Source: Verrucomicrobiota bacterium
GTDB lineage: Bacteria; Verrucomicrobiota; Verrucomicrobiia; Limisphaerales; J093
Length of the DNA: 64,000 nt
Assembly: GCA_027493615.1 (NCBI GenBank)
Contig: JAOSKK010000006.1
Location: 1-64,000 of the forward strand
Direction of reading: 5' to 3'
Positions 1-64,000 of this stretch are shown piece by piece. The position numbers were made by a program, and so were the translations under genes. The stretch's first letter is position 1. Each line of letters starts with the position of its first letter. The notes under the pieces are model-generated. The model made no database searches and was not told the origin of the DNA. It saw nothing but the letters and a program-made list of their open reading frames with translations.

Positions 1-175
1 AATTGGCTGCCGCCAGCGAGCGGCACTGCCTCCAGTTTGAACTCGGCGGCATCCGCTGTGGCAGGCGAACCTGGGAGATGGAGCAGAAGCAAAGCTGCCG
101 CAGCTAGGCCGTGGGCAAAACGCGGATGGTTCATTGGATTGCAGGCACTGATAGTATACATAACCAATCCGTTGA

Positions 176-865
176 CAAGCGGCAGGTGTTGCCCTCCGGG
201 CAATCCTCACCAGCGCGGCCCTGTTCCGCGAGTTGACCGCCGACAACTTCACGCTCCTGGCCGAAGACACCGCCAGGCGCGTCGCCACCTACCAAGACGG
301 GACGCCGACCACGATCATCGGTCCGCCGACGTCCGGCGCCCGGGTCCTGAATGTGTTCTGGCGGGATGCCCTGGGCGCGGAGTGGCGTTGTACCGGGGCC
401 GGCACGCCCGGGCCCTGGCTTCAAATCCGGCCGGCGGCGGTGACGGCGGACCCGTCGGGCGGAACCATCCCGACCGGTCACCTGGTCCTGAACGTCACCA
501 CCGGGCACCTGAAACGCCACGCCGGCGGATACGCTTGGACGACCGTCACGGGGCCAGGAGGTCCCCCAGGCGCAACCGGCCCAGGGAGAACCGCGGGACC
601 GCAGGGGCCTGAAGGCCCGTCGGGGTCTGGCGGCCGCGAGGCCTTGACCGCCAACCGCACGTACTACATCGCCACCACCGGGCACCTCAAGCGGCGTGCA
701 GGAGGGTACGTGTGGGAGGTGCCGGGAGCTGTCCGGACCCGGTCACCAATCCGCGCCAACGGACCGCGGGGCAGTACCACGCCTGCAGGACCCGGTTCCT
801 CGCGATTCTTCATCGCGAGGGTGTCACCGCCAAATGAGGAGATGGGAATGAAGACCCACAAGTGA
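176..865 (+). CDS. Collagen-like / tail-fibre-like fragment
   Basis: Open frame with no clear ATG or ribosome site; a TTG at 233 is the first usable start and the frame is already open from 176, so the 5' end is probably lost. About 210 residues from the TTG. Two copies of a TTGHLKR-x-AGGY-x-W unit flank a short Gly-X-Y tract rich in GPxGPx, a collagen-like triple-helix pattern seen in bacterial surface and phage tail proteins. After the second unit the sequence loses character, as if frameshifted. No function can be assigned; it looks like a decayed fragment. Confidence 0.35.
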   Translation, partial: QAAGVALRAILTSAALFRELTADNFTLLAEDTARRVATYQDGTPTTIIGPPTSGARVLNVFWRDALGAEWRCTGAGTPGPWLQIRPAAVTADPSGGTIPTGHLVLNVTTGHLKRHAGGYAWTTVTGPGGPPGATGPGRTAGPQGPEGPSGSGGREALTANRTYYIATTGHLKRRAGGYVWEVPGAVRTRSPIRANGPRGSTTPAGPGSSRFFIARVSPPNEEMGMKTHK

Positions 866-1008
866 AGGCCAGTGAGCTCATTGCCCACGTCAGGGGCACC
901 TGGGCGTCATGGAGCACACCCTGGTTGACCGCCTGACCACCCGATCTTGGCATCGGCATTGCTCATTTCACCGTGGACCTTCAACAGCCAAGATGGCAGG
1001 CAGGAACG

Positions 1009-2308
1009 ATGAAAACCCTTCTACTCTCCGTGGTGGCTGCCGGTCTCGCCTGGGCCGGGCATGCCCAACTCCACTACACGCCCTACACCTTTGTCACCCT
1101 CGCCGGGAACGGGGAGGCTGGCAGCACCGATGGGCCCGCAGCCTCCGCGCGGTTCAACGGGCCTTCCGGGTTGGCGATTGACACCAGCGGCGCGCTTTAC
1201 GTCGCCGATGGGCACAATGGGACCATCCGCAAGATCACGCCCGACGGAATGGTGAGCACGGTGGCGGGGAAGGCGGGCGAACATGGGAGTACCGACGGTC
1301 CCGCGAGCGCGGCGCGCTTCTCCTTCCCACGGGGCATGGCGGTGGACCTCGCGGGGAATCTCTACGTGGTGGAGGGCGGTAATGAAACCTTACGCAAGAT
1401 CACGCCGGATGGGATGGTCAGTACGCTGGCGGGAACCCCGGGAAGTGGGGGTGGACCGACGGACTCGGGAGCCAGGCCGGATTCTTCGCGCCCAATGACA
1501 TCACGATCGGCGAGGGGGCATTCTCTTTGTCACCGACAACAACAACTTCGCCGTGCGACGCATCACCCCCGAAGGGTGGGTCACCACCTTCGCGGGGAAG
1601 ACGAGCGTCGACTTTCAACTCCACATGGGAAGCGCCGACGGGACGGGGAGCAACGCCCGTTTCGACCAACCGTGCGGCATCGACGTGGACGCTGCCGGAA
1701 ACCTGTTTGTGGCGGACTCCGCCAACGGCACGATTCGCCGCATCACGCCGGACGCCGTCGTTACCACGTTCGCCGGGAAGGCGGGTCAACCCCACTCCGA
1801 CCCCATCGATGGCCCGGGCGATGTCGCTCGATTCAAAGTGCCTCACGGGATTGCTGTGGATGTCCATGGCAACGTCTTCGTGACGGAGCGCGCCAGCCAT
1901 ACGATTCGCCGCATCACGCCCACAGGAGAAGTCACGACGGTGGCGGGTGCCAGTGGGATGCCGGGCGGTGACGACGGCACAGGAGCCCAGGCCAGGTTCT
2001 ACCACCCGGGCGATATCGCGGTCGACAAGGAGGGGTGTCTCTACGTGGCCGAGTACATGGCGCATCGCATACGGAAGGGTTGGCCCGCCACCGCTCCCAA
2101 GCTGAGCCGGCCCGAGGCGAGGCCTGATGGCTCAGTCCAACTGGAAGTGACCGGCGTGGCGGGCAGTTCCTATCGCATCGAGGCTTCGATGGACCTTGCC
2201 GATTGGGTTCCGGTAGCCGTGTGCAAGAGCACGGATTCCTCGACGCTGGTGGCTTTGCCGGCGCCGGCGAATTCCGCGAACAAGTTCTATCGAGCCGTGC
2301 TGGAGTAG
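1009..2308 (+). CDS. Secreted NHL-repeat beta-propeller protein (two frameshifts)
   Basis: Start chosen at ATG 1009 (signal peptide MKTLLLSVVAAGLAWAGHAQ), preceded by AGGAAC. NHL-type repeats of the form GLAIDTSGALYVADG...TIRKITPDG-x-VST-x-AG occur about six times, predicting a beta-propeller of the kind used for protein or ligand binding outside the cytoplasm. The reading frame changes twice, near 1450 and 1518, each in a run of five G; the repeat pattern continues smoothly across both, so I treat the locus as one gene of about 430 aa. The C-terminus (SSYRIEASMDLADW...FYRAV) is the tail module common on exported verrucomicrobial proteins. Substrate unknown. Confidence 0.75.
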
Positions 2309-2327
2309 GGTGTGGGGTCCCCTGTCA

Positions 2328-2986
2328 TGAACTCGAAAGCTATTCTGTATGCTCTGTGGACCTTCACGGTCGCGGGAACGGCTGCCGCCCTGCCTCCGAT
2401 CCACAGCGAGATCAGTTTCGATGGGGCTGGCCGGATCAAGGTCACCTGGGCGACGCAACCGGGCGAATCGTACTTTTGCAGTCAACCCGCAACCTGGCCG
2501 GGCCATGGCAGGACCTTCAGACCGATCCGCCGCTGCTTGTCGCCACGACCAACACGCTCGCCTATGAACTTGAGGTGACGGGTCAGATGCGGTTCTTCCG
2601 GGTCGGGTGGGCTTACAGTGTCCCCCGCATGGTTCAGATCTCCTCGGGAACGTTCGAGATGGGGGATGCGTTTGGGGAAGTGTGGTCCTCGGGGTGGCTG
2701 GAGTACCCCGTGCAGTCCGGTGGGGGATCTGGCGGCGAACGGGTATGGCTTGTACGACATGGCCGGTAACCTTGCGGAGTGGTGCTGGGACCGCTACGGC
2801 GAGTACGGGGGTACGCCCCTGGTGGACCCGCGCGGCTCCGGTCCGGGTGAGGACCGGGTGTCGCGCGGAGGCAGTTGGTTCGACACGGCCATCCGCTGCC
2901 GTGTGAGTTGGCGGCACAACGCCCCACCGAAAGGCCAAAGCCTGGTGCGCGGGTTCCGGTGCGTGCTCTCCTCGGGTCCGCCGTGA
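2328..2986 (+). pseudogene. Formylglycine-generating-enzyme-like (SUMF1/FGE) remnant
   Basis: Starts with a signal peptide (MNSKAILYALWTFTVAGTAAA), then switches frame near 2478. The middle has the typical FGE opening, MVQISSGTFEMGDAFGE, and the 3' end has the typical FGE close: GLYDMAGNLAEWCWDRYG, then RVSRGGSW and GFRCV. The roughly 100-residue core between them (normally VSWxDAxAYCxWL and RLPTEAEWEYAARGG) is missing: the sequence jumps from GDAFGE straight to the NGYGLYDMAGN block. So the gene has an internal deletion plus frame changes and cannot make a complete catalytic domain. Family role: conversion of Cys to formylglycine in sulfatases, or related oxidative modification. Confidence 0.75.
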
Positions 2987-3619
2987 GCCGACAGGGGCGG
3001 GGTGCTGCGCGCTGCGCAAGGGGAACGGTTCTCCTAACCGTCACGTACGGCGGGCGCGGGTTGGTGAGAATCCTCGATGGCGTGGTCTCTCTGCCATGCT
3101 GACGGCTGGCCCCCGGCTGTGAACTGACGTCTGCACCCGGCTTCTGTCCTCCCCCTGCCCAGGGGTTGCCGTTGCTCTCGAGGCATTCTCGCGACGATGC
3201 GGTCGCCCGTTCTCCCTTCCGCCCTGAACAAGCCAGCCGCAAGGGCGGCGAGCAGATGGCTTTCAGGCTCCAAGCGGTCCCCAGGTGGGACCGGAAAACG
3301 GGCACCAAGAGACACCCTTACCTGGCACATGCCGCATTGACGAACCTTTGGGGACACCTCTGGTCTATTCGGAATCTGCGGGGGATCCAGGGACGGGGAG
3401 TCTCCGCCGATTACGAACATCGGGGATGGGGCTGAGGGAGGCGCTCGATGAACCTGGGGTGCGGGCTTCCAGGCTGCACCTTCCGCAGTTCATGGCCCCG
3501 GAGCAAGGTTGCGGAGGCCGGGGAGGTTCCATGCGTTCGTCGTGCTGCCGTCAGTTCAGGCTGGCCTCGCCGCACGAGGGCCGGTACCAAAGGGGCAACT
3601 TATTCCGTCGAGCGCACCG
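2987..3619. other. Long intergenic region with dispersed repeat copy
   Basis: No convincing gene. Contains a small hairpin ACGGTT-CTCCT-AACCGT near 3026-3042 and one copy of a dispersed ~66-bp repeat at 3404-3470, listed separately. Open frames here are short and have no family features. Confidence 0.5.
3404..3470 (+). repeat. Dispersed ~66-bp repeat, copy 1
   Basis: Matches 36651-36716 in inverted orientation with about six mismatches; the shared core reads GAACATCGGxGATGGGGCTG then AGGGAGGCG and CCTGGGGTGCGGGCTT. Both copies are intergenic, each next to a gene end. Confidence 0.75.
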
Positions 3620-6043
3620 ATGATGAACACAGGGACTCCCAACGCCGCGGGCCGGTCGCCCGCTCCGAGCTTCCGTCTCCCCGCTCGCAACTGTCTGGTG
3701 GCGTTGGGAATCGCGTGGAGCGGCCACCTGGCCGGCACCGAGCCCTCGGCCTCGACATCTCCCGCTCCGGCTGCCACGCAGGCCTTTGAGGCACTGCCCG
3801 AGGTGGCGCGCGAGCATCCCATCCTCTTCGTCGTCCGCCACCAGTACGCACCGGACCATCACAACACCGCCACGTTCTTTCCCAAGGCCCGCACGGAGTA
3901 CAACGACGGGGCCTTCACGGGTGGCAGCGCCCTGAAGGTGATCGACCCCAAGTCGGGCGGCACCGTGCGCACCTTGTTCGCCACCGCCACCGGCGTGGTG
4001 CGCGATCCCGAGGTCGACTTCGACGGCCGGCGCATCCTCTTCTCGCTGCGGCAGGGCCCGGCGGACAGCTATCACCTCTACGAGATTCACGCCGACGGCA
4101 CCGGCCTGCGGCAGCTCACGTTTGCCGAGGACGTGGACGATTTCGACCCGCTGTATCTGCCGGACGGCCGGATCGTCTTCAGCTCCACCCGCGAACCGAA
4201 GTACTGCATGTGCAACCGCCATCTGATGGCGAACCTGTACCGGATGGAAGCCGACGGCGCCAACATCCATCAGATCGGCAAGAGCACCCTCTTCGAAGGC
4301 CACGCCTCCCTCCTTCCTGACGGCCGCGTCTTGTACGACCGCTGGGAGTACGTCGACCGCAACTTCGGCGATGCGCAGGCCCTCTGGACGGTGAACCCCG
4401 ACGGCACCGGCCACGCCGTCTATTGGGGGAACAACACCGCGTCCCCCGGCGCCGCCCTGGACGGCCGGAGTGTCCCGGGCACGGAGGAAGTCGTGTGCGT
4501 GTTCAGTTCCTGCCACGACCGGCCCTGGGGCGCCGTGGCCCTCGTGGACCGGCGGCTGGGACTGGACGGCAAGAAGCCGGTCGTGCGGATCTGGCCCGAG
4601 GACGCCCTCCGGTTGATCGAGGAAACCGGCTGGGAACGCTTCGACGCCTTCACTGCCGTGCCGCTCAAGTACGAGGATCCTTATCCGCTCGATCAACGGT
4701 TCTTCCTCGCCGCGCGCCAAATCAGCCCCGGCGGGCCCACGGGCATCTTCCTGCTCGACCGTCACGGTCCGGACCGCTTGCTCCACGCCGAAGCGCCCGG
4801 CTGCTTCGACCCGATGCCGCTCGCGCCCCGGCCACGCCCACCGGTGCTTCCAGAACGTCGGGACTACGCCAATGGCGAAGGCACCGTGTTCGTCGCGGAC
4901 GTGTACCAGGGACGGGGCATGCGGGGGGTGCCGCGCGGCACCGTCAAGGCGCTGCGAGTGGTCGAGTCGCCGGAGAAACGGCAGTGGACGCGCCCAGCGT
5001 GGAACGGACAGGGCCAGGCGGCTCCCGCGATGAACTGGGACGATTTCAACAACAAACGGATCCTCGGCACCGTGCCCGTGGCCGAGGACGGTTCGGCCTG
5101 CTTCCGGCTGCCCGCCGATACTTTCGTGTACTTCCAGTTGCTCGACGAACGCGGCCTGATGGTCCAGACCATGCGCAGCGGGACGCTGGTGCAATCGGGC
5201 GAGGCCTTGAGCTGCACCGGATGCCATGAGGACCGACGTTCCACCCCGCCCGTCACCCTGGCCAAACGGCCGCTTGCCCTGGGTCGAAGCCCGAGCGCCC
5301 TCGAGGGCTGGCACGGCCCGCCCCGGCTCTTCAACTACCTCACCGAGGTCCAGCCTGTGTTCGACCGGCACTGCGTGCGGTGTCACGACTTCGGGCAGGA
5401 GAAGGAGGCGAAGGTCGTGTTGGCGGGAGACCGGGACCTGGTTTTCAACGCCGCCTACAACGAGCTCTGGCGCCGGCAGTTGGTCAAAGTCGTCGGGGCG
5501 GGTCCCGCCGACCTGTTGCCGCCGTACGCTTGGGGTGCCCATGCCAGTCCCTTGCTGCGGTTCCTGGGCCCGGAGCATTACGACGTCCGGTTGTCCACCG
5601 AGGAGTTCGACCGCGTGGTGACCTGGGTGGACCTCAACGCGCCGTACTACCCGACCTACGCCAGCGCTTATCCGTCCAACCTGGCCGGACGCTCGCCGCT
5701 GGACGACGCCGAGCTCGCCCGTCTCGAAGCGTTGACCGGCGTGCGCTTCCGCGCGCTGGCGTCGTTCCGAGACAACCAGGGACCGCAGCTTAGCTTCGAC
5801 CGCCCCGAGCGCAGTCCCGCCTTGGTACGAATGGCGGACCCCACCTCGCCAGGCCACGCGGAAGCCCTGGCGATCATCCGCCGGGGACAACAGCGGCTGG
5901 CGGAGCGGCCCGAGGCGGATCAACCGGAGTTCGTCGCCTGCGATCTCGACCAGTGGCGGGACGAGTTTTACCGGGACCGGCAAGCCCTCGAACACCGGAA
6001 CCGGGCGGCCTTGCGCGAGGGGCGCAAGGTCTACGACCGCTGA
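3620..6043 (+). CDS. HzsA-like secreted beta-propeller with two haem-c-type CXXCH motifs
   Basis: About 807 aa. N-terminal export segment, then PD40/TolB-like propeller repeats (DGRRILFSLRQG, LYLPDGRIVFSSTREPKYCMC, LLPDGRVLYDRWEYVDR). The middle and C-terminus follow the layout of proteins annotated as hydrazine synthase subunit-A-like, with CTGCH near residue 532 and CVRCH near residue 585, each a covalent haem-c attachment site. Such proteins are common in Planctomycetes and Verrucomicrobia that do not do anammox, and their substrate is unknown; I do not claim hydrazine chemistry. Start is one of two adjacent ATGs at 3620 and 3623. The frame is intact throughout. It is followed after 50 nt by an oxidoreductase in the same direction, so the two may be co-transcribed. 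Confidence 0.8.
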   Translation: MMNTGTPNAAGRSPAPSFRLPARNCLVALGIAWSGHLAGTEPSASTSPAPAATQAFEALPEVAREHPILFVVRHQYAPDHHNTATFFPKARTEYNDGAFTGGSALKVIDPKSGGTVRTLFATATGVVRDPEVDFDGRRILFSLRQGPADSYHLYEIHADGTGLRQLTFAEDVDDFDPLYLPDGRIVFSSTREPKYCMCNRHLMANLYRMEADGANIHQIGKSTLFEGHASLLPDGRVLYDRWEYVDRNFGDAQALWTVNPDGTGHAVYWGNNTASPGAALDGRSVPGTEEVVCVFSSCHDRPWGAVALVDRRLGLDGKKPVVRIWPEDALRLIEETGWERFDAFTAVPLKYEDPYPLDQRFFLAARQISPGGPTGIFLLDRHGPDRLLHAEAPGCFDPMPLAPRPRPPVLPERRDYANGEGTVFVADVYQGRGMRGVPRGTVKALRVVESPEKRQWTRPAWNGQGQAAPAMNWDDFNNKRILGTVPVAEDGSACFRLPADTFVYFQLLDERGLMVQTMRSGTLVQSGEALSCTGCHEDRRSTPPVTLAKRPLALGRSPSALEGWHGPPRLFNYLTEVQPVFDRHCVRCHDFGQEKEAKVVLAGDRDLVFNAAYNELWRRQLVKVVGAGPADLLPPYAWGAHASPLLRFLGPEHYDVRLSTEEFDRVVTWVDLNAPYYPTYASAYPSNLAGRSPLDDAELARLEALTGVRFRALASFRDNQGPQLSFDRPERSPALVRMADPTSPGHAEALAIIRRGQQRLAERPEADQPEFVACDLDQWRDEFYRDRQALEHRNRAALREGRKVYDR

Positions 6044-6093
6044 GCCGGGGCGCCGGGCACTTGGAACCCCCGGACTTGGTGCATACTTGCGCC

Positions 6094-7485
6094 ATGCAAT
6101 CGTCCAAACCACACACGACATCCGGCACCGCCTTCCACCTCAGCCGCCGGCGCTTCCTCCAGACCGCCTCCGCCTCCCTCGCCGTGTCGGCCCTTGGGGC
6201 CGAGGGACTCGACATCGTCCAGGGCAGACCCAAACGGGTCGGCCTGATCGGCACCGGCTGGTACGGCAAGAGCGACCTGTGGCGGCTCATCCAGGTGGCC
6301 CCCGTCGAGGTGGTGGCCTTGTGCGACCCCGACCGCCAGCTCCTCGCCGGCGCCGTCGAGATCGCCCGCCAGCGGCAGAAGTCCGGGAAGCGGCCGCGGA
6401 CGTACACCGACTACCGCGAGATGCTCCGCGAGCGGGACCTGGACATCGTCCTCGTGGGTTCACCCGACCACTGGCACGCGTTGCACACCATCGCGGCCAT
6501 CGAGGCGGGCGCCGACGTCTACGCGCAGAAGCCGATCAGCGTCGATGTGCTCGAGGGCGAGGCGATGCTCGCTGCCGCCCGGAGACACGGTCGCGTGGTT
6601 CAGATCGGGACCCAGCGCAAGAGCACCCCGCACCTCATCGAAGCCAAACGCCAGGTCGTGGACGCCGGCTTGCTGGGCAAGGTCGGACACGTGGACATGT
6701 GCTGCTACTACCACATGCGCGCCAATGGCAACCCGCCCCTCGAGCCGGTGCCTGACCATCTCGACTACGAGCTCTGGACCGGACCGGCGCCCCTCCGGCC
6801 CTATGACGGTCTGCCGCACGTCCGCTGGTGGCGCACCTTTATGGAGTATGGCAACGGGATCATGGGCGACATGTGTGTGCACATGTTCGATACGGCCCGT
6901 TGGATGCTGGGCCTGGGCTGGCCCAAGCGCATCAGCTCGACCGGTGGGATCTACGTGCAGAAGGAGGGCAAGTCGAACATCGCGGACACCCAGACCGCCA
7001 CTTTCGAGTACGACGGCTTCAACGCCGTGTGGCAACACCGCACCTGGGGCACGCCACCAGACCCGGACTATCCTTGGGCGCTGTTCATCTACGGTGAGAA
7101 GGGCACGCTCAAGGCCAGCACGATGCGGGCGGATTTCATCCCGCAGGGTGACCAGGCCAAGCCCCTCCACTTCGAGTGCGTATACGAACGCGAGAAATAC
7201 CCGGAAGACGTCACCGAAAAGGACATTGAACTCAACGCCGCCCCCGCGACCCGCCGCCACATGCTGGACTTCCTGGCAGCCATCGAGCGCCGCAGCCGGC
7301 CGGTGGCCGACATCGAGGACGGCCACATCTCCACCGCAAGCTGCATCCTCGCGAACCTGGCCATGGAACTGGGCCGGCCGCTCGTCTACGATCCCGCCCA
7401 ACGGGTGGTCGTGGGAGATGCCGAAGCCACGCGCCGCCTCCGGCGCCCGTACCGCGCGCCCTGGCGTCATCCGGAACCGGCGTGA
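6094..7485 (+). CDS. Tat-exported Gfo/Idh/MocA oxidoreductase
   Basis: 463 aa. Twin-arginine signal SRRRFLQTASASLAVSA, then a Rossmann fold opening with VGLIGTGWYGKS (dinucleotide-binding GxGxxG), DHWHALH, and the EKP-equivalent AQKPIS, which places the catalytic lysine in the family's usual position. The C-terminal alpha/beta dimerisation domain follows (NGIMGDMCVHMFDTARWMLG). Family members use NAD(P) to oxidise or reduce sugars and cyclitols; export by Tat implies cofactor loading before secretion. Start ATG 6094 is preceded by a TTGGAA box 33 nt upstream, so the mRNA may have a very short leader. One of four such proteins in the window. Confidence 0.88.
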   Translation: MQSSKPHTTSGTAFHLSRRRFLQTASASLAVSALGAEGLDIVQGRPKRVGLIGTGWYGKSDLWRLIQVAPVEVVALCDPDRQLLAGAVEIARQRQKSGKRPRTYTDYREMLRERDLDIVLVGSPDHWHALHTIAAIEAGADVYAQKPISVDVLEGEAMLAAARRHGRVVQIGTQRKSTPHLIEAKRQVVDAGLLGKVGHVDMCCYYHMRANGNPPLEPVPDHLDYELWTGPAPLRPYDGLPHVRWWRTFMEYGNGIMGDMCVHMFDTARWMLGLGWPKRISSTGGIYVQKEGKSNIADTQTATFEYDGFNAVWQHRTWGTPPDPDYPWALFIYGEKGTLKASTMRADFIPQGDQAKPLHFECVYEREKYPEDVTEKDIELNAAPATRRHMLDFLAAIERRSRPVADIEDGHISTASCILANLAMELGRPLVYDPAQRVVVGDAEATRRLRRPYRAPWRHPEPA

Positions 7486-8635
7486 GCGGGGCATCTTGTC
7501 GGCCAGACCCCTGGCCAGCCTTCGACGACCGCGGCCGGCTGTACCTCTCCGCCGAGAACCCGGAGGGGCCCCTGCTGCGGGTGAACGTCGACAACCGGGG
7601 CGAGGTGGGACGGATCGAGCCTTCGCCGGCGCCGATCGGTCAGGCCAGGGGGCTGCTGCACGCGCACGGCAGCCTCTACGTCAACGGGCGCGGCCCCGAA
7701 GGCCTCGGCTTGTACCGGCTCACCGACGCGGACGGGAACGACCAGCTCGATCCCGGAGAGGTGCGGTTGCTCAAGCGCTTCTCCGTCGACGGTGAACACG
7801 GTTACCACGCCCTCGCGCTCGGTCCGGACGGTTGGATCTACGTCCTGAACGGCAGCATGACCCGGCCGCCCGAAGACCTCGCCCCAACGATTCCCTTCCG
7901 CCATGCCGGAGAAGACGTGTTGTCGCTGAACCCGGACGAGATGGGGGACGTCTCCGGCATCAAGCCTCCCGCCGGCTGTTCACCTTCGACAGCGACAACG
8001 AACGGAACCGGGGCACGCCCTGGTATGTCCCCACCCGGGTCTTGCGCTGCGTTTCCGGTGCCGACTTCGGCTGGCGGGACGGCCTCCGCATCTGCCCGGA
8101 CGACTACCCCGACACGCTGCGGCCGGTAGTCAGGGTGGACGCCGCGGCGGTGCACACGGCGTGGCCTCATCTGGGCAGCGTCGATCCGTTCCTCCGACAC
8201 GCCCGCACGGTGCTCGATGAGGCCCGGGCGCGTCAGGCCCTCGCCGACGTACAATGTCTCGCGTGTCACCGCTTCGGTCACGAAGGGGGAGCCAGCGGCC
8301 CCGAACTCACGGGAGTCGTGAGCAAGTACAGCCCTCGCGACATCCTCGAATCCATCCTCGAACCGTCGAAGGTCGTTTCCGAACCGTACCAGAACTGGAC
8401 CGTCGGGCTGACGGACGGCGACGAAGTGAGCGGCCGGCTGATCAGCGAAACGGCCGAGCGCATCGTCCTCGAAACCGACTGGCGTACCGGCGCTCAGGCG
8501 CGCGTCCCCCGCGACGAGATCGAGGCCATCCGTCCGGCGCGGCTTTCACCGATGCCCGAGGGTCTCGTGAACGGGCTCTCGCGGGAAGAGATCCTCGACC
8601 TGATCGCCTACTTGGTCGCGGGTGCGGGGAACTGA
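7482..8635 (+). pseudogene. Decayed sugar-dehydrogenase-type propeller with C-terminal haem-binding domain
   Basis: The first part resembles the propeller of planctomycete/verrucomicrobial membrane-bound dehydrogenases (RGLLHAHGSLYVNG, LYRLTDADGNDQLD, HGYHALALGPDGWIYVLNG). The frame then breaks near 7970, where sequence between DEMGDV and FTFDSDNERNRGTPWY is missing. A further deletion joins DYPDTLRPVVRVD to the C-terminal haem domain, CLACHRFGHEGGASGPELTG followed by ILESILEPSKVV. The haem domain is complete and in frame to 8635. Overlaps the stop of the preceding oxidoreductase by 4 nt. Probably non-functional; alternatively, assembly errors exaggerate the damage. Confidence 0.65.
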
Positions 8636-8820
8636 GCTGACTCGGCCACGCCGCTTGGTGGTTGCTGCGCTGCGGTCCCGCTGCGGTTTCACTGCTTGTC
8701 TCCGGCCTCGGCGAGGCCTACTCTTCGTGCGGTCACGGCATTCGTAGCGGCAACCGCGGGTTTGGGGAGGAAGGGCAGCCTGGTGTCGTTGGTGACCCGG
8801 GTGGCGGCCTGCCAGCGAGT
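8636..8820. other. Short spacer before tRNA-Arg
   Basis: 185 nt with no gene features seen; no promoter could be assigned with confidence. Confidence 0.4.
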
Positions 8821-8897
8821 GCGTCCGTAGCTCAATTGGATAGAGCTTCTGACTTCGGATCAGAAGGTTGCAGGTTCGAGTCCTGCCGGACGCGCCA
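8821..8897 (+). tRNA. tRNA-Arg(UCG), canonical
   Basis: Acceptor GCGTCCG/CGGACGC, D-arm GCTC-AATTGGATA-GAGC with the normal GG, anticodon arm TCTGA-CTTCGGA-TCAGA (anticodon TCG), T-arm GCAGG-TTCGAGT-CCTGC, discriminator G and an encoded CCA. This is a conventional tRNA with U55 and G18G19. It lies on the opposite strand to the array and is the useful contrast for the array tRNAs. It may mark the edge of the island. Confidence 0.97.
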
Positions 8898-9183
8898 ATT
8901 CGTAAGTCACTGAACAACAGGAGCGTGCGACCGGTTCTCCAACCCGCTCGCCGGTCCGGCGCGGCTCCGCGAGCCACGGTCAGCATCTCCCCGGGAAAGC
9001 ACCCCGCCGGCGGCTCTCGCCAGGACGCGATTGCCGGCGGGTGGAGTCGACGAGCCGCGTGAAGCGGGGTTGCTCGGGCGCGAACCCAACGCGCTCTGTC
9101 CCGAGGCACCGCGAGGCACCTGTCACAGAAGACGCGCCAAGCCGCGCCCAACTGGGCGCGTGCTCGGTCGGTCTCTTGGGCCC
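8898..9183. other. Island edge: spacer with hairpins
   Basis: No gene seen. Contains the inverted repeats CGCGCCCA-ACT-GGGCGCG near 9144-9160 and TGGGCCC-TCAC-GGGCCCA at 9177-9194. The second overlaps the stop codon of the HNH-like ORF and could act as a terminator for the minus-strand array, although no T-tract follows. Confidence 0.4.
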
Positions 9184-9375
9184 TCACGGGCCCACAAACA
9201 ACTCCCAATCCCCGATGCGGTGGACGTTCCGAATGAGGGCCGTGGCAGGCAGTTCTTTCGGAACGCGGGGGGCGGCCAGGAGCTTCAAGCCAGCCTCCTG
9301 CGGCATGCGCACGTTGATCGCCTGCCAGTTGTGGTTGAGCACCACCACGGTCGCCTTGTTCAAGATGTCGCTCAT
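9184..9375 (-). CDS. 63-aa HNH-associated N-terminal-like fragment
   Basis: Starts MSDILNK and continues VVVLNHNWQAINVRMPQEA, which resembles the N-terminal strand-helix of some HNH-endonuclease family proteins (VLNRNWQAINVxTPAEA). No HNH zinc or catalytic block follows, so this is either a stand-alone small protein or a truncated gene. It is the last gene of the array on this strand. Start at 9375 because an upstream extension would run into tRNA-Gln. Confidence 0.45.
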   Translation of the reverse strand: MSDILNKATVVVLNHNWQAINVRMPQEAGLKLLAAPRVPKELPATALIRNVHRIGDWELFVGP

Positions 9376-9417
9376 CGCTTTGTCGCAGGTGTTTGATCTT
9401 TGCTGAATGGCGCGGAT

Positions 9418-9492
9418 TGGCTGCCTCGCCGGGACTCGCACCCAGACCTCCGGCTCCAGAAACCGGCGCACTGCTGGTTATGCCACGAGGCC
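9418..9492 (-). tRNA. Array tRNA-Gln(CUG)
   Basis: Anticodon arm CCGGT-TTCTGGA-GCCGG (CTG). D-loop AACCAGCA lacks GG. T-arm CTGGG-TGCGAGT-CCCGG has G at position 55. Acceptor GGCCTCG/CGAGGCA has a mismatched first pair; discriminator G and CCA are encoded. Confidence 0.8.
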
Positions 9493-9513
9493 GTTCGTGG
9501 TTCGCCGAGGGCG

Positions 9514-9590
9514 TGGTGGAGCTGGAGGGAGTTGCACCCTCACCCTGCCGGATTGAGAGTCCGGTGCCGGTCTGCTGTGGCTTCGACTCC
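9514..9590 (-). tRNA. Array tRNA-Glu(CUC), copy 1
   Basis: Anticodon arm CCGGA-CTCTCAA-TCCGG (CTC). T-arm GAGGG-TGCAACT-CCCTC with G55. Acceptor GGAGTCG/CAGCTCC has one mismatch and one wobble; discriminator A, CCA encoded. D-loop contains CAGCAG and no GG. Confidence 0.8.
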
Positions 9591-9597
9591 GTGACAC

Positions 9598-9681
9598 TGG
9601 TGGGCGAGAGAGGACTTGCACCTCCAAGGCTGCCTGATTCTGAGTCAGGTGGGTCTGCTATTCCCCGTGAACCACGCGCCG
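9598..9681 (-). tRNA. Array tRNA-like, anticodon CAG (Leu?)
   Basis: Anticodon arm CCTGA-CTCAGAA-TCAGG is perfect and CAG reads Leu codon CUG, but the variable region is short, whereas leucine tRNAs normally have a long arm. The D-arm is irregular, with an enlarged loop containing TAGCAG, and the acceptor pairs at only five of seven positions. T-arm GGAGG-TGCAAGT-CCTCT (G55), discriminator A, CCA encoded. Possibly decaying. Confidence 0.55.
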
Positions 9682-9686
9682 AAAAG

Positions 9687-9764
9687 TGGCGTCCCTGGCC
9701 GGCTTCGCTCCGGCGATCTCCTGCTTGAGAAGCAGGCGTGTTGGCTGGACTACACCACAGGGAC
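9687..9764 (-). tRNA. Array tRNA-Glu(CUC), copy 2
   Basis: Very well-formed: acceptor GTCCCTG/CAGGGAC, D-stem GTGT/ACAC with loop AGTCCAGCCA, anticodon arm CCTGC-TTCTCAA-GCAGG, T-arm GCCGG-AGCGAAG-CCGGC (A54, G55), discriminator G, CCA encoded. Same anticodon as the gene at 9514-9590 but a different body, so not a recent duplicate. Confidence 0.88.
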
Positions 9765-9765
9765 G

Positions 9766-9880
9766 GAAAGGATCAAACCCCTGGCCGGTCTCTTCCACCG
9801 GCTCACACCCAACGCCTCCCAAAGTCCAGGACTGGCGGGAAAGGGCTGGGCCGCTGGAGCTGTTTCGCGTTCAGGGCTTC
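9766..9880 (-). tRNA. Degenerate tRNA-like remnant
   Basis: A possible T-stem GCCGG/CCGGC and an acceptor AGCCCTG/CAGGGGT (six of seven pairs) can be drawn, with a D-stem CGC/GCG, but no acceptable anticodon arm and no CCA. Its size fits a damaged long-variable-arm tRNA. No anticodon assigned. Confidence 0.25.
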
Positions 9881-9884
9881 GAAA

Positions 9885-9976
9885 TGGTGCGCGCGTCCGG
9901 TAACGCTCCGGAACCCGGCAGTGATCCAGTGCGATGCGGGGTGTAGGCCCGCCGGTTCTCTTTGAACTACGCGCGC
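9885..9976 (-). tRNA. Array tRNA-Val(UAC), enlarged variable region
   Basis: Acceptor GCGCGCG/CGCGCGC, D-stem GTTC/GAAC with only a five-base loop AAAGA, anticodon arm GCGGG-CCTACAC-CCCGC (TAC; position 33 is C, not the usual U). About 23 nt separate the anticodon arm from the T-arm TCCGG-AGCGTTA-CCGGA, unusual for valine. Discriminator A, CCA encoded. Confidence 0.65.
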
Positions 9977-9996
9977 TGATGGCCGTCTGCAAAGAC

Positions 9997-10086
9997 CGGA
10001 ATGCCGTGGACTTGCACCACACTCCCCGGTTCGAGGAGCGCACTGGTTAGCACCCAGGCCCGGCTCGCTGGTCCGGATGACATTCC
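9997..10086 (-). tRNA. Array tRNA-Ser(GCU), long variable arm
   Basis: Anticodon arm around GTGCTAA (GCT, U33 present) with stem CTGG/CCAG, and a long variable arm with CTCC pairing to GGAG, as expected for serine. D-stem TCCG/CGGG. T-arm TGTGG-TGCAAGT-CCACG (G55). Acceptor GGAATGT/GCATTCC, discriminator G as in serine tRNAs. CCA is not encoded. Confidence 0.75.
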
Positions 10087-10096
10087 AAGAAACCGG

Positions 10097-10171
10097 TCCG
10101 CGTGGCAGGAGTTGCACCTGCAACCTCCCCGTCTTGAGCGGGGCGCCTCGTTCTGGTTGGGCTACACGCGG
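10097..10171 (-). tRNA. Array tRNA-Leu(CAA), short variable loop
   Basis: Acceptor CCGCGTG/CACGCGG, anticodon arm CCCCG-CTCAAGA-CGGGG (CAA), T-arm GCAGG-TGCAACT-CCTGC (G55), D-loop with AACCAGAAC. The variable loop is only about five bases, so the body is class I although the anticodon is leucine. Followed by CCG rather than CCA. Confidence 0.7.
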
Positions 10172-10172
10172 A

Positions 10173-10247
10173 TGGTGCCCACGGTCGGACTTGCACCGAC
10201 ACTGGGCGGGTTTTAAGTGCGCCGTCTCTGCGTTGGACTACGTGGGC
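10173..10247 (-). tRNA. Array tRNA, anticodon UAA (Leu), short variable loop
   Basis: Acceptor GCCCACG/CGTGGGC, T-arm GTCGG-TGCAAGT-CCGAC (G55), discriminator A and CCA encoded. Loop CTTAAAA gives TAA, but the two upper pairs of the anticodon stem are mismatched (GCGCA/CCCGC). Class I body, unusual for leucine. Confidence 0.65.
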
Positions 10248-10267
10248 TGCTGGCGCAGCGCCAACAT

Positions 10268-10360
10268 TGGTGCCGCGTGGAGGATTCGCACCCTGGACGC
10301 CGTTCGCCAGGACCCTTCCCGTTCTGAGCGGAATGCCTCTGCTGGTTGGGCTAACGCGGG
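10268..10360 (-). tRNA. Array tRNA-Leu(CAG), long variable arm
   Basis: Anticodon arm TTCCG-CTCAGAA-CGGGA (CAG). The long variable region contains CCTGG and CCAGG, which can pair, as expected for class II leucine tRNA. T-arm CAGGG-TGCGAAT-CCTCC is weak in the outer pairs. Acceptor CCCGCGT/ACGCGGC pairs six of seven; discriminator A, CCA encoded. Confidence 0.75.
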
Positions 10361-10380
10361 TCCTGGCGGACTGTCAACAT

Positions 10381-10456
10381 TGGCACTCCCGGCAGGACTC
10401 TCACCTGCACCTCCGACGTTCGAAGCGTCGCGCTCTGGTGATTAAGCTACGGGAGC
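10381..10456 (-). tRNA. Array tRNA-Arg(UCG)
   Basis: Clean cloverleaf: acceptor GCTCCCG/CGGGAGT, D-stem GCTT/GAGC with loop AATCACCA, anticodon arm CGACG-CTTCGAA-CGTCG (TCG), T-arm GCAGG-TGAGAGT-CCTGC (G55, A56), discriminator G, CCA encoded. Duplicates the anticodon of the flanking canonical tRNA-Arg with an array-type elbow. Confidence 0.88.
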
Positions 10457-10558
10457 GGAAAAGTAAGAGGGCAGAACCAGAAGGCAGAGGCACACACGCC
10501 GCTTCAAGGCAGCGGGTCCTCTCCACTATTCTTCAATCTGACTTCTCCCCCTCAAGAC

Positions 10559-10646
10559 TGGGGCCAGCGGAGGGACTCGCACCCTCGTGGGGCATGATGC
10601 CCGGCAGTTTACGAAACTGCGGCTGTCGCTGCTGAGCCACGCCGGC
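10559..10646 (-). tRNA. Array tRNA with anticodon CGU (Thr) and long variable arm
   Basis: Acceptor GCCGGCG/CGCTGGC, anticodon arm GCAGT-TTCGTAA-ACTGC (CGT), T-arm GAGGG-TGCGAGT-CCCTC (G55). The variable arm is a clear hairpin, GGGCA-TCA-TGCCC, making this a class II body, which threonine tRNAs do not have. Discriminator C, CCA encoded. Identity is therefore uncertain. Confidence 0.75.
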
Positions 10647-10694
10647 GAAATTCGCTGCGCGAATTTCGATGATTCTCCCGCGCAGCGGGAGAAT
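10646..10694. repeat. Paired hairpins with complementary loops, set 1
   Basis: Two adjacent perfect hairpins: CGAAATTCG-CTGCG-CGAATTTCG (10646-10668) and ATTCTCCCG-CGCAG-CGGGAGAAT (10672-10694). The stems differ but the five-base loops CTGCG and CGCAG are complementary, so a kissing interaction is possible. A second set with the same loops is at 12452-12523. Confidence 0.8.
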
Positions 10695-10765
10695 GGTCGC
10701 AGCCGACGGTAACGCTCCGTCCGGGCCTCGCTTATGATGCGTGGCGGCTCACTTGAGCGGCTGCG
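10694..10765 (-). tRNA. Array tRNA-Met/Ile2(CAU)
   Basis: Acceptor CGCAGCC/GGCTGCG, D-stem GCTC/GAGC with a four-base loop AAGT, loop ATCATAA (CAT) on stem CACGC/GCGAG with one mismatch, T-arm GACGG-AGCGTTA-CCGTC (A54, G55). Discriminator A, CCA encoded. A paired C1-G72 argues against an initiator. CAU could also be a lysidine-dependent Ile2. Confidence 0.7.
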
Positions 10766-11856
10766 TGCGGAAGCAATGGAGACCCGTACTGGAGTCGCAC
10801 CAGTCTCTGCGGTGTTGCAGACCGCCGCCTGAGCTGCTCGGCCAACGGGACAGAATCGAAGGCGCGAGCGGGTGCGCATGGCACCCGCCCGCGTGTGTTC
10901 ACCATGTTCACCACAAGTTTCGCGGCGTCGCTGAACGGCTGGATCAAGCCCAGGGAAGTCACCTTGCCCAGGTTGCGGATCATGGCCGTCATCGGCATGC
11001 GTTGCAGCAGCGCGTCCCAAATGTCCGGCTCGTTGAGCCACTGAGTTGGGATGGCCTCACGCGGCAGATCATGCTCGGTGATCAGCTTCACAATCTCAGC
11101 CTTGCTCGATGCCTTCTTGGCCTGTTCGAAGGCGACGATGAGCGCCGGCAATTCGCCGGCGGCGGCGTACTGCGCCGCACGAGGCTCACCGTTCACGCGC
11201 CGGGTCACCGTGCGTTCGCCGAGGCCATCCGCGCCGGACAGAATCCAACGGAAGATGGCCTCGTGATCACGGCTGGGCGCCTTTGGGTGGGCCAGACGGA
11301 GCAGGTCGCCGTGCGACCAGCGATCCCGTTGCTGGTACTTCACGACCTGGAGGGCCAGATCGTCGGCCTCGCGGCCAACGTACCAGCGGCCCACGGCGTT
11401 GCGCAGGCCCCGACCCCAACCGCGCAGAGCATTGACGTACTCGGCGAAGTGGAACAGATGCGTGCCGATGCGGCAGACCTTGTTCAGGCTCTGGAAGGCC
11501 AGGGCCTTGGCAGCCGGATCGCCGTGTGCCGCCACCAACGCCAGGGCGAAGATGGCCGGGTCGTTCTTGGGCGCGCGGCCGCTGGCGCCGATCTCGACGA
11601 TGCGGTTCACCGCCCGCACGCCATCGGCCTGGATGCAGCGGACCAGGGCGTCGTCGTTTTCCTTCACCAGGTCGCATTCGCCGATGTCGTAGGTGCCGCC
11701 CTCGGCGCCGAGGATCAGGAACCGGTCAAGCCGGGTCCAGTCATCGACCTGCCAGGCGTAGCCGCCGGCCGAGTTGGGCACCTGAGTCGAGCAGGGGATG
11801 GGCTCCGACTGCGGGGTGGTGCGACGGTGGAACAGACGGGCGTAGTTGATGGCCAT
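10732..11856 (-). CDS. TROVE/Ro60-type RNA-binding protein lacking the vWA domain
   Basis: 374 aa from ATG 11856, preceded by AAAGGAGG seven bases upstream. The N-terminus matches Ro60/Rsr proteins closely: MAINYARLFHRRTTPQSEPI, QVPNSAGGYAW, DRFLILGAEGGTY, then VEIGASGRAPKNDPAIFALA, covering the HEAT-like RNA-binding ring. In the family this ring holds misfolded RNA 3' ends and Y RNA and is followed by a von Willebrand A domain with a DxSxS MIDAS. Here similarity stops after SDAAKLVVNMVNTRG. From about residue 336 the frame simply reads through the same-strand tRNA-Cys gene and into tRNA-Met. So the vWA domain is absent and the last ~40 residues are tRNA sequence in translation. A GCGGGTGC/GCACCCGC hairpin sits at the break point. 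Probably a truncation, possibly still RNA-binding. Confidence 0.85.
   Translation of the reverse strand: MAINYARLFHRRTTPQSEPIPCSTQVPNSAGGYAWQVDDWTRLDRFLILGAEGGTYDIGECDLVKENDDALVRCIQADGVRAVNRIVEIGASGRAPKNDPAIFALALVAAHGDPAAKALAFQSLNKVCRIGTHLFHFAEYVNALRGWGRGLRNAVGRWYVGREADDLALQVVKYQQRDRWSHGDLLRLAHPKAPSRDHEAIFRWILSGADGLGERTVTRRVNGEPRAAQYAAAGELPALIVAFEQAKKASSKAEIVKLITEHDLPREAIPTQWLNEPDIWDALLQRMPMTAMIRNLGKVTSLGLIQPFSDAAKLVVNMVNTRGRVPCAPARAFDSVPLAEQLRRRSATPQRLVRLQYGSPLLPHAAAQVSRHAS
10777..10851 (-). tRNA. Array tRNA-Cys(GCA)
   Basis: D-stem GCC/GGC with loop containing AGCAGC, anticodon arm GCGGT-CTGCAAC-ACCGC (GCA), T-arm ACTGG-TGCGACT-CCAGT (G55), acceptor GTCCCGT/ACGGGTC with one T-T mismatch, discriminator T (U73, the cysteine identity base), CCA encoded. 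Lies inside the 3' end of the TROVE reading frame. Confidence 0.85.
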
Positions 11857-12062
11857 AGGGCCTCCTTTCATCCTGGGTGTGCCGCCAACTCTCGGCACCG
11901 TTGGCTGGATTGACCTGCGGACAAGTTGGTGAGCGTGGGGTTGCTTCGTGCCATAGACGGTAACCCATGCTCTTCGGCCCGCAGAGAGCGTTGCTGACTA
12001 TTCCCGGAAAGAAGTGGTTCCTTCGGGCGCCTTCGAATCGTCCGGAGCGCAGGCAGCAGGCC
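11857..12062 (-). other. Noncoding leader between SEC-C ORF and TROVE gene
   Basis: About 205 nt without a gene. Contains the hairpin GCCAAC/GTTGGC just upstream of the TROVE ribosome site and a GGTCAATCC segment resembling a T-loop. In other bacteria Y RNAs are encoded next to Ro60 genes, so this is the most natural place to look for one, but I could not fold a convincing Y RNA by eye. Confidence 0.3.
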
Positions 12063-12245
12063 TTAAAAGCTGCGTCCCGAGCCGCAGGGACAGAGGTCGT
12101 TGCGACCCAACTTCTCGCTCAGCTCTTTGTTCCCATGTACCACGCGGACGCCGCGCCTGACTTGCGTTTCGGACGGGAATCCTCGCCGGCGTTTACTGGT
12201 GATCTCGAACCTGGAGTCTTCACCATCGTGCATGCTGGGTGTCAT
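12063..12245 (-). CDS. SEC-C zinc-motif mini-protein
   Basis: 60 aa from ATG 12245 with GGAGG four bases upstream. The C-terminus, [15 protein letters not shown], is a SEC-C motif (CPCGSG), a small zinc knuckle first known from the end of SecA and found in many short or RNA/protein-binding proteins. The usual motif ends with a further Cys-His or Cys-Cys pair, but here a TAA follows RSF immediately, so the zinc site is incomplete. The remainder ([20 protein letters not shown]) is basic. Function unknown; its position inside the array suggests a link to tRNA or RNA handling. Confidence 0.6.
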
Positions 12246-12278
12246 ACGACCTCCGGGTTGACGGTTGCGGTTGAACGG

Positions 12279-12300
12279 TCGCGGCACTCGCCGCGACCAG
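12279..12300. repeat. Perfect hairpin between array elements
   Basis: GGTCGCGGC-ACTC-GCCGCGACC, nine perfect pairs and a four-base loop, directly upstream of the SEC-C ORF on the minus strand. No T-tract. Confidence 0.6.
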
Positions 12301-12314
12301 GAAGAAGATGGGCA

Positions 12315-12385
12315 AGGGACTGCCGTGGAATGACTCCTTGCGGAGGCTGCTCTACCATTGAGCTACGTCGGGTGCTGGCGCACGG
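12315..12385 (-). tRNA. tRNA-like remnant with canonical D-arm
   Basis: The D-arm GTAGCTCAATGGTAGAGC is of the ordinary bacterial type with GG, unlike the rest of the array. It is followed not by a seven-base anticodon loop but by CTCC-GCAA-GGAG, a GNRA-tetraloop hairpin. The T-arm and acceptor cannot be completed. Either a decayed tRNA or an anticodon-less tRNA-like RNA. Confidence 0.35.
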
Positions 12386-12399
12386 CCAACAAGTCGCCG

Positions 12400-12455
12400 G
12401 CGATTGGACTTGAACCAATAACAAGCGATAACCCACGAACTTCGGCCCATCGTCT
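12400..12455 (-). tRNA. 3' half of a canonical-type tRNA
   Basis: T-arm ATTGG-TTCAAGT-CCAAT with normal U55 and a following CGCCGGC-G acceptor half, but no matching 5' half: the upstream sequence is taken up by the hairpin set at 12452-12523. No anticodon assigned and no CCA. Confidence 0.35.
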
Positions 12456-12523
12456 TTCGTGCTGCGCACGAAAGACCAGGCGGCGCCTCGGCGCCGCACG
12501 ATCTTTCCGCGCAGCGGAAAGAT
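12452..12523. repeat. Paired hairpins with complementary loops, set 2
   Basis: Three adjacent hairpins: GTCTTTCGTG-CTGCG-CACGAAAGAC (12452-12476), GCGGCGC-CTCG-GCGCCGC (12480-12497 region) and ATCTTTCCG-CGCAG-CGGAAAGAT (12501-12523). The outer two repeat the CTGCG and CGCAG loops of set 1 on unrelated stems. Confidence 0.8.
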
Positions 12524-12598
12524 GGGGTGACCAACCGGATTTGCACCGGCGCCGATGCCGTCACAGGGCATAATGCTGCTGTTACACCATGGCCACCA
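12523..12598 (-). tRNA. Array tRNA-His(GUG)
   Basis: Anticodon arm ATGCC-CTGTGAC-GGCAT (GTG). Acceptor GTGGCCA/TGGTCAC with discriminator C and a G at the -1 position, the two histidine identity elements. D-loop AACAGCA, T-arm GCCGG-TGCAAAT-CCGGT (G55), CCA encoded. Confidence 0.9.
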
Positions 12599-12605
12599 TG
12601 AAAAC

Positions 12606-12682
12606 TGGCGCTCCCACGTGGATTTGCACCACGAACCTCCGGCTTCGCAAACCGGCGTGCAGTCTGATTGCACCTTGAGAGC
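12606..12682 (-). tRNA. Array tRNA-Arg(GCG)
   Basis: Acceptor GCTCTCA/TGGGAGC, D-stem GTGC/GCAC with loop AATCAGACT, anticodon arm CCGGT-TTGCGAA-GCCGG (GCG; bacteria usually read these codons with ICG), T-arm CGTGG-TGCAAAT-CCACG (G55), discriminator G, CCA encoded. Confidence 0.87.
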
Positions 12683-12683
12683 G

Positions 12684-12761
12684 TGGCGTCCGTGGCCGGA
12701 CTCGCACCGGCTAGGGCCGGCTTGAAGGGCCGGGCGCTCGGGCTGCTTTGCATTCACGGAC
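12684..12761 (-). tRNA. Array tRNA-Glu(UUC)
   Basis: Acceptor GTCCGTG/CACGGAC, anticodon arm CCGGC-CCTTCAA-GCCGG (TTC; C at position 33), T-arm GCCGG-TGCGAGT-CCGGC (G55), discriminator G, CCA encoded. D-arm irregular with AAGCAGC. One base from tRNA-Arg(GCG), and its 5' end overlaps the rtcB stop codon. Confidence 0.78.
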
Positions 12762-13932
12762 GGTTATCGAAATCCGGAGTGCGACGCCACGACCCGGCGG
12801 GCACTCCGGATTTCGATCGAGTCTTGTACGTCAACACCGGTCGGAGCGTTGCGATCACGCGAATCAACCCGGCGTTTACCAACGCCTCGATGACCGACTC
12901 GACCGGTTTGTACGCCATCGGTGCCTCCTCGTAGAGCAGGTCGCGGTCTTCGCAGATCACGCGGCTGCCCAGCGACGTCTGCACCAGTTCCGACACCCGG
13001 AACCGTTCACGGACACGGAGACGCGTTTCGCTCCGCGCCCATTTGCGTCCAGCGCCGTGCGCCAGGGACCAAGCGTGGGAGGCCCCGTCGCCGACCGGTT
13101 TCACGACGTAGCTCAAAGCGCCACGCGAGCTGGGGATCACCAGTGGGCCGGCTTCGGCCACCACGGCGCCCTTGCGGTGGAGCCAAGCGGTTCCGCCTTC
13201 GGCTTCGAGCGGCAGGATGCTGTTGTGGCAGCCGTCCCAGACGGACTGACCGTCAGCGCCGAGTGCATCGAGAAACCGTCGAGGGATGAGTTCGCGGTTG
13301 GCCTGTGCCCAGCGCAACGCGAGATTGTGCTGCGCCAGATAGATGGCTCCCACGGCCGACTCGGGATCAATCCCGTCAGCGCCGTGTTCGGCTGCATGAG
13401 CACGGAAGATGGACTCGCCGTAATCGCGCGAGCCGCTGTGAACCAGCAGAACCAGATTAGCCTTGGTCAGGCCGAAGGCGGCGAGTTCGGTGGAATCGTA
13501 GACCGCTTCGACGGCCTGGAGTTCGGCGAAGTGGTTGCCACCGCCCAGGGTCCCCATCGAGGCCTCGAACGGCGAAGAGGCCAGACGATTGTCCTGCAGC
13601 CACCCGCCGAGGTTGCCGTCCCACCGCGTCTCCAGGTTGAAAGGCAACTTCGTCCACCGATCGACCTTCGCCTTCCGAAGCGGCAGGTCCGTCTGCCACA
13701 GCGTCATACCGCAGCCGATGTCCCCGCCGATCAGGTGCGGGTAGATCACACCTTCGGTGACAAACGCGGCGCCGACCGGCACGCCCTTGCCGGGGTGAAG
13801 GTCGGGGAAGCCGACCGCTTGTCGCACCCCGTCGAGGCGGGCACAGGCGTAGAGTTGGCGCACGGCTTCGCCTTCGATCCACGCGCCCGGCGAAGCGATG
13901 AGGCGCACGGGAGCTTCAAGGGTCGTGTTCAT
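12754..13932 (-). CDS. rtcB: RtcB-type RNA ligase
   Basis: 392 aa. Joins 2',3'-cyclic phosphate (or 3'-phosphate) and 5'-OH RNA ends with GTP and Mn2+, repairing cleaved tRNAs. Family signatures are present in order: GFPDLHPGKGVPVG at 41-54, GGDIGCGM at 69-76 (Mn-binding Asp and Cys), GGGNHFAE at 130-137, HSGSR at 165-169 and HGAGR at 292-296, whose His is the guanylylated residue by homology. Start ATG 13932 (MNTTLEAP) is chosen because a longer frame would run into tRNA-Phe. The family end is around LRPVLTYKT; here about 23 more residues are encoded through a 17-bp inverted repeat, and the stop lies inside tRNA-Glu. In many bacteria rtcB neighbours a Ro60 gene, as here; no RtcA or RtcR is seen. 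Confidence 0.95.
   Translation of the reverse strand: MNTTLEAPVRLIASPGAWIEGEAVRQLYACARLDGVRQAVGFPDLHPGKGVPVGAAFVTEGVIYPHLIGGDIGCGMTLWQTDLPLRKAKVDRWTKLPFNLETRWDGNLGGWLQDNRLASSPFEASMGTLGGGNHFAELQAVEAVYDSTELAAFGLTKANLVLLVHSGSRDYGESIFRAHAAEHGADGIDPESAVGAIYLAQHNLALRWAQANRELIPRRFLDALGADGQSVWDGCHNSILPLEAEGGTAWLHRKGAVVAEAGPLVIPSSRGALSYVVKPVGDGASHAWSLAHGAGRKWARSETRLRVRERFRVSELVQTSLGSRVICEDRDLLYEEAPMAYKPVESVIEALVNAGLIRVIATLRPVLTYKTRSKSGVPAGSWRRTPDFDNRP
12766..12817. repeat. 17-bp perfect inverted repeat at the 3' end of rtcB
   Basis: Arms 12766-12782 and 12801-12817 (ATCGAAATCCGGAGTGC and its exact complement) around an 18-nt GC-rich spacer. It lies inside the reading frame after the conserved RtcB end. 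No T-tract, so more likely an RNA processing or stability hairpin than a factor-independent terminator. Confidence 0.8.
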
Positions 13933-13980
13933 GGTGGTCGGGAGCGGATACGGAGCGCCTCCGGGGGCGTCCCAAAGGAA

Positions 13981-14056
13981 TGGCCACTGGAGTCGGAATC
14001 GCACCGACACCTCCTGGGCTTCAGCCAGGCGTGCAGACTGCCTACACCATCCAGTG
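13981..14056 (-). tRNA. Array tRNA-Phe(GAA)
   Basis: Acceptor CACTGGA/TCCAGTG, D-stem GTGT/GCAC with loop AGGCAGTCT, anticodon arm CCTGG-CTGAAGC-CCAGG (GAA), T-arm GTCGG-TGCGATT-CCGAC (G55), discriminator G, CCA encoded. Confidence 0.9.
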
Positions 14057-14063
14057 GAACAAA

Positions 14064-14137
14064 TGGTCGTCCCGCGTGGTAACGCTCCACGGTCTTCCGG
14101 TTATCAGCCGGGCGCTCTGCTTTTGAGCTACGGGACG
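14064..14137 (-). tRNA. Array tRNA-Ile(GAU)
   Basis: Acceptor CGTCCCG/CGGGACG, D-arm GCTC-AAAAGCA-GAGC, anticodon loop CTGATAA (GAT) on a stem with one outer mismatch, T-arm CGTGG-AGCGTTA-CCACG (A54, G55), discriminator A, CCA encoded. Confidence 0.87.
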
Positions 14138-14146
14138 GGAAAGTGG

Positions 14147-14179
14147 ATCGGGAGGCGCTCGTGAGGAACGCCTCCCGAT
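14147..14179 (-). terminator. Strong hairpin after the 276-aa gene
   Basis: 11-bp perfect stem (ATCGGGAGGCG and complement) with an 11-base loop, starting 8 nt after the stop of the 276-aa gene. Only a short CTTTCCC follows on the minus strand, so termination would be weak; it may separate mRNA from the downstream tRNAs by processing. Confidence 0.5.
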
Positions 14180-14187
14180 GATTGAGT

Positions 14188-15018
14188 TCAATCGAGGAAT
14201 GCCACGTTGGCCATTGTGCGGCTCTGAGTCTCGGTGTTCATGAGCACCCGGTGCCAGAACGGCAACGTGATGGTCGCATGGTCGGTGTGACGCACCGTGC
14301 CGCGGGCATACACCCCGGCGTCACGCACCATCACCCGCCACCCCAGGCGGGCACGCTCGGGTCGCTCGCGCACGTACTGCTGGTATTCCTTTTCGGTCAA
14401 ACCGTTAGGGAACTGCCGGCAGACATACACCTTCGTGCCGCCCACCCGGGACAACTCCTGCACGAGGTGGGGCTTGCCCCGACCGCGACGGATGGGTTCG
14501 TTGTGCAGCACCCGGACCGGGTCAACGACCAGGTCAGGGGCGGGAACGAAGAACCACTCGCCCTGGCGACGGAACGCCGGGTTGCGCCGACGATTCCGTT
14601 GGCGGTTATCCAGACCTTCACGGGCCTGGGCCACCTGCACCTCGGCGGGCTTGAGCGATTCCATCGCGTCGGCCACGTTCGAGACGCGACCGGGCACCGC
14701 CGCGACGAACCAATGACGTTCGTCATGGCCGCAGAGGAAACGGTCCGTCTGCGGTTGGTCGGCGACCTTGCGGGCCAGCAGGAGCAGATGTTGCTGTTCC
14801 GGCTTGGCGTTGAGGACGGAGAAGTCCACGGCCTCGGCCAGATGGGTGGGCAGGCGGAGTTCAAAGAACTCGCCGTGACGATCTCGTTGGATGTCGATGG
14901 CGTAATCCTTCGGACTCAACCAATGCCGGTCGCCCTGCTGCCAGCGCGAGGGGATGGCGCGCACTTTCAGACGTGCGCCCATGGCAGCGAACTTCGATTC
15001 AATGTGTTCAAGTTTCAT
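14188..15018 (-). CDS. Array protein of unknown function, 276 aa
   Basis: I do not recognise the family. The protein is soluble with no signal or membrane segment. It has a charged N-terminus (MKLEHIESKFAAMGARLKVR), a segment FFELRLPTHLAEAVDFSVLN, a DERHWFVAAVPGR stretch and a basic middle (NRQRNRRRNPAFRRQGEW) that would suit RNA binding. Its start codon overlaps the stop of the 49-aa ORF upstream in an ATGAAACTTGA arrangement, so translation is probably coupled. Codon use and GC match the neighbours. Its place among tRNAs and rtcB suggests a role in tRNA or RNA maintenance; that is inference only. Confidence 0.8.
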   Translation of the reverse strand: MKLEHIESKFAAMGARLKVRAIPSRWQQGDRHWLSPKDYAIDIQRDRHGEFFELRLPTHLAEAVDFSVLNAKPEQQHLLLLARKVADQPQTDRFLCGHDERHWFVAAVPGRVSNVADAMESLKPAEVQVAQAREGLDNRQRNRRRNPAFRRQGEWFFVPAPDLVVDPVRVLHNEPIRRGRGKPHLVQELSRVGGTKVYVCRQFPNGLTEKEYQQYVRERPERARLGWRVMVRDAGVYARGTVRHTDHATITLPFWHRVLMNTETQSRTMANVAFLD

Positions 15019-15157
15019 ACTGGATACGGATCGGACCGGCGCGACTCGGGCGGAACTTAACCGCCAGACCGCGCTGTCCGGGTTTGAGTCTGGCGTTCAG
15101 TTTGAACACCCTTCGGACGAGTAACTGGCTTTGGAGTCGGATGATGGACTTGAGCAT
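15008..15157 (-). CDS. Coupled 49-aa basic ORF
   Basis: Starts MLKSIIRLQSQLLVRRVFK and ends GPIRIQYET, with 11 Lys/Arg. An AAAGGA ribosome site lies 6 bases before the ATG. The last codons overlap the start of the 276-aa gene by 11 bases, the classic geometry of translational coupling. No family recognised; candidate nucleic-acid-binding peptide or leader for the next gene. Confidence 0.6.
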   Translation of the reverse strand: MLKSIIRLQSQLLVRRVFKLNARLKPGQRGLAVKFRPSRAGPIRIQYET

Positions 15158-15188
15158 GGCGTTCCTTTCGTTGGAGGTTCCTGATTAG

Positions 15189-15275
15189 CGGAAGGCGCGG
15201 GTAATGCTCCCGCCTCGGCTCGCGCCGATCCTGTTTTCGGGACAGGTGCAGCCAGCTTGGATCTGCCTGCCTTCC
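15189..15275 (-). tRNA. Array tRNA-Ser(CGA), long variable arm
   Basis: Acceptor GGAAGGC/GCCTTCC, D-stem GCAG/CTGC, anticodon arm CCTGT-CCCGAAA-ACAGG (CGA; C33), variable arm TCGGC-GCGA-GCCGA, T-arm GCGGG-AGCATTA-CCCGC (A54, G55), discriminator G as expected for serine. Followed by CTA, so CCA is not encoded. Confidence 0.88.
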
Positions 15276-15281
15276 GAGGAT

Positions 15282-15358
15282 TGGCGGACCCGATGGGACT
15301 TGCACCCACAGCCTTCCCGCAGACAACGGGTTGCTCCGCTCATTTGAGCTACGGGTCC
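15282..15358 (-). tRNA. Array tRNA-Asp(GUC)
   Basis: Acceptor GGACCCG/CGGGTCC, D-arm GCTC-AAATGAGCG-GAGC, loop TTGTCTG (GTC) on stem CCCG/CGGG, T-arm GTGGG-TGCAAGT-CCCAT (G55), discriminator G as in aspartate tRNAs, CCA encoded. Confidence 0.88.
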
Positions 15359-15361
15359 AAT

Positions 15362-15436
15362 TGGTGGAGTCGGCGGGTAACGCTCCCGCATGGGCCTGCT
15401 TGCAGGGCAGGTGCATTGCTTGTCTGCCACGACCCC
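15362..15436 (-). tRNA. Array tRNA-Ala(UGC) with G3-U70
   Basis: Acceptor GGGGTCG/CGACTCC places G3 opposite U70, the alanine identity pair, with discriminator A. Anticodon arm CCTGC-CCTGCAA-GCAGG (TGC; C33). D-stem GCA/TGC with loop GACAAGCAA, T-arm GCGGG-AGCGTTA-CCCGC (A54, G55), CCA encoded. Keeping G3-U70 argues for selection on aminoacylation. Confidence 0.88.
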
Positions 15437-15449
15437 AAAGTGGCAAGCC

Positions 15450-15485
15450 GTTCGGGTGCTGCCCCCGACCGGCAGAGTTTTGGAG
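15450..15485. repeat. Stable hairpin between tRNA-Ala and tRNA-Gly
   Basis: GCCG-x-TCGGG and CCCGA-x-CGGC around a GGCAGCA loop, nine pairs with one internal mismatch. Likely an intergenic processing hairpin. Confidence 0.45.
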
Positions 15486-15522
15486 ACTCCACCGCACGCT
15501 GGTGCCCGGCTTGTCTGGAAAT

Positions 15523-15596
15523 TGGTGCGGCTGCCGGGAATCGCACCCGGACCTTCTCCCTGGCAAGAAGACGTTCTGCTGCTAAACCACAGCCGC
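15523..15596 (-). tRNA. Array tRNA-Gly(GCC), first tRNA of the array
   Basis: Acceptor GCGGCTG/CAGCCGC, D-arm GTTT-AGCAGCA-GAAC, anticodon arm TCTTC-TTGCCAG-GGAGA (GCC), T-arm CCGGG-TGCGATT-CCCGG (G55), discriminator A (glycine tRNAs usually have U), CCA encoded. Confidence 0.87.
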
Positions 15597-15609
15597 GGAA
15601 ATTGAAAGG

Positions 15610-15643
15610 GCCGGGAGCACGTTGTCCGCACTCCCGGCCCGCG
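15610..15643. repeat. Hairpin upstream of tRNA-Gly
   Basis: GGGCCGGGAG and CTCCCGGCCC, ten perfect pairs around a 13-base loop. A second hairpin, CCGGTGGG-GTGTG-CCCGCCGG on the minus strand, lies near 15791-15815. Both sit in the ~350-nt leader of the array. Confidence 0.6.
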
Positions 15644-16655
15644 CCATTTCAACAAAGATCAAACACCACTTGGTGATCTCTCGATCCCAACCCGCGGTTT
15701 CACGGCGGTTGTTTCGGTGTTTACGGGCACACCTCCTTGGAAGCCCTTTGACTGTAAATCCAGGCCAAACTCACACGACGTGCTGGATGGCGACCGGCGG
15801 GCACACCCCACCGGCGGAGAACCTCGGCTCTCCCACGTCCTAATCCGTGTTGGCATCTCGGACATCAGCTAGATGTCGCGTCTTGTCTCACTCACCATCC
15901 CGGTCCTTTCGTTGAATGATTTCGGTTTCGCTGGTGCATAGGGGAAAACAAAAAACCCCGCTCACCATCGGTAAGCAGGGCTGAGAAATCGTGGTCCTCG
16001 CTGGACGCTCGATACCTGCTTACCTTCGTCGACCCGGCCGGGGGTTGTGTCCCTGGCCTTGATCGGAACTAAGGCGGAACACATAACCGCTCGACCATTC
16101 ACGACGTGTCGCTCGCGCGACTATCGTCGTCGGTCTCTTCGCGGCTAGAATGTTCATGCAGGCTCGCATCGAATGTGGGAGATGTTTAGCATAGGGCGCT
16201 GGTTACAGTCCACTTATACTTTCGGAGGGAGGGTCATCTTGAATCAGAATATGCGGATGGATCAATTTGTGAGGAGGCAGGCTGGTCGATCAGGTGCGGC
16301 TGGTTGGCGAAGGCCACCTCCCGTTCACCGTGGCGGCTTGCTTACCGTGCCCGATGCCGAAGACACGTCCGCACGCCCGCGTGCCGGACGCAAGCTCCGA
16401 TCCCGCTTTTGGCTTCGCAGCGCCCGCATTGACGCCGTAACGACGTTCATTGAACCCTGAAGCCTGAAACGAAGGGCACTCCTTTTCGCCGACGCGAGTG
16501 ATCGATGCACCGCACGAGGTTGCAGCGCCGGTTTCGCGACTGGGCATGGTAGCCGAGGCGGTTCCTTCCCGCGGCTCGGCCCCAAACACGACTTGACAGC
16601 CACCACACCGGGATGGCGACACTCCGCGCGAACTCCTTTCCTCCAGCGACAGGCC
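15644..16655. other. Array leader and island edge, no gene seen
   Basis: About 1 kb without a convincing coding gene. It holds the structured minus-strand leader (separate entry), a GACATC/GATGTC hairpin near 15861-15877 and, beyond 16200, unremarkable sequence leading to the esterase gene. A minus-strand TATAAG at about 16210-16220 could be part of a promoter but lacks a good -35 box. Confidence 0.5.
15945..16124 (-). promoter_or_regulatory. Attenuator-like structured leader of the tRNA array
   Basis: On the minus strand, segment B (15980-15970, CCCTGCTTACC) pairs with segment C (15966-15956, GGTGAGCGGGG) to form an 11-bp terminator with a GAT loop followed by TTTTTTGTTTT (15955-15945). The same segment B is also perfectly complementary over ten bases to upstream segment A (16024-16015, GGTAAGCAGG). 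A:B and B:C exclude each other, the layout of a transcription attenuator. Upstream of A is a long stem-loop (16083-16046) with TGTGTTCC/GGGACACA and GCCTT/AAGGC. No known riboswitch or T-box consensus was recognised. What senses the switch is unknown. Confidence 0.65.
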
Positions 16656-18642
16656 ATGCAAACAACCGTCCTTGTCACCGTCTGCGGCTTCTGGTTGGGC
16701 CTCGCCCTCGCGCCAGGCGCGGTAGCCGCCGAATCACCCGCCGCCACCCATCCGTCGGCCCAAGCGATCATCGAGTCCTTTCTCAGCCGGGAAGCGATCC
16801 GGCTCGAGTCCTCGTTCCTTGAGGGCATCACCAACCGCGCACAGTGGGAGGCTCGACGCCCCGAGCTTCGCCGGCAGTACCTCGAAATCCTCGGGCTCTG
16901 GCCGTTGCCGGAACGGACCCCGCTGGCAGCCCAGGTCACCGGTGTCCTCAAACGGGATGAAGGGTTTCGCGTCGAGAAGGTGCATTTCCAGAGCCGCCCA
17001 CGCCTGTACGTCACGGGCAATCTATACCTGCCCAAGGACGCCGCGCCCGGGTCGCGTCTGCCCGCGGTGCTGTACGTGTGCGGCCATTCAGGACGAGGAC
17101 GGGACGGGAACAAGGCTGCCTTTCAGCATCACGGCATGTGGTTCGCCACGCACGGGTTTGCCTGCCTGATCATTGACACCCTGCAACTCGGCGAGATCGC
17201 CGGCATCCACCACGGCACGTATCGCTACGACCGCTGGTGGTGGCAGGCGCGCGGCTACACGCCGGCCGCGGTGGAATGCTGGAATGGCATCCGGGCGTTG
17301 GACTATCTTGAAAGCCGCCCGGAAGTGGACCCTGCCCGGCTGGCGGTGACCGGGATTTCCGGGGTGGGGCCGCCACGTTCTGGATCGCCGCGGCGGACGA
17401 GCGGGTGAAGGTCGCCGTGCCGGTGAGCGGCATGAGCGACCTGGAGGACTATGTGGGGGCGAAAGTGGTCAACGGCCATTGCGACTGCATGTTTGCCCTC
17501 AACACCTTCCAGTGGCCCTGGACGCAGATCGCCGCCCTCATTGCGCCGCGCCCGCTGTTGTTCGCCAACTCGGGTCACGACCCGATCTTCCCGATGGACG
17601 GCAACGACCGCATTCGCGCCCGCCTGGAACGGCTGTATGGCTTCTACACCAACCGCACCGAGAGCCTTTTTGACATCGCCGTGACGCCGGGCGGACACGA
17701 CGACAAGCCTGAGTTGCGGCTGATGGCGTACCGGTGGATCGCCTGGCATCTGCAGGGCACGAACGCCCCGGTGACGGAGCCCGCGTTGCCGCCCATCGAA
17801 GGCAACCAGTTGCGCGTCTTCCCCGGTGAACTCCCCGCCGACGAGCTCAACACGACGATTGACGAATCGTTCGTCCCGATGGCGACCCGCGCCCTGCCCG
17901 GGACGGCGGGCGATTTCCAGGTCTGGCGCGCCGACCGCCTGGCCGAGCTGCGTCGGCTGGTGTTCCGGCCGCTGCCTCAGCGCTTCGAGGCGGCCCACCG
18001 GACCGCGCTGGGAAACGACCGGGCCTCCGGGGTTCTCGTGGTTGAACCCGGGCTCGCGGTCTCGTGGAAGTATTTCCCACCCGCGTCCGGGGCGTCCGAC
18101 CAGAAACGCTGGCTCCTGGTGCTGGGCGAACAGGATTCCTGGAATCCAAACCCGACTGGGCCCGGCGGGTGGCCGGCGACGCGGGTGTGCTACTGGTGGC
18201 GCCGCGGGGCACGGGGCCGATGGCGTGGGCGGACCCGGCGCCCTTCTATGTCCAGCGCGCGCTGGCGTTGTTGGGGCGCACGGTGGAAGGGGACCGGGTG
18301 CGTGATGTGCTCGGTGTCGCCGCCTCGTTCCTTCCGGTTCTTGCGGAGCGGGATGGCGAGCACTGGGGCATTGCCGGGCAGGGGCGGGCCGGCGTGATGG
18401 CCGCTTACGCGGCGCTGTTCGAGCCGCGGCTCGAAGAGGTCGTGTTGGTGGATCCGCCGGTGACGCATCGGGACGGTCCGATCTTCCTGAACGTGCTGCG
18501 GGTTCTGGACATTCCGGAGGCGCTGGGGTTGCTGGCGCCGCGACCGGTGCGGGTGCACACGAGCCGGCCCGAGGCCTTCGAGCGCACGGCGTCTCTCTAT
18601 CGTGCCGGCGGTGGTGTTTTTGAAGCCGCGCCCCTCCCGTAA
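16656..18642 (+). CDS. Secreted alpha/beta-hydrolase, acetylxylan-esterase-like (two frameshifts)
   Basis: Start ATG 16656 gives a signal peptide (MQTTVLVTVCGFWLGLALAP). The N-terminal half has the hydrolase core: LYLPKDAAPGSRLPAVLYVC, FACLIIDTLQLGE, and TGISGxGGA with the nucleophile Ser of a GxSxG-type elbow. Later GHDPIFPMD and TPGGHDD are candidate acid and base regions. The frame breaks at about 17360 (G4-T-G4 run) and again near 18140; the protein similarity continues across both, giving about 660 aa. A second hydrolase-like half (GQGRAGVMAAYAALFEPRLE) forms the C-terminus. TTGACA lies at 16593-16598. Likely removes acetyl or methyl esters from plant polysaccharides. Confidence 0.7.
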
Positions 18643-18660
18643 GTTGAATCCCTTTCGTCC

Positions 18661-19926
18661 ATGAGAACCTCCCTGCTGCTCCTCGTCACGCTCCCCCTGC
18701 TTCAGGCGGCGGACGCACCGCCCGCGGGCCAAGCCTCAGACAGCGCCCGCGCCCAAGTGCTGGTGGCCTACTACTCCCGCACCGGCAACACCGAACAAAT
18801 GGCCCGTGGCGTGGCGGAGGGCGTCCAGCGGGTGCCGGGTGCCCACGCCGTGGTCAAACCGATCGCCGAGGTGACCCAGACCGACCTGGAGGCGGCCGAC
18901 GGCATCGTGCTCGGGTGTCCCACCTACTTCGCCAACATCCCAGGCGAGATGAAGGTGCTCCTGGATGACTGGAACTGGAAGCTGAAGGTGGACTTCACCG
19001 ACAAGGTGGGCGGGGCCTTTGCCACAGCGGGCGGACAGGTGGGTGGTCAGGAAAACGTCGTGGTCTCCCTCCTCCTCTTCATGGTCCACAATCGGATGGT
19101 CGTGGCCGGTCCGCTTTACCACAACGCGCGCACCGGCAGCGTCTGGGCGGAAGCCGGTGCCGCCGCCATCACCGGGCCTTTGGATCCCGGAGTGGGCGAG
19201 GGTGAGTTGGACGGCGCCCGCCGGTTGGGCGAACGCGTGGCCACGCTCGCGGCGAGACTGAAGGCGACGGGCGCGCCCGCCCGAAGCGCGGTTGAGGCGG
19301 GCTTCCAGTCCCTGTTTGATGGTCGCACTTTGGCAGGTTGGACGGTCAAATGCCTCCCCAAGGACGCGGCGTTGGCTGCGAAGGCGTGGAGCGTGGATCA
19401 GGGTACGCTTCTGGCCAACACGATGGGGCACAAGGAGCATTTCTACATCATGCTGGTGAGCGACGCGGAATATGGCGATTTTGTGCTGCGCCTCCGCTTC
19501 CAGGTCGAACGCGGGATCACCGGCAACAGCGGCATCCAGATTCGCAGCCGCTACAACGCCGACACCGGCTGGATGGAAGGCCCGCAGATTGACCTCAATC
19601 CGCCGGAGCCGGAACTCACCGGCAAGCTCTGGAACGAGGGGCCCGGCCCGCATCGCTGGCTTTCGAACGAGCCCGTCGACGGGTTCAAGTTCAAGTACGC
19701 CGACGAGGGCGACGGCTGGAACGACCTCGAGATCACGGCGCAGGGACTCCGCATCCGATCGGTGCTCAACGGCGTTACGGTCGTGGACTACGATGGTGCC
19801 GGGGTGCTGGACGACGCCGAACACCGTCAGGTCGGTGTCGGTGAGCGGGGTCACCTCGGCTTGCAGATTCATTCCTTCCACGAACTCAAGCTCCGGTTCA
19901 AAGACATCCGGCTCAAACCGCTTTGA
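18661..19926 (+). CDS. Exported flavodoxin (WrbA-like) fused to DUF1080
   Basis: 421 aa, intact frame, 18 nt after the esterase. Residues 1-20 are a signal peptide. Residues 33-205 are a WrbA-like flavodoxin: VLVAYYSRTGNTEQMARG carries the FMN-phosphate loop SRTGNT at 39-44, followed by GIVLGCPTYFANIPGEMK and GGAFATAGG. From about 215 a DUF1080 domain follows (FQSLFDGRTLAGW, FVLRLRFQVERGITGNSGIQ, HSFHELKLRFKDIRLKPL), the family of 3-keto-disaccharide hydrolases. I know both families separately but not this combination. A flavoprotein outside the cytoplasm would need FMN loading after export. Could couple a redox step to keto-sugar cleavage. Confidence 0.85.
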   Translation: MRTSLLLLVTLPLLQAADAPPAGQASDSARAQVLVAYYSRTGNTEQMARGVAEGVQRVPGAHAVVKPIAEVTQTDLEAADGIVLGCPTYFANIPGEMKVLLDDWNWKLKVDFTDKVGGAFATAGGQVGGQENVVVSLLLFMVHNRMVVAGPLYHNARTGSVWAEAGAAAITGPLDPGVGEGELDGARRLGERVATLAARLKATGAPARSAVEAGFQSLFDGRTLAGWTVKCLPKDAALAAKAWSVDQGTLLANTMGHKEHFYIMLVSDAEYGDFVLRLRFQVERGITGNSGIQIRSRYNADTGWMEGPQIDLNPPEPELTGKLWNEGPGPHRWLSNEPVDGFKFKYADEGDGWNDLEITAQGLRIRSVLNGVTVVDYDGAGVLDDAEHRQVGVGERGHLGLQIHSFHELKLRFKDIRLKPL

Positions 19927-19945
19927 CCACGATCCCGCCGTAACG

Positions 19946-19985
19946 CAAAGCGCCGCTGGAAGTCGGCGCACTCCAAACGCTGCGC
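19946..19985 (+). repeat. Dispersed 40-bp repeat, copy 1
   Basis: AAAGCGCCGCTGGAAGTCGG then CGCACTCCAAACGCTGCGC. A near-identical copy lies at 21795-21833 in the same orientation and a diverged inverted copy at 21729-21765. Confidence 0.7.
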
Positions 19986-20081
19986 GGGTTCGATGGCCCA
20001 GGGGCCGGAAGGCGCGCCGCCGCCTCGACTGCGTGATGTGGGTGAGTTCGGGCGGTTCGAGCCGCCGCCGCGTGCTGCGGG

Positions 20082-21679
20082 TCAGCGACGGAGGACGAAG
20101 CCGGCATCGACCCAGTTGGCGAAATCCTCACGTGATCCGTCCCCGGCATCCATCGCGACGAGGTTGATGCGCTGCGCACCGCGCGGCAACTCGAGGTCAA
20201 AACGCCACGCCGGGGACTGCAGGCGCATCACCGGGCTCGCCGCGGCCTCTGTGCCGTCGATGAAGACTTTGAACACCACACTGGGATACTGGGCGAGATT
20301 CGAGCCGTGGCTGATGCCGACCAGGTGCTCATCGACACCGGCCAGGGCGACAAAGCGTTGGTAGTCCGGCTGGAGGGCATACATCAGGGCGCACGGCGCA
20401 TGCACGCCCAGGCCCCGTTGGTAAGTCTGCCGATTCGTCCGGAGCGGCCCACCCGGATTCGCCCGGTCTTTCTGCGGCGGCTGGGTGTTCCCCGCGTACC
20501 GCACCTGGCCGCCATAGGAGTGACCGAAGCCGACGCTGCGCACCGGTTCGAGGTCACTGAGATGAACATCTGGCGCCGGCGGCATCGGCGCCAGACGGGC
20601 GTAGAAAGCCTCGGACTCCCGGCTGACGGACTGGCCGTCGCGAAACGCCGTGGTCCGTAGATGGGTGGTTTCGGTGATCACCAGCGGTTGGGCGTACGGT
20701 GCCGACTGCGTCGTGGGAGGCGAGCCGTCGAGGGTGTAACGGATCTCGGCGCCGGGTTGATGCGGCGTCGCGAGGGTCACGATGACGGGCTGCTCGAACA
20801 GGTGCGGGCGCATCAGGGTACCCCAGGGGGCGATCCGCACCGCATCGACGGGCGCGGGCGGGTTCCAGCGGCCGAGCCGGGTCAACTCCTGCTCAAAGTG
20901 GATCGTGGGCGCGAGGTACTTCTCGAAGTGGGCGACGACCTGTTCGGTGTTGAGGTCCGGAGTGAACTTCTGCGCGGGATCGTAACCGGGGTGGGCGTCG
21001 GTCAGGTCCCGCGCCAGCATGCACTTCGGGCCGGCGGATTTCATGGCGCGGAGGCCCATGGGTTTCCCCAGCAGGCAGACCTGGGTGTGAAATCCGACGT
21101 AGATCAAATGGGTGAGCCCGAACTTCCGGCACAGGGCATACACCTCGGCCTGGGTGTCGGGCATCCAGTCCTCCGGGGCAATGCGCAATCCCGGGTGCAT
21201 GCCGTCCCAACCGTAGTTCACGGCGCAACGCGTGCTGTCGCAGGCACAACCTCCGGGGTCGGGTGCGGGCGGGCAGGTGACATCGACGACGGCTGGCACG
21301 GGGAGCAGGGGCAGGGCGAGGACGCGTTCGCGTTGCGGGTAGCCGGCGTAGTTGTCCACCACGTCACTCGGGCAGAGCATGACCGTCATGCCGAGGGCGC
21401 GCGCGGCGTCCAGCGCCTGGTTGATCCGCGGAACGATGGCATCGACGCGCATCGTGGCCGTCTTGCACCAGTGGAAGTTCCACACATCGACGGCGATGAC
21501 ACCGACTCGCCTCGGATCCACTGTCTCGGTGGTCAGGCGGATCGTTCCGGTGTCCGCGTCGCGGGTCTGCCAGGTGAAGTGGATCAGGGCCGGGGGTGAG
21601 GTCGCGGCGGAGGCGGGATCCTGCCCTATTGCCGGGGGGCGAGCATCGCAGCGACGATCACGAGGGTTGCAGGTTTCAC
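20082..21679 (-). CDS. Isochorismatase-like hydrolase with chitobiase-C and NPCBM modules (one frameshift)
   Basis: Start assigned at GTG 21679, giving signal-like MKPATLVIVAAMLAP; the frame then shifts in a run of six C/G near 21640. The isochorismatase-like cysteine hydrolase part includes VGVIAVDVWNFHWC (catalytic Asp region) and GFHTQVCLLGKPMGLRAM (conserved Cys). It is followed by a chitobiase C-terminal-like beta module, EIRYTLDGSPPTTQSAPY, and an NPCBM-like carbohydrate-binding module (RGLGVHAPCALMYAL). An extracellular amidohydrolase aimed at a glycan-linked substrate is plausible. The frame is open further upstream through a repeat; I exclude that stretch. Confidence 0.65.
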
Positions 21680-21728
21680 GCACGAGGACGTTGGGCAAAG
21701 TCTGGCGCAAGACAACCTCGAATCCGCG

Positions 21729-21833
21729 GAGCGTTTGGAATGCGAGCAGTTCACCGCCGCTTTGCGTGAGGGAGGGGGAGGAGGGGCGAACGAAAAGCGC
21801 CGCTGGAAGTCGGCGCACTCCAAACGCTGCGCG
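21729..21833. repeat. Dispersed 40-bp repeat, copies 2 and 3
   Basis: Direct copy at 21795-21833 and a diverged inverted copy at 21729-21765 (CGTTTGGAATGCGAGCAG), together forming an imperfect long palindrome between two convergently read ends of minus-strand genes. Confidence 0.55.
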
Positions 21834-22006
21834 CGCCTGTTCAGTCACCGGCAATCCGCCCGCCGCGGCGACCGAAAGCGTTCTCCCACCGGCGGAGGAA
21901 AAGCCGTTCTCGCGCTGATTCCCCGATCCGCCGCGGTGACCTTGTCGGCGGCGGTCGGCTTCGGCCGGTTTCAGCGGCGCAGGACGAGCCCGGAGGTGGC
22001 CATCAC

Positions 22007-25000
22007 TCAGGGCGAGACGACGCGATAGAAGCGTCGGTCGGCCCCGGCCGGCAGCGGATCGCTGACTTCGTTCGTTTGCGCGACCGGCGACGGCGGCAGC
22101 ACCGCCGCCTCTTCCCACGGTCCGTTCACCAGGTCCGGCGCTGACAGCAGCCGATACGGCTGACCGGGGCGCGCTGCGAAGCGCAACACCAGACGGCCTT
22201 CACGAACTGTCACCGAGTCCAGGAACGGCGGCGCGTACCCGGGTTGGCCGGGAGAGCCCCCGGGCGCGGGCTGGCCTGCCAGTTGGCGGGATCGGCGGCA
22301 TTCCCCATCGGGTTGAGCGCTTCGAGCGAGTGGCCTTGCCCGTCCGCTTCACGGGGCCAGTCGCCGTCGTCGTCGTAGGCAAACTCCTGGATCACGAAAC
22401 CATGGCGGTCGAGCAGGCGGAGGGTTTCTCCGCCGTTATCGAGCCCGCCGGTGAAGTTGCCGGCGATGGCGAGGTGTTCGCCGTACCGGAACCGCACGGC
22501 CGCCGCGTCGCGCGTGATCAAGATCCGCCCGCCCGGCGCGAGCGTACGGAAGGCGGAGCCGGTGAAATCGAAGGTGACGCCGCGGTCCAGGCGGACGCCG
22601 TCGAGGTCCACCGGGTCGGGACCCAGGTTGGCGAGCTCGAGGAACTCGAACTGGTCGGCGTCGGCAAATCCGGCATCGCGTTCGGGTCCGGTGGGCGGCG
22701 CGGGGTGATACATGATTTCGGTGAGGCGGAGGAAGCGGCGTTGGGCGTCGTCGAGTCCTGTGCTGTGGACGGTGATGGCGCCCTGGCCGACGATCTCGCC
22801 GCGGCGATTGCGGGCCTCGAGGATCAACGGGTTTTCCCCCGGGGCCAGCGGGATGGACACACGCCAGCGGGAAGCGTCGAGCCAGGTCAACGGCAGGGGC
22901 GAAGTTTGGCCGGCCAGGCGGAGGTCGCGGACGTCGATCCAGGCGCGGCCTTCAAGCTGGACGACCAGGTTGGTGACGGTGAAGTCGGCACCATCGTTGG
23001 TGGTGATGGCGAACGGGATGGCCGCGGGCAGGCGACTGCGCACGTACTGGCTGCGGGCGCGCACGCGGTCGAGGACGTATCGATAGTCCTCCCCGGCCAC
23101 GGCGCCGTAATGCGTGACCCACGGCGTGAGGTAGTCGGTGTGGAAGGTGGTTTCCATCAAGTCGAGCAGGTGCCCGTGGAACAGGCGGGTGTAGACGGGC
23201 AGGCTGATGATCCGGGCGAGGTTCTGGTTGCCCCAGAGCGGGGCGGAGGGCTCGAGCGCAAACAGGAAGTCCCAGTCGTAGGGCAGAGCGAGGATCCGCT
23301 GGTCGGCGGGGCGGACGTAGAAGTTGAGGTTGTGCGGGTTGCCTTGGGTGTAGGTGTCGCCGATGCCGAAGAGGGAGAGGAGGGCGAAGACGCGCATCCA
23401 CTCGTCGATGTCCATGACGTCCGGCACGGTGCGCTGGAGGGCGGGGCCGGTGAGGCTGAAGGTCTTGGCGAGGGCGAGGTAGGGGCGGTAGTCATCGCGG
23501 GCGCGGTTGTTGCGGATCATGGTGGACCACCGGTACTGCTCGGGGTCGTCGCCCAGGTCGGTGATGTCGTAGTTGGAAACCCAATCGATGGGGAAAGGGA
23601 GTTTGATGCCGCTGGGCGTGCCGTCGTGGGTGGCCATGGCGACGCGGATGCCTTCCATGTTGAACAGGGTGCCCTCGGCCCCGTTTTCGTACTGGGAATC
23701 GAGATAGACGTCGTTGTAGTGGGCGAGCGACATCCGGGCGGCACCGGCGTTGCCGGCGCGATGCGAGAAGAGGTGGACAATGTCGTCGTACATGCCGGGG
23801 ACGCCCGCCTGGTTCTGGGCGTGCTTGGCGAAGATTTCCTGGACGACCCGCCGCTTGAGCTGGACGGTGCGATGGACGCCGCGGAAGAGATGGTCGGCGG
23901 GGAAGCGGACGTTGTAGGAGGCGGCGTCGGGGGTTGTTGCGGCTGAACATGCTCCCGTGCAGGTGCACGCCGCAGTCGTAGAAGATCTCGCGGTTGTTCC
24001 AGACGACGGTGGCGCCGAGGCGGTCATCGCTCATCATGTTCTGGAAGTCATCCAGCAGCCGGCCGTCGCGGGCCGTGAGGATGAGATGGAACGACGGGCG
24101 CCGTAGACCGGGCGAGCGGGCATCGACGCGGATCAGCGCGCGCGAGTCGGGGCCGGCGGCGGGCCAGAACGAGACGGCCCCGCGCGGGTCGCGTCCGGCC
24201 ACGTAGAACTGGATCACGGTGCCCGAGGCGGCCTGCGGCGGGAGCGCGGCGGTGAACGTCGCCGGCGCCTCCGGCGGAGCGTCCGGCGGCCCCGCCTGCC
24301 GGTCCATGGGTATTTGTTGCCAGGCGCCTTCCTGGATCGCGTAGTGCAGGGTGAGGGAATCGAGGCCATCGGGGTCCTGAGCGACGACCCGGACATCGAT
24401 GGCCTGGCCGGGTTTCGGAACGGGTGGGTCGTGCGTGAGGCGCGTGTAAGTGGGCCCCAGGTTGTCGGTGGTGGTCGAGTTGGGTTGACCGGGTGTCCCC
24501 GCGATTCGCGGCTGGGCCAGGATGACGGTGCGGGCGACACGATTGTAGTAGAGCTCGGCGTGGAGTTGCGGGGACCCGCGCAGCCACTTGGCGTCGAAGC
24601 TGACTTCGTATTCGCGGCCGGCGACGACCGGGGCGACCGCGCCGCCGAACCGGAGGGTCGACTCGATCTGGTTGTGGAGGTATCCCCGCGAATCGGTGGC
24701 GACCACGCGGAGCACGAGGTTATCAGGTCGATCCGGGTCCGGCTCGACGCGGGAGTGGGAATGGTTGCCGAGCAGGCGCCAGGCGGAGGCGTCGGTGGCG
24801 AAGTCACCGTTGGTGAGCAGGGAACGGCGGGCGCCATCGGGATCCTCGACGACGACGACGTTGTCGAGCAGACATTCGCCGTCGTCGAGCAGGCCCAGTC
24901 TCAGTTCGGAAAAGCCATGCAGGGGCGGCCCGAAGACCGGTTCCACGGCGCGGGCGCGAAACACGTAACGTTGCCAGACGCTACGGGGCGTTTCGTCGCT

Positions 25001-28000
25001 GGCCGCCCAAGCGGCGGGTGAGGTGTTGTCGGCGCGGGGATCGCGCAGTTCGAGGCTCGAACCTCCGCCGTCCGCCGCGGCCGGCCAAGGCGCGTCGTCC
25101 TGGTAGCGGACGGTGTCGGCCGGGTTGCCGGCGTCATCCAGCAGCACGATCCGATCCGAACGACGCGAGAGCCGCCGGCTCAAATCGCCGAGGACGCGGA
25201 TGCCGGGATGGCGGGACCGGAGCGTGACGGCATTGCGGGCAACGACCAGGAACTCGCCCGGGCCGATCACGGTGTTGGCCGGGAAGGCGAAGTCGATGGC
25301 GTCCGCGAGGCGCCAGCCCCCAGATCCACGGCGTGGTCCGAGCGGTTCAGGAGTTCCAGCCACTGCTCGTCGTTCTCCGCGAAGGGAGTGTCGGGCGTGC
25401 CGGGGACCGTCGCTTCGGCGACGGCGAGTTCGGCACCCAGCACGATGTCGGAGCTGTCCAAATGCCACTGGTGGACTTCCGCGGCGAGCCAGTTGGTGCC
25501 GGGGACGAGCGGGGAAGCATCGAGCGTGTGCGGGCCCGTGATGAGCGGGTCGCCGATGTTGATCGCGGGCGTGGCGTAAGTGACGGCTCCCTCGGGCATC
25601 CTTTGGCGGAAGACCTCGACGCCGTTGAGGTAGAACACCGCGCCGTCATCCACCAGGACCCGGAGTTGGAGGGTGGTTGGGTCGGCGGGGTGTGTGATCA
25701 CGAAAGGCACACGGAAGTAGTAGGTCCAGCGGCCCAGGGTGAGGGCGGTGCGAATCGGTTCGGCCAGCGCGCCCGTGCGATGGCCGAGGACGCCGGGACC
25801 GGCGGCCCAGCCGGAATCGTCAAAGCCGGGCTCCCTCCACGCGGTCCCCAGGTCGTTGCCAGACTGTTCGTAGCGCCAGCGGGCATCCCAGCGCAGGACC
25901 GTCCGGGTGGAGGTCTCGGGCGGCGTGCCGGGCTGTCGGTAGGTCGGCGGGGCATGGTAGAAGATCTCGTTGATCACGATCTCGTCGCGCTGCCGGAAGG
26001 TGTTGGGCGCGCCGGGGGTGAGCTGGTCAGGGCGCAGGAACGGTTGGTCGGCACCGGCGGAGGCACGCGCTTGGGCGTTCGGGGTGACGCGGGCGGCGTC
26101 GAGGAGCCAGGTGCCGTCGGCGCTGAACAGGAAGAGCCGATCCCCGTTGCGGATGGATGGCGCCGGCGCCGGTTGGAGGGCGACCTCGAGCTGGCCGGGC
26201 TGCAGCTCGCGAACCCCCAGCGGGAAGTCCCGGCCCTGGGCGTCTCTGAGGCGGTAGTCTGCCAACGCCACGGAAGACGAGCCGGCGTTCACCAGCTCGC
26301 ACCAGAACGGCGCGGTGCCGGCGGCTGGAAGTTCGCTGAAGGCCAGGCCGGATGCCTTGAAGGACGGGGTGCCCCGGCGAGCGGTCAACTCGACCTGCAG
26401 CAGGAGGTCGTCGTTGTCCGGCGCGCGGTTCAGGGCCTGGACGGCGAACAGGTTGGCGCCAGGTCGAAGGAGACCCAGGTGCGCCGAGAGGTCGATGAAC
26501 TCCGGCACCGCCGACTGGCCGGGGGTTCGCTCGTCCGTGGCGGCAGCCTCCCAGGAGAGGACGGCGGGGGCATTGCGGCGGGCGACCTCGACGCCGTTCA
26601 GCCAGGCGACGAACCCGTCGTTGTACCGCACGCGCAGCAGGAGTTGGTCGTGGTAAAGCCCTGCGGCTTGATTGAAGGGAAAGCGGAGCCAGGCGCTGCT
26701 GTTGAGGTTCCACATCGGGAGCACGAGGTCGGTGGCGAACAGCCCTCGAAGTCCGCCCGCCGTGAGCGGCGAACCGCCCGCCGCCAGCGTGGCGAGCTGA
26801 TCGTCGGGGATCTCTTCGTGCCAGATCGCCACCTCGTCCAACCAGCCGTCCAGGAGGTTCGGGGTGTGCCCGGAGCTGCTGCCCAGCATCCAGCGGTCCC
26901 CTCCCGCCCACAACGATCCGATCGCGTCGGCGCCACCTTCCTCGATGCCGTCGACGAAGAGGCGGATGGAACCGCCGTTCCGGGCCGTTGCGGCGAGGTG
27001 ATACCAACGTCCGGCCTGGGCCACGGTGCGGCTGGTGACGAGGTTCTGGCCGCCGTCGAACGTGTAGTGCTCGAACTGGCCCGAGCCGTTCAGGCGGAGC
27101 TGGTGTGACCAGTGCGTCTGGGGCCCCGCCCCGGAAGTGAGCACCAGCAGGCTGCACGGCTTCACCGCGGCGACCTTGACCCACAAGGCCAGCGTGTAAG
27201 CCTCCGGCACCACCGGCTCCGGCATCGTGACGGTGTCGTCCCGGCCGTCGAACCGCAAGGAGGTCAGGGATCCGGCGAGCGGCGGAGGTCGCTCAACGGC
27301 GAAGACGGGATTCCCCTGGGCCTGGCCGTGGAGGGCGTTGCCGGAGAAGTCCTGGAGATCGCTCTCGAGTGGATAGAACCGCGCGGGCCGCGTCATCGGC
27401 GGTGTGTCCGAGCGGTCGAAGCCGAAGCCGTTGGTGCCCTGGGACCACGCGCCATCCGCGAACGCGGGGGCCGTCCAGTCCGCCAGGGCGTGTGCGGACT
27501 CGGGGACGAGCCACCGGCCCCGCGCGTTCGGTCCAACCAGAACGTCCACCGTCGGCGGCTCGGGCCGGGTGGTTTCGGGGAAGTTCGCACGGCCGGGAGT
27601 GCCGCCGATCTCGAGGCTGGCGCGCCAGTTCTCGGGCGGGCCGCTGGGGGAAGCTGGCAGGCGCTTGGCCAGCGAAGCGCCCGAACCGTCAGCGCCAACA
27701 GGCCAGGGCGGTTGGTCGCTGTAGGTCAGCTCGTCCATCAACCGGCCGTTGAGGTTGCGAAGGATCAGACGTTCCCCTTCGTTGGCCAGCGCGCCCGTGA
27801 ACGGACCGAGGATGTTCGCGAGGCCTGTCGCGGCCTGGAGTGCGGCTGGATCGGCAGCAACGAGGAGGTAGGCGCCGGTGGGGATCACGGTGCCTGGGGG
27901 AAAGCGGTAGGCGACACCGCCGTCGAGGCGCCAGTCCGACAGATCGACGTCCACGGCCATCGGGTTGTGCAACTCGATCCATTCGGCCGGTGCACGTTCG

Positions 28001-28176
28001 CCGGCGGGGTGGTACATCACCTCGTTGAAGGTGACCACGCAGTCGGCGGCGCTCGTCGAGTTGAGATAGCCTTGTGCCGGGAGGGGTTCGGGGGATAGAC
28101 GACCCGCGAGGAGAGGGAGCAGGCCCGCAAAGGCAAGGTGCCTCAGCCGCAGCGGCCCGCGGGAACAAGGTGTCAT
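22007..28176 (-). CDS. Giant secreted lamin-tail / LamG / CotH protein (three frameshifts)
   Basis: About 2,050 aa as one locus. ATG 28176 starts a signal peptide (HLAFAGLLPLLAGRLSPEP). Several lamin-tail-like (LTD) domains: FNEVMYHPAGERAPAEWIEL, VINEIFYHAP, LTEIMYHPAPPTGP, each with WxLxxG and PGxxLxVxxD-type strands. A concanavalin/LamG-like module (YTLALWVKVAAVKPCSLLVL) lies in the N-terminal third. A CotH-kinase-like region runs from IFYDCGVHLHGSMFSR to YNDVYLDSQYENG, WVSNYDITDLGDDPEQYRW and LALPYDWDFLF. CotH proteins phosphorylate other proteins in spore coats; here the role is extracellular and unknown. Frame changes near 25310, 23935 and 22230 all fall in runs of five G or C. The C-terminus (YRLLSAPDLVNGPW...RRFYRVVSP) is the usual exported-protein tail. 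Confidence 0.75.
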
Positions 28177-28302
28177 CGTCCGGACACGATGCGGGAGCTT
28201 CGCACCTCGTTCAAGTTCAGGAACGGGTCCGGGGAGGTTTCTGCGGCCGACGGCCGCTTCTTTTCCATCGCCGATCGCGGGACGACGCCGTAGGCTGCGC
28301 GC

Positions 28303-29297
28303 ATGAACCATTCCGTCTCTCGTCGCAGCTTCCTGGGAACTTCTGCTGTCGCGGTCACCGGTCTCGCCGCCGGTCTGAGTTCCGCCGCGCCCGCAGCCCG
28401 CGCCGCGGGACCGGCGCTGCGGACCACGTCCAGGAAGGCCCTCATCGTCGGTGAACCGAGCGAGGACGATTTCAAACGGCTCAAGGACGCCGGCTTTCAC
28501 GGAGTCGAGGCCGGCGTGCTCCCGCTCGACAAGGCCGAGAAATGCCGGGCCGCGGCGGACAGGACGGGGATGCAGGTGCATTCCATCATCCGGGGTTGGG
28601 CGGAGTTCAACAGCCGCGACGCCAGCAAGGTGGAGGCGACGTTCCAAGTCACCGTGAATGCCCTGCGCGCGGGGCAGGTGCTCGGCGCGGACGCGGTGTT
28701 GCTGGTGCCCTGCCGGATCGGCGGGATGAAGATGCCGCGGCCCTGGGAGTTCCAGATTGAGTTTGACGAAGCGACCGGTCACCTGCGGCGGGTGGTCCTG
28801 GGGGACAATGCCCCGTATGCGGATTACATCGCGGCGCACAACCACGCAATCGACACGTCGCGCGAGCAGGTCGAGCGGCTGATCCCGATCGCCGAACAAT
28901 GCGGGGTGGTGGTGGCTCTGGAGAATGTGTGGAACAACCTCTGGGTGCGTCCGGCGCTCTTTCGCCACTTCGTTGCCTCCTTCCGGAGCCCGTGGGTGAA
29001 GGCCTACTTCGACATCGGGAATCACGTGAAGTATTTCCCTCCGAGGAGTGGATCCTCGAGTTGGGCTCGTTGATCGCCAAGTGCCATGTGAAGGACTTCA
29101 AGCTCAACCCGGCGGATCCGGACGGTGGCGGGGACTTCGTGAACATCCGCGACGGCAGCGTGCGCTGGCCGGTGGTGCGGGCGGCGTTGGACCGGGTGGG
29201 GTACAACGGCTGGTACACCATTGAGGGCGGCGATCTGTCACTGGAGGAACACAGCCGCCGGCTGGACCTGATCCTGGCCGGTGGGGTCAGTCCCTGA
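28303..29297 (+). CDS. Tat-exported sugar isomerase/epimerase, TIM barrel (one frameshift)
   Basis: Xylose-isomerase/AP-endonuclease-2-like family. Twin-arginine signal SRRSFLGTSAVAVTGLAAGL. Barrel strands with metal-ligand acids: VVALENVWNN (Glu), KAYFDIGNHVKYFP (Asp, His), KCHVKDFKLN (His/Asp) and WYTIEGGDLS (Glu), the four-ligand pattern of the family. The frame changes near 29035 between KYFP and SEEWILELG; the motif order is unbroken. Likely acts on sugars or keto-sugars made by the neighbouring oxidoreductases. Divergent from the CotH giant, 126 nt apart. Confidence 0.82.
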
Positions 29298-29583
29298 GGT
29301 TCGGTCATTCGTGGAGCCCTCCAACCAGACAATTTTGTTGCCCGGATCGCAGCCTGGATCGCAACCTTTATCGGGAACCGGGCCTGCCTCCAGACCGACG
29401 GAGCGGTTGGAGAGGATCATGGCCATGCTGTCACGCATGTGAGCGCCGAGCCCGAGGGCCTGGGGATTCCCACTGTGCGAGGCTTGGCGAACGATAAAGG
29501 TGCCGACGAAGGCTGCGATGAAGGTCCAGCCGCCGCCTCAGTAAATTTCCAGACTCCAGAGTCAGTCCGTGAAAAGTGAGGTC
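29298..29583. other. Intergenic, no feature seen
   Basis: 286 nt between convergent gene ends. No hairpin with T-tract or gene recognised. Confidence 0.4.
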
Positions 29584-30685
29584 TCAGGGACCGACCCCAA
29601 CGACACGTTCAACCAAGAGTTGGCTGGGATCGCTGGTGCCGATCTCGACGAGGGACGCGTTCCGGTAGAGCGTCAGGCTGGGTTTCACCGGAGGAAAACC
29701 CGCACGTTCCCGTTGCCGTTCCAGTTCGCCGAGCGAGAGCACATCGAGCGCGACGGGGTCGGCGCTGAAGCGAAGCTGGTTCAAGACCGCGGCGTAGTGC
29801 AGCAGCGTGCGTTCTTCGCCCGAGTACTGGGCAAGCAGGGCATCGGTGATGTTGAGCACCACCCGGTCCCCGAGGATGGGCAGGGCGTAGATCTCGGGCA
29901 CCGCGACGGCGAGGCGGCCGGCATCGGCCGTGAAGCGGACGACGTTGTCCACGCTCCCGAGTGCCAGGCTGAAGAGATGTCCCGAGACGCCCGCCAGGTT
30001 GTGGTTGAGCAGGGGCGTGATGCTGATGATCTTCGTCATCTGCTGGCTCACGAGCCGGGAGACGTAGGAATTGCGGCCCAGGGTGTCGGATTGCCGCTCG
30101 AATTCGAGGTCGCCGTGCACCAACTGGCCCAGCAGGGCGCTGGCATAGAACTCGTTCGTGTCGTAGCCGGCGTCCGCGCTGGCCGCCACCCGCACGCCGT
30201 GGCGTTCGGCCAGGGTGACAAAGCCCGCCTGCCGCAGTGGGGCCATCTGGCGGTCCCATAGAATCACCTGGCCCGGCGGGTGCCCGACCTCGAGCAAGCT
30301 GGTGAGGACGGCCTCGGCGACCGCGGGTCGCGTCCCGCTGAGCGGCCCGGGGCTCGAGAGCACCTTGATTCCCACCGTGTCCGCCGGGGCCACGAGCTGG
30401 CGCCAGGCGGCCCGTGAGGGTGGTGGTGCGGGTGAAGTTGGTCGGGCCGCGATCCACCATCTTGCGGATGACGTCCCGCCGGGGGTAAACGCCTCGGTGG
30501 CCTGCGGGTCTTCGATGATCACGACCCGGCTTTGTGTCGGCGGGGGCAGGGCGAAGGGGCACCATCGCCGTGGCTCGCGGGGGAGCGTTGCCGACGGGAC
30601 CATCGGCCGCCAGCGCGCCGACGAACCCGGCGAGGCACGCGACGATCGGGATCGACAACCGTGGGTTTCTTGACTCGCCGAACAT
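29584..30685 (-). CDS. Exported DUF362-family protein (about three frameshifts)
   Basis: ATG 30685 opens a signal-like segment (PRLSIPIVACLAGFVGALAA). Family signatures include VVIIEDPQATEAFTP, VDRGPTNFTRTTT, TVGIKVLSSPGPLSGTRPAV, then KIISITPLLNHNLAGVSG and LGDRVVLNITDALLAQYSG. DUF362 proteins are often found with iron-sulfur or redox systems; no ferredoxin cysteines are seen here. The frame alternates near 30545, 30485 and 30420, two of these in runs of five G. Divergent from the TPR lipoprotein, about 20 nt apart. Confidence 0.65.
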
Positions 30686-30706
30686 GGGGTGTTACCACCG
30701 GGCGAC

Positions 30707-32945
30707 ATGCCAGTCGCCCTTAGACCGGGGGTGTTATCGGCCCTCTCCGGTGACCTTTGCAAGCCTGACCATGCCGCGCGCGCGGAGCCTCCGGCGCGGA
30801 CTCCTCGGTTCCGGGCGGCGGGAGTGTTGTGGCTTTGTCTGGTGCTGACGGGCGTGGTGGGTTGCAGTCCGCCGGGGCGGCGCGAGTTGCAGGAGGGGCA
30901 TCGGCTGTTGCGGGCGGGGCGCCCGGCGGAGGCAGTTGCCCCGTTGCGCGAGGCGATTCGGGTGTTTGCGACCAACACGGTGGCCAGCGCTTACGCGTGG
31001 AATTCGCTGGGATTGGCCTACCACCGGGCCGGCCAGTTCGAGAACGCGGCGCTCTGCTACAAAGCTGCGCTGGACAAGAACCCCAATCTCTTTGCGGCCC
31101 GCTACAACCGCGGCTATCTGCTCTTCGAGCAGGGGAACTACACGGCGGCCATCAGCGACCTGACCGGGTACACCTCACACCAAGCGCAAGATCCGGCCGG
31201 CTGGCTCTTGCTCGGCAAGGCCCAGTTGCGGGCCGGGGCGCTGGACCCGGCGCAGGCCAATCTCCAGCAGGTGCTCCGCCTCAAGGCGACGCCGCGTCAG
31301 CAAGCCGAGGCCCTCAACGCCTTGGGGGTGGCCCAGGCGCGGCGCCGGAGGGCGCGCGAGGCGTTTCAATACTTCGAAGCCGCGCTGAACCGCGTGGCAG
31401 ATTATGCCCCGACGCTCCTGAACCAGGCAGTGCTGTCCCATCAGCTCAACGACCGCGGTTTTGCGTTGCAGAAGTACCAGGCCTACCTCGAGGTGGCCGG
31501 CAACAGCCCGTTCGTGGCCAGCGTTCGCGCGATCACGAACGAGCTGGGCCGCACCCTCGCCCTGGCCAGCCGGACCGAGGCAGCACCACCTCCGCCCGCC
31601 GCGGCCACGAGTCCCCCGGTTGCAGCCGTCGTCTTGCCCGGGGAGTCCAGCACGGCGACTGCCCCCGCGCTCACGGTCACGTCGCCGCCGCCCAGCCTTG
31701 TGGCAACTTCGCCGCCGCCCGTCGTGGTGGTCACCTCGTTCCCCCGATTTTGGTCCGGACCTCGCCGCCGGCGCCGGCGGTTGCGGGGACGGGCGCACCT
31801 CCCGCGGAGGCGGTCACCCGCCCGGCGCCTGTCCTGGTGGTAACTGCAGCCCCTCCGACCACGGTGGCGGTGACCTCGATTCCACCAGCCTCGGTCGCAC
31901 TCGCCGAACCGCCGGGCCAGCTCGAACCGGTCGTCGCACCGGAACCCACATCGTCTCGCCCGGTCGAACTTGAGGGAGAATCGCCGGCACCCGTCGTCGA
32001 ATTACCAGCCGAGCCAGAACCGCCGCTTGAGCGGGTGGAGATCCGGGAGGAGGTGGAGTTGCTGCCCGCACGCGACCTCGAATCGGCCACGGCGGAGGTC
32101 CCCACGAACGGCCCGACCCCGGCTCCGTCGCTCGGGACCGAGGCCGCCCCCGCGGAGGCGCCCCCCAAGGCGTCGGTGACGGAAACCGTCGAGCCGCGCA
32201 AACGCTCGTTCTTCTCGCGCTTGAACCCGGTGAGTTGGTTCGGTTCCAAGGACGAAGAGCGGGAGGCGGAGAAGGCGCTCGAGCGAGAGGCTGAAGCCCG
32301 GGAGAAGGCGGAACGGGCGGCGCAGAAGGAGGCGGAGCGAGCCGCCAGGTCCAAACGGCGGGTGACGGAAGTCGATCGTCCCCTGCCCACGGCTGCGGCC
32401 CCGGCCACCTCCCCCCGCCGGTGCCCGTATTCCCGCGTTATACCTACCAGACGCCACGTCTGGCGCCGGCGGGCAATCGGGAGGAGGCGGACCGTCTGGT
32501 GAAGGCGGGGGTGGAGGCGCATCGAGCGCGTCGCTTGGGGGATGCGCAGGCCACCTATGCCCGGGCGGTGCAGGCTGACCCGACGAGCTTCAGCGCCCAT
32601 TTCAATCTCGCGGTGGTGGCCTTCGACCTCGAGGACTGGCCCCGCGCGCTGGCCTCTTACGAGCGGGCGTTGGCTGTGGCGCCACAGGATCCGCGGGCGC
32701 GTTACGGTTTTGGGCTGGCGCTGGAGCGGGCCGGCTATCCGTTGGACGCGGCGGCCGAGTGGCAGAAGGTGCTGGCGACGAACGCCGAATACGTCGAGGC
32801 GCACCTGGCCTTGGCGAATCTCTACGCCACGACCCTGGGAGATTCGGCCAAGGCACGCGAACACTACCAGCGCGTGCTCCAGCTTCAGCCCAACCATCCC
32901 CAGGCTCCGATGATCCGCCGGTGGCTGGGACCCCTGGCCCGCTGA
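30707..32945 (+). CDS. TPR-repeat lipoprotein with low-complexity linker (two frameshifts)
   Basis: About 745 aa. Lipobox LTGVVGC near residue 45-51 predicts a lipid-anchored protein. N-terminal TPR repeats (LAYHRAGQFENAALCYKAAL, LLFEQGNYTAAISDL, REAFQYFEAALNRV) and a C-terminal TPR block (VVAFDLEDWPRALASYERAL, EYVEAHLALANLYATTLGDS). Between them lies a long Pro/Val/Thr/Ser-rich linker and a Glu/Lys/Arg-rich coiled-coil-prone segment (EREAEKALEREAEAREKAER). Frame changes near 31740 and 32412 are in C5 and C6 runs. Probably a scaffold in the envelope. Confidence 0.72.
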
Positions 32946-32951
32946 AGCAGA

Positions 32952-32976
32952 AAAGGCGAGGCCCACGCCTCGCCCC
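32952..32976. terminator. Bidirectional terminator between TPR gene and rpmB
   Basis: GGCGAGGC-CCAC-GCCTCGCC, eight perfect pairs, with AAAA on the left and so TTTT after the stem on the minus strand. Serves rpmB (minus) and could also end the TPR gene. Confidence 0.85.
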
Positions 32977-33000
32977 GGAGGAAATCGACCCGTCCGCGGG

Positions 33001-33273
33001 TCAGGCGGTCTTGGACGGTTCGGCGACAGCTTTCCAGGTGCGCTTGGGCGGCTTGACCACAAGCCCCTTCTTGATGGCGGAAGCGGCGACGCGGATGTAA
33101 CGGACCTCGCCATTCACCACGGCCTTGACCCGCTGCAGATTGGGAAGGAACCGCCGCTTGGTGATGGCGGTCACGTGCGTGCCGATACCCCCGAGCTTCT
33201 TCGGCTTGCCACTTCGCCAGATCTTGCTGCCCTTGATCGGGCCCTTGCCTGTCAGTTCACAACGTCGCGCCAT
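33001..33273 (-). CDS. rpmB: Large-subunit ribosomal protein bL28
   Basis: 90 aa. Opens MARRCELTGKGPIKG, the standard bL28 start, and has RRFLPNLQRVK and VRYIRVAASAIKKGLV. Basic, 50S-subunit protein. Stand-alone gene with its own terminator; the usual rpmG partner is not seen. Confidence 0.97.
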   Translation of the reverse strand: MARRCELTGKGPIKGSKIWRSGKPKKLGGIGTHVTAITKRRFLPNLQRVKAVVNGEVRYIRVAASAIKKGLVVKPPKRTWKAVAEPSKTA

Positions 33274-33329
33274 AAATCACAAAGGGCGGGATTGCTACCA
33301 CCGGGCGGGCGGGGGTGCAAGCGCGCATT

Positions 33330-35314
33330 TTAGGCCGGCGCGGTCGCCTCGCCGCCCAGGGAGCCGGGGGCCGAGGTGGCGGAGGCCGTTTCGGCGCCGC
33401 GCGGGGCGTCCGCCGGAGGCAGGCCGGCGGCGGTCGGGGCAGGCTCAGCGACGACGGTTTCAGCGGGAGCGGGAGGGGCGCGGACGGTGGAGGGGGTGTC
33501 CGGTAGGTTTCGATGGCCTCGATGCGGTAGCGGGCCGAGTGACCGTCCAGGTCGAGTTCCGTTTCGTCTCCGACCCGTTTGCCGAGCAGGGCCTGGGCGA
33601 GCGGGCTGAGGTAACTGACGATGTGGTGTTCGGTGTCGAAATCCCAGGCCCCGAGGATGGTCAGGGTTTCGGGATGCTCGCCGGTAAGGTTGGTGAGGCG
33701 GACGCGCGTGCCGATGCCGACGGTTTCGGTGGGGGCGTCGCTGAAGTCGGTGCCGCGGGCGCGGAGGAGTTGCTGTTCGAGCTCGGCCTTTCGGAGCATC
33801 AACAACCGATGCTGTTCCTTGGCGGCCTTGTACTCGTGGTTTTCGCGGAGGTCGCCATAGCTCCGAGCCACGGCGATATCCTTCGAGTTGGCGGGGATGG
33901 TCTTCTCGACGAGAACGTGGTATTCGGCGCGGCGGCGTTCGAGGCTTTCCCAGGAAACGACCAGGCTGTTGTCCTGGCGCGTGGGTTCCCCGGAGAGGAG
34001 GGACTGAACGGCGGGGAAGTGCTTCACGATGCGGGCCAGGAGGGACCGCTTGTCCATGTCATCGAAGCTGGGGGAGAACTGGAGGGCGCGCGTCAGGTCC
34101 TTGATGACCTCGATGTCGGCGGACTCGATGAGGTCCACGAGCAGTTCCTGGTCCTCCATGATGCCGTCGTGGAGGCGCCGGGTCTTCTTCTCGTTGAACT
34201 GGTCGCGCTCGATGGCGCTGAGCATGGCGCGGAAGACCTCCGGTCCGAGGATGTCAGCGAACTGGTCGCTGCCGCGTTCTTTCGCCAGCCAGAGCAGCAG
34301 TTCGCTGCTGGCGCCATGCTGGCTGATGAGTCGGACGAGCCGGTCCTTCAGTTCGGCCAGATGCCCGTGTTCGATCAGCAGGCGGGCGCATTCGGCGCAG
34401 AGCTTGGCGCTCATGCTGTTGAGGGCGGCGAGCAGCACTTCGTGCCAGTGCTCGGGGTTGGCGTCCCGGAAGGAAGCGAGGGCTCGCTTGTGTTTGGGCC
34501 CGGAGACCTGTTCGAGGACGCGACTGGGTTCCTCGACCTGGGCCCATACCGCGGCCGGGGTCAGTTCGCCTTCCGCCGGAGGAAGGCCCGAAGCCTGGCG
34601 CAGGTCATCGCGCATGAAGATCGCCTCGAGGGCAAGGGCGGGGATGGTGCGCTGGTGGCTGGCGATCTCGGCGCTGAGAATCTCGACGGCCTCGGTGACG
34701 GTCTTGCGGCCGTCGGTCAGGTCCTCGAGGCTCTTGAGCAGCTCGGCGGCGAGGGCGAGGCGGGCCTTGAGCCCGCGGGCGGCGCGGAAGTCCTCCATGA
34801 GCCGGTCCTGCAGTGCCATCTCAGCGGCCTGGTACACGACCGGTTCGGTCTTCTTGAGCGGGATGACGAAGTGGCCGTCCTTCTTCATTTCGCGCCGGGC
34901 CGCCTCCCACCACTTCTTCCAGTCCGAGGCGATCACCTCGGGGACGAGCGTGGCCTGGAGCTGGTCCACGGTGGCGCGGCCGCCGAAGCTCTGGAGCACG
35001 ATCTTGATGACCTCGAGGTGGTGGAGGGCGGCCATCTGGCGCAAGCCGGCCAGATCTTCGGCTTTGCGCGCCAGGATGTGGTCGCGGGGAATGGGCTTGA
35101 GGGAGTCGGCGGCAAACGCCAGGTCCATGGCGTGGCCGGGCTTGTTGGCAAAATCGATGATGAACCGGCCGAACACGGGGTCCACCTGGCGGATGCGGCC
35201 GAACCCCCAGCCGCGGTGCTGGCAGAAACCGCATTGAATGAGTTCCAGCAGGGGGTCTACCTGCCGGCGCTCGATCTTGCCTGCCGAAACCAGACTCTCC
35301 AGCTCTTCTCTCAT
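33330..35314 (-). CDS. greA: GreA/GreB-family transcript cleavage factor with long N-terminal extension
   Basis: About 660 aa, versus ~158 for ordinary GreA. The last third is the Gre module: coiled-coil ARSYGDLRENHEYKAAKEQ with the acidic tip Asp/Glu that reaches the RNA polymerase active site, followed by the FKBP-like domain (VRLTNLTGEHPETLTILGAW, SPLAQALLGKRVGDE). The first ~450 residues are helical and of unknown role; similar extended Gre proteins occur in this phylum. Start ATG 35314 (MREELESLVSAG). Near 33495 a run of five G breaks the frame; the corrected tail is Ala/Pro-rich and ends at TAA 33330. Divergent from rsmB, 47 nt apart. Confidence 0.85.
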
Positions 35315-35361
35315 GGCCTTTTGCCGCTCGCTTCCGTCAACGTGACGGGCATTATGGCCCC

Positions 35362-36641
35362 GTGCGGCCGTCCAAACCAAGAGAAATTGCCTGCCACGCC
35401 CTGCTGGACCGTGAGAACGGCCGCGGTTTCCTCGAAGACTTGCTCGATCACACCCTGGCCTCGGCGCGTCTGTCGGCTCCGGACCGGGCCCTCGCCCAGG
35501 AGCTGGCGTGCGGGGTCGTACGCTGGCAGGCCCCGCTCGACTGGCTCATCGCCCAGAAGGTCGGTGATCGCCGCCAGCTCCCCGTCGTCCAGGTCTTGCT
35601 GCGACTCGGCCTGTACCAGTTGTTCTGGCTCGACCGGATCCCGGATCATGCCGCGGTGGGTGAGACGGTCGAGCTCGCCCCCGAACGCCAGGCCGGCTTC
35701 GTCAACGCCATCCTGCGCGGGTTCGCCCGCGAACGGGAGGTGACCCGGCTGCTTCTGGAACGCCTCAAACGGGACGAACCCGCCCTCGGCTGGTCGCACC
35801 CCGACTGGCTCGCCCAGCGGTGGATCGCCCGGTGGGGCAAGCCGAAGACCCTCCGCTTGATGGAGTTCAACAACCAGCCGGCCCGCGTCTTTGCCCGCGT
35901 CAACACCCTGATCGCCGAGCCCGACAAGCTCATCGCGCAATGGCGGCGCGAGGACGTCGAGTACGACTTCGGCCGCTGGGACTGGATCCCGGAGAACCTT
36001 GTCTTCGAGTTGCGCTCGCATCCGCCCCTGGCCCGGCTTGAGAGTTTTCGGCGCGGCTGGTTCTATGTCCAGGACCCGAGCACCTGCCTCGCGCCGCGCC
36101 TGCTGGCCCCCAGCCCGGCGATCGGCTGCTTGACCTCTGCGCGGCGCCCGGGGGTAAGACCACGTTTCTGGCGCAGATGCTCGAGAACGATGCCCGGCTT
36201 GTCGCCGTGGAACCCGCCCCCGCCCGCCGCGCACGTCTGGCGGAGAACTGCGAACGCCTGAACGCCGATTGCACCGTCGTCGAGTCGCTCGAGACGGCGC
36301 CGTTGCGCGAGTTCGACCGGATTCTCGTCGACGCCCCTTGTTCGAACACCGGGGTGATCCGGCGCCGGCTGGACCTTCGCTGGCGGCTCCGGCTCGAAGA
36401 GGTGCTCCGTCTCCGCCAGGTCCAGCTCGGTCTTCTGACGCAAGTCGCCCCGCTGCTTCGTCCCGGGGGCACCCTGGCTTACAGCACCTGCAGCCTCGAA
36501 CCCGAGGAAAACCGCGGCGTGGTGGATGAGTTCCTCGCCACACACCCGGATTTCCGGCTGAGCCTGGAACGGGAGTTGTTTCCGCCCGACGACCGGTCCG
36601 ACGGCGCCTATGTGGCGATCCTGCTGAAGGCGGAGGGCTGA
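35362..36641 (+). CDS. rsmB: 16S rRNA m5C967 methyltransferase RsmB (one frameshift)
   Basis: About 427 aa. An N-terminal NusB-like RNA-binding domain (REIACHALLDRENGRGFLED, LLRLGLYQLFWL) is joined to a Rossmann SAM methyltransferase: LDLCAAPGGKTTFLAQ (SAM-binding), VDAPCSNTGVIRRR (motif IV with catalytic-partner Cys) and YSTCSLEPEEN (motif VI Cys nucleophile). The frame changes near 36115 in a run of five C; all motifs remain in order. Start GTG 35362. Confidence 0.9.
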
Positions 36642-37171
36642 CTCAGCGGGAAGCCCGCACCCCAGGTTCAGGGAACGCCTCCCTCAGCCCCATCTCCGAT
36701 GTTCGGAATCGGCGGAGAAACCCCTTCCGCAATCTCCACAAGCTTCGTGCGTGACGGACGGGCTCCACCCGTCGCGAAGCGTAAGGATTGCGGGGGTTCA
36801 GCCCCGCTTTTCGTGCTCGGTTCACGGAGAGCGGGGCGCAAGAGAGACAGACGGACAAGAACAAGTGGTTATGGATGACAGGAAGCTGCGCATGGGGTCT
36901 GAGGCGCGCCTCGCTAGCGGCCTACCTTCGATCCGGGCTTCCAACGACGACAAGCTCCAGTCACCCGGCGTACGCACAGCGCTCCCACGGTATCAGCGTT
37001 CCCCGCGCCGCCAGCCCGATGAACCCTCCTGTCCCGGCGGCGGGCTTTGCTGAGTCTCGTGACCTCGACTCCTACCCCCGCATCCCGTAGGAGCCGACGT
37101 CAGGAGGCTCTGGCAGGCTGAGTCTCGTGACCTCGACTCCTACGCGTTCCTTGCGTAAGAGCCGTCGGCGG
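36642..37171. repeat. Repeat-rich intergenic region
   Basis: No gene seen. Holds copy 2 of the ~66-bp repeat (36651-36716, inverted relative to 3404-3470) and short versions of the CCTCCTGACGTCGG family: TGAGTCTCGTGACCTCGACT at 37051-37070 and a fuller unit at 37087-37145. Confidence 0.75.
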
Positions 37172-37971
37172 CTACTTCCCGCCGCGGGGGTGTGGGCCGG
37201 GTTGGACGGTGTCGTTACCCAGCCCGCGGTCCACGTCGCACGGACTGACCTCCGACCAAGAAAGGCTGAGGCCCAGCACCGATTCCCCGCCGGCTCCCAG
37301 ACCCATGATCCGGCTCAACTCGAGCAGCTCGCCCAGTGACTGGCCGAGGTCCAGGACCGGATACCGCTCGATCTCCTCCCAGGTGAGCACGTCATCGCCG
37401 TTGAGGTTGAGGTGCTCGAAGACCTCCCCGGGGCTGAGGACCGGCGGGCGCCGGATCGCCGTGCGCATTTGGGCCGAGAGCCCCAGGACGAGGTTCGAGA
37501 TCACAATCCCGCTCTGATCGCGCAACTCGGCGAACATCTTCTCCTGCTGGGCCAACGCCAGGGATGGGTGAAGACACGCACACTGCCGTCTCCAAAGGCC
37601 ACGACGCTCATCAGGCCGGTCTTCCCGGGCAGCGCTGGCTCGGCGATTGCCACGTTCTTCCCCGACGCTGCGTCCCGTTCGGCCCGGAACCGGTAGCCGT
37701 CCTTGGCGGGACCAGTTCGGCCTCCCTGGCACAGCTCCGGGAACAGATCGCACAGGGCCACGGTGTCCGGCGGCGTTTCCCAGTCGGCGATCCGCTCGGC
37801 GATGCGGACGGCCAGATCCTGCGCGCGGGAGCGGTTGGCGGCTTCGCGGACCTTCTGCACGGCGGGCAGCAACAGGCCGATCAGGATCGCGATGATGGCG
37901 ATCACGACCAGGAGTTCAATGAGCGTAAATCCACGGCGAAGGGACCGTGGGGGGCAGGAGTGGGTGGGCAT
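37172..37971 (-). CDS. PulG-type prepilin with EF-hand-like C-terminus (one frameshift)
   Basis: About 265 aa. Type IV prepilin leader [20 protein letters not shown]: cleavage after Gly, methylated Phe, hydrophobic helix. The globular part includes [13 protein letters not shown]. Near 37560 the frame shifts, after which comes [19 protein letters not shown], an acidic loop like an EF-hand or dockerin calcium site. Such pseudopilins are assembled by type II secretion-like machinery. Start ATG 37971; a candidate promoter is at 38081-38109. Confidence 0.75.
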
Positions 37972-38080
37972 GACGGTTGTTTGGTTTGGGGTTCGGGTGA
38001 GGCATCGGCCGGACCGGCGGTTCCCCGGGGATTCGCCGGGCCGGACACGACACGTGCTTGTTCAGGATGTTTTCAACGTG

Positions 38081-38109
38081 AGATTAATTTATTGTAACTA
38101 CGCTGACAA
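38081..38109 (-). promoter_or_regulatory. Candidate sigma70-type promoter for the prepilin
   Basis: On the minus strand TTGTCA (38109-38104), a 17-nt spacer, then TAATCT (38086-38081). This is the most AT-rich stretch in the region. Predicts a ~100-nt leader. Confidence 0.4.
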
Positions 38110-38197
38110 CTTATGGAGTAATGGCCAGGTGTCAAGCAGGAATCTGCCCGGCGCCTCCGTCCGATGTCGTCGCGGACCGCCCGCGGATGCCGGTGGC

Positions 38198-38226
38198 TTG
38201 ACATAGCCCCCCGCCGCCTCACGATC
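38198..38226 (+). promoter_or_regulatory. TTGACA box placed for a leaderless start
   Basis: TTGACA at 38198-38203 is 36 nt before ATG 38234; a 17-nt spacer puts a weak -10 (ACGATC) at 38221 and the transcription start at or next to the ATG. No ribosome site precedes the ATG. Confidence 0.3.
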
Positions 38227-38233
38227 ACCGCGC

Positions 38234-39307
38234 ATGAAGCCAACACCGCTCCGTTCCGCCCCTGAACCTTCGCTTCCCACCGGTGGGACGGCCGTCGTGC
38301 AGGGCCCGTCGCAACCGGCCGCGGTTCCGGTCTCAACGACCTTCGTGAACCGCCGGGGCTTTCTGGCTGCAGGCCTGGCGACGGGGGCAGGCTGCTTCGG
38401 GGCGAGCGTCTTCCGGGAGGCGACAGCCGCGGCGGCATCGGCCGATTCGTCGCCCGCCCCGGGTGGCACCCCGGCGGGGAACCGTTTCAAGCTCAAGTAC
38501 GCGCCCACGTTCGGGATGTTCGAAGCCCACGCCGGCAAGGACCTGTTTGCGCAGTTGCGGTTCATGGCCGAGGCCGGCTTTTCCGCGCTGCTGGATGGGG
38601 GCTTCCTGCGGCGACCGCCTGAGCTACAAGCCAGGCTGAGCGAGGAGATGGAACGGCTTGGCATCACGCTGGGCGGGCCGTATTGCAGCACGACGATTGG
38701 CGGCCAGAGCCTCGTGGCGGGCACGGACCACCGGGAAGCCTACGCGCAGTACTACCGGGAGATCTGTGAGAAGCTCAAACGCGTGAACGGGAAGTGGTTC
38801 CTGGTCGTCCCGGGCGAGCTGGTCAAGGGCCTGTCCATGGAGCAGATGACAGCCCACCTCATCGAGAATCTCAAAGCCATCATGCAGGCGGTTGAACCCA
38901 CCGGCTGCGTCCTGACCCTTGAACCTCTGAACCCGCGGGATCACGGGGGCCTGTTTCTGACGAAGATCCGGCAGGCGATGGACATCTGCCGGGCGGTGGG
39001 GAGCCCGTCCTGCAAGATCGTCAACGACCTCTACCACCAGCAGATCACGGAAGGCGACCTCATCCCCAACATTCAGAGCGCCTGGGACTACATCGCCCAC
39101 TACCACCTGGGTGATTCGCCGGGCCGCAACGAACCGACGACCGGCGAGATCAACTATCGCTCGATCTTCAAGTTCCTCCACGAGCAGGGCTTCACCGGCG
39201 TGCTGGGCATGGAGCACGGCAAGAGCCGCAAGGGCAAGGAGGGCGAACTGGCCCTGCTCCATGCTTACCGGTGGTGTGACGCGTTCGATGCCCCTTACAA
39301 GCTCTGA
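38234..39307 (+). CDS. Tat-exported hydroxypyruvate-isomerase-like TIM-barrel protein
   Basis: 357 aa, intact. Twin-arginine motif NRRGFLAAGLATGAG after a Pro-rich N-terminus. Barrel motifs: KYAPTFGMFEAHAG, VLTLEPLNPRDHGG (metal Glu), CKIVNDLYHQQITEG (Asp/His), AHYHLGDSPGRNEPTTGEIN (His, the hydroxypyruvate isomerase signature) and VLGMEHGKS (Glu). Family members isomerise hydroxypyruvate or epimerise keto-sugars. Followed 12 nt later by a GH78 enzyme, so probably an operon releasing and converting sugars. Confidence 0.87.
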   Translation: MKPTPLRSAPEPSLPTGGTAVVQGPSQPAAVPVSTTFVNRRGFLAAGLATGAGCFGASVFREATAAAASADSSPAPGGTPAGNRFKLKYAPTFGMFEAHAGKDLFAQLRFMAEAGFSALLDGGFLRRPPELQARLSEEMERLGITLGGPYCSTTIGGQSLVAGTDHREAYAQYYREICEKLKRVNGKWFLVVPGELVKGLSMEQMTAHLIENLKAIMQAVEPTGCVLTLEPLNPRDHGGLFLTKIRQAMDICRAVGSPSCKIVNDLYHQQITEGDLIPNIQSAWDYIAHYHLGDSPGRNEPTTGEINYRSIFKFLHEQGFTGVLGMEHGKSRKGKEGELALLHAYRWCDAFDAPYKL

Positions 39308-39319
39308 CGGACCTGCCCG

Positions 39320-41752
39320 ATGAAAGCCCAGGACCTGTACCCGCGCTTCGTCACCCTGTTGTGCGTCGCCGCCTGCGCCCTGGCGGCGGCACCGCTGTGG
39401 GCTGGCACGCCGCGGTTTCTGTCGGCCCAGCCGGTTTGGCCGGAGGGACGAGCCACCGAGAAGAACGTGACCACCGGTTTCCGCGCCGCCTTTGCGGCCC
39501 CCGCGGACGGGTCCGTGATGCTCCGTCTCACGGGCGCGACCCTCTATCGTGTCTGGCTCAACGGCCAGTTCCTCGCGCACGGCCCGGCGCGGGGACCGCA
39601 CGGCTTCTACCGTGTGGACGAACTCGATCTGACCGGGCGGTTGGCGGGGGGCACGAATCTCGTCGCCATTGAAGTCGCCGGCTACAACGCCAACAGCTAC
39701 TACCTCCTGGACCAGCCGTCGTTCCTCCAGGCCGAAATCGTGGCTGGCGCTCAGGTCCTGGCGGCGACGGCCGGGGACGGCGCGCCCTTCGAGGCGCTGC
39801 TGCTCGAGGAGCGCGTGCAGAAGGTGCAGCGTTACAGTTTTCAGCGGCCGTTCACGGAGGTCTACCGTCTGGCACCCGGTTACGATGCGTGGCGCCAAGA
39901 ACCAGGCACGGCGATCCGCCGCGTCCCCTGTGCCGTGGTCGAACCGAAGGCGCTCCTGCCGCGCCGTGTGCCGCTCTCGGAATTCAACCGGCGCGGCGCC
40001 GTGACGCTGGTGACTTCCGGTGAACTGGCGACGGGCCGCCAGCCCGAGACGTTGTGGAAGGACCGTTCGTTAACCCAGGTGGGGCCGGCGTTGGGCGGGT
40101 ATCCCGAGTCGGAACTGGCGACCATCCCCTCCCTCGAACTGCAGACGGTCGCCACCGCGACCCACCGTCTGATGCAACGTCCGCTCGAGGCAAGCGACGC
40201 CCTCGCGCTCGTCCCCCGCGCCTTTCACATTGTGGACTTCGGGGTGAACCTGACGGGTTTCGTCGGCGCCAAGGTTGTCTGCCACCGCCCGACGCGGCTC
40301 TTTCTGACGTTTGACGAGATTCTGCGCGGCGGTGACGTGGACTTCAAACGGCTGGGCTGCGTCAACGCGCTGGTCTATGAGCTGGAACCCGGCGCCTACA
40401 AGATCGAGTCCTTCGAGCCCTACACACTGCGTTACCTGAAGCTGTTTACTCTGGCGGGGGCATGTGACGTCAGCGGCCTTTACTTGCGGGAATACGTGTG
40501 CCCGGATGCCGGGCGGGCGCATTTCGCCGCGAGTGACGAGCGACTCAACCGGCTGTTCGCGGCGGGGCGCGAGACGTTCCAGCAAAACGCCGTGGATCTT
40601 TTCATGGACTGCCCCTCGCGCGAGCGGGCCGGCTGGTTGTGCGACAGCTTCTTCACGGCGCGGGTGGCGCAGGACCTCTGCGGACACACGCGCATCGAGC
40701 GGAACTTCCTCGAGAACTTCGCCCTGCCGCCGCGCTTCGCGCATCTCCCCGACGGGATGCTGCCGATGTGCTACCCGGCGGACCACAACGACGGCGTCTA
40801 CATCCCGAACTGGGCCATGTGGTTCGTTCTTGAACTGGAGGAGTACCTCGAGCGCAGCGGCGACCGCGATCTGGTGGAAGCGCTGCGTCCGCGTGTGCAG
40901 GCGCTGCTGGAGTTCTTCCGACCGTACCGCAACCCGGACGGCCTGCTCGAGCGGCTTCCGAGCTGGGTCTTTGTCGAATGGTCGAAGGCCAACGATTTCG
41001 TCCAGGACGTCAACTACCCTTCGAACATGCTCTACGCCCGCATGCTCGAAGCCGCCGCCCGGCTCTACGACCTGCCGGCGCTGGCGCGTGACGCCGATCA
41101 ACTGCGGGCTGTGATCCGTCGCCAATCCTTCGACGGCGAGTTCTTTGTGGACAACGCCCTTCGCCGGGACGGCCGGCTGCAGCCCACGCGGAACCGCACC
41201 GAAGTCTGTCAGTACTTCGCGTTCTACTTCGGCGTGGCCACGCCCTTGTCCCATCCCGGGCTCTGGGAGACGCTGGTGCGCGACTTTGGGCCCAAGCGGC
41301 GGCAGACCGGTGCCTTTCCGGAGGTCCACCCGGCCAATCAGTTTGTGGGCAACGTGCTCCGGCTCGAGTTGTTGTCGCGGGACGGTCGCTGTGCGCAGGT
41401 GGCCGACGAGGCGTTTGGCTACTGGCTCTTCATGGCCGAGCGGACCGGCACGCTCTGGGAGAACGACGGCGACTACGCAAGCTGCAACCACGGCTTCGCG
41501 TCCCACGCCGTGCGCGTCTTGAACCGCGATGTCCTGGGGCTTGCCCGGCTGGACCCCGTCCGGCGCGCCATCGACCTCCGCTTCACCGAAATCAACCTCG
41601 ATTGGTGTGAAGGTTCGCTGCCGACACCCGAGGGCTCCGTGACGCTTCGGTGGCGTCGCGACGGCGAGAAGCTCCGCTACCAGCTCAACGCCCCGGCCGG
41701 CTACGCGACGACGGTCACGAATCTCAGCCGGTTCGAGCTCGTGCGGGAGTGA
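39320..41752 (+). CDS. Secreted GH78-like alpha-L-rhamnosidase
   Basis: 810 aa, intact frame. Signal peptide (LLCVAACALAAAPLWAG). N-terminal jelly-roll domains (LYRVWLNGQFLAHGPARGPH is the family's carbohydrate-binding strand), a middle Bac-rhamnosid-like strand set, then the (alpha/alpha)6 barrel with VDLFMDCPSRERAGWLCDS, the position of the general acid in GH78, and TEVCQYFAFYFGVA and RTGTLWEN, where the base Glu is expected. Removes rhamnose (or a related 6-deoxysugar) from plant glycans. Neighbours suggest the released sugar is further oxidised or epimerised outside the cytoplasm. Confidence 0.85.
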   Translation: MKAQDLYPRFVTLLCVAACALAAAPLWAGTPRFLSAQPVWPEGRATEKNVTTGFRAAFAAPADGSVMLRLTGATLYRVWLNGQFLAHGPARGPHGFYRVDELDLTGRLAGGTNLVAIEVAGYNANSYYLLDQPSFLQAEIVAGAQVLAATAGDGAPFEALLLEERVQKVQRYSFQRPFTEVYRLAPGYDAWRQEPGTAIRRVPCAVVEPKALLPRRVPLSEFNRRGAVTLVTSGELATGRQPETLWKDRSLTQVGPALGGYPESELATIPSLELQTVATATHRLMQRPLEASDALALVPRAFHIVDFGVNLTGFVGAKVVCHRPTRLFLTFDEILRGGDVDFKRLGCVNALVYELEPGAYKIESFEPYTLRYLKLFTLAGACDVSGLYLREYVCPDAGRAHFAASDERLNRLFAAGRETFQQNAVDLFMDCPSRERAGWLCDSFFTARVAQDLCGHTRIERNFLENFALPPRFAHLPDGMLPMCYPADHNDGVYIPNWAMWFVLELEEYLERSGDRDLVEALRPRVQALLEFFRPYRNPDGLLERLPSWVFVEWSKANDFVQDVNYPSNMLYARMLEAAARLYDLPALARDADQLRAVIRRQSFDGEFFVDNALRRDGRLQPTRNRTEVCQYFAFYFGVATPLSHPGLWETLVRDFGPKRRQTGAFPEVHPANQFVGNVLRLELLSRDGRCAQVADEAFGYWLFMAERTGTLWENDGDYASCNHGFASHAVRVLNRDVLGLARLDPVRRAIDLRFTEINLDWCEGSLPTPEGSVTLRWRRDGEKLRYQLNAPAGYATTVTNLSRFELVRE

Positions 41753-41839
41753 CCGACCGGCGAGCTGCCTGCGGCACGCGGCGTGATTCCGCTTTCTCAA
41801 ACGCCCCCCGCTTGCCGCCGCAGGCGAACCACCGGAACC

Positions 41840-43489
41840 ATGATGAGTGTGAACCGACGAGCCTTCCTTCGCCTCGCCGCCTGGAGCGGGATGGCGGGCG
41901 TTCCGACCGCGATTCAGGCGCGAGCTCCCGGGCCTGCCGCGGCTTCGCGTCCCAACCCGCGCCCGCGCGGCGTCCGGCCGTTCGCACTGGACGAGGCCAC
42001 TTTCGCCGACCTCCAAGCCCGCCTGCGTTCCGGCAGGCTCTCGGCGGTTTCATTGGCGAGGAAATACCTTGCCCACATCGCGGAGATTGACCGGCGCGGC
42101 CCGGCCCTCCGCAGTGTCATCGAATTGAATCCGGATGCGCTCGCCCTCGCCTCCGCGTTGGATCGCGAGCGGAAAGTCGAAGGCCCACGCGGACCGCTGC
42201 ACGGCCTTCCCGTCCTCCTCATGGACAACATCGCCACCCGCGATCGGATGAGCACCACGGCCGGGTCGCTGGCCCTCGCCGGTTCCATTGCCCCGCGCGA
42301 CGCGTTCCTGGTCGGCAGGCTCCGAGCAGCCGGGGCGGTGTTGCTGGGGAAGACGAATCTGAGTGAGTGGGCGAACTTCCGCGGCGAACGTTCGACAAGC
42401 GGTTGGAGTGCGCGGGGCGGGCAGACCCGCAACCCCTACGCCCTGGATCGCGATCCGTCCGGTTCCAGCTCGGGTTCGGCGGTGGCCGTGGCGGCCAATC
42501 TTTGCGCCGCGGCGGTGGGCACGGAGACCGACGGTTCGATCCTGTCGCCCGCCGCGATGAACGGCATTGTCGGCTTGAAACCGACCGTGGGCCTGGTCAG
42601 CCGGTCGGGCATCATCCCCATCTCCCACAGCCAGGACACCGCGGGCCCGATGGCGCGAACCGTCGCGGATGCGGCGACGCTCCTCGGTGCCCTGACGGGT
42701 GTCGATTCACGGGACCCGGCCACCGCCGCCAGCGCCGGGCGGGCGCACCCGGACTACGCACGGTTCCTGGATCCCGACGGTTTGCGCGGGGCACGGCTCG
42801 GCATCGTGCGCGAGACCTTTGGCGGTCATCCCCAGGTGAAGCCTCTGATGGAATCGCTGTTGACCGTTCTCCACGACCGGGGCGCCGTGTTGGTGGACCC
42901 GGTCGAACTGCCGCCCCGCTCGAAATATGGTGCGGCGGAAATCGAGGTGTTTCTCTACGAGCTCAAAGCCGGCGTGAACGCCTACCTCGCGGACCTGGGA
43001 CCCGACGCCCCGGTTCGCAGCCTTCGCGAGGTCATCGAGTTCAACGAGCGGCATCGGGACCAGGAAATGCCCTGGTTCGGCCAGGAGTACTTCCTCCGTG
43101 CTGAGGCGAAAGGCCCGCTGACCGACGCGGCGTATCTCGAGGCGCTGGCCACGTGCCGTCGGGTGACGCGTGACGAGGGGATCGACGCGGTCATGGACCG
43201 GCATCAACTCGACGCGCTTGTGGCTTCGGGCGGGGGTCCGGCCGCGGCGTTGGACTACGCCTATGGCGGCCGGGGCACTGGCGGCGGCGGCACGAGCATC
43301 GCGGCCGTGGCGGGTTATCCAAGCCTCACCGTGCCGGCGGGGTTCATCCTGGGCCTGCCGGTGGCGGTGTGCTTCTTCGGGCGCGCATGGAGCGAACCGA
43401 CCCTGCTGCGTGTCGCGCACGCGTACGAACAAGCCACCCAGGCGCGCCGGCCACCCCGTTTTCCCCCGACGATTGCCGCCGCGGCTTGA
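41840..43489 (+). CDS. Amidase-signature protein with catalytic Lys replaced by Met
   Basis: 549 aa. Twin-arginine leader [16 protein letters not shown]. The amidase-signature core is clear: [32 protein letters not shown] (cis-Ser) and [16 protein letters not shown] (nucleophile Ser). In the family the first motif reads LLKDNI and its Lys is the base of the Ser-cisSer-Lys triad; here the codon is ATG, giving Met. Both serines are intact. This is a substitution, not a homopolymer indel, so it may be real. Start at the ATG pair 41840/41843. Otherwise family length and frame are normal. Confidence 0.85.
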
Positions 43490-43496
43490 ACCCGGG

Positions 43497-44824
43497 TCAG
43501 TACGTGAACGGCACCCGCATGGCGCGGGAACGGAGGCGGTTGGCCTCGGCGTCACCGACGAACTCCGCCTTGCGGAAATCGAAGGTCAGGCTGCGCCGGA
43601 GCTGTTCACAGATGTCGGCGGCCAGGCAGATGTTCATCGACACCTGCATGACGTCCGGATTGGCCACGGGGCGTCGGCGCGAGCGGACGCAGTCGAGGAA
43701 GTCCTGGACGTGGTTCAGGGGGCGCTGGGTCCGGGCCACGTAATCCGCCAGCACCTTGCGGTAGTCGCGCAACAGGGCCGGGGAGGACACGTCGGTTTGG
43801 GCATAGCCGTCGGCGGCGGCCACCCATCCCTCGGGTCCGTCGAAACGTTCCCCACACGCCCCATGCCAGAACTCACACTGCTCCCAGACCGAGCCCGCGA
43901 CGCGGTACAACACAAGTTTCACTCCGTTGGACAGGTGCGTCACCATCGTCGCGTCCGGCTTCTCGAACTCGAGTTCGATGGTGCGCACGTCGGTCAGGTC
44001 CAGTCCGGCCAGGGCTTGAGCGACGGTGTGCGCCCCCCACATCGCGACGTCGGTGGCGAAGTCGTAGAAGTGGTACCAGCCGCCGCCGTTGACATAGCCG
44101 CTGTTGTAGGGCCGCCAGGGGCAGGGCCCCAGCCAGACGTCCCAGTTTACTTCTTCCCGCGGCGGTTCCGGCTCCGCGGGCAACCAGTCGCGACGGAACC
44201 CGTCGCGCCAGCGGATGTCCGCGTAGGCGGTGTGGATGGGGCCGAGCCGGCCGGAGCGCGCCATCTCGATGGCGAACACGTGGTGGGGTTCGCTGAGTCG
44301 TTGGGCGCCGGTCTGGTACACGCGGCCGTACCGGCGGGCGGTATCCACGATCATCTGGCTCTCGGCCATGGTGAGGCAGGCCGGCTTTTCGCAATAGACA
44401 TCCTTGCCGGCCCGCATGGCGAGGACGGAAGCCAGGGCGTGCCAGCGGTCGCCGGTGGCAATCAGCACGGCGTCGAGGTCCGTCCGTTCGGCCAGCAACT
44501 CGCGCAGATCGCTGTACATCGCGCAATCCTGGTTTCCCAGTTTGCTGTCCACCAAGTTCTTGGCCGCCTGACGGGAGCGGTTCACGACGTCGCACACCGC
44601 CACCCACTGCACGTCCGGCATGCCCACCATGACGCTGAGATCGAATGAACCGCGACCCCCATCCCGATGCCACCCATCACGATGCGTTCGCTTGGAGGCA
44701 CGACGCCGCCGCGCCCGAGCACCCGGGCCGGGACGAGGCCGGGCAGGGCCGCCATCCCTCCCGCGAGGGCGCCGCGCATCAGGAACTGACGCCGGGTGAG
44801 TTCGGGACTCCTTCGATGGCTCAT
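43497..44824 (-). CDS. Tat-exported Gfo/Idh/MocA oxidoreductase (one frameshift)
   Basis: Start ATG 44824 with twin-arginine leader TRRQFLMRGALAGGMAALPG. The Rossmann segment IVMGGIGMG-GRG is split by a frame change in a run of five G near 44650, then SFDLSVMVGMPDVQW, LIATGDRWHAL and DVYCEKPACLT (catalytic Lys). C-terminal domain with GWYHFYDFATDVAMWGAH. About 443 aa. Convergent with the amidase, 7 nt apart. Confidence 0.85.
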
Positions 44825-44933
44825 AGGCTTTGCGGGGTTCGTGGAAACAGACGCTGGGCAAAGGGGAGGGATGGGTCAAGGTGAAACACTGCGCCTGGGC
44901 GGCGTGTGTGGTCGGGCGCCGGTCCACCCGGCC

Positions 44934-45516
44934 TTACGTGCGCGGCAGCCCTCCCGCGTGAGCCTTGGCACGCACCATGGCCAATCCGGCCGGGAGGTAG
45001 ATAAGTCCGGAGAGCGCGGTGAACCCCGTGGCCGCGACCGCCAGCCAGAACAGCCAGTGGGTGTCCCATTTCAACAGCGCCCACACCACGCAGCTCATCT
45101 GCAGGACCGTGGCCACTTTGCCCGTCCAATGCGGGCGCACCTGCGCCGCGTTGCTCATCGCCCCCACCAGCACCATCAACAGCACCAGACAAACATCCCG
45201 CGCCAGGACCGTCGCGGTGAGCCAGAGGGGGAATCCGGTCCAGTCGCGACTGGTTGTCCAGCGTCAGGATGATCAGACCGAGGACCAGCAGGAGTTTGTC
45301 TGCCAGCGGATCCAGCAGGGCCCCGAGCTCCGTCTTCTGGTGAAAGCGCCGGGCCACAAAGCCGTCCACACCGTCCCCGACGGCCGCCAGGAGGAACACG
45401 CCCAGCGCCACCCACCGGTGCACCTCACCGCCGCCGCCGGTGTAGTTCAGGAGCTCGATGACGAACACCGGCACCAGCAGAATGCGCGCGATGGTGATCT
45501 TGTTGGCCAGGGTCAT
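44934..45516 (-). CDS. pgsA: CDP-diacylglycerol-glycerol-3-phosphate 3-phosphatidyltransferase (one frameshift)
   Basis: Start ATG 45516 (MTLANKITIARILLVPVFV). Has the complete CDP-alcohol phosphotransferase signature, DGVDGFVARR...GALLDPLADK (D-G-x2-D-G-x2-A-R-x8-G-x3-D-x3-D) and several membrane helices. Makes phosphatidylglycerol phosphate from CDP-diacylglycerol, normally essential, so the frame change in a run of five G near 45235 is best read as a sequencing error. About 194 aa after correction. Confidence 0.85.
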
Positions 45517-45564
45517 GCCGCTGCGTCCACCTCGATTACATTCGAAACCGGAAACCGCATGCTC

Positions 45565-45640
45565 ATCGTAGGCGCCGACGTAAGGAGGCATTGGGGGCCA
45601 GGGGCAATACCCTTCGCCTCCTGACGTCGGCGCCTACGGT
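45565..45640. repeat. Inverted pair of the CCTCCTGACGTCGG repeat
   Basis: TAGGCGCCGACGTAAGGAGG near 45568-45588 and its near-exact complement at 45618-45639 around a ~30-nt spacer, upstream of pgsA. Same family as the elements at 37087, 55655 and 57292. Confidence 0.75.
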
Positions 45641-45721
45641 CTGTCGTGGCTTCATGACGAGTAGGAAATATCCCGGCTGGGTGCCGGAACTTCGAACTTC
45701 GAAGTTCGGATTTCGAACTGC

Positions 45722-45768
45722 CAACGTTCAACATTCAACACTCAACGTTCAACGTTCAACGTTCAAAC
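45722..45768. repeat. Short tandem repeat, AACGTTC-type
   Basis: CAACGTTCAACATTCAACAC followed by CAACGTTCAACGTTCAACG: about five or six copies of a 7-9-bp AACGTTC/AACATTC unit between pgsA and the acyl-CoA dehydrogenase stop. Confidence 0.8.
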
Positions 45769-48013
45769 TAGGCCGGATAATCCAGCGCCTCGCGGGTCAT
45801 GACCTGCGTCAGCGCCTCCGCGGCGCGGTCCTTGGCCAGCCGACAGCCGGTCAGGCAACCATCGAGTTTCAAGCGCAGCCGGACGAAGGCCTCGCGACCG
45901 GTGAACGTGGCGCAGGGACCCGCCTTGAGCGGGTGCGCCTGGCCGGGCTCGGTCACGTCCGCATAAGCGCGGGCGGCGCTGTCGATTCCAGGGATGATAC
46001 CCTCGAGCGATTCGAGCTCCTGCGCCTGATAGCAGGCATGGCAACTGGTCTCGTCCCACGCGGGATGCCGGTGGTAGCCGTGGACCAGTTCGGCACAGAG
46101 GCGACCCACCTCGCCGGCGGCGCGGGCCGCTTGCACGTGACAGAGGTCGGTGAAGAAGGCCACCGTCCCGGGCAGACCCTCGGCCAGCGCGGGGTTGGCG
46201 GGGCCGCGGGTTTCCAGTTCGAGCACGTCGAGGATGAACTGCCGGGCGGCGAGCAGCCAGCACAGGGCGTCGGCGAGCGGGAAGGTCACCCCCTGACGGG
46301 CTTTGTGGTAAAGCTTGTTGCCGTCGGCGTCCTTGGCGTTGAGCACGTAGTCGAGGGTCCACTGCCAGAGCTGCATGGCGGTGGCCAGGGTGCAGGCGCC
46401 CGTGCCGGGCCGCTCGCTGGCGAGGCGGCGCATGTCGGCGATCCACTGCGCGAACTGCGCGCGGAACAGCTCGTGCGTCATCGTGAGGGAGAGCTGCAGG
46501 CGCTGGACGGCCTCCGGACCTTCGTAGGTCGCCTCGAGCTGGGCGTCCATCCACTTCTGACCCAGGAAGCCCGGGCAATCTTCCGTGACGCCGTAGCCGC
46601 CCATGAGGCTGACGGCTTCCCGCATCATGGTGGCGCCGTGGCCGGTGTTCCAGAGCTTGCAGGCCGGACAGAGCACGTTGGCCAGCGCATCGAGCCGGAC
46701 GAAGCGCACGAGTGGGTCGGCCTCGAGCGCGGTCTGACGGTTCAGGTCCCGCGCGCCGACCGGCTGGGCCAAGATCCCGACCAGCTCGAGCGCGGCCTGG
46801 TTCTTGGCGGACAGTTCCTTGAACGCCGCTCGCCCGGTGAGACCCCGCTCGGCCAGGAACCGGTCCTTTTCCCGCTCGAGGGGATCGAGCGTGTCGAAGA
46901 GGCGGGCGGCCTCGAAGCCAAGGGACGCGCTGGCCTCGCCCGCCGCCCAGATGTCGACAAGCCGATGCAGCACGTCTTCCTTCTGTTGCAGGCCCAGCTC
47001 GTAGCGCGGGCTGCCCGGCCCGCCCTCGCCCCCACGAAACCGGCGTCGCTGATAGAGGATGATGGGTTCAACGGCCGAGAGCAGCTTGGCGGCGGTCATC
47101 AGGCCCACGGTGACGCGGGTGCGGCGGAACACGGCCTCGATGATGGCGGCGTGGGTGAAGTTGGGGATGAGGACGCCGTCCTTGACGGTGTAACCGCCCA
47201 CGATGCGGTGGGCCGGCACGCGCAGGTTGAAGACGGGATCGTTCGTCGAGGACAACTGGTGGACGAGTTTCTTGGTGGGCGTGCCCGGATCCCAGGTGCC
47301 GGGATCGCCCGCCTCCAGGATCACCATGCAACTGCCCTTGATCCGCGGGTCGTCCGAATCCACGGCGGCGGTCACGACATTCGCGAAGCCCATGTTCGTG
47401 ATGAACCGGCCGCGCTTGTCCACCTGCAGGATGGGTTCCTCTCCGTCGCGCCACTCGGCCACCCGCACCTTGCCTGCCAGCAGGCCGGTCTCCACGCCCA
47501 CGAAGGGCAACGGCTCCGTCAGGGCGAAGGCCGCCCGGATTTGTTGCCGTGGCTCGCCGGGCTTCACGGGCGCGGCGCCCGCCACGTAGCGAGCTCGTTG
47601 CTCGGGCGTGCCCCGCTCATGGATGGGGGCGAGGCCGAGGTTGCCTGCCAGGCTGCACGTGGCGGCCCCGGCGTCCACCCAGGACAGCTCGAAGGCGATC
47701 AGCGCGAGCACCAGGTTCTTGGGGCCCTCGATGAACCCCCCTTCCGCCGGATCCAGGAACGCTGCGGTGATGCCGCTGTCGTCGAAGTGCTGTAGCAAGG
47801 CGGCCTTGGCGAGCGTCCATTCGTGCGTGTTGCGGCCGCCCTCGGCGACCAGCCGGGCCACCGGGCCACGGGCCACGCCGCGCGCGGCTTGCACCAGCAG
47901 GTGCAGCTCAAAGCGGTCGGCGTAGCGCCACATGACCTGGCGCACCTCGTCGGAGGGCAGCGTTTGCAGCCGGGGGCCGGGCGGGGTTCGATGCGGGGTT
48001 CCATAGTCGACAC
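45768..48013 (-). CDS. Acyl-CoA dehydrogenase-family protein (one frameshift)
   Basis: About 750 aa, long for the family because of extra C-terminal helices. N-terminal and middle flavin domains: FALTEPLPFVGVETG, GRFITNMGFANVVTAAV, then the C-terminal helical domain with MREAVSLMGGYGVTEDCPG, the FAD-site segment, and QLEATYEGPEAVQRLQLSL. Oxidises an acyl-CoA at C2-C3 with FAD. Start is MSTMEPRIEP at 48013 (or the Met at 48004); a run of five C near 47970 breaks the frame before RLQTLPSDEVRQVMW. Confidence 0.82.
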
Positions 48014-48078
48014 GGATCAGAGCGCCCGCGCGCCAGCCGCGCGGACCGCGACCAGCGAACCGGTTTCAGCCGCGTCGG

Positions 48079-49374
48079 TCAACTCCGCAGAACGGACGCG
48101 ACCACGGACCGGATGGTCGCCAGGCCTTCCTCGGCGTGGGCCTGGGTCAGGTTCAGCGCGGGTAACAGCCGCACCACCTGCGGACCCGCCGGGACGGTGA
48201 GCACTCCCGCCGCGTGCAAACGGTCCACGAACTGGGCCGCGGCCGGCTTGGCTCCGCCCGCGAGCCCCGGCACGCGCTCCTTCGGGGCCAGCTCGAAGCC
48301 GAGCATCAGACCGAGACCCCGGACGTCGACGATCACTTGCGGAAACTCGGCAGCGAGCTTCTCGAGCCCGGCCTTCAGCCAGGCGCCCAGATGGCGAGCA
48401 TTGGCCTCGAGGCCGTCGCGCTCCACGACCTCCAGCACCTTCAAGGCGACCGTGCAGGCCAGCGGGGTGCCGCCGTAGGTCGTGGCGTGCATGCCCGGCC
48501 CGAGCAGATCGGCGTACGGTTCCCGCACCCAGAACGCGCCGATCGGGAAGCCGCCCCCAAGGGACTTCGCCATCGAGACCCCGTCCGGCAGAAACCGTTC
48601 GCTGCCCGGAACCCCCTCCAGCAGGCGCTGAAAACTCTGGAACCGGCCGGTGCGGAAATGGCCGCACTGCACGCCGTCCATGAGCAGCAACAGCTTCTTC
48701 TCGTCGCAGAGGGCGCGGAGCCCCAGCAGGTACTCGGGGGTGGCCGGCGTGATGCCGCCTTCACCTTGTACGCCCTCGATAAGGACGGCGACGGTGGCCG
48801 GCGAGAGGGCGGCGCGCACGGCGGCGAGATCGTTGTAAGGGACATGCCGGAAGCCCGGCACCATGGGCTCGAAGCCGCGCTTGACCTTGTCCTGGCCCGT
48901 CGCCGCGATGCCCGCGAGCGTGCGGCCGTGGAACGAGTTGAAGGCGGTGAGGATCTCGAAGCGGCCCTCGTCGTGGCCGAACCGCCGGGCGAGTTTGTAG
49001 AGACCCTCGTTGGCCTCGCCGCCGCTGTTGGCGAAGAAGACCTTGCCGGGGCCGATGTGCCGGACCAGCGCCTGCGCCAGCCGGCCCTGCGGTTCGTGGT
49101 AGTAGAGGTTCGAGACGTGGATCAGGTGGCGCGACTGCTCGATCAGGGCCGCGGTGAGGTCGGGCGACGCGTGGCCGAGGCAGTTCACGGCGATGCCGCC
49201 GCCCAGGTCGAGGTAGCGACGGCCCAGGACATCCCAGAGCTCGCTGCCGGCACCGCGGACGAAGGCCAGGTCGAAGCGGCCGTAGCTGGGCACCACATAG
49301 CGTTGGAACAACGCCTGGACGTTCGCGAAATCGTTCCGGATCACCGGCGGCGGGGCAGGCACAATGTCTTTCAT
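48079..49374 (-). CDS. argD: Acetylornithine-type class III aminotransferase
   Basis: 431 aa, intact. PLP fold-type I class III: VFFANSGGEANEGLYKLAR, FHGRTLAGIAATGQ, VLIEGVQGEGGITPATPE, and SMAKSLGGGFPIGAFWV with the PLP-binding Lys. ATTYGGTPLACTVALKVL follows. Closest by motif to acetylornithine/succinyldiaminopimelate aminotransferase of arginine or lysine synthesis; ornithine or 4-aminobutyrate specificity cannot be excluded. Start ATG 49374 (MKDIVPAPPP). Confidence 0.85.
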   Translation of the reverse strand: MKDIVPAPPPVIRNDFANVQALFQRYVVPSYGRFDLAFVRGAGSELWDVLGRRYLDLGGGIAVNCLGHASPDLTAALIEQSRHLIHVSNLYYHEPQGRLAQALVRHIGPGKVFFANSGGEANEGLYKLARRFGHDEGRFEILTAFNSFHGRTLAGIAATGQDKVKRGFEPMVPGFRHVPYNDLAAVRAALSPATVAVLIEGVQGEGGITPATPEYLLGLRALCDEKKLLLLMDGVQCGHFRTGRFQSFQRLLEGVPGSERFLPDGVSMAKSLGGGFPIGAFWVREPYADLLGPGMHATTYGGTPLACTVALKVLEVVERDGLEANARHLGAWLKAGLEKLAAEFPQVIVDVRGLGLMLGFELAPKERVPGLAGGAKPAAAQFVDRLHAAGVLTVPAGPQVVRLLPALNLTQAHAEEGLATIRSVVASVLRS

Positions 49375-49649
49375 CAGCGCGGGCTGCTTAACCCACGGAA
49401 CCGGCCCCGAAAGCAAGCGGAAAGTGACGCCGTGGCGAGGGCCTCGACATAGTATTCGACCGAGTCCTTCCTGACAGGCGGCAGGGTCAGGTTATGCCCC
49501 CCGCGCGCCATGTGTTGTTGCACAGGGATCCCCTGACAGGGATCAGAGCCAGGAGGACGCCAGCGCAGCCCTGCCCCTTGCGGGGGCTGGTTGTCCAACA
49601 CCATGACCCACCGCGTCTCCGCCGCTTTGCGTCCCGTGGTCCCCTTCGC
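49375..49649. other. Intergenic, no feature seen
   Basis: 275 nt between argD and the DUF1080 gene. Small direct and inverted CCCTGACAGG motifs near 49470 and 49530, no gene. Confidence 0.4.
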
Positions 49650-50705
49650 CTATCTTCCCTCGACCAGCCAGATGTTCCGGTAGCGGATGGGATGCCCGTG
49701 ATCCTGCAACTGCAACGGGCCCTGCAGGCGATGCTTCGTGCCGGGAATCTCCTGTCGCTCGTGAATCATCACCCCGTTGTGCAGCACCGTGATCCTCGGC
49801 GCCTCCAGTACCTTGCCGTCGCCATCGAGCTTCGCCGGTTCGAAGGTGATGTCGTAGGTCTGCCAGGTTTCGGGAGGCAGACAGGCGTTGACCCGCGCGC
49901 GTGCGATCCCGTACAGCCCGCCGCAGTCGCCGGAGGTGTGGACGAGCCCGAACGAATCCAGCACCTGGATCTCGTAATGGTCCGCGAGATAGACCCCGCT
50001 GTTGGCGCGTCCCTGACCGCGATGGGACGGTTCCAGGGGCAGGCGGAACTCGACGTGCAGATGCTTGATCCGGCCGAACTCACGGCGGGTCCGGGTCTCG
50101 CCCTTGCCGGGTGCACACTCCATGCTGCCATCGTCCAGCGCTTTCCAGGCCGGGTTGGTCCACTGGCTCAGATCCGGTTTCCGCCCCGCTTCGAACGGGA
50201 GCAGAACCACGGCGTCCGCCGGGGGTTTCAGGCCGGCCTTGGGCGATTGGCTCTCGATGCGGTTCAGCCGGAAGGACAGCCCGTAGTCGCTGTTGGCGAC
50301 GAGCGCACCGTTCTTGATGTTCCCGCTCCAATGGTAACCGCCCGCGCGACCGAACAGCCCCACCTCCGGGCCGAACTGCCGCCCGTAGATCTCCACCGCG
50401 GCGCCGTCGTAACCTTCCCTTCCGGGTGCGGTGATCACTACGCGGTAATACCCGTCTCCCTCGGCCACCACCCGGGCGGTGGCGTCGAGCTTCGCGGTGC
50501 TGTCCGGGAGGAACACGCCCCGGTACTCACCCATGAAATCGTCCGCCACCGTCGCGGGCTGGACAACCGTCAGCAGGAGTGCGGCGGCGAGCCCGCGCCG
50601 AAGGCGGATCGCCCGGGGCGATGGCGGTTCTTGGGAGATGCAGAGTTCAGCCGTGGTCGGGTGCTTCCCGGACGTCGGGGGCATGCGGTTGCGGGTGTGT
50701 TTCAT
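49650..50705 (-). CDS. Exported DUF1080 (3-keto-disaccharide hydrolase-like) protein
   Basis: 351 aa, intact. ATG 50705 followed by an N-terminal stretch and hydrophobic signal LRRGLAAALLLTVVQPATVA. DUF1080 beta-sandwich motifs: IKHLHVEFRLPLEPSHRGQG, RANSGVYLADHYEIQVLDSF, GGLYGIARARVN and QGPLQLQDHGHPIRYRNIWL at the end, where the final conserved histidine and arginine sit. Hydrolyses or eliminates 3-keto-glycosides in characterised relatives. Last gene of a four-gene minus-strand operon with two oxidoreductases, which would make the 3-keto substrate. Confidence 0.85.
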   Translation of the reverse strand: MKHTRNRMPPTSGKHPTTAELCISQEPPSPRAIRLRRGLAAALLLTVVQPATVADDFMGEYRGVFLPDSTAKLDATARVVAEGDGYYRVVITAPGREGYDGAAVEIYGRQFGPEVGLFGRAGGYHWSGNIKNGALVANSDYGLSFRLNRIESQSPKAGLKPPADAVVLLPFEAGRKPDLSQWTNPAWKALDDGSMECAPGKGETRTRREFGRIKHLHVEFRLPLEPSHRGQGRANSGVYLADHYEIQVLDSFGLVHTSGDCGGLYGIARARVNACLPPETWQTYDITFEPAKLDGDGKVLEAPRITVLHNGVMIHERQEIPGTKHRLQGPLQLQDHGHPIRYRNIWLVEGR

Positions 50706-50783
50706 AGGTTCGTGGCTGCCGGAGAGTGGCACGGGTCGGATGGCTTGCACAAGGGCGCACCGCCTCTCCCGCGATAACCAGCC

Positions 50784-52436
50784 TCAACGCGCGGCTTGTC
50801 CCGTCACGATGGGCACATAGCCCACCTCCAGTCCTGGTGGCGGCGTCACGAGCAGCGCCGGATCGAGCGTCACCAACGCCCCGCGGCTGGGCGGGGCCAT
50901 GTAGTCCCGATCCGTCGGCCAGGCGGCATGGATCTTCTCGACGAAGGCCTGCAGCTTCGCCCGCTTCTCCTCACTCCAGGCGTATTGCTGGAACGACGGC
51001 TGATCCACGAATCGGTACCAGTGATAAGTCACCACCGAACCGTCCACGAGCTTCGTCGTGAAAGGCCCCAGCCGCGGGCCGGGCCGGCTCCAGGCCCCGG
51101 TCGTTGGCGAGGTGTAGGGCGGGCCGGGTGTGGCCCGCTTGAACGCCTGCGCATGCAATCCCGTTTCCGCGGGCACCTCGGCCGCCGGCACCGCGACACG
51201 CTCCTCGCCCTCGTGGCGGTAGTATTGGGGGAAGAGGCCGGACGCGCTGAGCTCGTTGGTAAACCACTGCAGGCCCCAGACGTTGTTCTCGAAGATCCGC
51301 GTGTCGAAGGCACGCTCGACGCCGGTGATCCGCTTGCCGTCCTGATCATAGCGCGTGGTGCGGGTCGTCAGCTTCGGCTTCCACGCACCGGCCGCGTCAA
51401 AACGTCCCGAGCAAGCCGGGCCGCCGTTGCGCCACGCCCGGAACGCATCCTGGAGGGCGGTCTTGGCGTAGTAGGTCACATCCTGAACCAGGAACGCCCG
51501 GCCTTCGGAGTCCACGGGGAACTGCAGCTTGGGGAGCTTGGAATACACCACGCCGCGGGCGTCCCGACTGTCGAACCGCGGCACCGTGTTGATCTCCATG
51601 GCACCGCCGCCCATGTTGCCCGGCCGGGCGTCGAGCCCGCGTCCGTAGAGGAAGGGGTAGTTGAACAGCTTGCCGATCTTGCTCCACGTCTCGGGGATGT
51701 AATAGGCGATGGGCCCTTTGAAGTTGGCCGCGCTCAGGAAGCAGGTCCAACTCTGATCGCCCGTGGGCGGGTCGCCGGTGGTGGGATCCGTGAAGGGCAG
51801 GGCCATCCAGGTGTAGCCGAGGAATGCACCATTGGGCTGCCCCTGGAAGGGCAGGGCATCGGGCGGGATCAACAGCCGGTTGCTCAACTGGGCGATGCCG
51901 AGTTGGTGGTCGGGGAGCGCCTCGTTGCTGTAGAAGAAGGACCACCCGGGCGAGCCCACCTCATAGTCGTAGCATTGCGGGGTGGCGTTCAGGCTGAACT
52001 TGGGCGGGCCGTAACGGAAGTGGTTGCCGGCCCAGTAGCCCAGGCCGCCTTCCAGCGTCTGGAAGACACTCTCCCAAGTCGGTCCCCGCTCCTTCCACGT
52101 GCGCGCCAGGGTGCCCTCCGGCGCCAGCGGCTGGTCTTTGTTGTCGGAGTTGTCCGGCGTCACCCACGAACTCGGCAAGCCGATCTGGAAATCCGCCAAC
52201 GGCTCGTCAATCAGCGGCCAGACCGCCGCGTAGAAGCCCATGCCCACGTTGTACCCGGAACCGGCCGGCGGCCGGTCGTGGCTGAACCCGATGTACCCGT
52301 GCAGCCCCGCGGAATGCGCCGTCACGACGCCGGCGGCGGCGGACGAGGCCGCCGACGAATCCTGCGGGTAGGCCGGTTCCGCCCAGGCGCCGGGCAACAA
52401 GACCGCGGTCGTCAAAGCAATGAGGGTCCTTGTCAT
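50784..52436 (-). CDS. Secreted protein of unknown function, 550 aa
   Basis: I do not recognise the family. Signal peptide MTRTLIALTTAVLLPGAWA. Aromatic-rich sequence with motifs GLHGYIGFSHDRPPAGSGYN, GYWAGNHFRYGPPKFSLNAT, WTCFLSAANFKGPIAYYIPE and HWYRFVDQPSFQQYAW. Start ATG 52436 sits one base after the stop of the upstream oxidoreductase (TGA-A-ATG), with AGGAGA 9 bases before it, so translation is coupled. Context points to extracellular carbohydrate processing. Confidence 0.8.
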   Translation of the reverse strand: MTRTLIALTTAVLLPGAWAEPAYPQDSSAASSAAAGVVTAHSAGLHGYIGFSHDRPPAGSGYNVGMGFYAAVWPLIDEPLADFQIGLPSSWVTPDNSDNKDQPLAPEGTLARTWKERGPTWESVFQTLEGGLGYWAGNHFRYGPPKFSLNATPQCYDYEVGSPGWSFFYSNEALPDHQLGIAQLSNRLLIPPDALPFQGQPNGAFLGYTWMALPFTDPTTGDPPTGDQSWTCFLSAANFKGPIAYYIPETWSKIGKLFNYPFLYGRGLDARPGNMGGGAMEINTVPRFDSRDARGVVYSKLPKLQFPVDSEGRAFLVQDVTYYAKTALQDAFRAWRNGGPACSGRFDAAGAWKPKLTTRTTRYDQDGKRITGVERAFDTRIFENNVWGLQWFTNELSASGLFPQYYRHEGEERVAVPAAEVPAETGLHAQAFKRATPGPPYTSPTTGAWSRPGPRLGPFTTKLVDGSVVTYHWYRFVDQPSFQQYAWSEEKRAKLQAFVEKIHAAWPTDRDYMAPPSRGALVTLDPALLVTPPPGLEVGYVPIVTGQAAR

Positions 52437-52437
52437 T

Positions 52438-53728
52438 TCAAACAATCTCCTCTCGCACCGCATCCCACCGCACCACCCGTTGCTCCTGTTGCGAGACCAG
52501 CGACATGAGGAAGGTCGCGGTCTCGATGAAGGCTTCGTCGGTCGAGCATTTCGGCGTGCCGCCGCTGCGGATACAATTCACCCAGTCCACCATGTGATTG
52601 GGTTGGGGCGGTGTCTTCGTCCGGTCATAGCCAGGCGGCAGGCCCGATTGCCGCCGAGAGTGTTCCGCGGGGGTGATCTCGAAGGTGGTCACGTCGTGCG
52701 CGATGGTGTCAAACCGCAGCGTGGCATCCCGGCCGCAAACCGTCACCGGCTGGCTGTCAGTGGTGTTCATGCTGCCGGAGAACGTGACGGTTCGGCCGAG
52801 CTTCTCGAACTGGTAGGTGGCCACCCACGTGTCGGGCACTTCACGATCGTCCTGGAGCAGCGCATTCAAGCCGAGACAGGCACAGGTGTCGGGGATGCCG
52901 TGACCGAGGAGGTACTGGACAAAATCAAGTTCATGGGAGAGCAGGTCGCCGGCATAGCCGGTGCCGTAGGCATAGTAACAACGCCAATGCCAGAAGTGCC
53001 GCTCGTTCCACGGAATGCGCTGGCGCCGGCCCGAGCCAGAGATCCCAGTCCACCTCCTTCGCGACCTGGGCCGGGTCGGGTCGGGTCCATTGGTCATAGT
53101 AACCGTACCAACGCCAGTTGGGATGGGAGGGTTCGGTGGACTTGAACCGGCCGGTGCGCACCAGCGTGACGGGCCCGAGGAGGTTCTGGGCCAGAAGCTC
53201 CCGGGCCTGCAGGGCGCAGGTGGCCTGCCGCGCCTGGTGGCCCAGTTGGAACACCACCCCGCTCTGGTTAAGCGCGTCCCGCATCTGCTTGGCTTCGGCC
53301 AAGGTCTTGGCGAAGCCCTTCTCGCAGTAGATGGCTTTGTTCGCCTTGGCGGCGTCGAGGACCATGGCGCAGTGCCAATGGTCCGGGGTGGCGATCACCA
53401 CGGCGTCCACGTGGGGATCGGCCAGCAGTTCCCGGTAATCCACATAGGCCTTCACGTCCGGGTTGCGGCTGCGCTCGATACCCTTCTGCCGGTGCGGCCC
53501 GTACACGTCGCAGACGGCCGTCACCTTGACGCCTGGGGCGTGGACCACCGCGTTAATGAGATCGCCTCCGCGCGTGCCCAGGCCGATGCAGCCCACGCCG
53601 ATCGTCTCGCCGGGAGAGCGGGCCGAGAGTGCGGCCGGAGCCAGGGACGACGTGATCGCCAGCGTCGTGGCCGCCTGGCTGGTTGCGCGCAGGAATTGAC
53701 GACGATTCAGGACGGGAAGATCGATCAT
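52438..53728 (-). CDS. Tat-exported Gfo/Idh/MocA oxidoreductase (one frameshift)
   Basis: Start ATG 53728, twin-arginine NRRQFLRATSQAATTLAITS. GVGCIGLGTRGGDL is the dinucleotide loop; VVIATPDHWHCAMV and AIYCEKGFAKT contain the EK pair. The frame shifts near 53025 between WLGPA and RRQRIPWNERHFWHW; the C-terminal domain continues (GYAGDLLSHELDFVQYLLG). About 429 aa. Starts 3 nt after the next oxidoreductase gene ends: same operon. Confidence 0.87.
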
Positions 53729-53731
53729 AGC

Positions 53732-55066
53732 TCAAAGGGTGAAGCCCGGTCGGTAGGGCGGGTTCACGAACTCGTCCGCCTCGGGGCAGTTCGGGAACTT
53801 CAGGTTCACCGGGTCCCACTCCAGCTTCTGGTTCATCCGGATGGCGATGTTGCCCAGCAGGACGACTTCCGTCAGATGCGCGGCGTGGTCGGCGAAGTTC
53901 GAGCCCGCAGGCGGGCCACCCCGGCAGGCGTCGAGGAACTCCTTCCAGTGCCCCACTGAGCGGGCGAGCTTTTGCGGGGGCCGGCCGAACTCCCGGCGTT
54001 TGCTTTCCGGGATCAACCGATCCCGGAGCATGATGCCCTGGTCGCCGACGTACATGGTGCCATCGCCGATGGCGAAGTCGGCCGCCGGATCCAGCGCCTC
54101 GGGTCGGGGCGGGCGCATGCCGCCGTCGTACCAGAAGATGCTCAGGGGCCCGTGGGTGTCGCTGGGGGCGAACCGGTAGTGGGTGATCGACGCCAGCGGA
54201 GCGGTCTCGCTGCTGATTTCCTTGGGCCGTTGCCAGTTGGTGGAGCAGGACTCGACACTGATCGGGTGGCCGATCTTGAGGGCTTTGAAAATAGCAGAGA
54301 GTTCGTGGCAGCCGATGTCGCCCAACACGCCTGTGCCGAAATCCCACCAGCCGCGCCAGGCAAACGGGTGGTAGCAGGGATGGTAGGGACGGGTGGGGGC
54401 GGGACCCACCCACAAATCCCAGTCGAGATGCGCGGGGGAGGGCGGCTGTTCCGGGGGCCGTGCGATGCCCCGCGGGGAGATATCCGGATTCCGATTGGAC
54501 CAGGCATGGACCTCCTTGAGCTTGCCGATGGCACCCGCCCAGATGAGTTCCGCCACGCGGCGCGGTTCCTCGCTGGCCTGGCCGAAGTTGCCCATTTGGG
54601 TGGCGACCTTGGTTTCGCGGGCGAGCTTCCCGATCATGCGGGCCTCGTAAACGCTGTGCGTGAGCGGTTTCTGACAGTGGACGTGTTTGCCGAGTTTCAT
54701 CGCCATGGCGGTCGCGACGGCGTGGACGTGGTCGGGCGTGGCGATGGTGACGGCGTCGATGTCTTTCTGCGTCTCGAACATTTTGCGGAAATCCGTGTAG
54801 AGCTTGGCCTGCGGGTACTTCTGGGCCAGGGCGGCCAGGTAATTGCGGTCCGGATCGCAGAGGGCCACGATGTTCTCGCCGGCCTGGGCGCACGAGGCCA
54901 CATCACCGGCGCCCATGCCGCCCACGCCAATCCCGGCGATGTTCAGTCGCTCGGAGGGCGGGGTCTGGCCCTGGCCCAGGACGTGGCGCGGGACGACGCT
55001 GATGGCGGTGGCGACGACCGAGGCGGTCTTGAGGAAGGCGCGGCGGTTGGACGGTGCCGGGTTCAT
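53732..55066 (-). CDS. Tat-exported Gfo/Idh/MocA oxidoreductase
   Basis: 444 aa, intact, first gene of the operon. Twin-arginine NRRAFLKTASVVATAISVVP. LNIAGIGVGGMGAGD dinucleotide loop, ATPDHVHAVATAMAM, HVHCQKPLTHSVYEAR (catalytic Lys) and GTGVLGDIGCHELSAIFKAL (active-site His region). The pairing of two such enzymes with a DUF1080 protein fits oxidation of a glycoside at C3 followed by cleavage of the keto-sugar. Confidence 0.9.
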   Translation of the reverse strand: MNPAPSNRRAFLKTASVVATAISVVPRHVLGQGQTPPSERLNIAGIGVGGMGAGDVASCAQAGENIVALCDPDRNYLAALAQKYPQAKLYTDFRKMFETQKDIDAVTIATPDHVHAVATAMAMKLGKHVHCQKPLTHSVYEARMIGKLARETKVATQMGNFGQASEEPRRVAELIWAGAIGKLKEVHAWSNRNPDISPRGIARPPEQPPSPAHLDWDLWVGPAPTRPYHPCYHPFAWRGWWDFGTGVLGDIGCHELSAIFKALKIGHPISVESCSTNWQRPKEISSETAPLASITHYRFAPSDTHGPLSIFWYDGGMRPPRPEALDPAADFAIGDGTMYVGDQGIMLRDRLIPESKRREFGRPPQKLARSVGHWKEFLDACRGGPPAGSNFADHAAHLTEVVLLGNIAIRMNQKLEWDPVNLKFPNCPEADEFVNPPYRPGFTL

Positions 55067-55109
55067 GCGAAATGAGGAGTGGGGTGGTGGAGGTTGGTGA
55101 TGAAGTTGG

Positions 55110-55485
55110 CTTAAGACGCGGCGAGTCTACGCCGGCGGCGGGTACGAGGGCAAGGCCGTGACGAGCACGGCCTGGTCGCGGGTGACCCGCAGGTTGTCGG
55201 GGCATCCAGCGGCGAACGCGAAGGGTCCACATACCCGCCCCCCAGGCCCAGGTCGTAGTGGCCCCCCCCGAACACGTTGTAGCCATACCCACCCACGCCG
55301 CGCAGGAACCGCCCCCGGCGCTCAGGGAGTTGGATGCAGGCCCGGGCAGGATTGGATGCCCTGGGACGGAGGCGGCGCGAGGCGGGGCGCGAACGTCCAG
55401 GGTACCTCGGTGATGCCGATCACGGCCAGTACCACCCCAGTTCGATGAGGGTGAAGCCGTGGGCAGCCCGTCACACGCGCGGTCC
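55110..55485 (-). pseudogene. PulG-type prepilin remnant
   Basis: On the minus strand HGFTLIEL is recognisable near 55455, followed after a lost base by VLAVIGI, then disjointed prepilin-like sequence including GIQSCPG and GGYGYNVFGGGHYDLGLGG near 55240-55300. Frame is broken several times and most of the gene is missing. Confidence 0.55.
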
Positions 55486-55654
55486 GGGGAGCGGCCCGGA
55501 GGTTCTCATAACCAACCGATACAGATGTGCTTCGCCCCTCGCAGGCATCGGTCGTGCCCGCCCGTAGCGATGGTTTCTGCCACGGCACTTGTGCCCGGCT
55601 CAAGGAGTTGCTTCCGAGCAGGTCCGGAAGCCGGACGCGCGCGGGTTTGCAGAT

Positions 55655-55960
55655 CCTCCTGACGTCGGCGCCTACGGTGAAGGGGGAGGTAGGAGTCGAG
55701 GTGACGAGACTCAAACATTCGCGCGGCATGGCAGAGCCTCCTGACGTCGGCTCCTACGGGCGAGGGGAGGTAGGAGTCGAGGTGACGAGACTCAAACATT
55801 CGCGCGGCATGGCAGAGCCTCCTGACGTCGGCTCCTACGGGCGAGGGGAGGTAGGAGTCGAGGTGACGAGACTCAAACATTCGCGCGGCATGGCAGAGCC
55901 TCCTGACGTCGGCTCCTACGGTGGAGGGGAGGCAGGAGTCGAGGTGACGAGACTCAAACC
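55655..55960 (+). repeat. Tandem 81-bp repeat, 3.8 copies
   Basis: Units begin at 55655, 55737, 55818 and 55899. Each has CCTCCTGACGTCGGCxCCTA, a short GC linker, then GGTAGGAGTCGAGGTGACGA, GACTCAAACATTCGCGCGGC and ATGGCAGAG. Copies 2 and 3 are virtually identical. The array ends inside the 3' end of the histidine kinase gene. Each unit holds an imperfect GTAGGAG...CTCCTAC dyad with its neighbour. Confidence 0.92.
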
Positions 55961-57273
55961 AGCGGCAATCGCAGCCGAGCGATGCAGCCGGAGCGGTCCG
56001 CACGATTCTCGAGCTGGAGACTGCCGCCATGCGCCTCCGCAATCTGCCGGCTCAAGGCCAGGCCAATCCCCGATCCGCCCGGCTTGGTCGTGAAGAAGGG
56101 CACGAACAAGTTTGTGGTCGTGCCCAGCCCCGGACCTTCGTCCTCGATCCGGATCTCGACGGCGCTGGGAAGCTTCGCCCAGGTGAGCCGCACCTGGCCG
56201 CCGGTCTCGAGCACGGCGTCGGTCGCGTTGCACAACAGGTTGATCAGGAGTTGCTCGAGTTGGGCAGCGTCGGCCGGGACCCGCAGGGGCGGCCCCTCGG
56301 CTAAGATCACCTCGCGTCGGCGCTCGAGCTGCGCCACCCGCTGGAGCAAGGGACCGAGATCGACCGGCACAAGCTTCGGGGCCGGCAAGCGGGCCAGCTT
56401 CGAGTAGGACTCCAGGAAGCGCGTCAGGGCGTCGGCGCGCGAGCCCACGATGGCTAGGCCGCCCTGGACGTCGTCGCGCCAGTCTTCCGGAAGCGGGTCA
56501 CGCGCCAGCAGGCTGGCCAGGCTGCCGGCGATGGACTTGATCGGCGCCAGCGAATTGTTGAGCTCGTGTCCCAGGACCCGGATGAGCCGCTGCCAGGCCT
56601 GTCGTTCCTCGTCGCGCAAGGCCTGGCTGAGGTCGGCCAGCACCAGGAGGTGATGGGAAACGCCGCCCTGGCGGAAGGTGGTGCGGCGCATGCCCCAGCG
56701 ACCGAGCCCGCCCGGGAAGCTGGCCTGGAAGGTCCGCGCCGCGGCGCCGACCAGGCAGTCCGCAAGCCCCAGTTCGCCGGCGGTTCGACCCGTGGCCCGC
56801 TCGACGGGTTGCGCCAACAGCCGTTCCGCCGCCCGGTTCGCCAACCGCAGGCGTTGCTGGTCGTCAAAGGCGAACACGGCGACGTCGATCTCGCCCATGA
56901 CGGTGCGCAGGAGAGCGGTCGCCTCAAGGGCCCCGAGCCGTTGTTCTCGCAGGGACTCGATCAGCCCGTTGAGCTCCAGCAGCACCTCGCCCAGCGGATC
57001 GCCGCCGCGGGCGCCGCGCGCCTGGATCGAGAAGTCGCCTTCGCGCAGGGCGGCCAGCAGTCCCGACACCGTCAGCAACGGTCGCCGGACGCGGTCGCGC
57101 ACGGCCAACGTGCCGGCCACGAGGGCGAGCAGGAGCAGGATCGTGAGCGTCCACTGAAGCCACAGGCTGGCCGGCGCACTCCAGGCGAGCAGCAGCGCGG
57201 TGACCGTGGCGGGCAGGGTCGTGCCCAGTACCAGCAAGAGCACCTGCCGGCCGTGAGGGAGTCGCGACAGCAT
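55954..57273 (-). CDS. Membrane sensor histidine kinase (NtrY/AtoS-like)
   Basis: 439 aa, intact. Two N-terminal membrane helices (VLLLVLGTTLPATVTALLLA and LWLQWTLTILLLLALVAGTL), a HAMP-like linker, a PAS-like domain (VAVFAFDDQQRLRLANRAAE), then GHELNNSLAPIKS with the phosphorylated His, N-box LLINLLCNATDAV, G1 IEDEGPGLG and G2 GGSGIGLAL. The HELNN type of H-box is typical of partners of sigma54 activators, which matches the response regulator just upstream. Confidence 0.92.
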   Translation of the reverse strand: MLSRLPHGRQVLLLVLGTTLPATVTALLLAWSAPASLWLQWTLTILLLLALVAGTLAVRDRVRRPLLTVSGLLAALREGDFSIQARGARGGDPLGEVLLELNGLIESLREQRLGALEATALLRTVMGEIDVAVFAFDDQQRLRLANRAAERLLAQPVERATGRTAGELGLADCLVGAAARTFQASFPGGLGRWGMRRTTFRQGGVSHHLLVLADLSQALRDEERQAWQRLIRVLGHELNNSLAPIKSIAGSLASLLARDPLPEDWRDDVQGGLAIVGSRADALTRFLESYSKLARLPAPKLVPVDLGPLLQRVAQLERRREVILAEGPPLRVPADAAQLEQLLINLLCNATDAVLETGGQVRLTWAKLPSAVEIRIEDEGPGLGTTTNLFVPFFTTKPGGSGIGLALSRQIAEAHGGSLQLENRADRSGCIARLRLPLV

Positions 57274-57291
57274 GGGGTGGAGGTGTCAGGT

Positions 57292-57362
57292 CGTAGGCGC
57301 CGACGTCAGGAGGCGTGGAGAGCCGGGGTTTGGCACGTCGCCTCCTGACGTCGGCGCCTACG
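57292..57362. repeat. Long perfect inverted repeat between regulator and kinase
   Basis: GTAGGCGCCGACGTCAGGAG at about 57293 and its exact complement ending at 57361, 22 bp per arm, around a ~27-nt spacer. Same family as the 81-bp repeat units. Confidence 0.9.
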
Positions 57363-57398
57363 GTCTGGGGCGTCATCGTGGGGAGCAGGGAGGATCGG

Positions 57399-58770
57399 TC
57401 AAAGGCCATGCTTCTCGAGCCGCCGGTAGAAGGCGCTGCGGCTCAGGCCGAGGGCCTCGGCGGCCTGACGGGCGTTGCCGTTGAAGCGCGCGAGGGTTCT
57501 ACGCATCAGGTGGCACTCGACCTCTTCGAGGCTCATGTCCTCGAGCCGCGGGGGCGGTCTCCGCCGCGGTCTGGAGGCCGAGGTCGGCGGGTTGGATCAG
57601 GGGTCCTTGCGCGAGCAGGACACCGCGTTCGACGGCGTGGGCCAGTTCGCGGACGTTGCCCGGCCAGGGGTGTTGCTGCAGCCGTTCGAGGGCGGCGGGC
57701 GCGAAACCGCCCAACGACTTGCGGTAGCGTTGGGACTGCTGCCGCAGAAAGTGCATGGCCAATACCGGGATGTCCTCGCGTCGCTCCCGCAGAGGCGGCA
57801 GGTGAATCTGAACGGTGTTCAGTCGGAACCGGAGGTCCTGGCGGAACCGGCCGGCGGTCACCTCGGCCTCCAGGTCGGCGTTGGTGGCCGAGATCAGGCG
57901 CACGTCGGCCCGCAAGGTGCGCGAGGAACCCACGCGCTCGAATTCCCCGGTCTCGAGCACGCGCAGCAGCCGGGCCTGCTGGTTCAGGGTGAGATTGGCG
58001 ATCTCATCGAGGAACAGCGTGCCGCGGTCGGCGAGCTCAAACCGGCCGACGCGATCAGCCCGCGCATCGGTGAAGGCGCCCTTGACGTGACCGAAGAGCT
58101 CGCTTTCGAAGACGCCTTCGGAGAGCCCGCCCATGTTCACCACCACCAGGGCTTGCGCGGCCCGGCTCGAGACGGCGTGCAGCGCGCGGGCCACGACGCC
58201 CTTGCCGGTCCCGTTCTCGCCGGTGACCAGCACGTGGGCATCCGAGGGGCCCAGGCGCGTGATCAGGTCCATCACGCCGCGCATGGCCGGGGATTCGGCG
58301 ATGAGGTCGGGGGCGCTGCGCGTGCGCAGGAGCTGATTCTCGGCCTCGAGCCGGTTGCCCCGGCGCAGGGCGCGCGCGAGCTCGGTCTGGGTGCGCAGGA
58401 TGGTCAGGAGACGGGCGTTGTCCCAGGGTTTCTGGACGAAGTCCCGCGCCCCGCGGCGCATGGCTTCGACCGCGAGTTCGATGTTGGCCCACGCGGTCAT
58501 CACCACCACCGGCAGGGTCGGATCGAGTTCCTGCAACGCGGCCAGGAGATCGAGGCCCTCGCGGCCCGACGTGGTGTCGCGCGTGTAGTTGAGGTCCAGA
58601 AGCGCGGCATCGAACTCCGTCTGTCGGACGGCTTCGAGGGCGCGGGCGGGGGCGTTGACGGTCTGGACCTTGAACCCTTCGCCCTTGAGGAGGAGTCGCA
58701 ATGCTCCCAGGACATCCTCCTGGTCGTCGGCGATGAGAACGCGAGGTGGAGAAACAGCGCCGGTGTCCAT
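57399..58770 (-). CDS. Sigma54-dependent response regulator, NtrC family (one frameshift)
   Basis: About 457 aa. Receiver domain VLIADDQEDVLGALRLLL with acidic pocket and ALLDLNYTRD (phospho-Asp), AAA+ domain with Walker A GENGTGKG, GAFTDA (sigma54 contact) and Walker B GTLFLDEI, then a Fis-type helix-turn-helix at the end (FNGNARQAAEALGLSRSAFY). The frame changes near 57550 in a run of five C before the HTH. Start ATG 58770. Pairs with the kinase gene downstream. Confidence 0.92.
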
Positions 58771-58907
58771 CACGGTGGCCGCAGGTTGCCGCGGGACGGG
58801 GGCTGTCCACAGGCGAATGGCCGGCGCCGATCGGCTCGGCAAGCGGCGTCGTGTCTCCCATCCGCGCCGCGCTTGACACTCCGCGCGCCTTTCCGCCTGC
58901 TTTCGCC

Positions 58908-61008
58908 ATGAGTGATGCCTCCCGTTTGAACCCACACCAGGCCGTGGCGATGGGGCTGCCGTGCCTGGCGCTGGCCGCCTGGTGCGGTGCGTTCGCCGGC
59001 CACACCGCGACCTCGCGACCGCTGGAAATCGAGGATCTGTTCCGGTGCGCACGCGTCGAAGATCCGCAAGTGTCGCCCGATGGACGTTCGGTGGCTTACG
59101 TCGTGACGCGGGTGGACCGCGAGGGCAACCGGCTGGACAGCGACCTCTGGCTGGTTCCGCTGGCCGGGGTGAACCCCGACAGCTCACGCGCAGCCCGAAG
59201 CACGACCGCCACCCGCGCTGGTCGCCGGACGGGCGGTGGCTGGTCTTCGAGTCAAACCGCGGCGGCACCTTCCAGCTCTACACGCTGGCAATGGACGGCG
59301 GCGAGGCGCAGCCGTTGACGACGCTGGCCACCGAGGCCAACCAGCCGGTGTGGTCACCGGACGGCGCGCACATCGCCTTCGTGTCGGCCGTCTGGCCCGA
59401 GTTCTCCGACCGCCCGTTTCCGGAGAGTGACCGGCTCAACCGTGAACGGATGGCGGAGCGCGAACAGAGCCCGGTCAAGGCCCGCGTCTTCACGCAGCTC
59501 CTCTACCGGCACTGGGACAGTTGGGTCGAGGGCAAGCGCCAACACCTGTTCGTCGTGCCCGTGCGGGACGGGGCCGCGGTGGGCGACCCGCGCGATGTCA
59601 CGCCGGGCGACCGGGATGCGGTGCCGACGTCCTCGACGTTCTCGGCAGGGGACGATTTCGCTTTTTCTCCGGATGGCCAGGAACTGGCGTACACGGCAAC
59701 GCCCGTGCCGACGCGGGAGGAGGCGTGGAGCACGGACCACGACCTCTATGTCGTGAGCCTGGCCACGGGCGAACGTCGTCAGCTCACGGCCAATCCGGCG
59801 GCGGACGGCTTTCCGCGGTACTCACCCGACGGCAGGTACCTGGCGTATCGTGCGCAGGAACGGGCGGGCTTCGAGGCGGACCGGTGGCAGATCTGGCTGT
59901 TGGACCGCGCGACGGGCGAGCGAAGAAGTCTGACGGCCGGATTCGATGCGAGCGTGGAGGCGTTCGTGTGGGCGCCGGACAGCCGTGCCTTGTACTTCGA
60001 AGCCGAGGAACAGGGCACGCGGCCGTTGTGGCGGGTTGAGTTGGCGGGCGGGGTGGTGAAGCGCGTCGTGGTGGGTGGCGCCAACGGCGGCGTGCAAATC
60101 ACGCCGGACGGCCGGTCCTTGGTGCTGACGCGGGCGAGCTTGTCGCGGCCGGCCGAAGTGCTCGTGACGGAGCTCGGCACAGGCAATCTGCGGGCACTGA
60201 GCCGGGTGAACGACGCGATTGTGCGCGAGTGGTGTGTCACGGCGCCCGAATCGGTCTGGTACGGCGGGGCCGGGGGCACGCCGATCCAGATGTGGGTGGT
60301 GAAGCCGCCCGGGTTCGAGGCGGGCAAGCGGTATCCGCTGGTGTACCTGGTGCACGGGGGACCGCAGGGGCCTGGCTGGACGGTTGGTCCTATCGCTGGA
60401 ATCCGCAGCTCTGGGCGGCGCAAGGTTATGTGGTGGCCCTGCCCAACCCCCGCGGCAGCACGGGATTTGGCCAGCAGTTTGTCGACGAGATCAGCGGCGA
60501 CTGGGGCGGCAAGTGCTACGAGGACTTGATGGCCGGCGTGAGCTGGCTCGAACGGCAGCCGTACGTGAAGGCGGACCGGATGGCGGCGGCGGGCGCCTCC
60601 TTCGGCGGTTACATGGTCAACTGGTTCCTGGGCCAGACCGACCGGTTCCGCTGCCTGGTGAGCCATTGCGGCGTCTACAATTTCGTGAACATGTACGGCG
60701 CGACGGACGAGCTGTGGTTCGATGAATGGGATCACGGCATCCCGTGGGTGAACCCGGACTTCGAGCGTTGGTCGCCGCACCGGTTGGCCGGTCGCTTCCA
60801 GACCCCCACGCTGGTGATTCACGGCGAGCTGGACTTCCGCATCCCGGTCACCGAGGGCATGAACCTGTTCGCCACCCTGCAGCGCCGCGGCGTGCCCTCG
60901 AAGTTCCTGTACTTCCCGGACGAAGGCCATTGGGTGAACAAGCCCCGCAACAGCGAGTTCTGGCATCAGACCGTGTTCGCCTGGCTGGCCGAGTACCTGC
61001 AGCCCTGA
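58908..61008 (+). CDS. S9-family prolyl-oligopeptidase-like peptidase (two frameshifts)
   Basis: About 700 aa. Export segment, PD40 propeller repeats (HPRWSPDGRWLVFESNRGG, QPVWSPDGAHIAF, FPRYSPDGRYLAY), then the alpha/beta hydrolase domain: AAAGASFGGYMVNW with nucleophile Ser, HGELDFRIP with Asp, DEGHWV with His. Frame changes near 59170 and 60378 are in runs of four G where a fifth restores the frame. TTGACA at 58873-58878 is 35 nt before ATG 58908. Confidence 0.88.
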
Positions 61009-61092
61009 CGCGGCGAAGAGCGGCCCGGGGCAGAGCGGGGCTGCCATGAATCCGGGTTTGCGGGCCGCGCGCCTTTCAGGTTCGCTCCCGCG

Positions 61093-61548
61093 GTGCAACG
61101 CGTCCGTCGTTTCGTGTACTGGCTGCCGGCACTGGCCTGGATGACCGCGATCTTCCTGGGCTCGACCGGTCTTCTGGCGAGCGAGAAGACGTCGCGTTTC
61201 CTGGCGCCCTTGCTCCGCTGGCTCTGGCCCGGCATGGCCGAGGACCGACTCTGGGCGACAATCTTCTGGCTCCGCAAGGGGGCGCACATGGCCGAGTACG
61301 GGCTGCTGGCAGTGCTGGTTCTGGCAGCGCTGAACCGGACGTTCCGGCCGTGGCCGGCCACGTGGTCGTGGGCGCGCGCGGGTTGGGCGCTGTTGATCTG
61401 CGCGGGGTACGCTGTCAGCGACGAACTGCACCAGGCCTTCGAGCCCGCGCGGTTTGCCAGTCCCGTGGATGTGGTCATCGACACCGTCGGAGCCGCCGCC
61501 GCGTTGGGGCTGCTCTGGTGTTGGGGGCGCTGGCGCAAGCGCGGGTAA
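61093..61548 (+). CDS. VanZ-like membrane protein
   Basis: 151 aa from GTG 61093. Four predicted membrane helices; motifs KGAHMAEYGLLAVLVL and AVSDELHQAFEPARFASPVD (the E-x2-Q-x4-R region of VanZ-like proteins), ending in DTVGAAAALGLLW. Family role in envelope or teicoplanin tolerance is not established for most members. Intact. Confidence 0.87.
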   Translation: MQRVRRFVYWLPALAWMTAIFLGSTGLLASEKTSRFLAPLLRWLWPGMAEDRLWATIFWLRKGAHMAEYGLLAVLVLAALNRTFRPWPATWSWARAGWALLICAGYAVSDELHQAFEPARFASPVDVVIDTVGAAAALGLLWCWGRWRKRG

Positions 61549-61637
61549 TTTCGGGCAAAACCCGGGGGCGCTTGCCGCTCCGCGCGACGCGATGGTTCCA
61601 TGCCACCGGCGTCCCGCGGTCGGGGGGCGCGCAGGCT

Positions 61638-64000
61638 GTGCTCAAACATCCCCTGGTGCCGGTGACCTTGTGCTACGCGGGCGGCGTGGTCGTGGCCGCG
61701 GGGGTGGCCGTGCCGTTGGCCGGAGCGTTTGTCCTGGCGTTCGTCGTGGCCGGCGCAGCGCTGCTCTACAAACGCGGGAATTCCTGGTTCCTGGGCCTGC
61801 TCTTGTTCCTCGCCGGGGTCGTAAACCTCACCAGCCGCACGGCCGTCCTCGCCCCGCATGACCTGCGCACGGTCGTGGGGACCGATCCCGTCCTCACCAC
61901 CGTCCGCGGCCGTCTCCTGGCCACGCCCGCTCAGCGTCTCTACAGCGCCGGCGATCGCGAGACGACGCGCACGCTCGCTCGCCTCGAGGTCGAGGCCCTC
62001 CAAGCCTTCGGGGCCTGGCAACCGGCGGTCGGTCGCGTGGTGGTCAGCACGCCGGCGTCCTTGGACGAGGCCTTCTTCGGCGGTCGCACGGTCGAGGTGT
62101 ACGGCGTGCTCCAACGTCCCCCACCGGCCTGGGCACCGGGCTTGTTCGATGCCCGCCGGCACTTTCGCTGGCAGGGGATTCACTACCTGATCGAGGCCCG
62201 GACCACGAACGATTGGCGGCTGGCCGCGGGGCGGGTTCAGCCGGATCGCCCGCCCCTGACCGACCGGTTCGTTCGTTGGGCCCAACGCGCCCTGGCCCGC
62301 GGTTTGCCGGTCGAGGACGAGCCTCTGCGGCTGCTTTGGGCCATGACCCTCGGCTGGCGCACCGCGCTGACGGGCGAAGTCGCCGCCCCGTTCATGCGCT
62401 CGGGCACGCTCCACATCTTCGCGATCAGCGGGCTGCACGTCCTGCTCATCGCGGGGATCCTGACGACGGTGTTGCGGGTGGTCCGGCTGCCGCGGCGCGT
62501 CATTGGGTGCCTGCTGGTGCCGGCGCTGTGGTTTTACGCCGGGGCGACCGGGTGGCAGCCGTCGGCCGTGCGGGCCACGCTGATGATGACGGTCGTGGTG
62601 GCGGGGTGGGCTCTCGAGCGGCCCGGCAACCTGTTGAACTCGCTGGCGGGAGCGGGGCTGGTGCTGCTGCTGTGGGAGCCGCGCCAGCTTTTCCAGGTCG
62701 GGTTCCAGCTCTCGTTTGCGGTGGTCCTGAGCCTGGCCTGGTGGTTGCCGCCCCTTGAGCGGTGGCGGGATCGTCTGTGCCGGCCGGACCCGTTGCTGCC
62801 GGCGGACCGGATCCCGGCGTGGCGACGGGTGTTGGGCCGGCCATTGCACGCCGTCACCTCGAGCCTGGCGGTGTCGTTGGCGGCGTGGCTGGGGTCATTG
62901 CCCCTGGCGGCACAGTACTTTCACCTGTTCACGCCGGTGAGTCTGCTGGCCAACCTGCTGGTGGTGCCCCTGAGCGGCGGCGCGTTGGCGAGTGCGCTCG
63001 CGAGTCTGGCTTGCGCGCCGTGGGCGGGGTGGATGAGCGAATGGTTCAACCACAGCGCCTGGTTCTGGATGGCGGCGATGATCCGCGTCAGTGAAGGGGC
63101 CGCCGGGTTGCCGGGCGCGTTTGCCTACGTGCCTAGCCCGGGTCCCCTTCATGTCGTCGCTTACTACGTCGTGCTGGGCATGGTCGCGGCCGGGTGGTTG
63201 GGCCAGCCAAGACGGCGATGGGTGGTGGCGGCAGTGGCTTGCGCCTGGCTCGGGGTGGTCGGGCTCCGGCTGTGGCTCGGCCGTGACGAGACGCATTGGG
63301 TGGTGCTGCCGCTGGGGGGCGGTCATGCGGTCTGGGTGGATCGGGCGGGTTGGCGCGAGGATCTGCTGGTGGATTGCGGCAACGCGGCGGATGCCGAACG
63401 TCGGGTCCTGCCGTTCCTGCGCGCCCAGGGTGTGAATCGACTGGCCAACCTGGCACTCACGCACGGCGACGTGCGGCACACCGGCGGCGGGCTGGTCCTT
63501 GAAACCAACCTGGCACCAACGCGTGTTTGGACCAGCCCGGTGCGCTCTCGCTCCCCCACCTATCGGAATTACTTGCGGGCTCTGGAAGGACAAGGTGCCC
63601 GGTGGAAGCGGGTGGTGCGCGGGGGAAGAGCTGGCCGGCTGGCGCGTGTTACACCCGGGGGCGGACGACGCGTTTGCGCAGGCGGATGACAACGCCCTGG
63701 TGCTCGCTCGCGACGTGGCCGGGACGCGTGTGTTGCTGCTCTCCGATCTCGGTCGCGCGGGCGAGGCGGCGCTGCTCGCGCGCGAAGCGGATCTGCGGGC
63801 CGACGTGGTGGTGACCGGATTGCCGGTGAAGGGCCAGCCGCTGAGCGACGAACTGCTCGAGGCCATGCAACCGCGGCTCATCGTGGTGGCGGACGACGAC
63901 CGTCCCGCGACTGCGCTGGCACCGCGGGCGTTGCGCGAGCGGTTGGCCGCCGGAGGTTGGCCGGTGGTGTACACGAGCGAGGTCGGGGCGGTGTGGTTCC
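61638..64000 (+). CDS. comEC: ComEC/Rec2 DNA uptake channel, partial at window edge (one frameshift)
   Basis: GTG 61638 is the likely start; the gene continues beyond 64000. N-terminal membrane segments, an OB-like domain, the competence core with GTLHIFAISGLHVLLIAGI (the SGLH signature) and many helices, then a beta-lactamase-like domain beginning LLVDCGNAADAERRVLPFL, TLTHGDVRHTGG. In typical ComEC the metal motif is HxDxDH; here it reads THGDVRH, so the nuclease site is reduced. A run of five G near 63625 breaks the frame; the sequence continues as WRVLHPGADDAFAQADDNAL. Confidence 0.9.

What the first reader, a model, noticed from the sequence alone, without database searches (positions are those of the whole stretch)
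9418..15596. All array tRNAs have G55 and an altered D-loop: a re-engineered tRNA elbow
In all 22 tRNAs I folded, T-loop position 55 is G (TGCRA.T in 15, AGC... in 6, TGAGAGT in 1) instead of the near-universal U/pseudouridine. Nearly all D-loops lack G18G19 and contain an AG (for example AACCAGCA, AGCAGCA, AAAAGCA). In normal tRNA, G18 stacks on Psi55 and G19 pairs with C56. Here 55 changes to G while 18 changes from G to A, and 19-56 stays G-C, as if the 18-55 contact had co-varied. In the AGCGTTA-type loops, T54-A58 also appears swapped to A54-T58. The flanking tRNA-Arg(UCG) at 8821 is fully canonical. I know of no described tRNA set like this.
Basis: partly seen in the sequence, partly recalled or inferred. 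Interest (0 to 1): 0.95.

Follow-up and report, generated by a model that had tools for sequence, protein, structure and literature searches.

The report
Spare tRNA set with swapped elbow
A bacterium related to the Verrucomicrobia carries, beside RNA-repair genes, a spare set of transfer RNAs in which two letters that normally meet at the molecule's corner have both been changed in step, the same paired change appears in tRNA arrays of viral contigs, and the set likely serves to keep protein synthesis going when ordinary tRNAs are damaged.

Summary
Observation confirmed. All 19 tRNA gene calls in the array, and 4 further T-arms, have G55; the 45 other tRNA genes or remnants found in the genome have U55. 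In 36 Verrucomicrobiota loci (window included) G55 occurs in 448 of 456 distinct tRNAs, mostly with A-G in the D-loop (383) and almost never G-G alone (2).

That 18 and 55 changed together is supported by viral contigs whose arrays mix both types: U55 goes with GG (805 of 860), G55 with AG and no GG (377 of 431; GG alone 1). Of 1004 tRNAs in 90 mixed contigs 918 obey this; shuffles within contigs give 653 +/- 12. Matched pairs switch both letters in 22 anticodon families. Amino-acid identity letters are kept, so these look like working tRNAs.

The array is a Ro60/Y RNA/RtcB RNA-repair operon. Its tRNA-like Y RNA keeps a canonical elbow while its tRNAs do not. Best reading: a replacement tRNA set that likely escapes enzymes recognising the ordinary elbow. 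Escape is inferred, and mixed viral arrays weigh against it. Ten literature searches gave no description.

The parts
9388..9407 (+). boundary motif GGTGTTTGATCTTTGCTGAA, inverted copy beyond the last tRNA of the array
   Evidence: I5; only two copies in the held 7.6 Mb genome at up to 2 mismatches; conserved at relatives' arrays
9418..9492 (-). tRNA-Gln(CUG), T-loop TGCGAGT, D-loop AACCAGCA
9517..9590 (-). tRNA (anticodon CUC in this parse), T-loop TGCAACT, D-loop CAGCAGAC
9598..9681 (-). tRNA-Leu(CAG)-like gene, T-loop TGCAAGT; weak Rfam hit 23.1 bits, below gathering; anticodon read by eye
9687..9764 (-). tRNA-Glu(CUC), T-loop AGCGAAG, D-loop AGTCCAGCCA
9885..9976 (-). tRNA-Val(UAC), T-loop AGCGTTA
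9997..10086 (-). tRNA-Ser(GCU)-like, T-loop TGCAAGT; no CCA
10095..10171 (-). tRNA-Leu(CAA) with short variable loop, T-loop TGCAACT
10173..10247 (-). tRNA-Leu(UAA), T-loop TGCAAGT
10268..10292 (-). T-arm plus acceptor 3' strand and CCA of a further, poorly folding tRNA, T-loop TGCGAAT
10381..10456 (-). tRNA-Arg(UCG), T-loop TGAGAGT, D-loop AATCACCA (19-56 is C-A here)
10559..10646 (-). tRNA-Thr(CGU) with long variable arm, T-loop TGCGAGT
10694..10718 (-). T-arm plus CCA of a further tRNA-like gene, T-loop AGCGTTA
10732..11898 (-). Ro60/Rsr (TROVE) gene, C-terminally short: lacks the C-terminal part (vWA region) present in relatives; its end overlaps tRNA-Cys
   Evidence: PF05731; Rsr model 205.7 bits, cut-off 900; matches residues 2-365 of a 608-aa relative only
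10777..10851 (-). tRNA-Cys(GCA), T-loop TGCGACT, U73
11915..11984 (-). Y RNA candidate Y1, conserved hairpin just upstream of Ro60
   Evidence: (RF01656, 38.3 bits, gathering 38), (15 sequences, 19 pairs, 5 with two-sided changes)
12307..12452 (-). YrlA-like Y RNA candidate Y2 with a canonical elbow module (T-loop TTCAAGT, D-loop AATGGTA)
   Evidence: (RF02553 YrlA 28.5 bits, E 0.0064, below gathering 69), (8 sequences)
12523..12596 (-). tRNA-His(GUG) with G-1 and C73, T-loop TGCAAAT
12606..12682 (-). tRNA-Arg(GCG), T-loop TGCAAAT, D-loop AATCAGACT
12684..12761 (-). tRNA-Glu(UUC) with C33, T-loop TGCGAGT
12754..14010 (-). RtcB RNA ligase of the subfamily NCBI associates with PrfH (TIGR03073 / NF007153)
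   Evidence: DIGCG, GNHF, HSGSR and HGAGRK blocks align to solved RtcB chains
13981..14056 (-). tRNA-Phe(GAA), T-loop TGCGATT
14064..14137 (-). tRNA-Ile(GAU), T-loop AGCGTTA, D-loop AAAAGCA
14188..15018 (-). 276-aa protein of unknown function, found in 6 related array loci, one of them with a partial match
   Evidence: (7044 proteins at E <= 0.001 among 7999 scored candidates); no Pfam match; model pLDDT 60.6 and no fold match at E <= 0.001
15189..15275 (-). tRNA-Ser(CGA) with long variable arm, C33, T-loop AGCATTA
15282..15358 (-). tRNA-Asp(GUC), G73, T-loop TGCAAGT
15362..15436 (-). tRNA-Ala(UGC) with G3:U70 and A73, C33, T-loop AGCGTTA
15441..15465 (-). T-arm plus CCA of a further tRNA-like gene, T-loop GGCAGCA
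15523..15596 (-). tRNA-Gly(GCC), first tRNA of the array, T-loop TGCGATT, D-loop AGCAGCA
15648..15667 (-). boundary motif GGTGTTTGATCTTTGTTGAA before the first tRNA

Best explanation
The array is a spare set of about 23 tRNA genes in which U55 is replaced by G and, in nearly all, the D-loop G18 by A, and it likely works as a replacement tRNA supply that would keep translation running when ordinary tRNAs are damaged. Shown: the paired letter change, its covariation across mixed viral arrays, the retained amino-acid identity letters, the encoded CCA ends, and the shared strand and interleaving with RtcB, Ro60 and two Y RNA candidates. Inferred: A18 and G55 meet in the folded molecule, as G18 and Psi55 do in ordinary tRNA; without a U at 55 they cannot receive Psi55 from the host's TruB; and enzymes or toxins that read the canonical T-Psi-C elbow would pass them by. 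The YrlA-like RNA of the same operon keeps the canonical elbow and may act as bait for such enzymes, while RtcB would reseal broken RNAs.
For: (1) G55 in 23 of 23 window T-arms and 448 of 456 distinct tRNAs of 36 loci, window included. (2) 18-55 covariation: viral U55 tRNAs with GG 805 of 860, viral G55 tRNAs with AG and no GG 377 of 431, GG alone 1 of 431; 918 of 1004 concordant in 90 mixed contigs, 1000 shuffles 653 +/- 12, maximum 693. (3) Matched pairs with the same anticodon, at least 78% alike outside the loops and opposite at 55: 37 of 41 go from GG to no GG, 32 of them to AG alone; 22 anticodons, 15 amino acids; U55-U55 control pairs keep the GG state in 69 of 71. (4) Identity letters kept: Ala G3:U70 18 of 18 (1 of 438 others), His G-1:C73 9 of 11 (0 of 445 others), Cys U73 18 of 18, Asp G73 18 of 18, Asn G73 16 of 16, Pro C1:G72 and A73 20 of 20, Ser long arm 15 of 17. 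(5) RtcB, Ro60 and Y RNA context. (6) Of 24 matches to the Y RNA core motif, 15 are Y1 hairpins and the other 9 carry a tRNA-like T-arm; all 9 read TTC and none TGC, and 8 of 9 have a GG D-arm (L029's second copy read by eye). (7) The host has TruB. (8) A T-loop tRNase exists: CdiA-CT E479 is reported to cleave between the conserved T and Psi (PMC9086364, passage). A tRNA operon and rtcB are repressed by one factor and released by translation stress in Anabaena (PMC10272220, passages).
Against: No expression, charging or cleavage data. 90 viral contigs mix U55 and G55 tRNAs, which a strict elbow-nuclease evasion does not predict. C33 replaces U33 in 84 of 456 array tRNAs and position 8 is A in 109 of 456, which could mean relaxed selection. 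27 of 37 array Leu tRNAs lack the long variable arm, and a review reports that G18:U55 and G19-C56 matter for leucine identity of E. coli tRNA-Leu (PMC9976931, passage). The window's Ro60 copy is truncated. I did not search the genome for an elbow-reading nuclease. Stretches of eleven public phage and plasmid records hold 101 parsed tRNAs, 100 with U55, one with C55, none with G55, so the trait is not general to phage arrays. Viral contigs were chosen by a G55 T-arm pattern, so their G55 share is not a prevalence; loci L168-L176 were chosen the same way.
Confidence: 0.5

Rival explanations
1. Modification-free elbow: the A18-G55 contact is intrinsically stable, so the tRNAs fold without Psi55, Gm18 or T54. 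The advantage would be fast maturation in bulk during stress or phage infection, not escape from an attacker.
For: Explains mixed viral arrays better. Applies equally to every isoacceptor. The T54...A58 pair is itself kept in only 315 of 448 G55 array tRNAs. The host has TruB, which could not make Psi55 in these tRNAs (inference).
Against: The genome's other tRNAs and most parsed viral tRNAs manage with U55. No stability data.
Confidence: 0.25
2. Neutral compensatory drift: in redundant tRNA genes of mobile elements the elbow wanders between two roughly equal solutions (G18-U55 and A18-G55) with no gain from either.
For: Other tertiary contacts also vary in a partly compensated way (19-56; some 8-14). 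Mixed arrays exist. C33 is common.
Against: Arrays found through RtcB and Ro60, not through their loops, are almost fixed for G55 (328 of 331 distinct tRNAs in 27 loci), while the tRNA-like Y RNA of the same operons stays canonical. Drift would not be expected to fix one state and spare the neighbour.
Confidence: 0.15
3. Not translation: the array RNAs are Ro60 or nuclease baits, guides, or dedicated amino-acid donors, like the non-proteinogenic tRNA-Gly of Staphylococcus.
For: They sit with Ro60 and Y RNAs. C33 and short Leu arms would weaken ordinary use (inference). Staphylococcal cell-wall tRNA-Gly are specialised to escape EF-Tu (PMC9976931, passage).
Against: Anticodon-matched discriminator and identity letters for many amino acids have no role in a pure bait. 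A set covering most amino acids is not needed for a donor role. The canonical-elbow Y RNA is already a better bait.
Confidence: 0.1

Closest known systems
trn operon (26 tRNA genes) of Anabaena PCC 7120 with rtcB under the repressor TrcR (PMC10272220, passages read; the 2021 NAR paper on the operon, PMC8421152, is not held)
   Same: A surplus multi-isoacceptor tRNA operon linked to RtcB by regulation and released under translation stress
   Different: rtcB is a separate chromosomal gene there; no Ro60 or Y RNA link appears in the passages read. Its elbow letters could not be checked here (record not held).
rsr-yrlBA-rtcBA RNA repair operon of Salmonella (PMC7790460, passages read)
   Same: Ro60 orthologue, Y RNAs including a tRNA-like YrlA, and RtcB in one operon; responds to tRNA fragments
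   Different: No tRNA array is mentioned in the passages read. The window's genome shows no RtcA, and the window's Ro60 is truncated.
Phage tRNA arrays that evade tRNA-cutting defences through anticodon-loop changes (PMC10264068, find passages)
   Same: Spare tRNA sets thought to replace tRNAs destroyed during conflict
   Different: There the change is in the anticodon loop of particular tRNAs; here it is in the elbow of all. The words T-loop, D-loop and elbow do not occur in that paper's main text.
Mycobacterium phage MrMagoo array (21 annotated tRNAs, an RtcB gene 0.8 kb from the last one)
   Same: Multi-isoacceptor array next to RtcB
   Different: 13 of 13 parsed tRNAs have U55.
Non-proteinogenic tRNA-Gly of Staphylococcus (PMC9976931, passage; that their T-loop reads TGC and lacks G18G19 is recalled, not checked)
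   Same: From memory, the same loss of U55 and G18G19
   Different: A few isoacceptors of one amino acid, used for cell-wall synthesis

Membership tests
ordinary elongator tRNA | cloverleaf with 7/4/5/5 bp stems and 3' CCA | tested here: met
   17 parsed in the window, 15 of them with CCA; CCA in 438 of 456 tRNAs of all loci
ordinary elongator tRNA | U54-U55-C56 T-loop, U55 made into Psi (called universally conserved in PMC4810234) | tested here: not met
   0 of 23 window T-arms have U55
ordinary elongator tRNA | G18G19 in the D-loop | tested here: not met
   0 of 17 parsed; GG alone in 2 of 448 G55 tRNAs of all loci
ordinary elongator tRNA | aminoacylation identity letters match the anticodon | tested here: met
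   (Ala, His, Cys, Asp, Asn, Pro, Ser); the Leu long arm is mostly lost
ordinary elongator tRNA | charged and used on ribosomes | not testable with these tools
   no expression or biochemistry available
RNA repair operon (Ro60-Y RNA-RtcB) | RtcB ligase gene | tested here: met
RNA repair operon (Ro60-Y RNA-RtcB) | Ro60/Rsr gene with TROVE and vWA parts | tested here: inconclusive
   TROVE present; C-terminal part missing in the window copy, vWA present in relative L029
RNA repair operon (Ro60-Y RNA-RtcB) | Y RNAs, one of them tRNA-like | tested here: met
   Y1: Rfam hit just above gathering and covarying fold; Y2: weak YrlA hit, shared by 8 loci. Ro60 binding not testable.
RNA repair operon (Ro60-Y RNA-RtcB) | RtcA cyclase | tested here: not met
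   no PF01137 match in the 80.8% complete genome
RtcB-PrfH ribosome rescue pair | PrfH gene with the RtcB | tested here: not met
   three matches to TIGR03072 in the genome, none over its cut-off
stress-induced tRNA operon (Anabaena trn type) | silent normally, induced by translation stress | not testable with these tools
   no transcript data

The most novel reading that the evidence does not exclude
There is a second form of the tRNA elbow in nature (A18/G55 in place of G18/Psi55), carried as whole isoacceptor sets by Verrucomicrobiota RNA-repair operons and by phages. It makes these tRNAs invisible to enzymes that identify tRNA by its universal elbow, while a Y RNA with the old elbow is offered as bait.
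Probability: 0.35. Interest if true: 0.95.

Novelty: new variant of a known kind. Interest (0 to 1): 0.87.

Why it matters
The G18-Psi55 and G19-C56 contacts are treated as near-invariant and are read by the ribosome, RNase P, modification enzymes and T-boxes (PMC4810234 and PMC7912444, passages). A natural, many-times-repeated paired switch at 18-55, plus covariation at 19-56, gives a ready experiment in what the elbow is for. It also points to an attacker or constraint that acts on tRNA as a class, not on single anticodons. Gene finders can under-call such tRNAs: ARAGORN gave 13 of the 19 genes in this window.

Tried and rejected
Alternative folds: the finder, which uses no T- or D-loop letters, still gave G55 in all 17 window calls. 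Pseudogene decay: rejected by paired T-stems, identity letters and conservation. A PrfH partner: none over cut-off. Function of the 276-aa protein: no Pfam or NCBIfam match, model too weak (pLDDT 60.6), no PDB fold match at E <= 0.001. Named phages or plasmids with G55: stretches of eleven records read, nine after similarity hits to viral loci, Phosso after a hit to the window, MrMagoo by accession; none has G55 (StAB, CcrRogue, DSS3_MAL1, MrMagoo; LR745206, LR756502, Moab, MT835505; Phosso, pMPPla107, G54a). Similarity searches with L275 (phages) and L029 (plasmids) gave no match. A fixed-index 19-56 test on the 62 G55 array tRNAs with 56 other than C gave only 23 Watson-Crick pairs, p = 0.08, because D-loop lengths vary; the index-free test is stronger (406 of 448 contain A plus the complement of 56, shuffles 341 +/- 4, maximum 358), but relatedness is not removed. 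19-56 exceptions exist: window Arg(UCG) C-A, L027 Ile G-G, L028 Lys G-U, and where 56 is U an AG is still present in 7 of 9. Six RtcB loci outside the arrays held one U55 tRNA each (L037, L040, L053, L056, L093, L103).

Rows dropped before counts: 90 loci were examined and 27 kept as arrays (3 or more tRNAs with 55 not T). Dropped were loci with 1-2 such tRNAs (L038, L042, L047, L156) and loci with a single U55 tRNA; no locus held a U55-only cluster. In kept loci, hits on the other strand or outside the span of the non-T tRNAs were left out (one each in L026 and L028; the L026 one is a canonical tRNA-Phe). L168-L176 were added because of a G55 pattern. Identical tRNAs were merged. The Y RNA statement was recast on review: my script called a copy Y2 only if it had a TTCRA T-arm, so '8 of 8 U55' would be circular; the count now given is over all 24 motif matches.

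Full report
What is in the window. On the minus strand between 9388 and 15667 lies one compact array. ARAGORN tRNAs in it, Rfam 14, and a finder of my own, which scores stems, anticodon-loop letters, U8, variable-loop length and CCA but no T- or D-loop letter. Together these are 19 genes, and every one has G at position 55. A loop-blind search for GG-7nt-CC-11nt-CCA gives 20 places, all with G55, four of them outside the 19 genes. Of 17 parsed D-loops 16 contain AG and one AC. The canonical tRNA-Arg at 8821 lies outside. The rest of the genome shows 45 further tRNA genes or remnants by Rfam: 38 of 38 parsed have U55 and GG, the other seven read TTC as well, four of them complete genes with GG.

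The operon. Inside the array, on the same strand, are RtcB (12754-14010), a Ro60 homologue with a TROVE domain (10732-11898) and a 276-aa protein of unknown function. NCBIfam places the RtcB in the group named for its link to PrfH, but the genome has no PrfH over the cut-off and no RtcA; the assembly is 80.8% complete. The Ro60 copy is short: a relative's 608-aa protein matches only over residues 2-365, and no further piece is found in 9001-16000. Two Y RNA candidates lie just upstream of the Ro60 gene. Y1 (11915-11984) scores 38.3 bits for Rfam RF01656 (gathering 38); that this nematode family belongs to the Y RNA kind is recalled. Fifteen copies from 15 loci fold alike, with 5 of 19 pairs changed on both sides in at least one sequence. 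Y2 (12307-12452) is YrlA-like: 28.5 bits, below gathering. It is found in 8 loci with a shared closing stem.

The Y RNA contrast. A core motif search (GGGCCGAAG...GGGTT), which asks nothing of any T-arm, gave 24 matches in the array loci and L156. Fifteen are Y1 hairpins. The other nine carry a tRNA-like part: eight have a TTCRANN T-arm and the ninth (a second copy in L029, read by eye) TTCATAT; none has a TGC T-arm. Eight of the nine have a GG D-arm; L152 reads AATGATA. So these operons do not lack canonical elbows; they use them in the Y RNA and not in the tRNAs.

Relatives. A protein search with the window's RtcB over one genome per bacterial and archaeal species kept the best 80 loci, and the TROVE family was found in 12 of 58 genomes, own included. 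Of 90 loci examined, 27 hold arrays, window included; they are named Verrucomicrobia, unnamed relatives of the window's genome, or a MAG without a phylum in its title. 340 of their 343 tRNAs have G55. RtcB loci of Myxococcota, Desulfobacterota, Planctomycetota and others held no such array in the fetched flanks (up to 10 kb). A T-arm pattern over 387 genomes of the phylum matched in 85, mostly once or twice as in the reversed-pattern control, but in clusters in other families of the class. Nine of these regions, chosen because of the pattern, hold 125 tRNAs, 120 with G55. Six of the nine show a distant RtcB (24-30% identity) in the fetched 19 kb; Pfam confirms the two that I scanned. In all, 448 of 456 distinct tRNAs in 36 loci have G55: AG without GG in 369, both in 14, GG alone in 2, neither in 63.

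Viral contigs and covariation. The finder on the 238 fetched stretches gave 1456 tRNAs, 1322 distinct, in arrays that often mix both types. Among the distinct ones, U55 (860): GG alone 694, both 111, AG alone 15, neither 40. G55 (431): AG alone 377, both 27, GG alone 1, neither 26. C55 (31): GG alone 25. In 90 contig stretches holding both types, 918 of 1004 tRNAs obey U55-with-GG or G55-with-AG-alone; shuffling 55 within stretches gives 653 +/- 12, maximum 693 in 1000. Contigs were picked by T-loop, not by D-loop, so this association is not built in. To allow for descent, I paired tRNAs with the same anticodon, at least 78% alike outside the loops and opposite at 55: 41 pairs, of which 37 go from GG to no GG and 32 to AG alone, in 22 anticodons and 15 amino acids. 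U55-U55 control pairs keep the GG state in 69 of 71. The switch therefore looks to have happened many times, both letters together. At least one contig is plainly phage: L275 (20 of 20 G55) encodes a portal and a head maturation protease; of 20 proteins from six G55-rich contigs scanned against PHROGs, 12 had no match. Stretches of eleven named phage and plasmid records hold 101 parsed tRNAs: 100 U55, one C55, no G55, so the trait is not general.

Position 19-56. In ordinary tRNA this pair is G19-C56. Here 56 is C in 386 of 448 G55 array tRNAs, and 370 of those contain AG; where 56 is A or G, AG is present in only 6 of 53; where it is U, in 7 of 9. Close relatives show compensation: Gly(GCC) AACAGCA/C56 against AACAACA/U56, Leu(CAG) AG/C56 against AC/G56, Arg(UCU) AG/C56 against AC/G56; isoacceptors Val(UAC) AATAGCA/C56 and AAAATGA/A56. 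Exceptions are Ile in L027, Lys in L028 and the window's Arg(UCG). A fixed-index test was weak (p = 0.08); the index-free test was strong (406 of 448 against 341 +/- 4) but does not remove relatedness.

Are they working tRNAs? The identity letters say so: Ala G3:U70 in 18 of 18 and in 1 of 438 others; His G-1:C73 in 9 of 11 and 0 of 445 others; Cys U73, Asp G73, Asn G73 and Pro C1:G72 with A73 in all; Ser long arms in 15 of 17. Against this stand C33 in 84 of 456 and the loss of the long arm in 27 of 37 Leu tRNAs.

How it most likely works. I read the array as an emergency tRNA set made with RNA-repair tools. The parallels are the stress-released tRNA operon and rtcB of Anabaena (PMC10272220, passages) and the tRNA-fragment-sensing Ro60-Y RNA-RtcB operon of Salmonella, whose authors suggest that YrlA's tRNA-like part may compete for an anticodon nuclease (PMC7790460, passages). 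Because the change is in the elbow and in every isoacceptor, the pressure should act on tRNA as a class: an enzyme that reads the T-Psi-C elbow, or a need to fold without Psi55. T-loop tRNases are known (CdiA-CT E479; PMC9086364, passage). The host has TruB but the array offers it no U55. The Y RNA contrast favours evasion plus bait; mixed viral arrays favour the modification-free rival. I give evasion 0.5 and the latter 0.25.

Known or new. In ten searches of the paper library I found no description of tRNA sets with G55 and A18; I saw listings and, for some papers, passages. Subscription journals are mostly not held, and a 2016 review of RNA repair systems (10.1093/nar/gkw722) that I recall naming a tRNA-like RNA is not held. 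A review calls Psi55 universally conserved (PMC4810234, passages; similarly PMC7912444, passages). From memory, non-tRNA T-loops often carry G at the second position, so G55 need not break the loop fold, and Staphylococcus cell-wall tRNA-Gly has a similar T-loop; neither was checked here. I file it as a new variant of a known kind: tRNA arrays within RNA-repair operons, with a second form of elbow.

Noticed in passing
9388-9407 and 15648-15667: A 20-nt motif GGTGTTTG(A/T)TCTTTGTTGAA brackets the array as an inverted pair. It occurs only twice in the held 7.6 Mb genome; 21 of 35 other array loci show at least one copy at up to 3 mismatches and 11 of them copies in both orientations, none of the nine L168-L176; it also lies upstream of RtcB without a large array (L037, L038, L040-L042). 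Mobile-element ends or a transcription element.
   Followed up: partly
15598-15650: A GC-rich hairpin follows the 5' boundary motif and precedes the first tRNA (I11); a hairpin is also seen next to a motif variant in viral contig L242.
   Followed up: no
array tRNAs of all loci: C33 instead of U33 in 84 of 456 array tRNAs, for example Leu(GAG) 9 of 9, Ala(UGC) 9 of 14, Glu(UUC) 9 of 23, Val(UAC) 7 of 12, Gly(GCC) 7 of 15.
   Followed up: partly
array tRNAs of all loci: A8 with U14 instead of U8 with A14 in 29 of 456, a possible compensated core pair, but A8-A14 in 67 argues against a simple rule.
   Followed up: no
L242 (IMG/VR contig): Array with 27 of 28 G55 tRNAs whose Lys(CUU) is 98% identical outside the loops to Verrucomicrobiota array L029: recent exchange between phage and host, or host DNA in the viral set.
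   Followed up: partly
L029 11396-11570: A second YrlA-like RNA with canonical D-arm GCTCAATTGGCAGAGC in one array.
   Followed up: no
L312 7094-7530 and L418 8278-8695: A tmRNA inside a G55-rich viral array (L312) and a GOLLD RNA in the MrMagoo tRNA region.
   Followed up: no
14188-15018: 276-aa family with no Pfam match and many homologues (7044 at E <= 0.001 among 7999 scored candidates), including named Verrucomicrobia subdivision 3 proteins; invariant CGHDER block in 42 aligned sequences.
   Followed up: partly
G000:C38:844190-845269: A second, different RtcB elsewhere in the genome, no tRNA within the fetched 4 kb.
   Followed up: no
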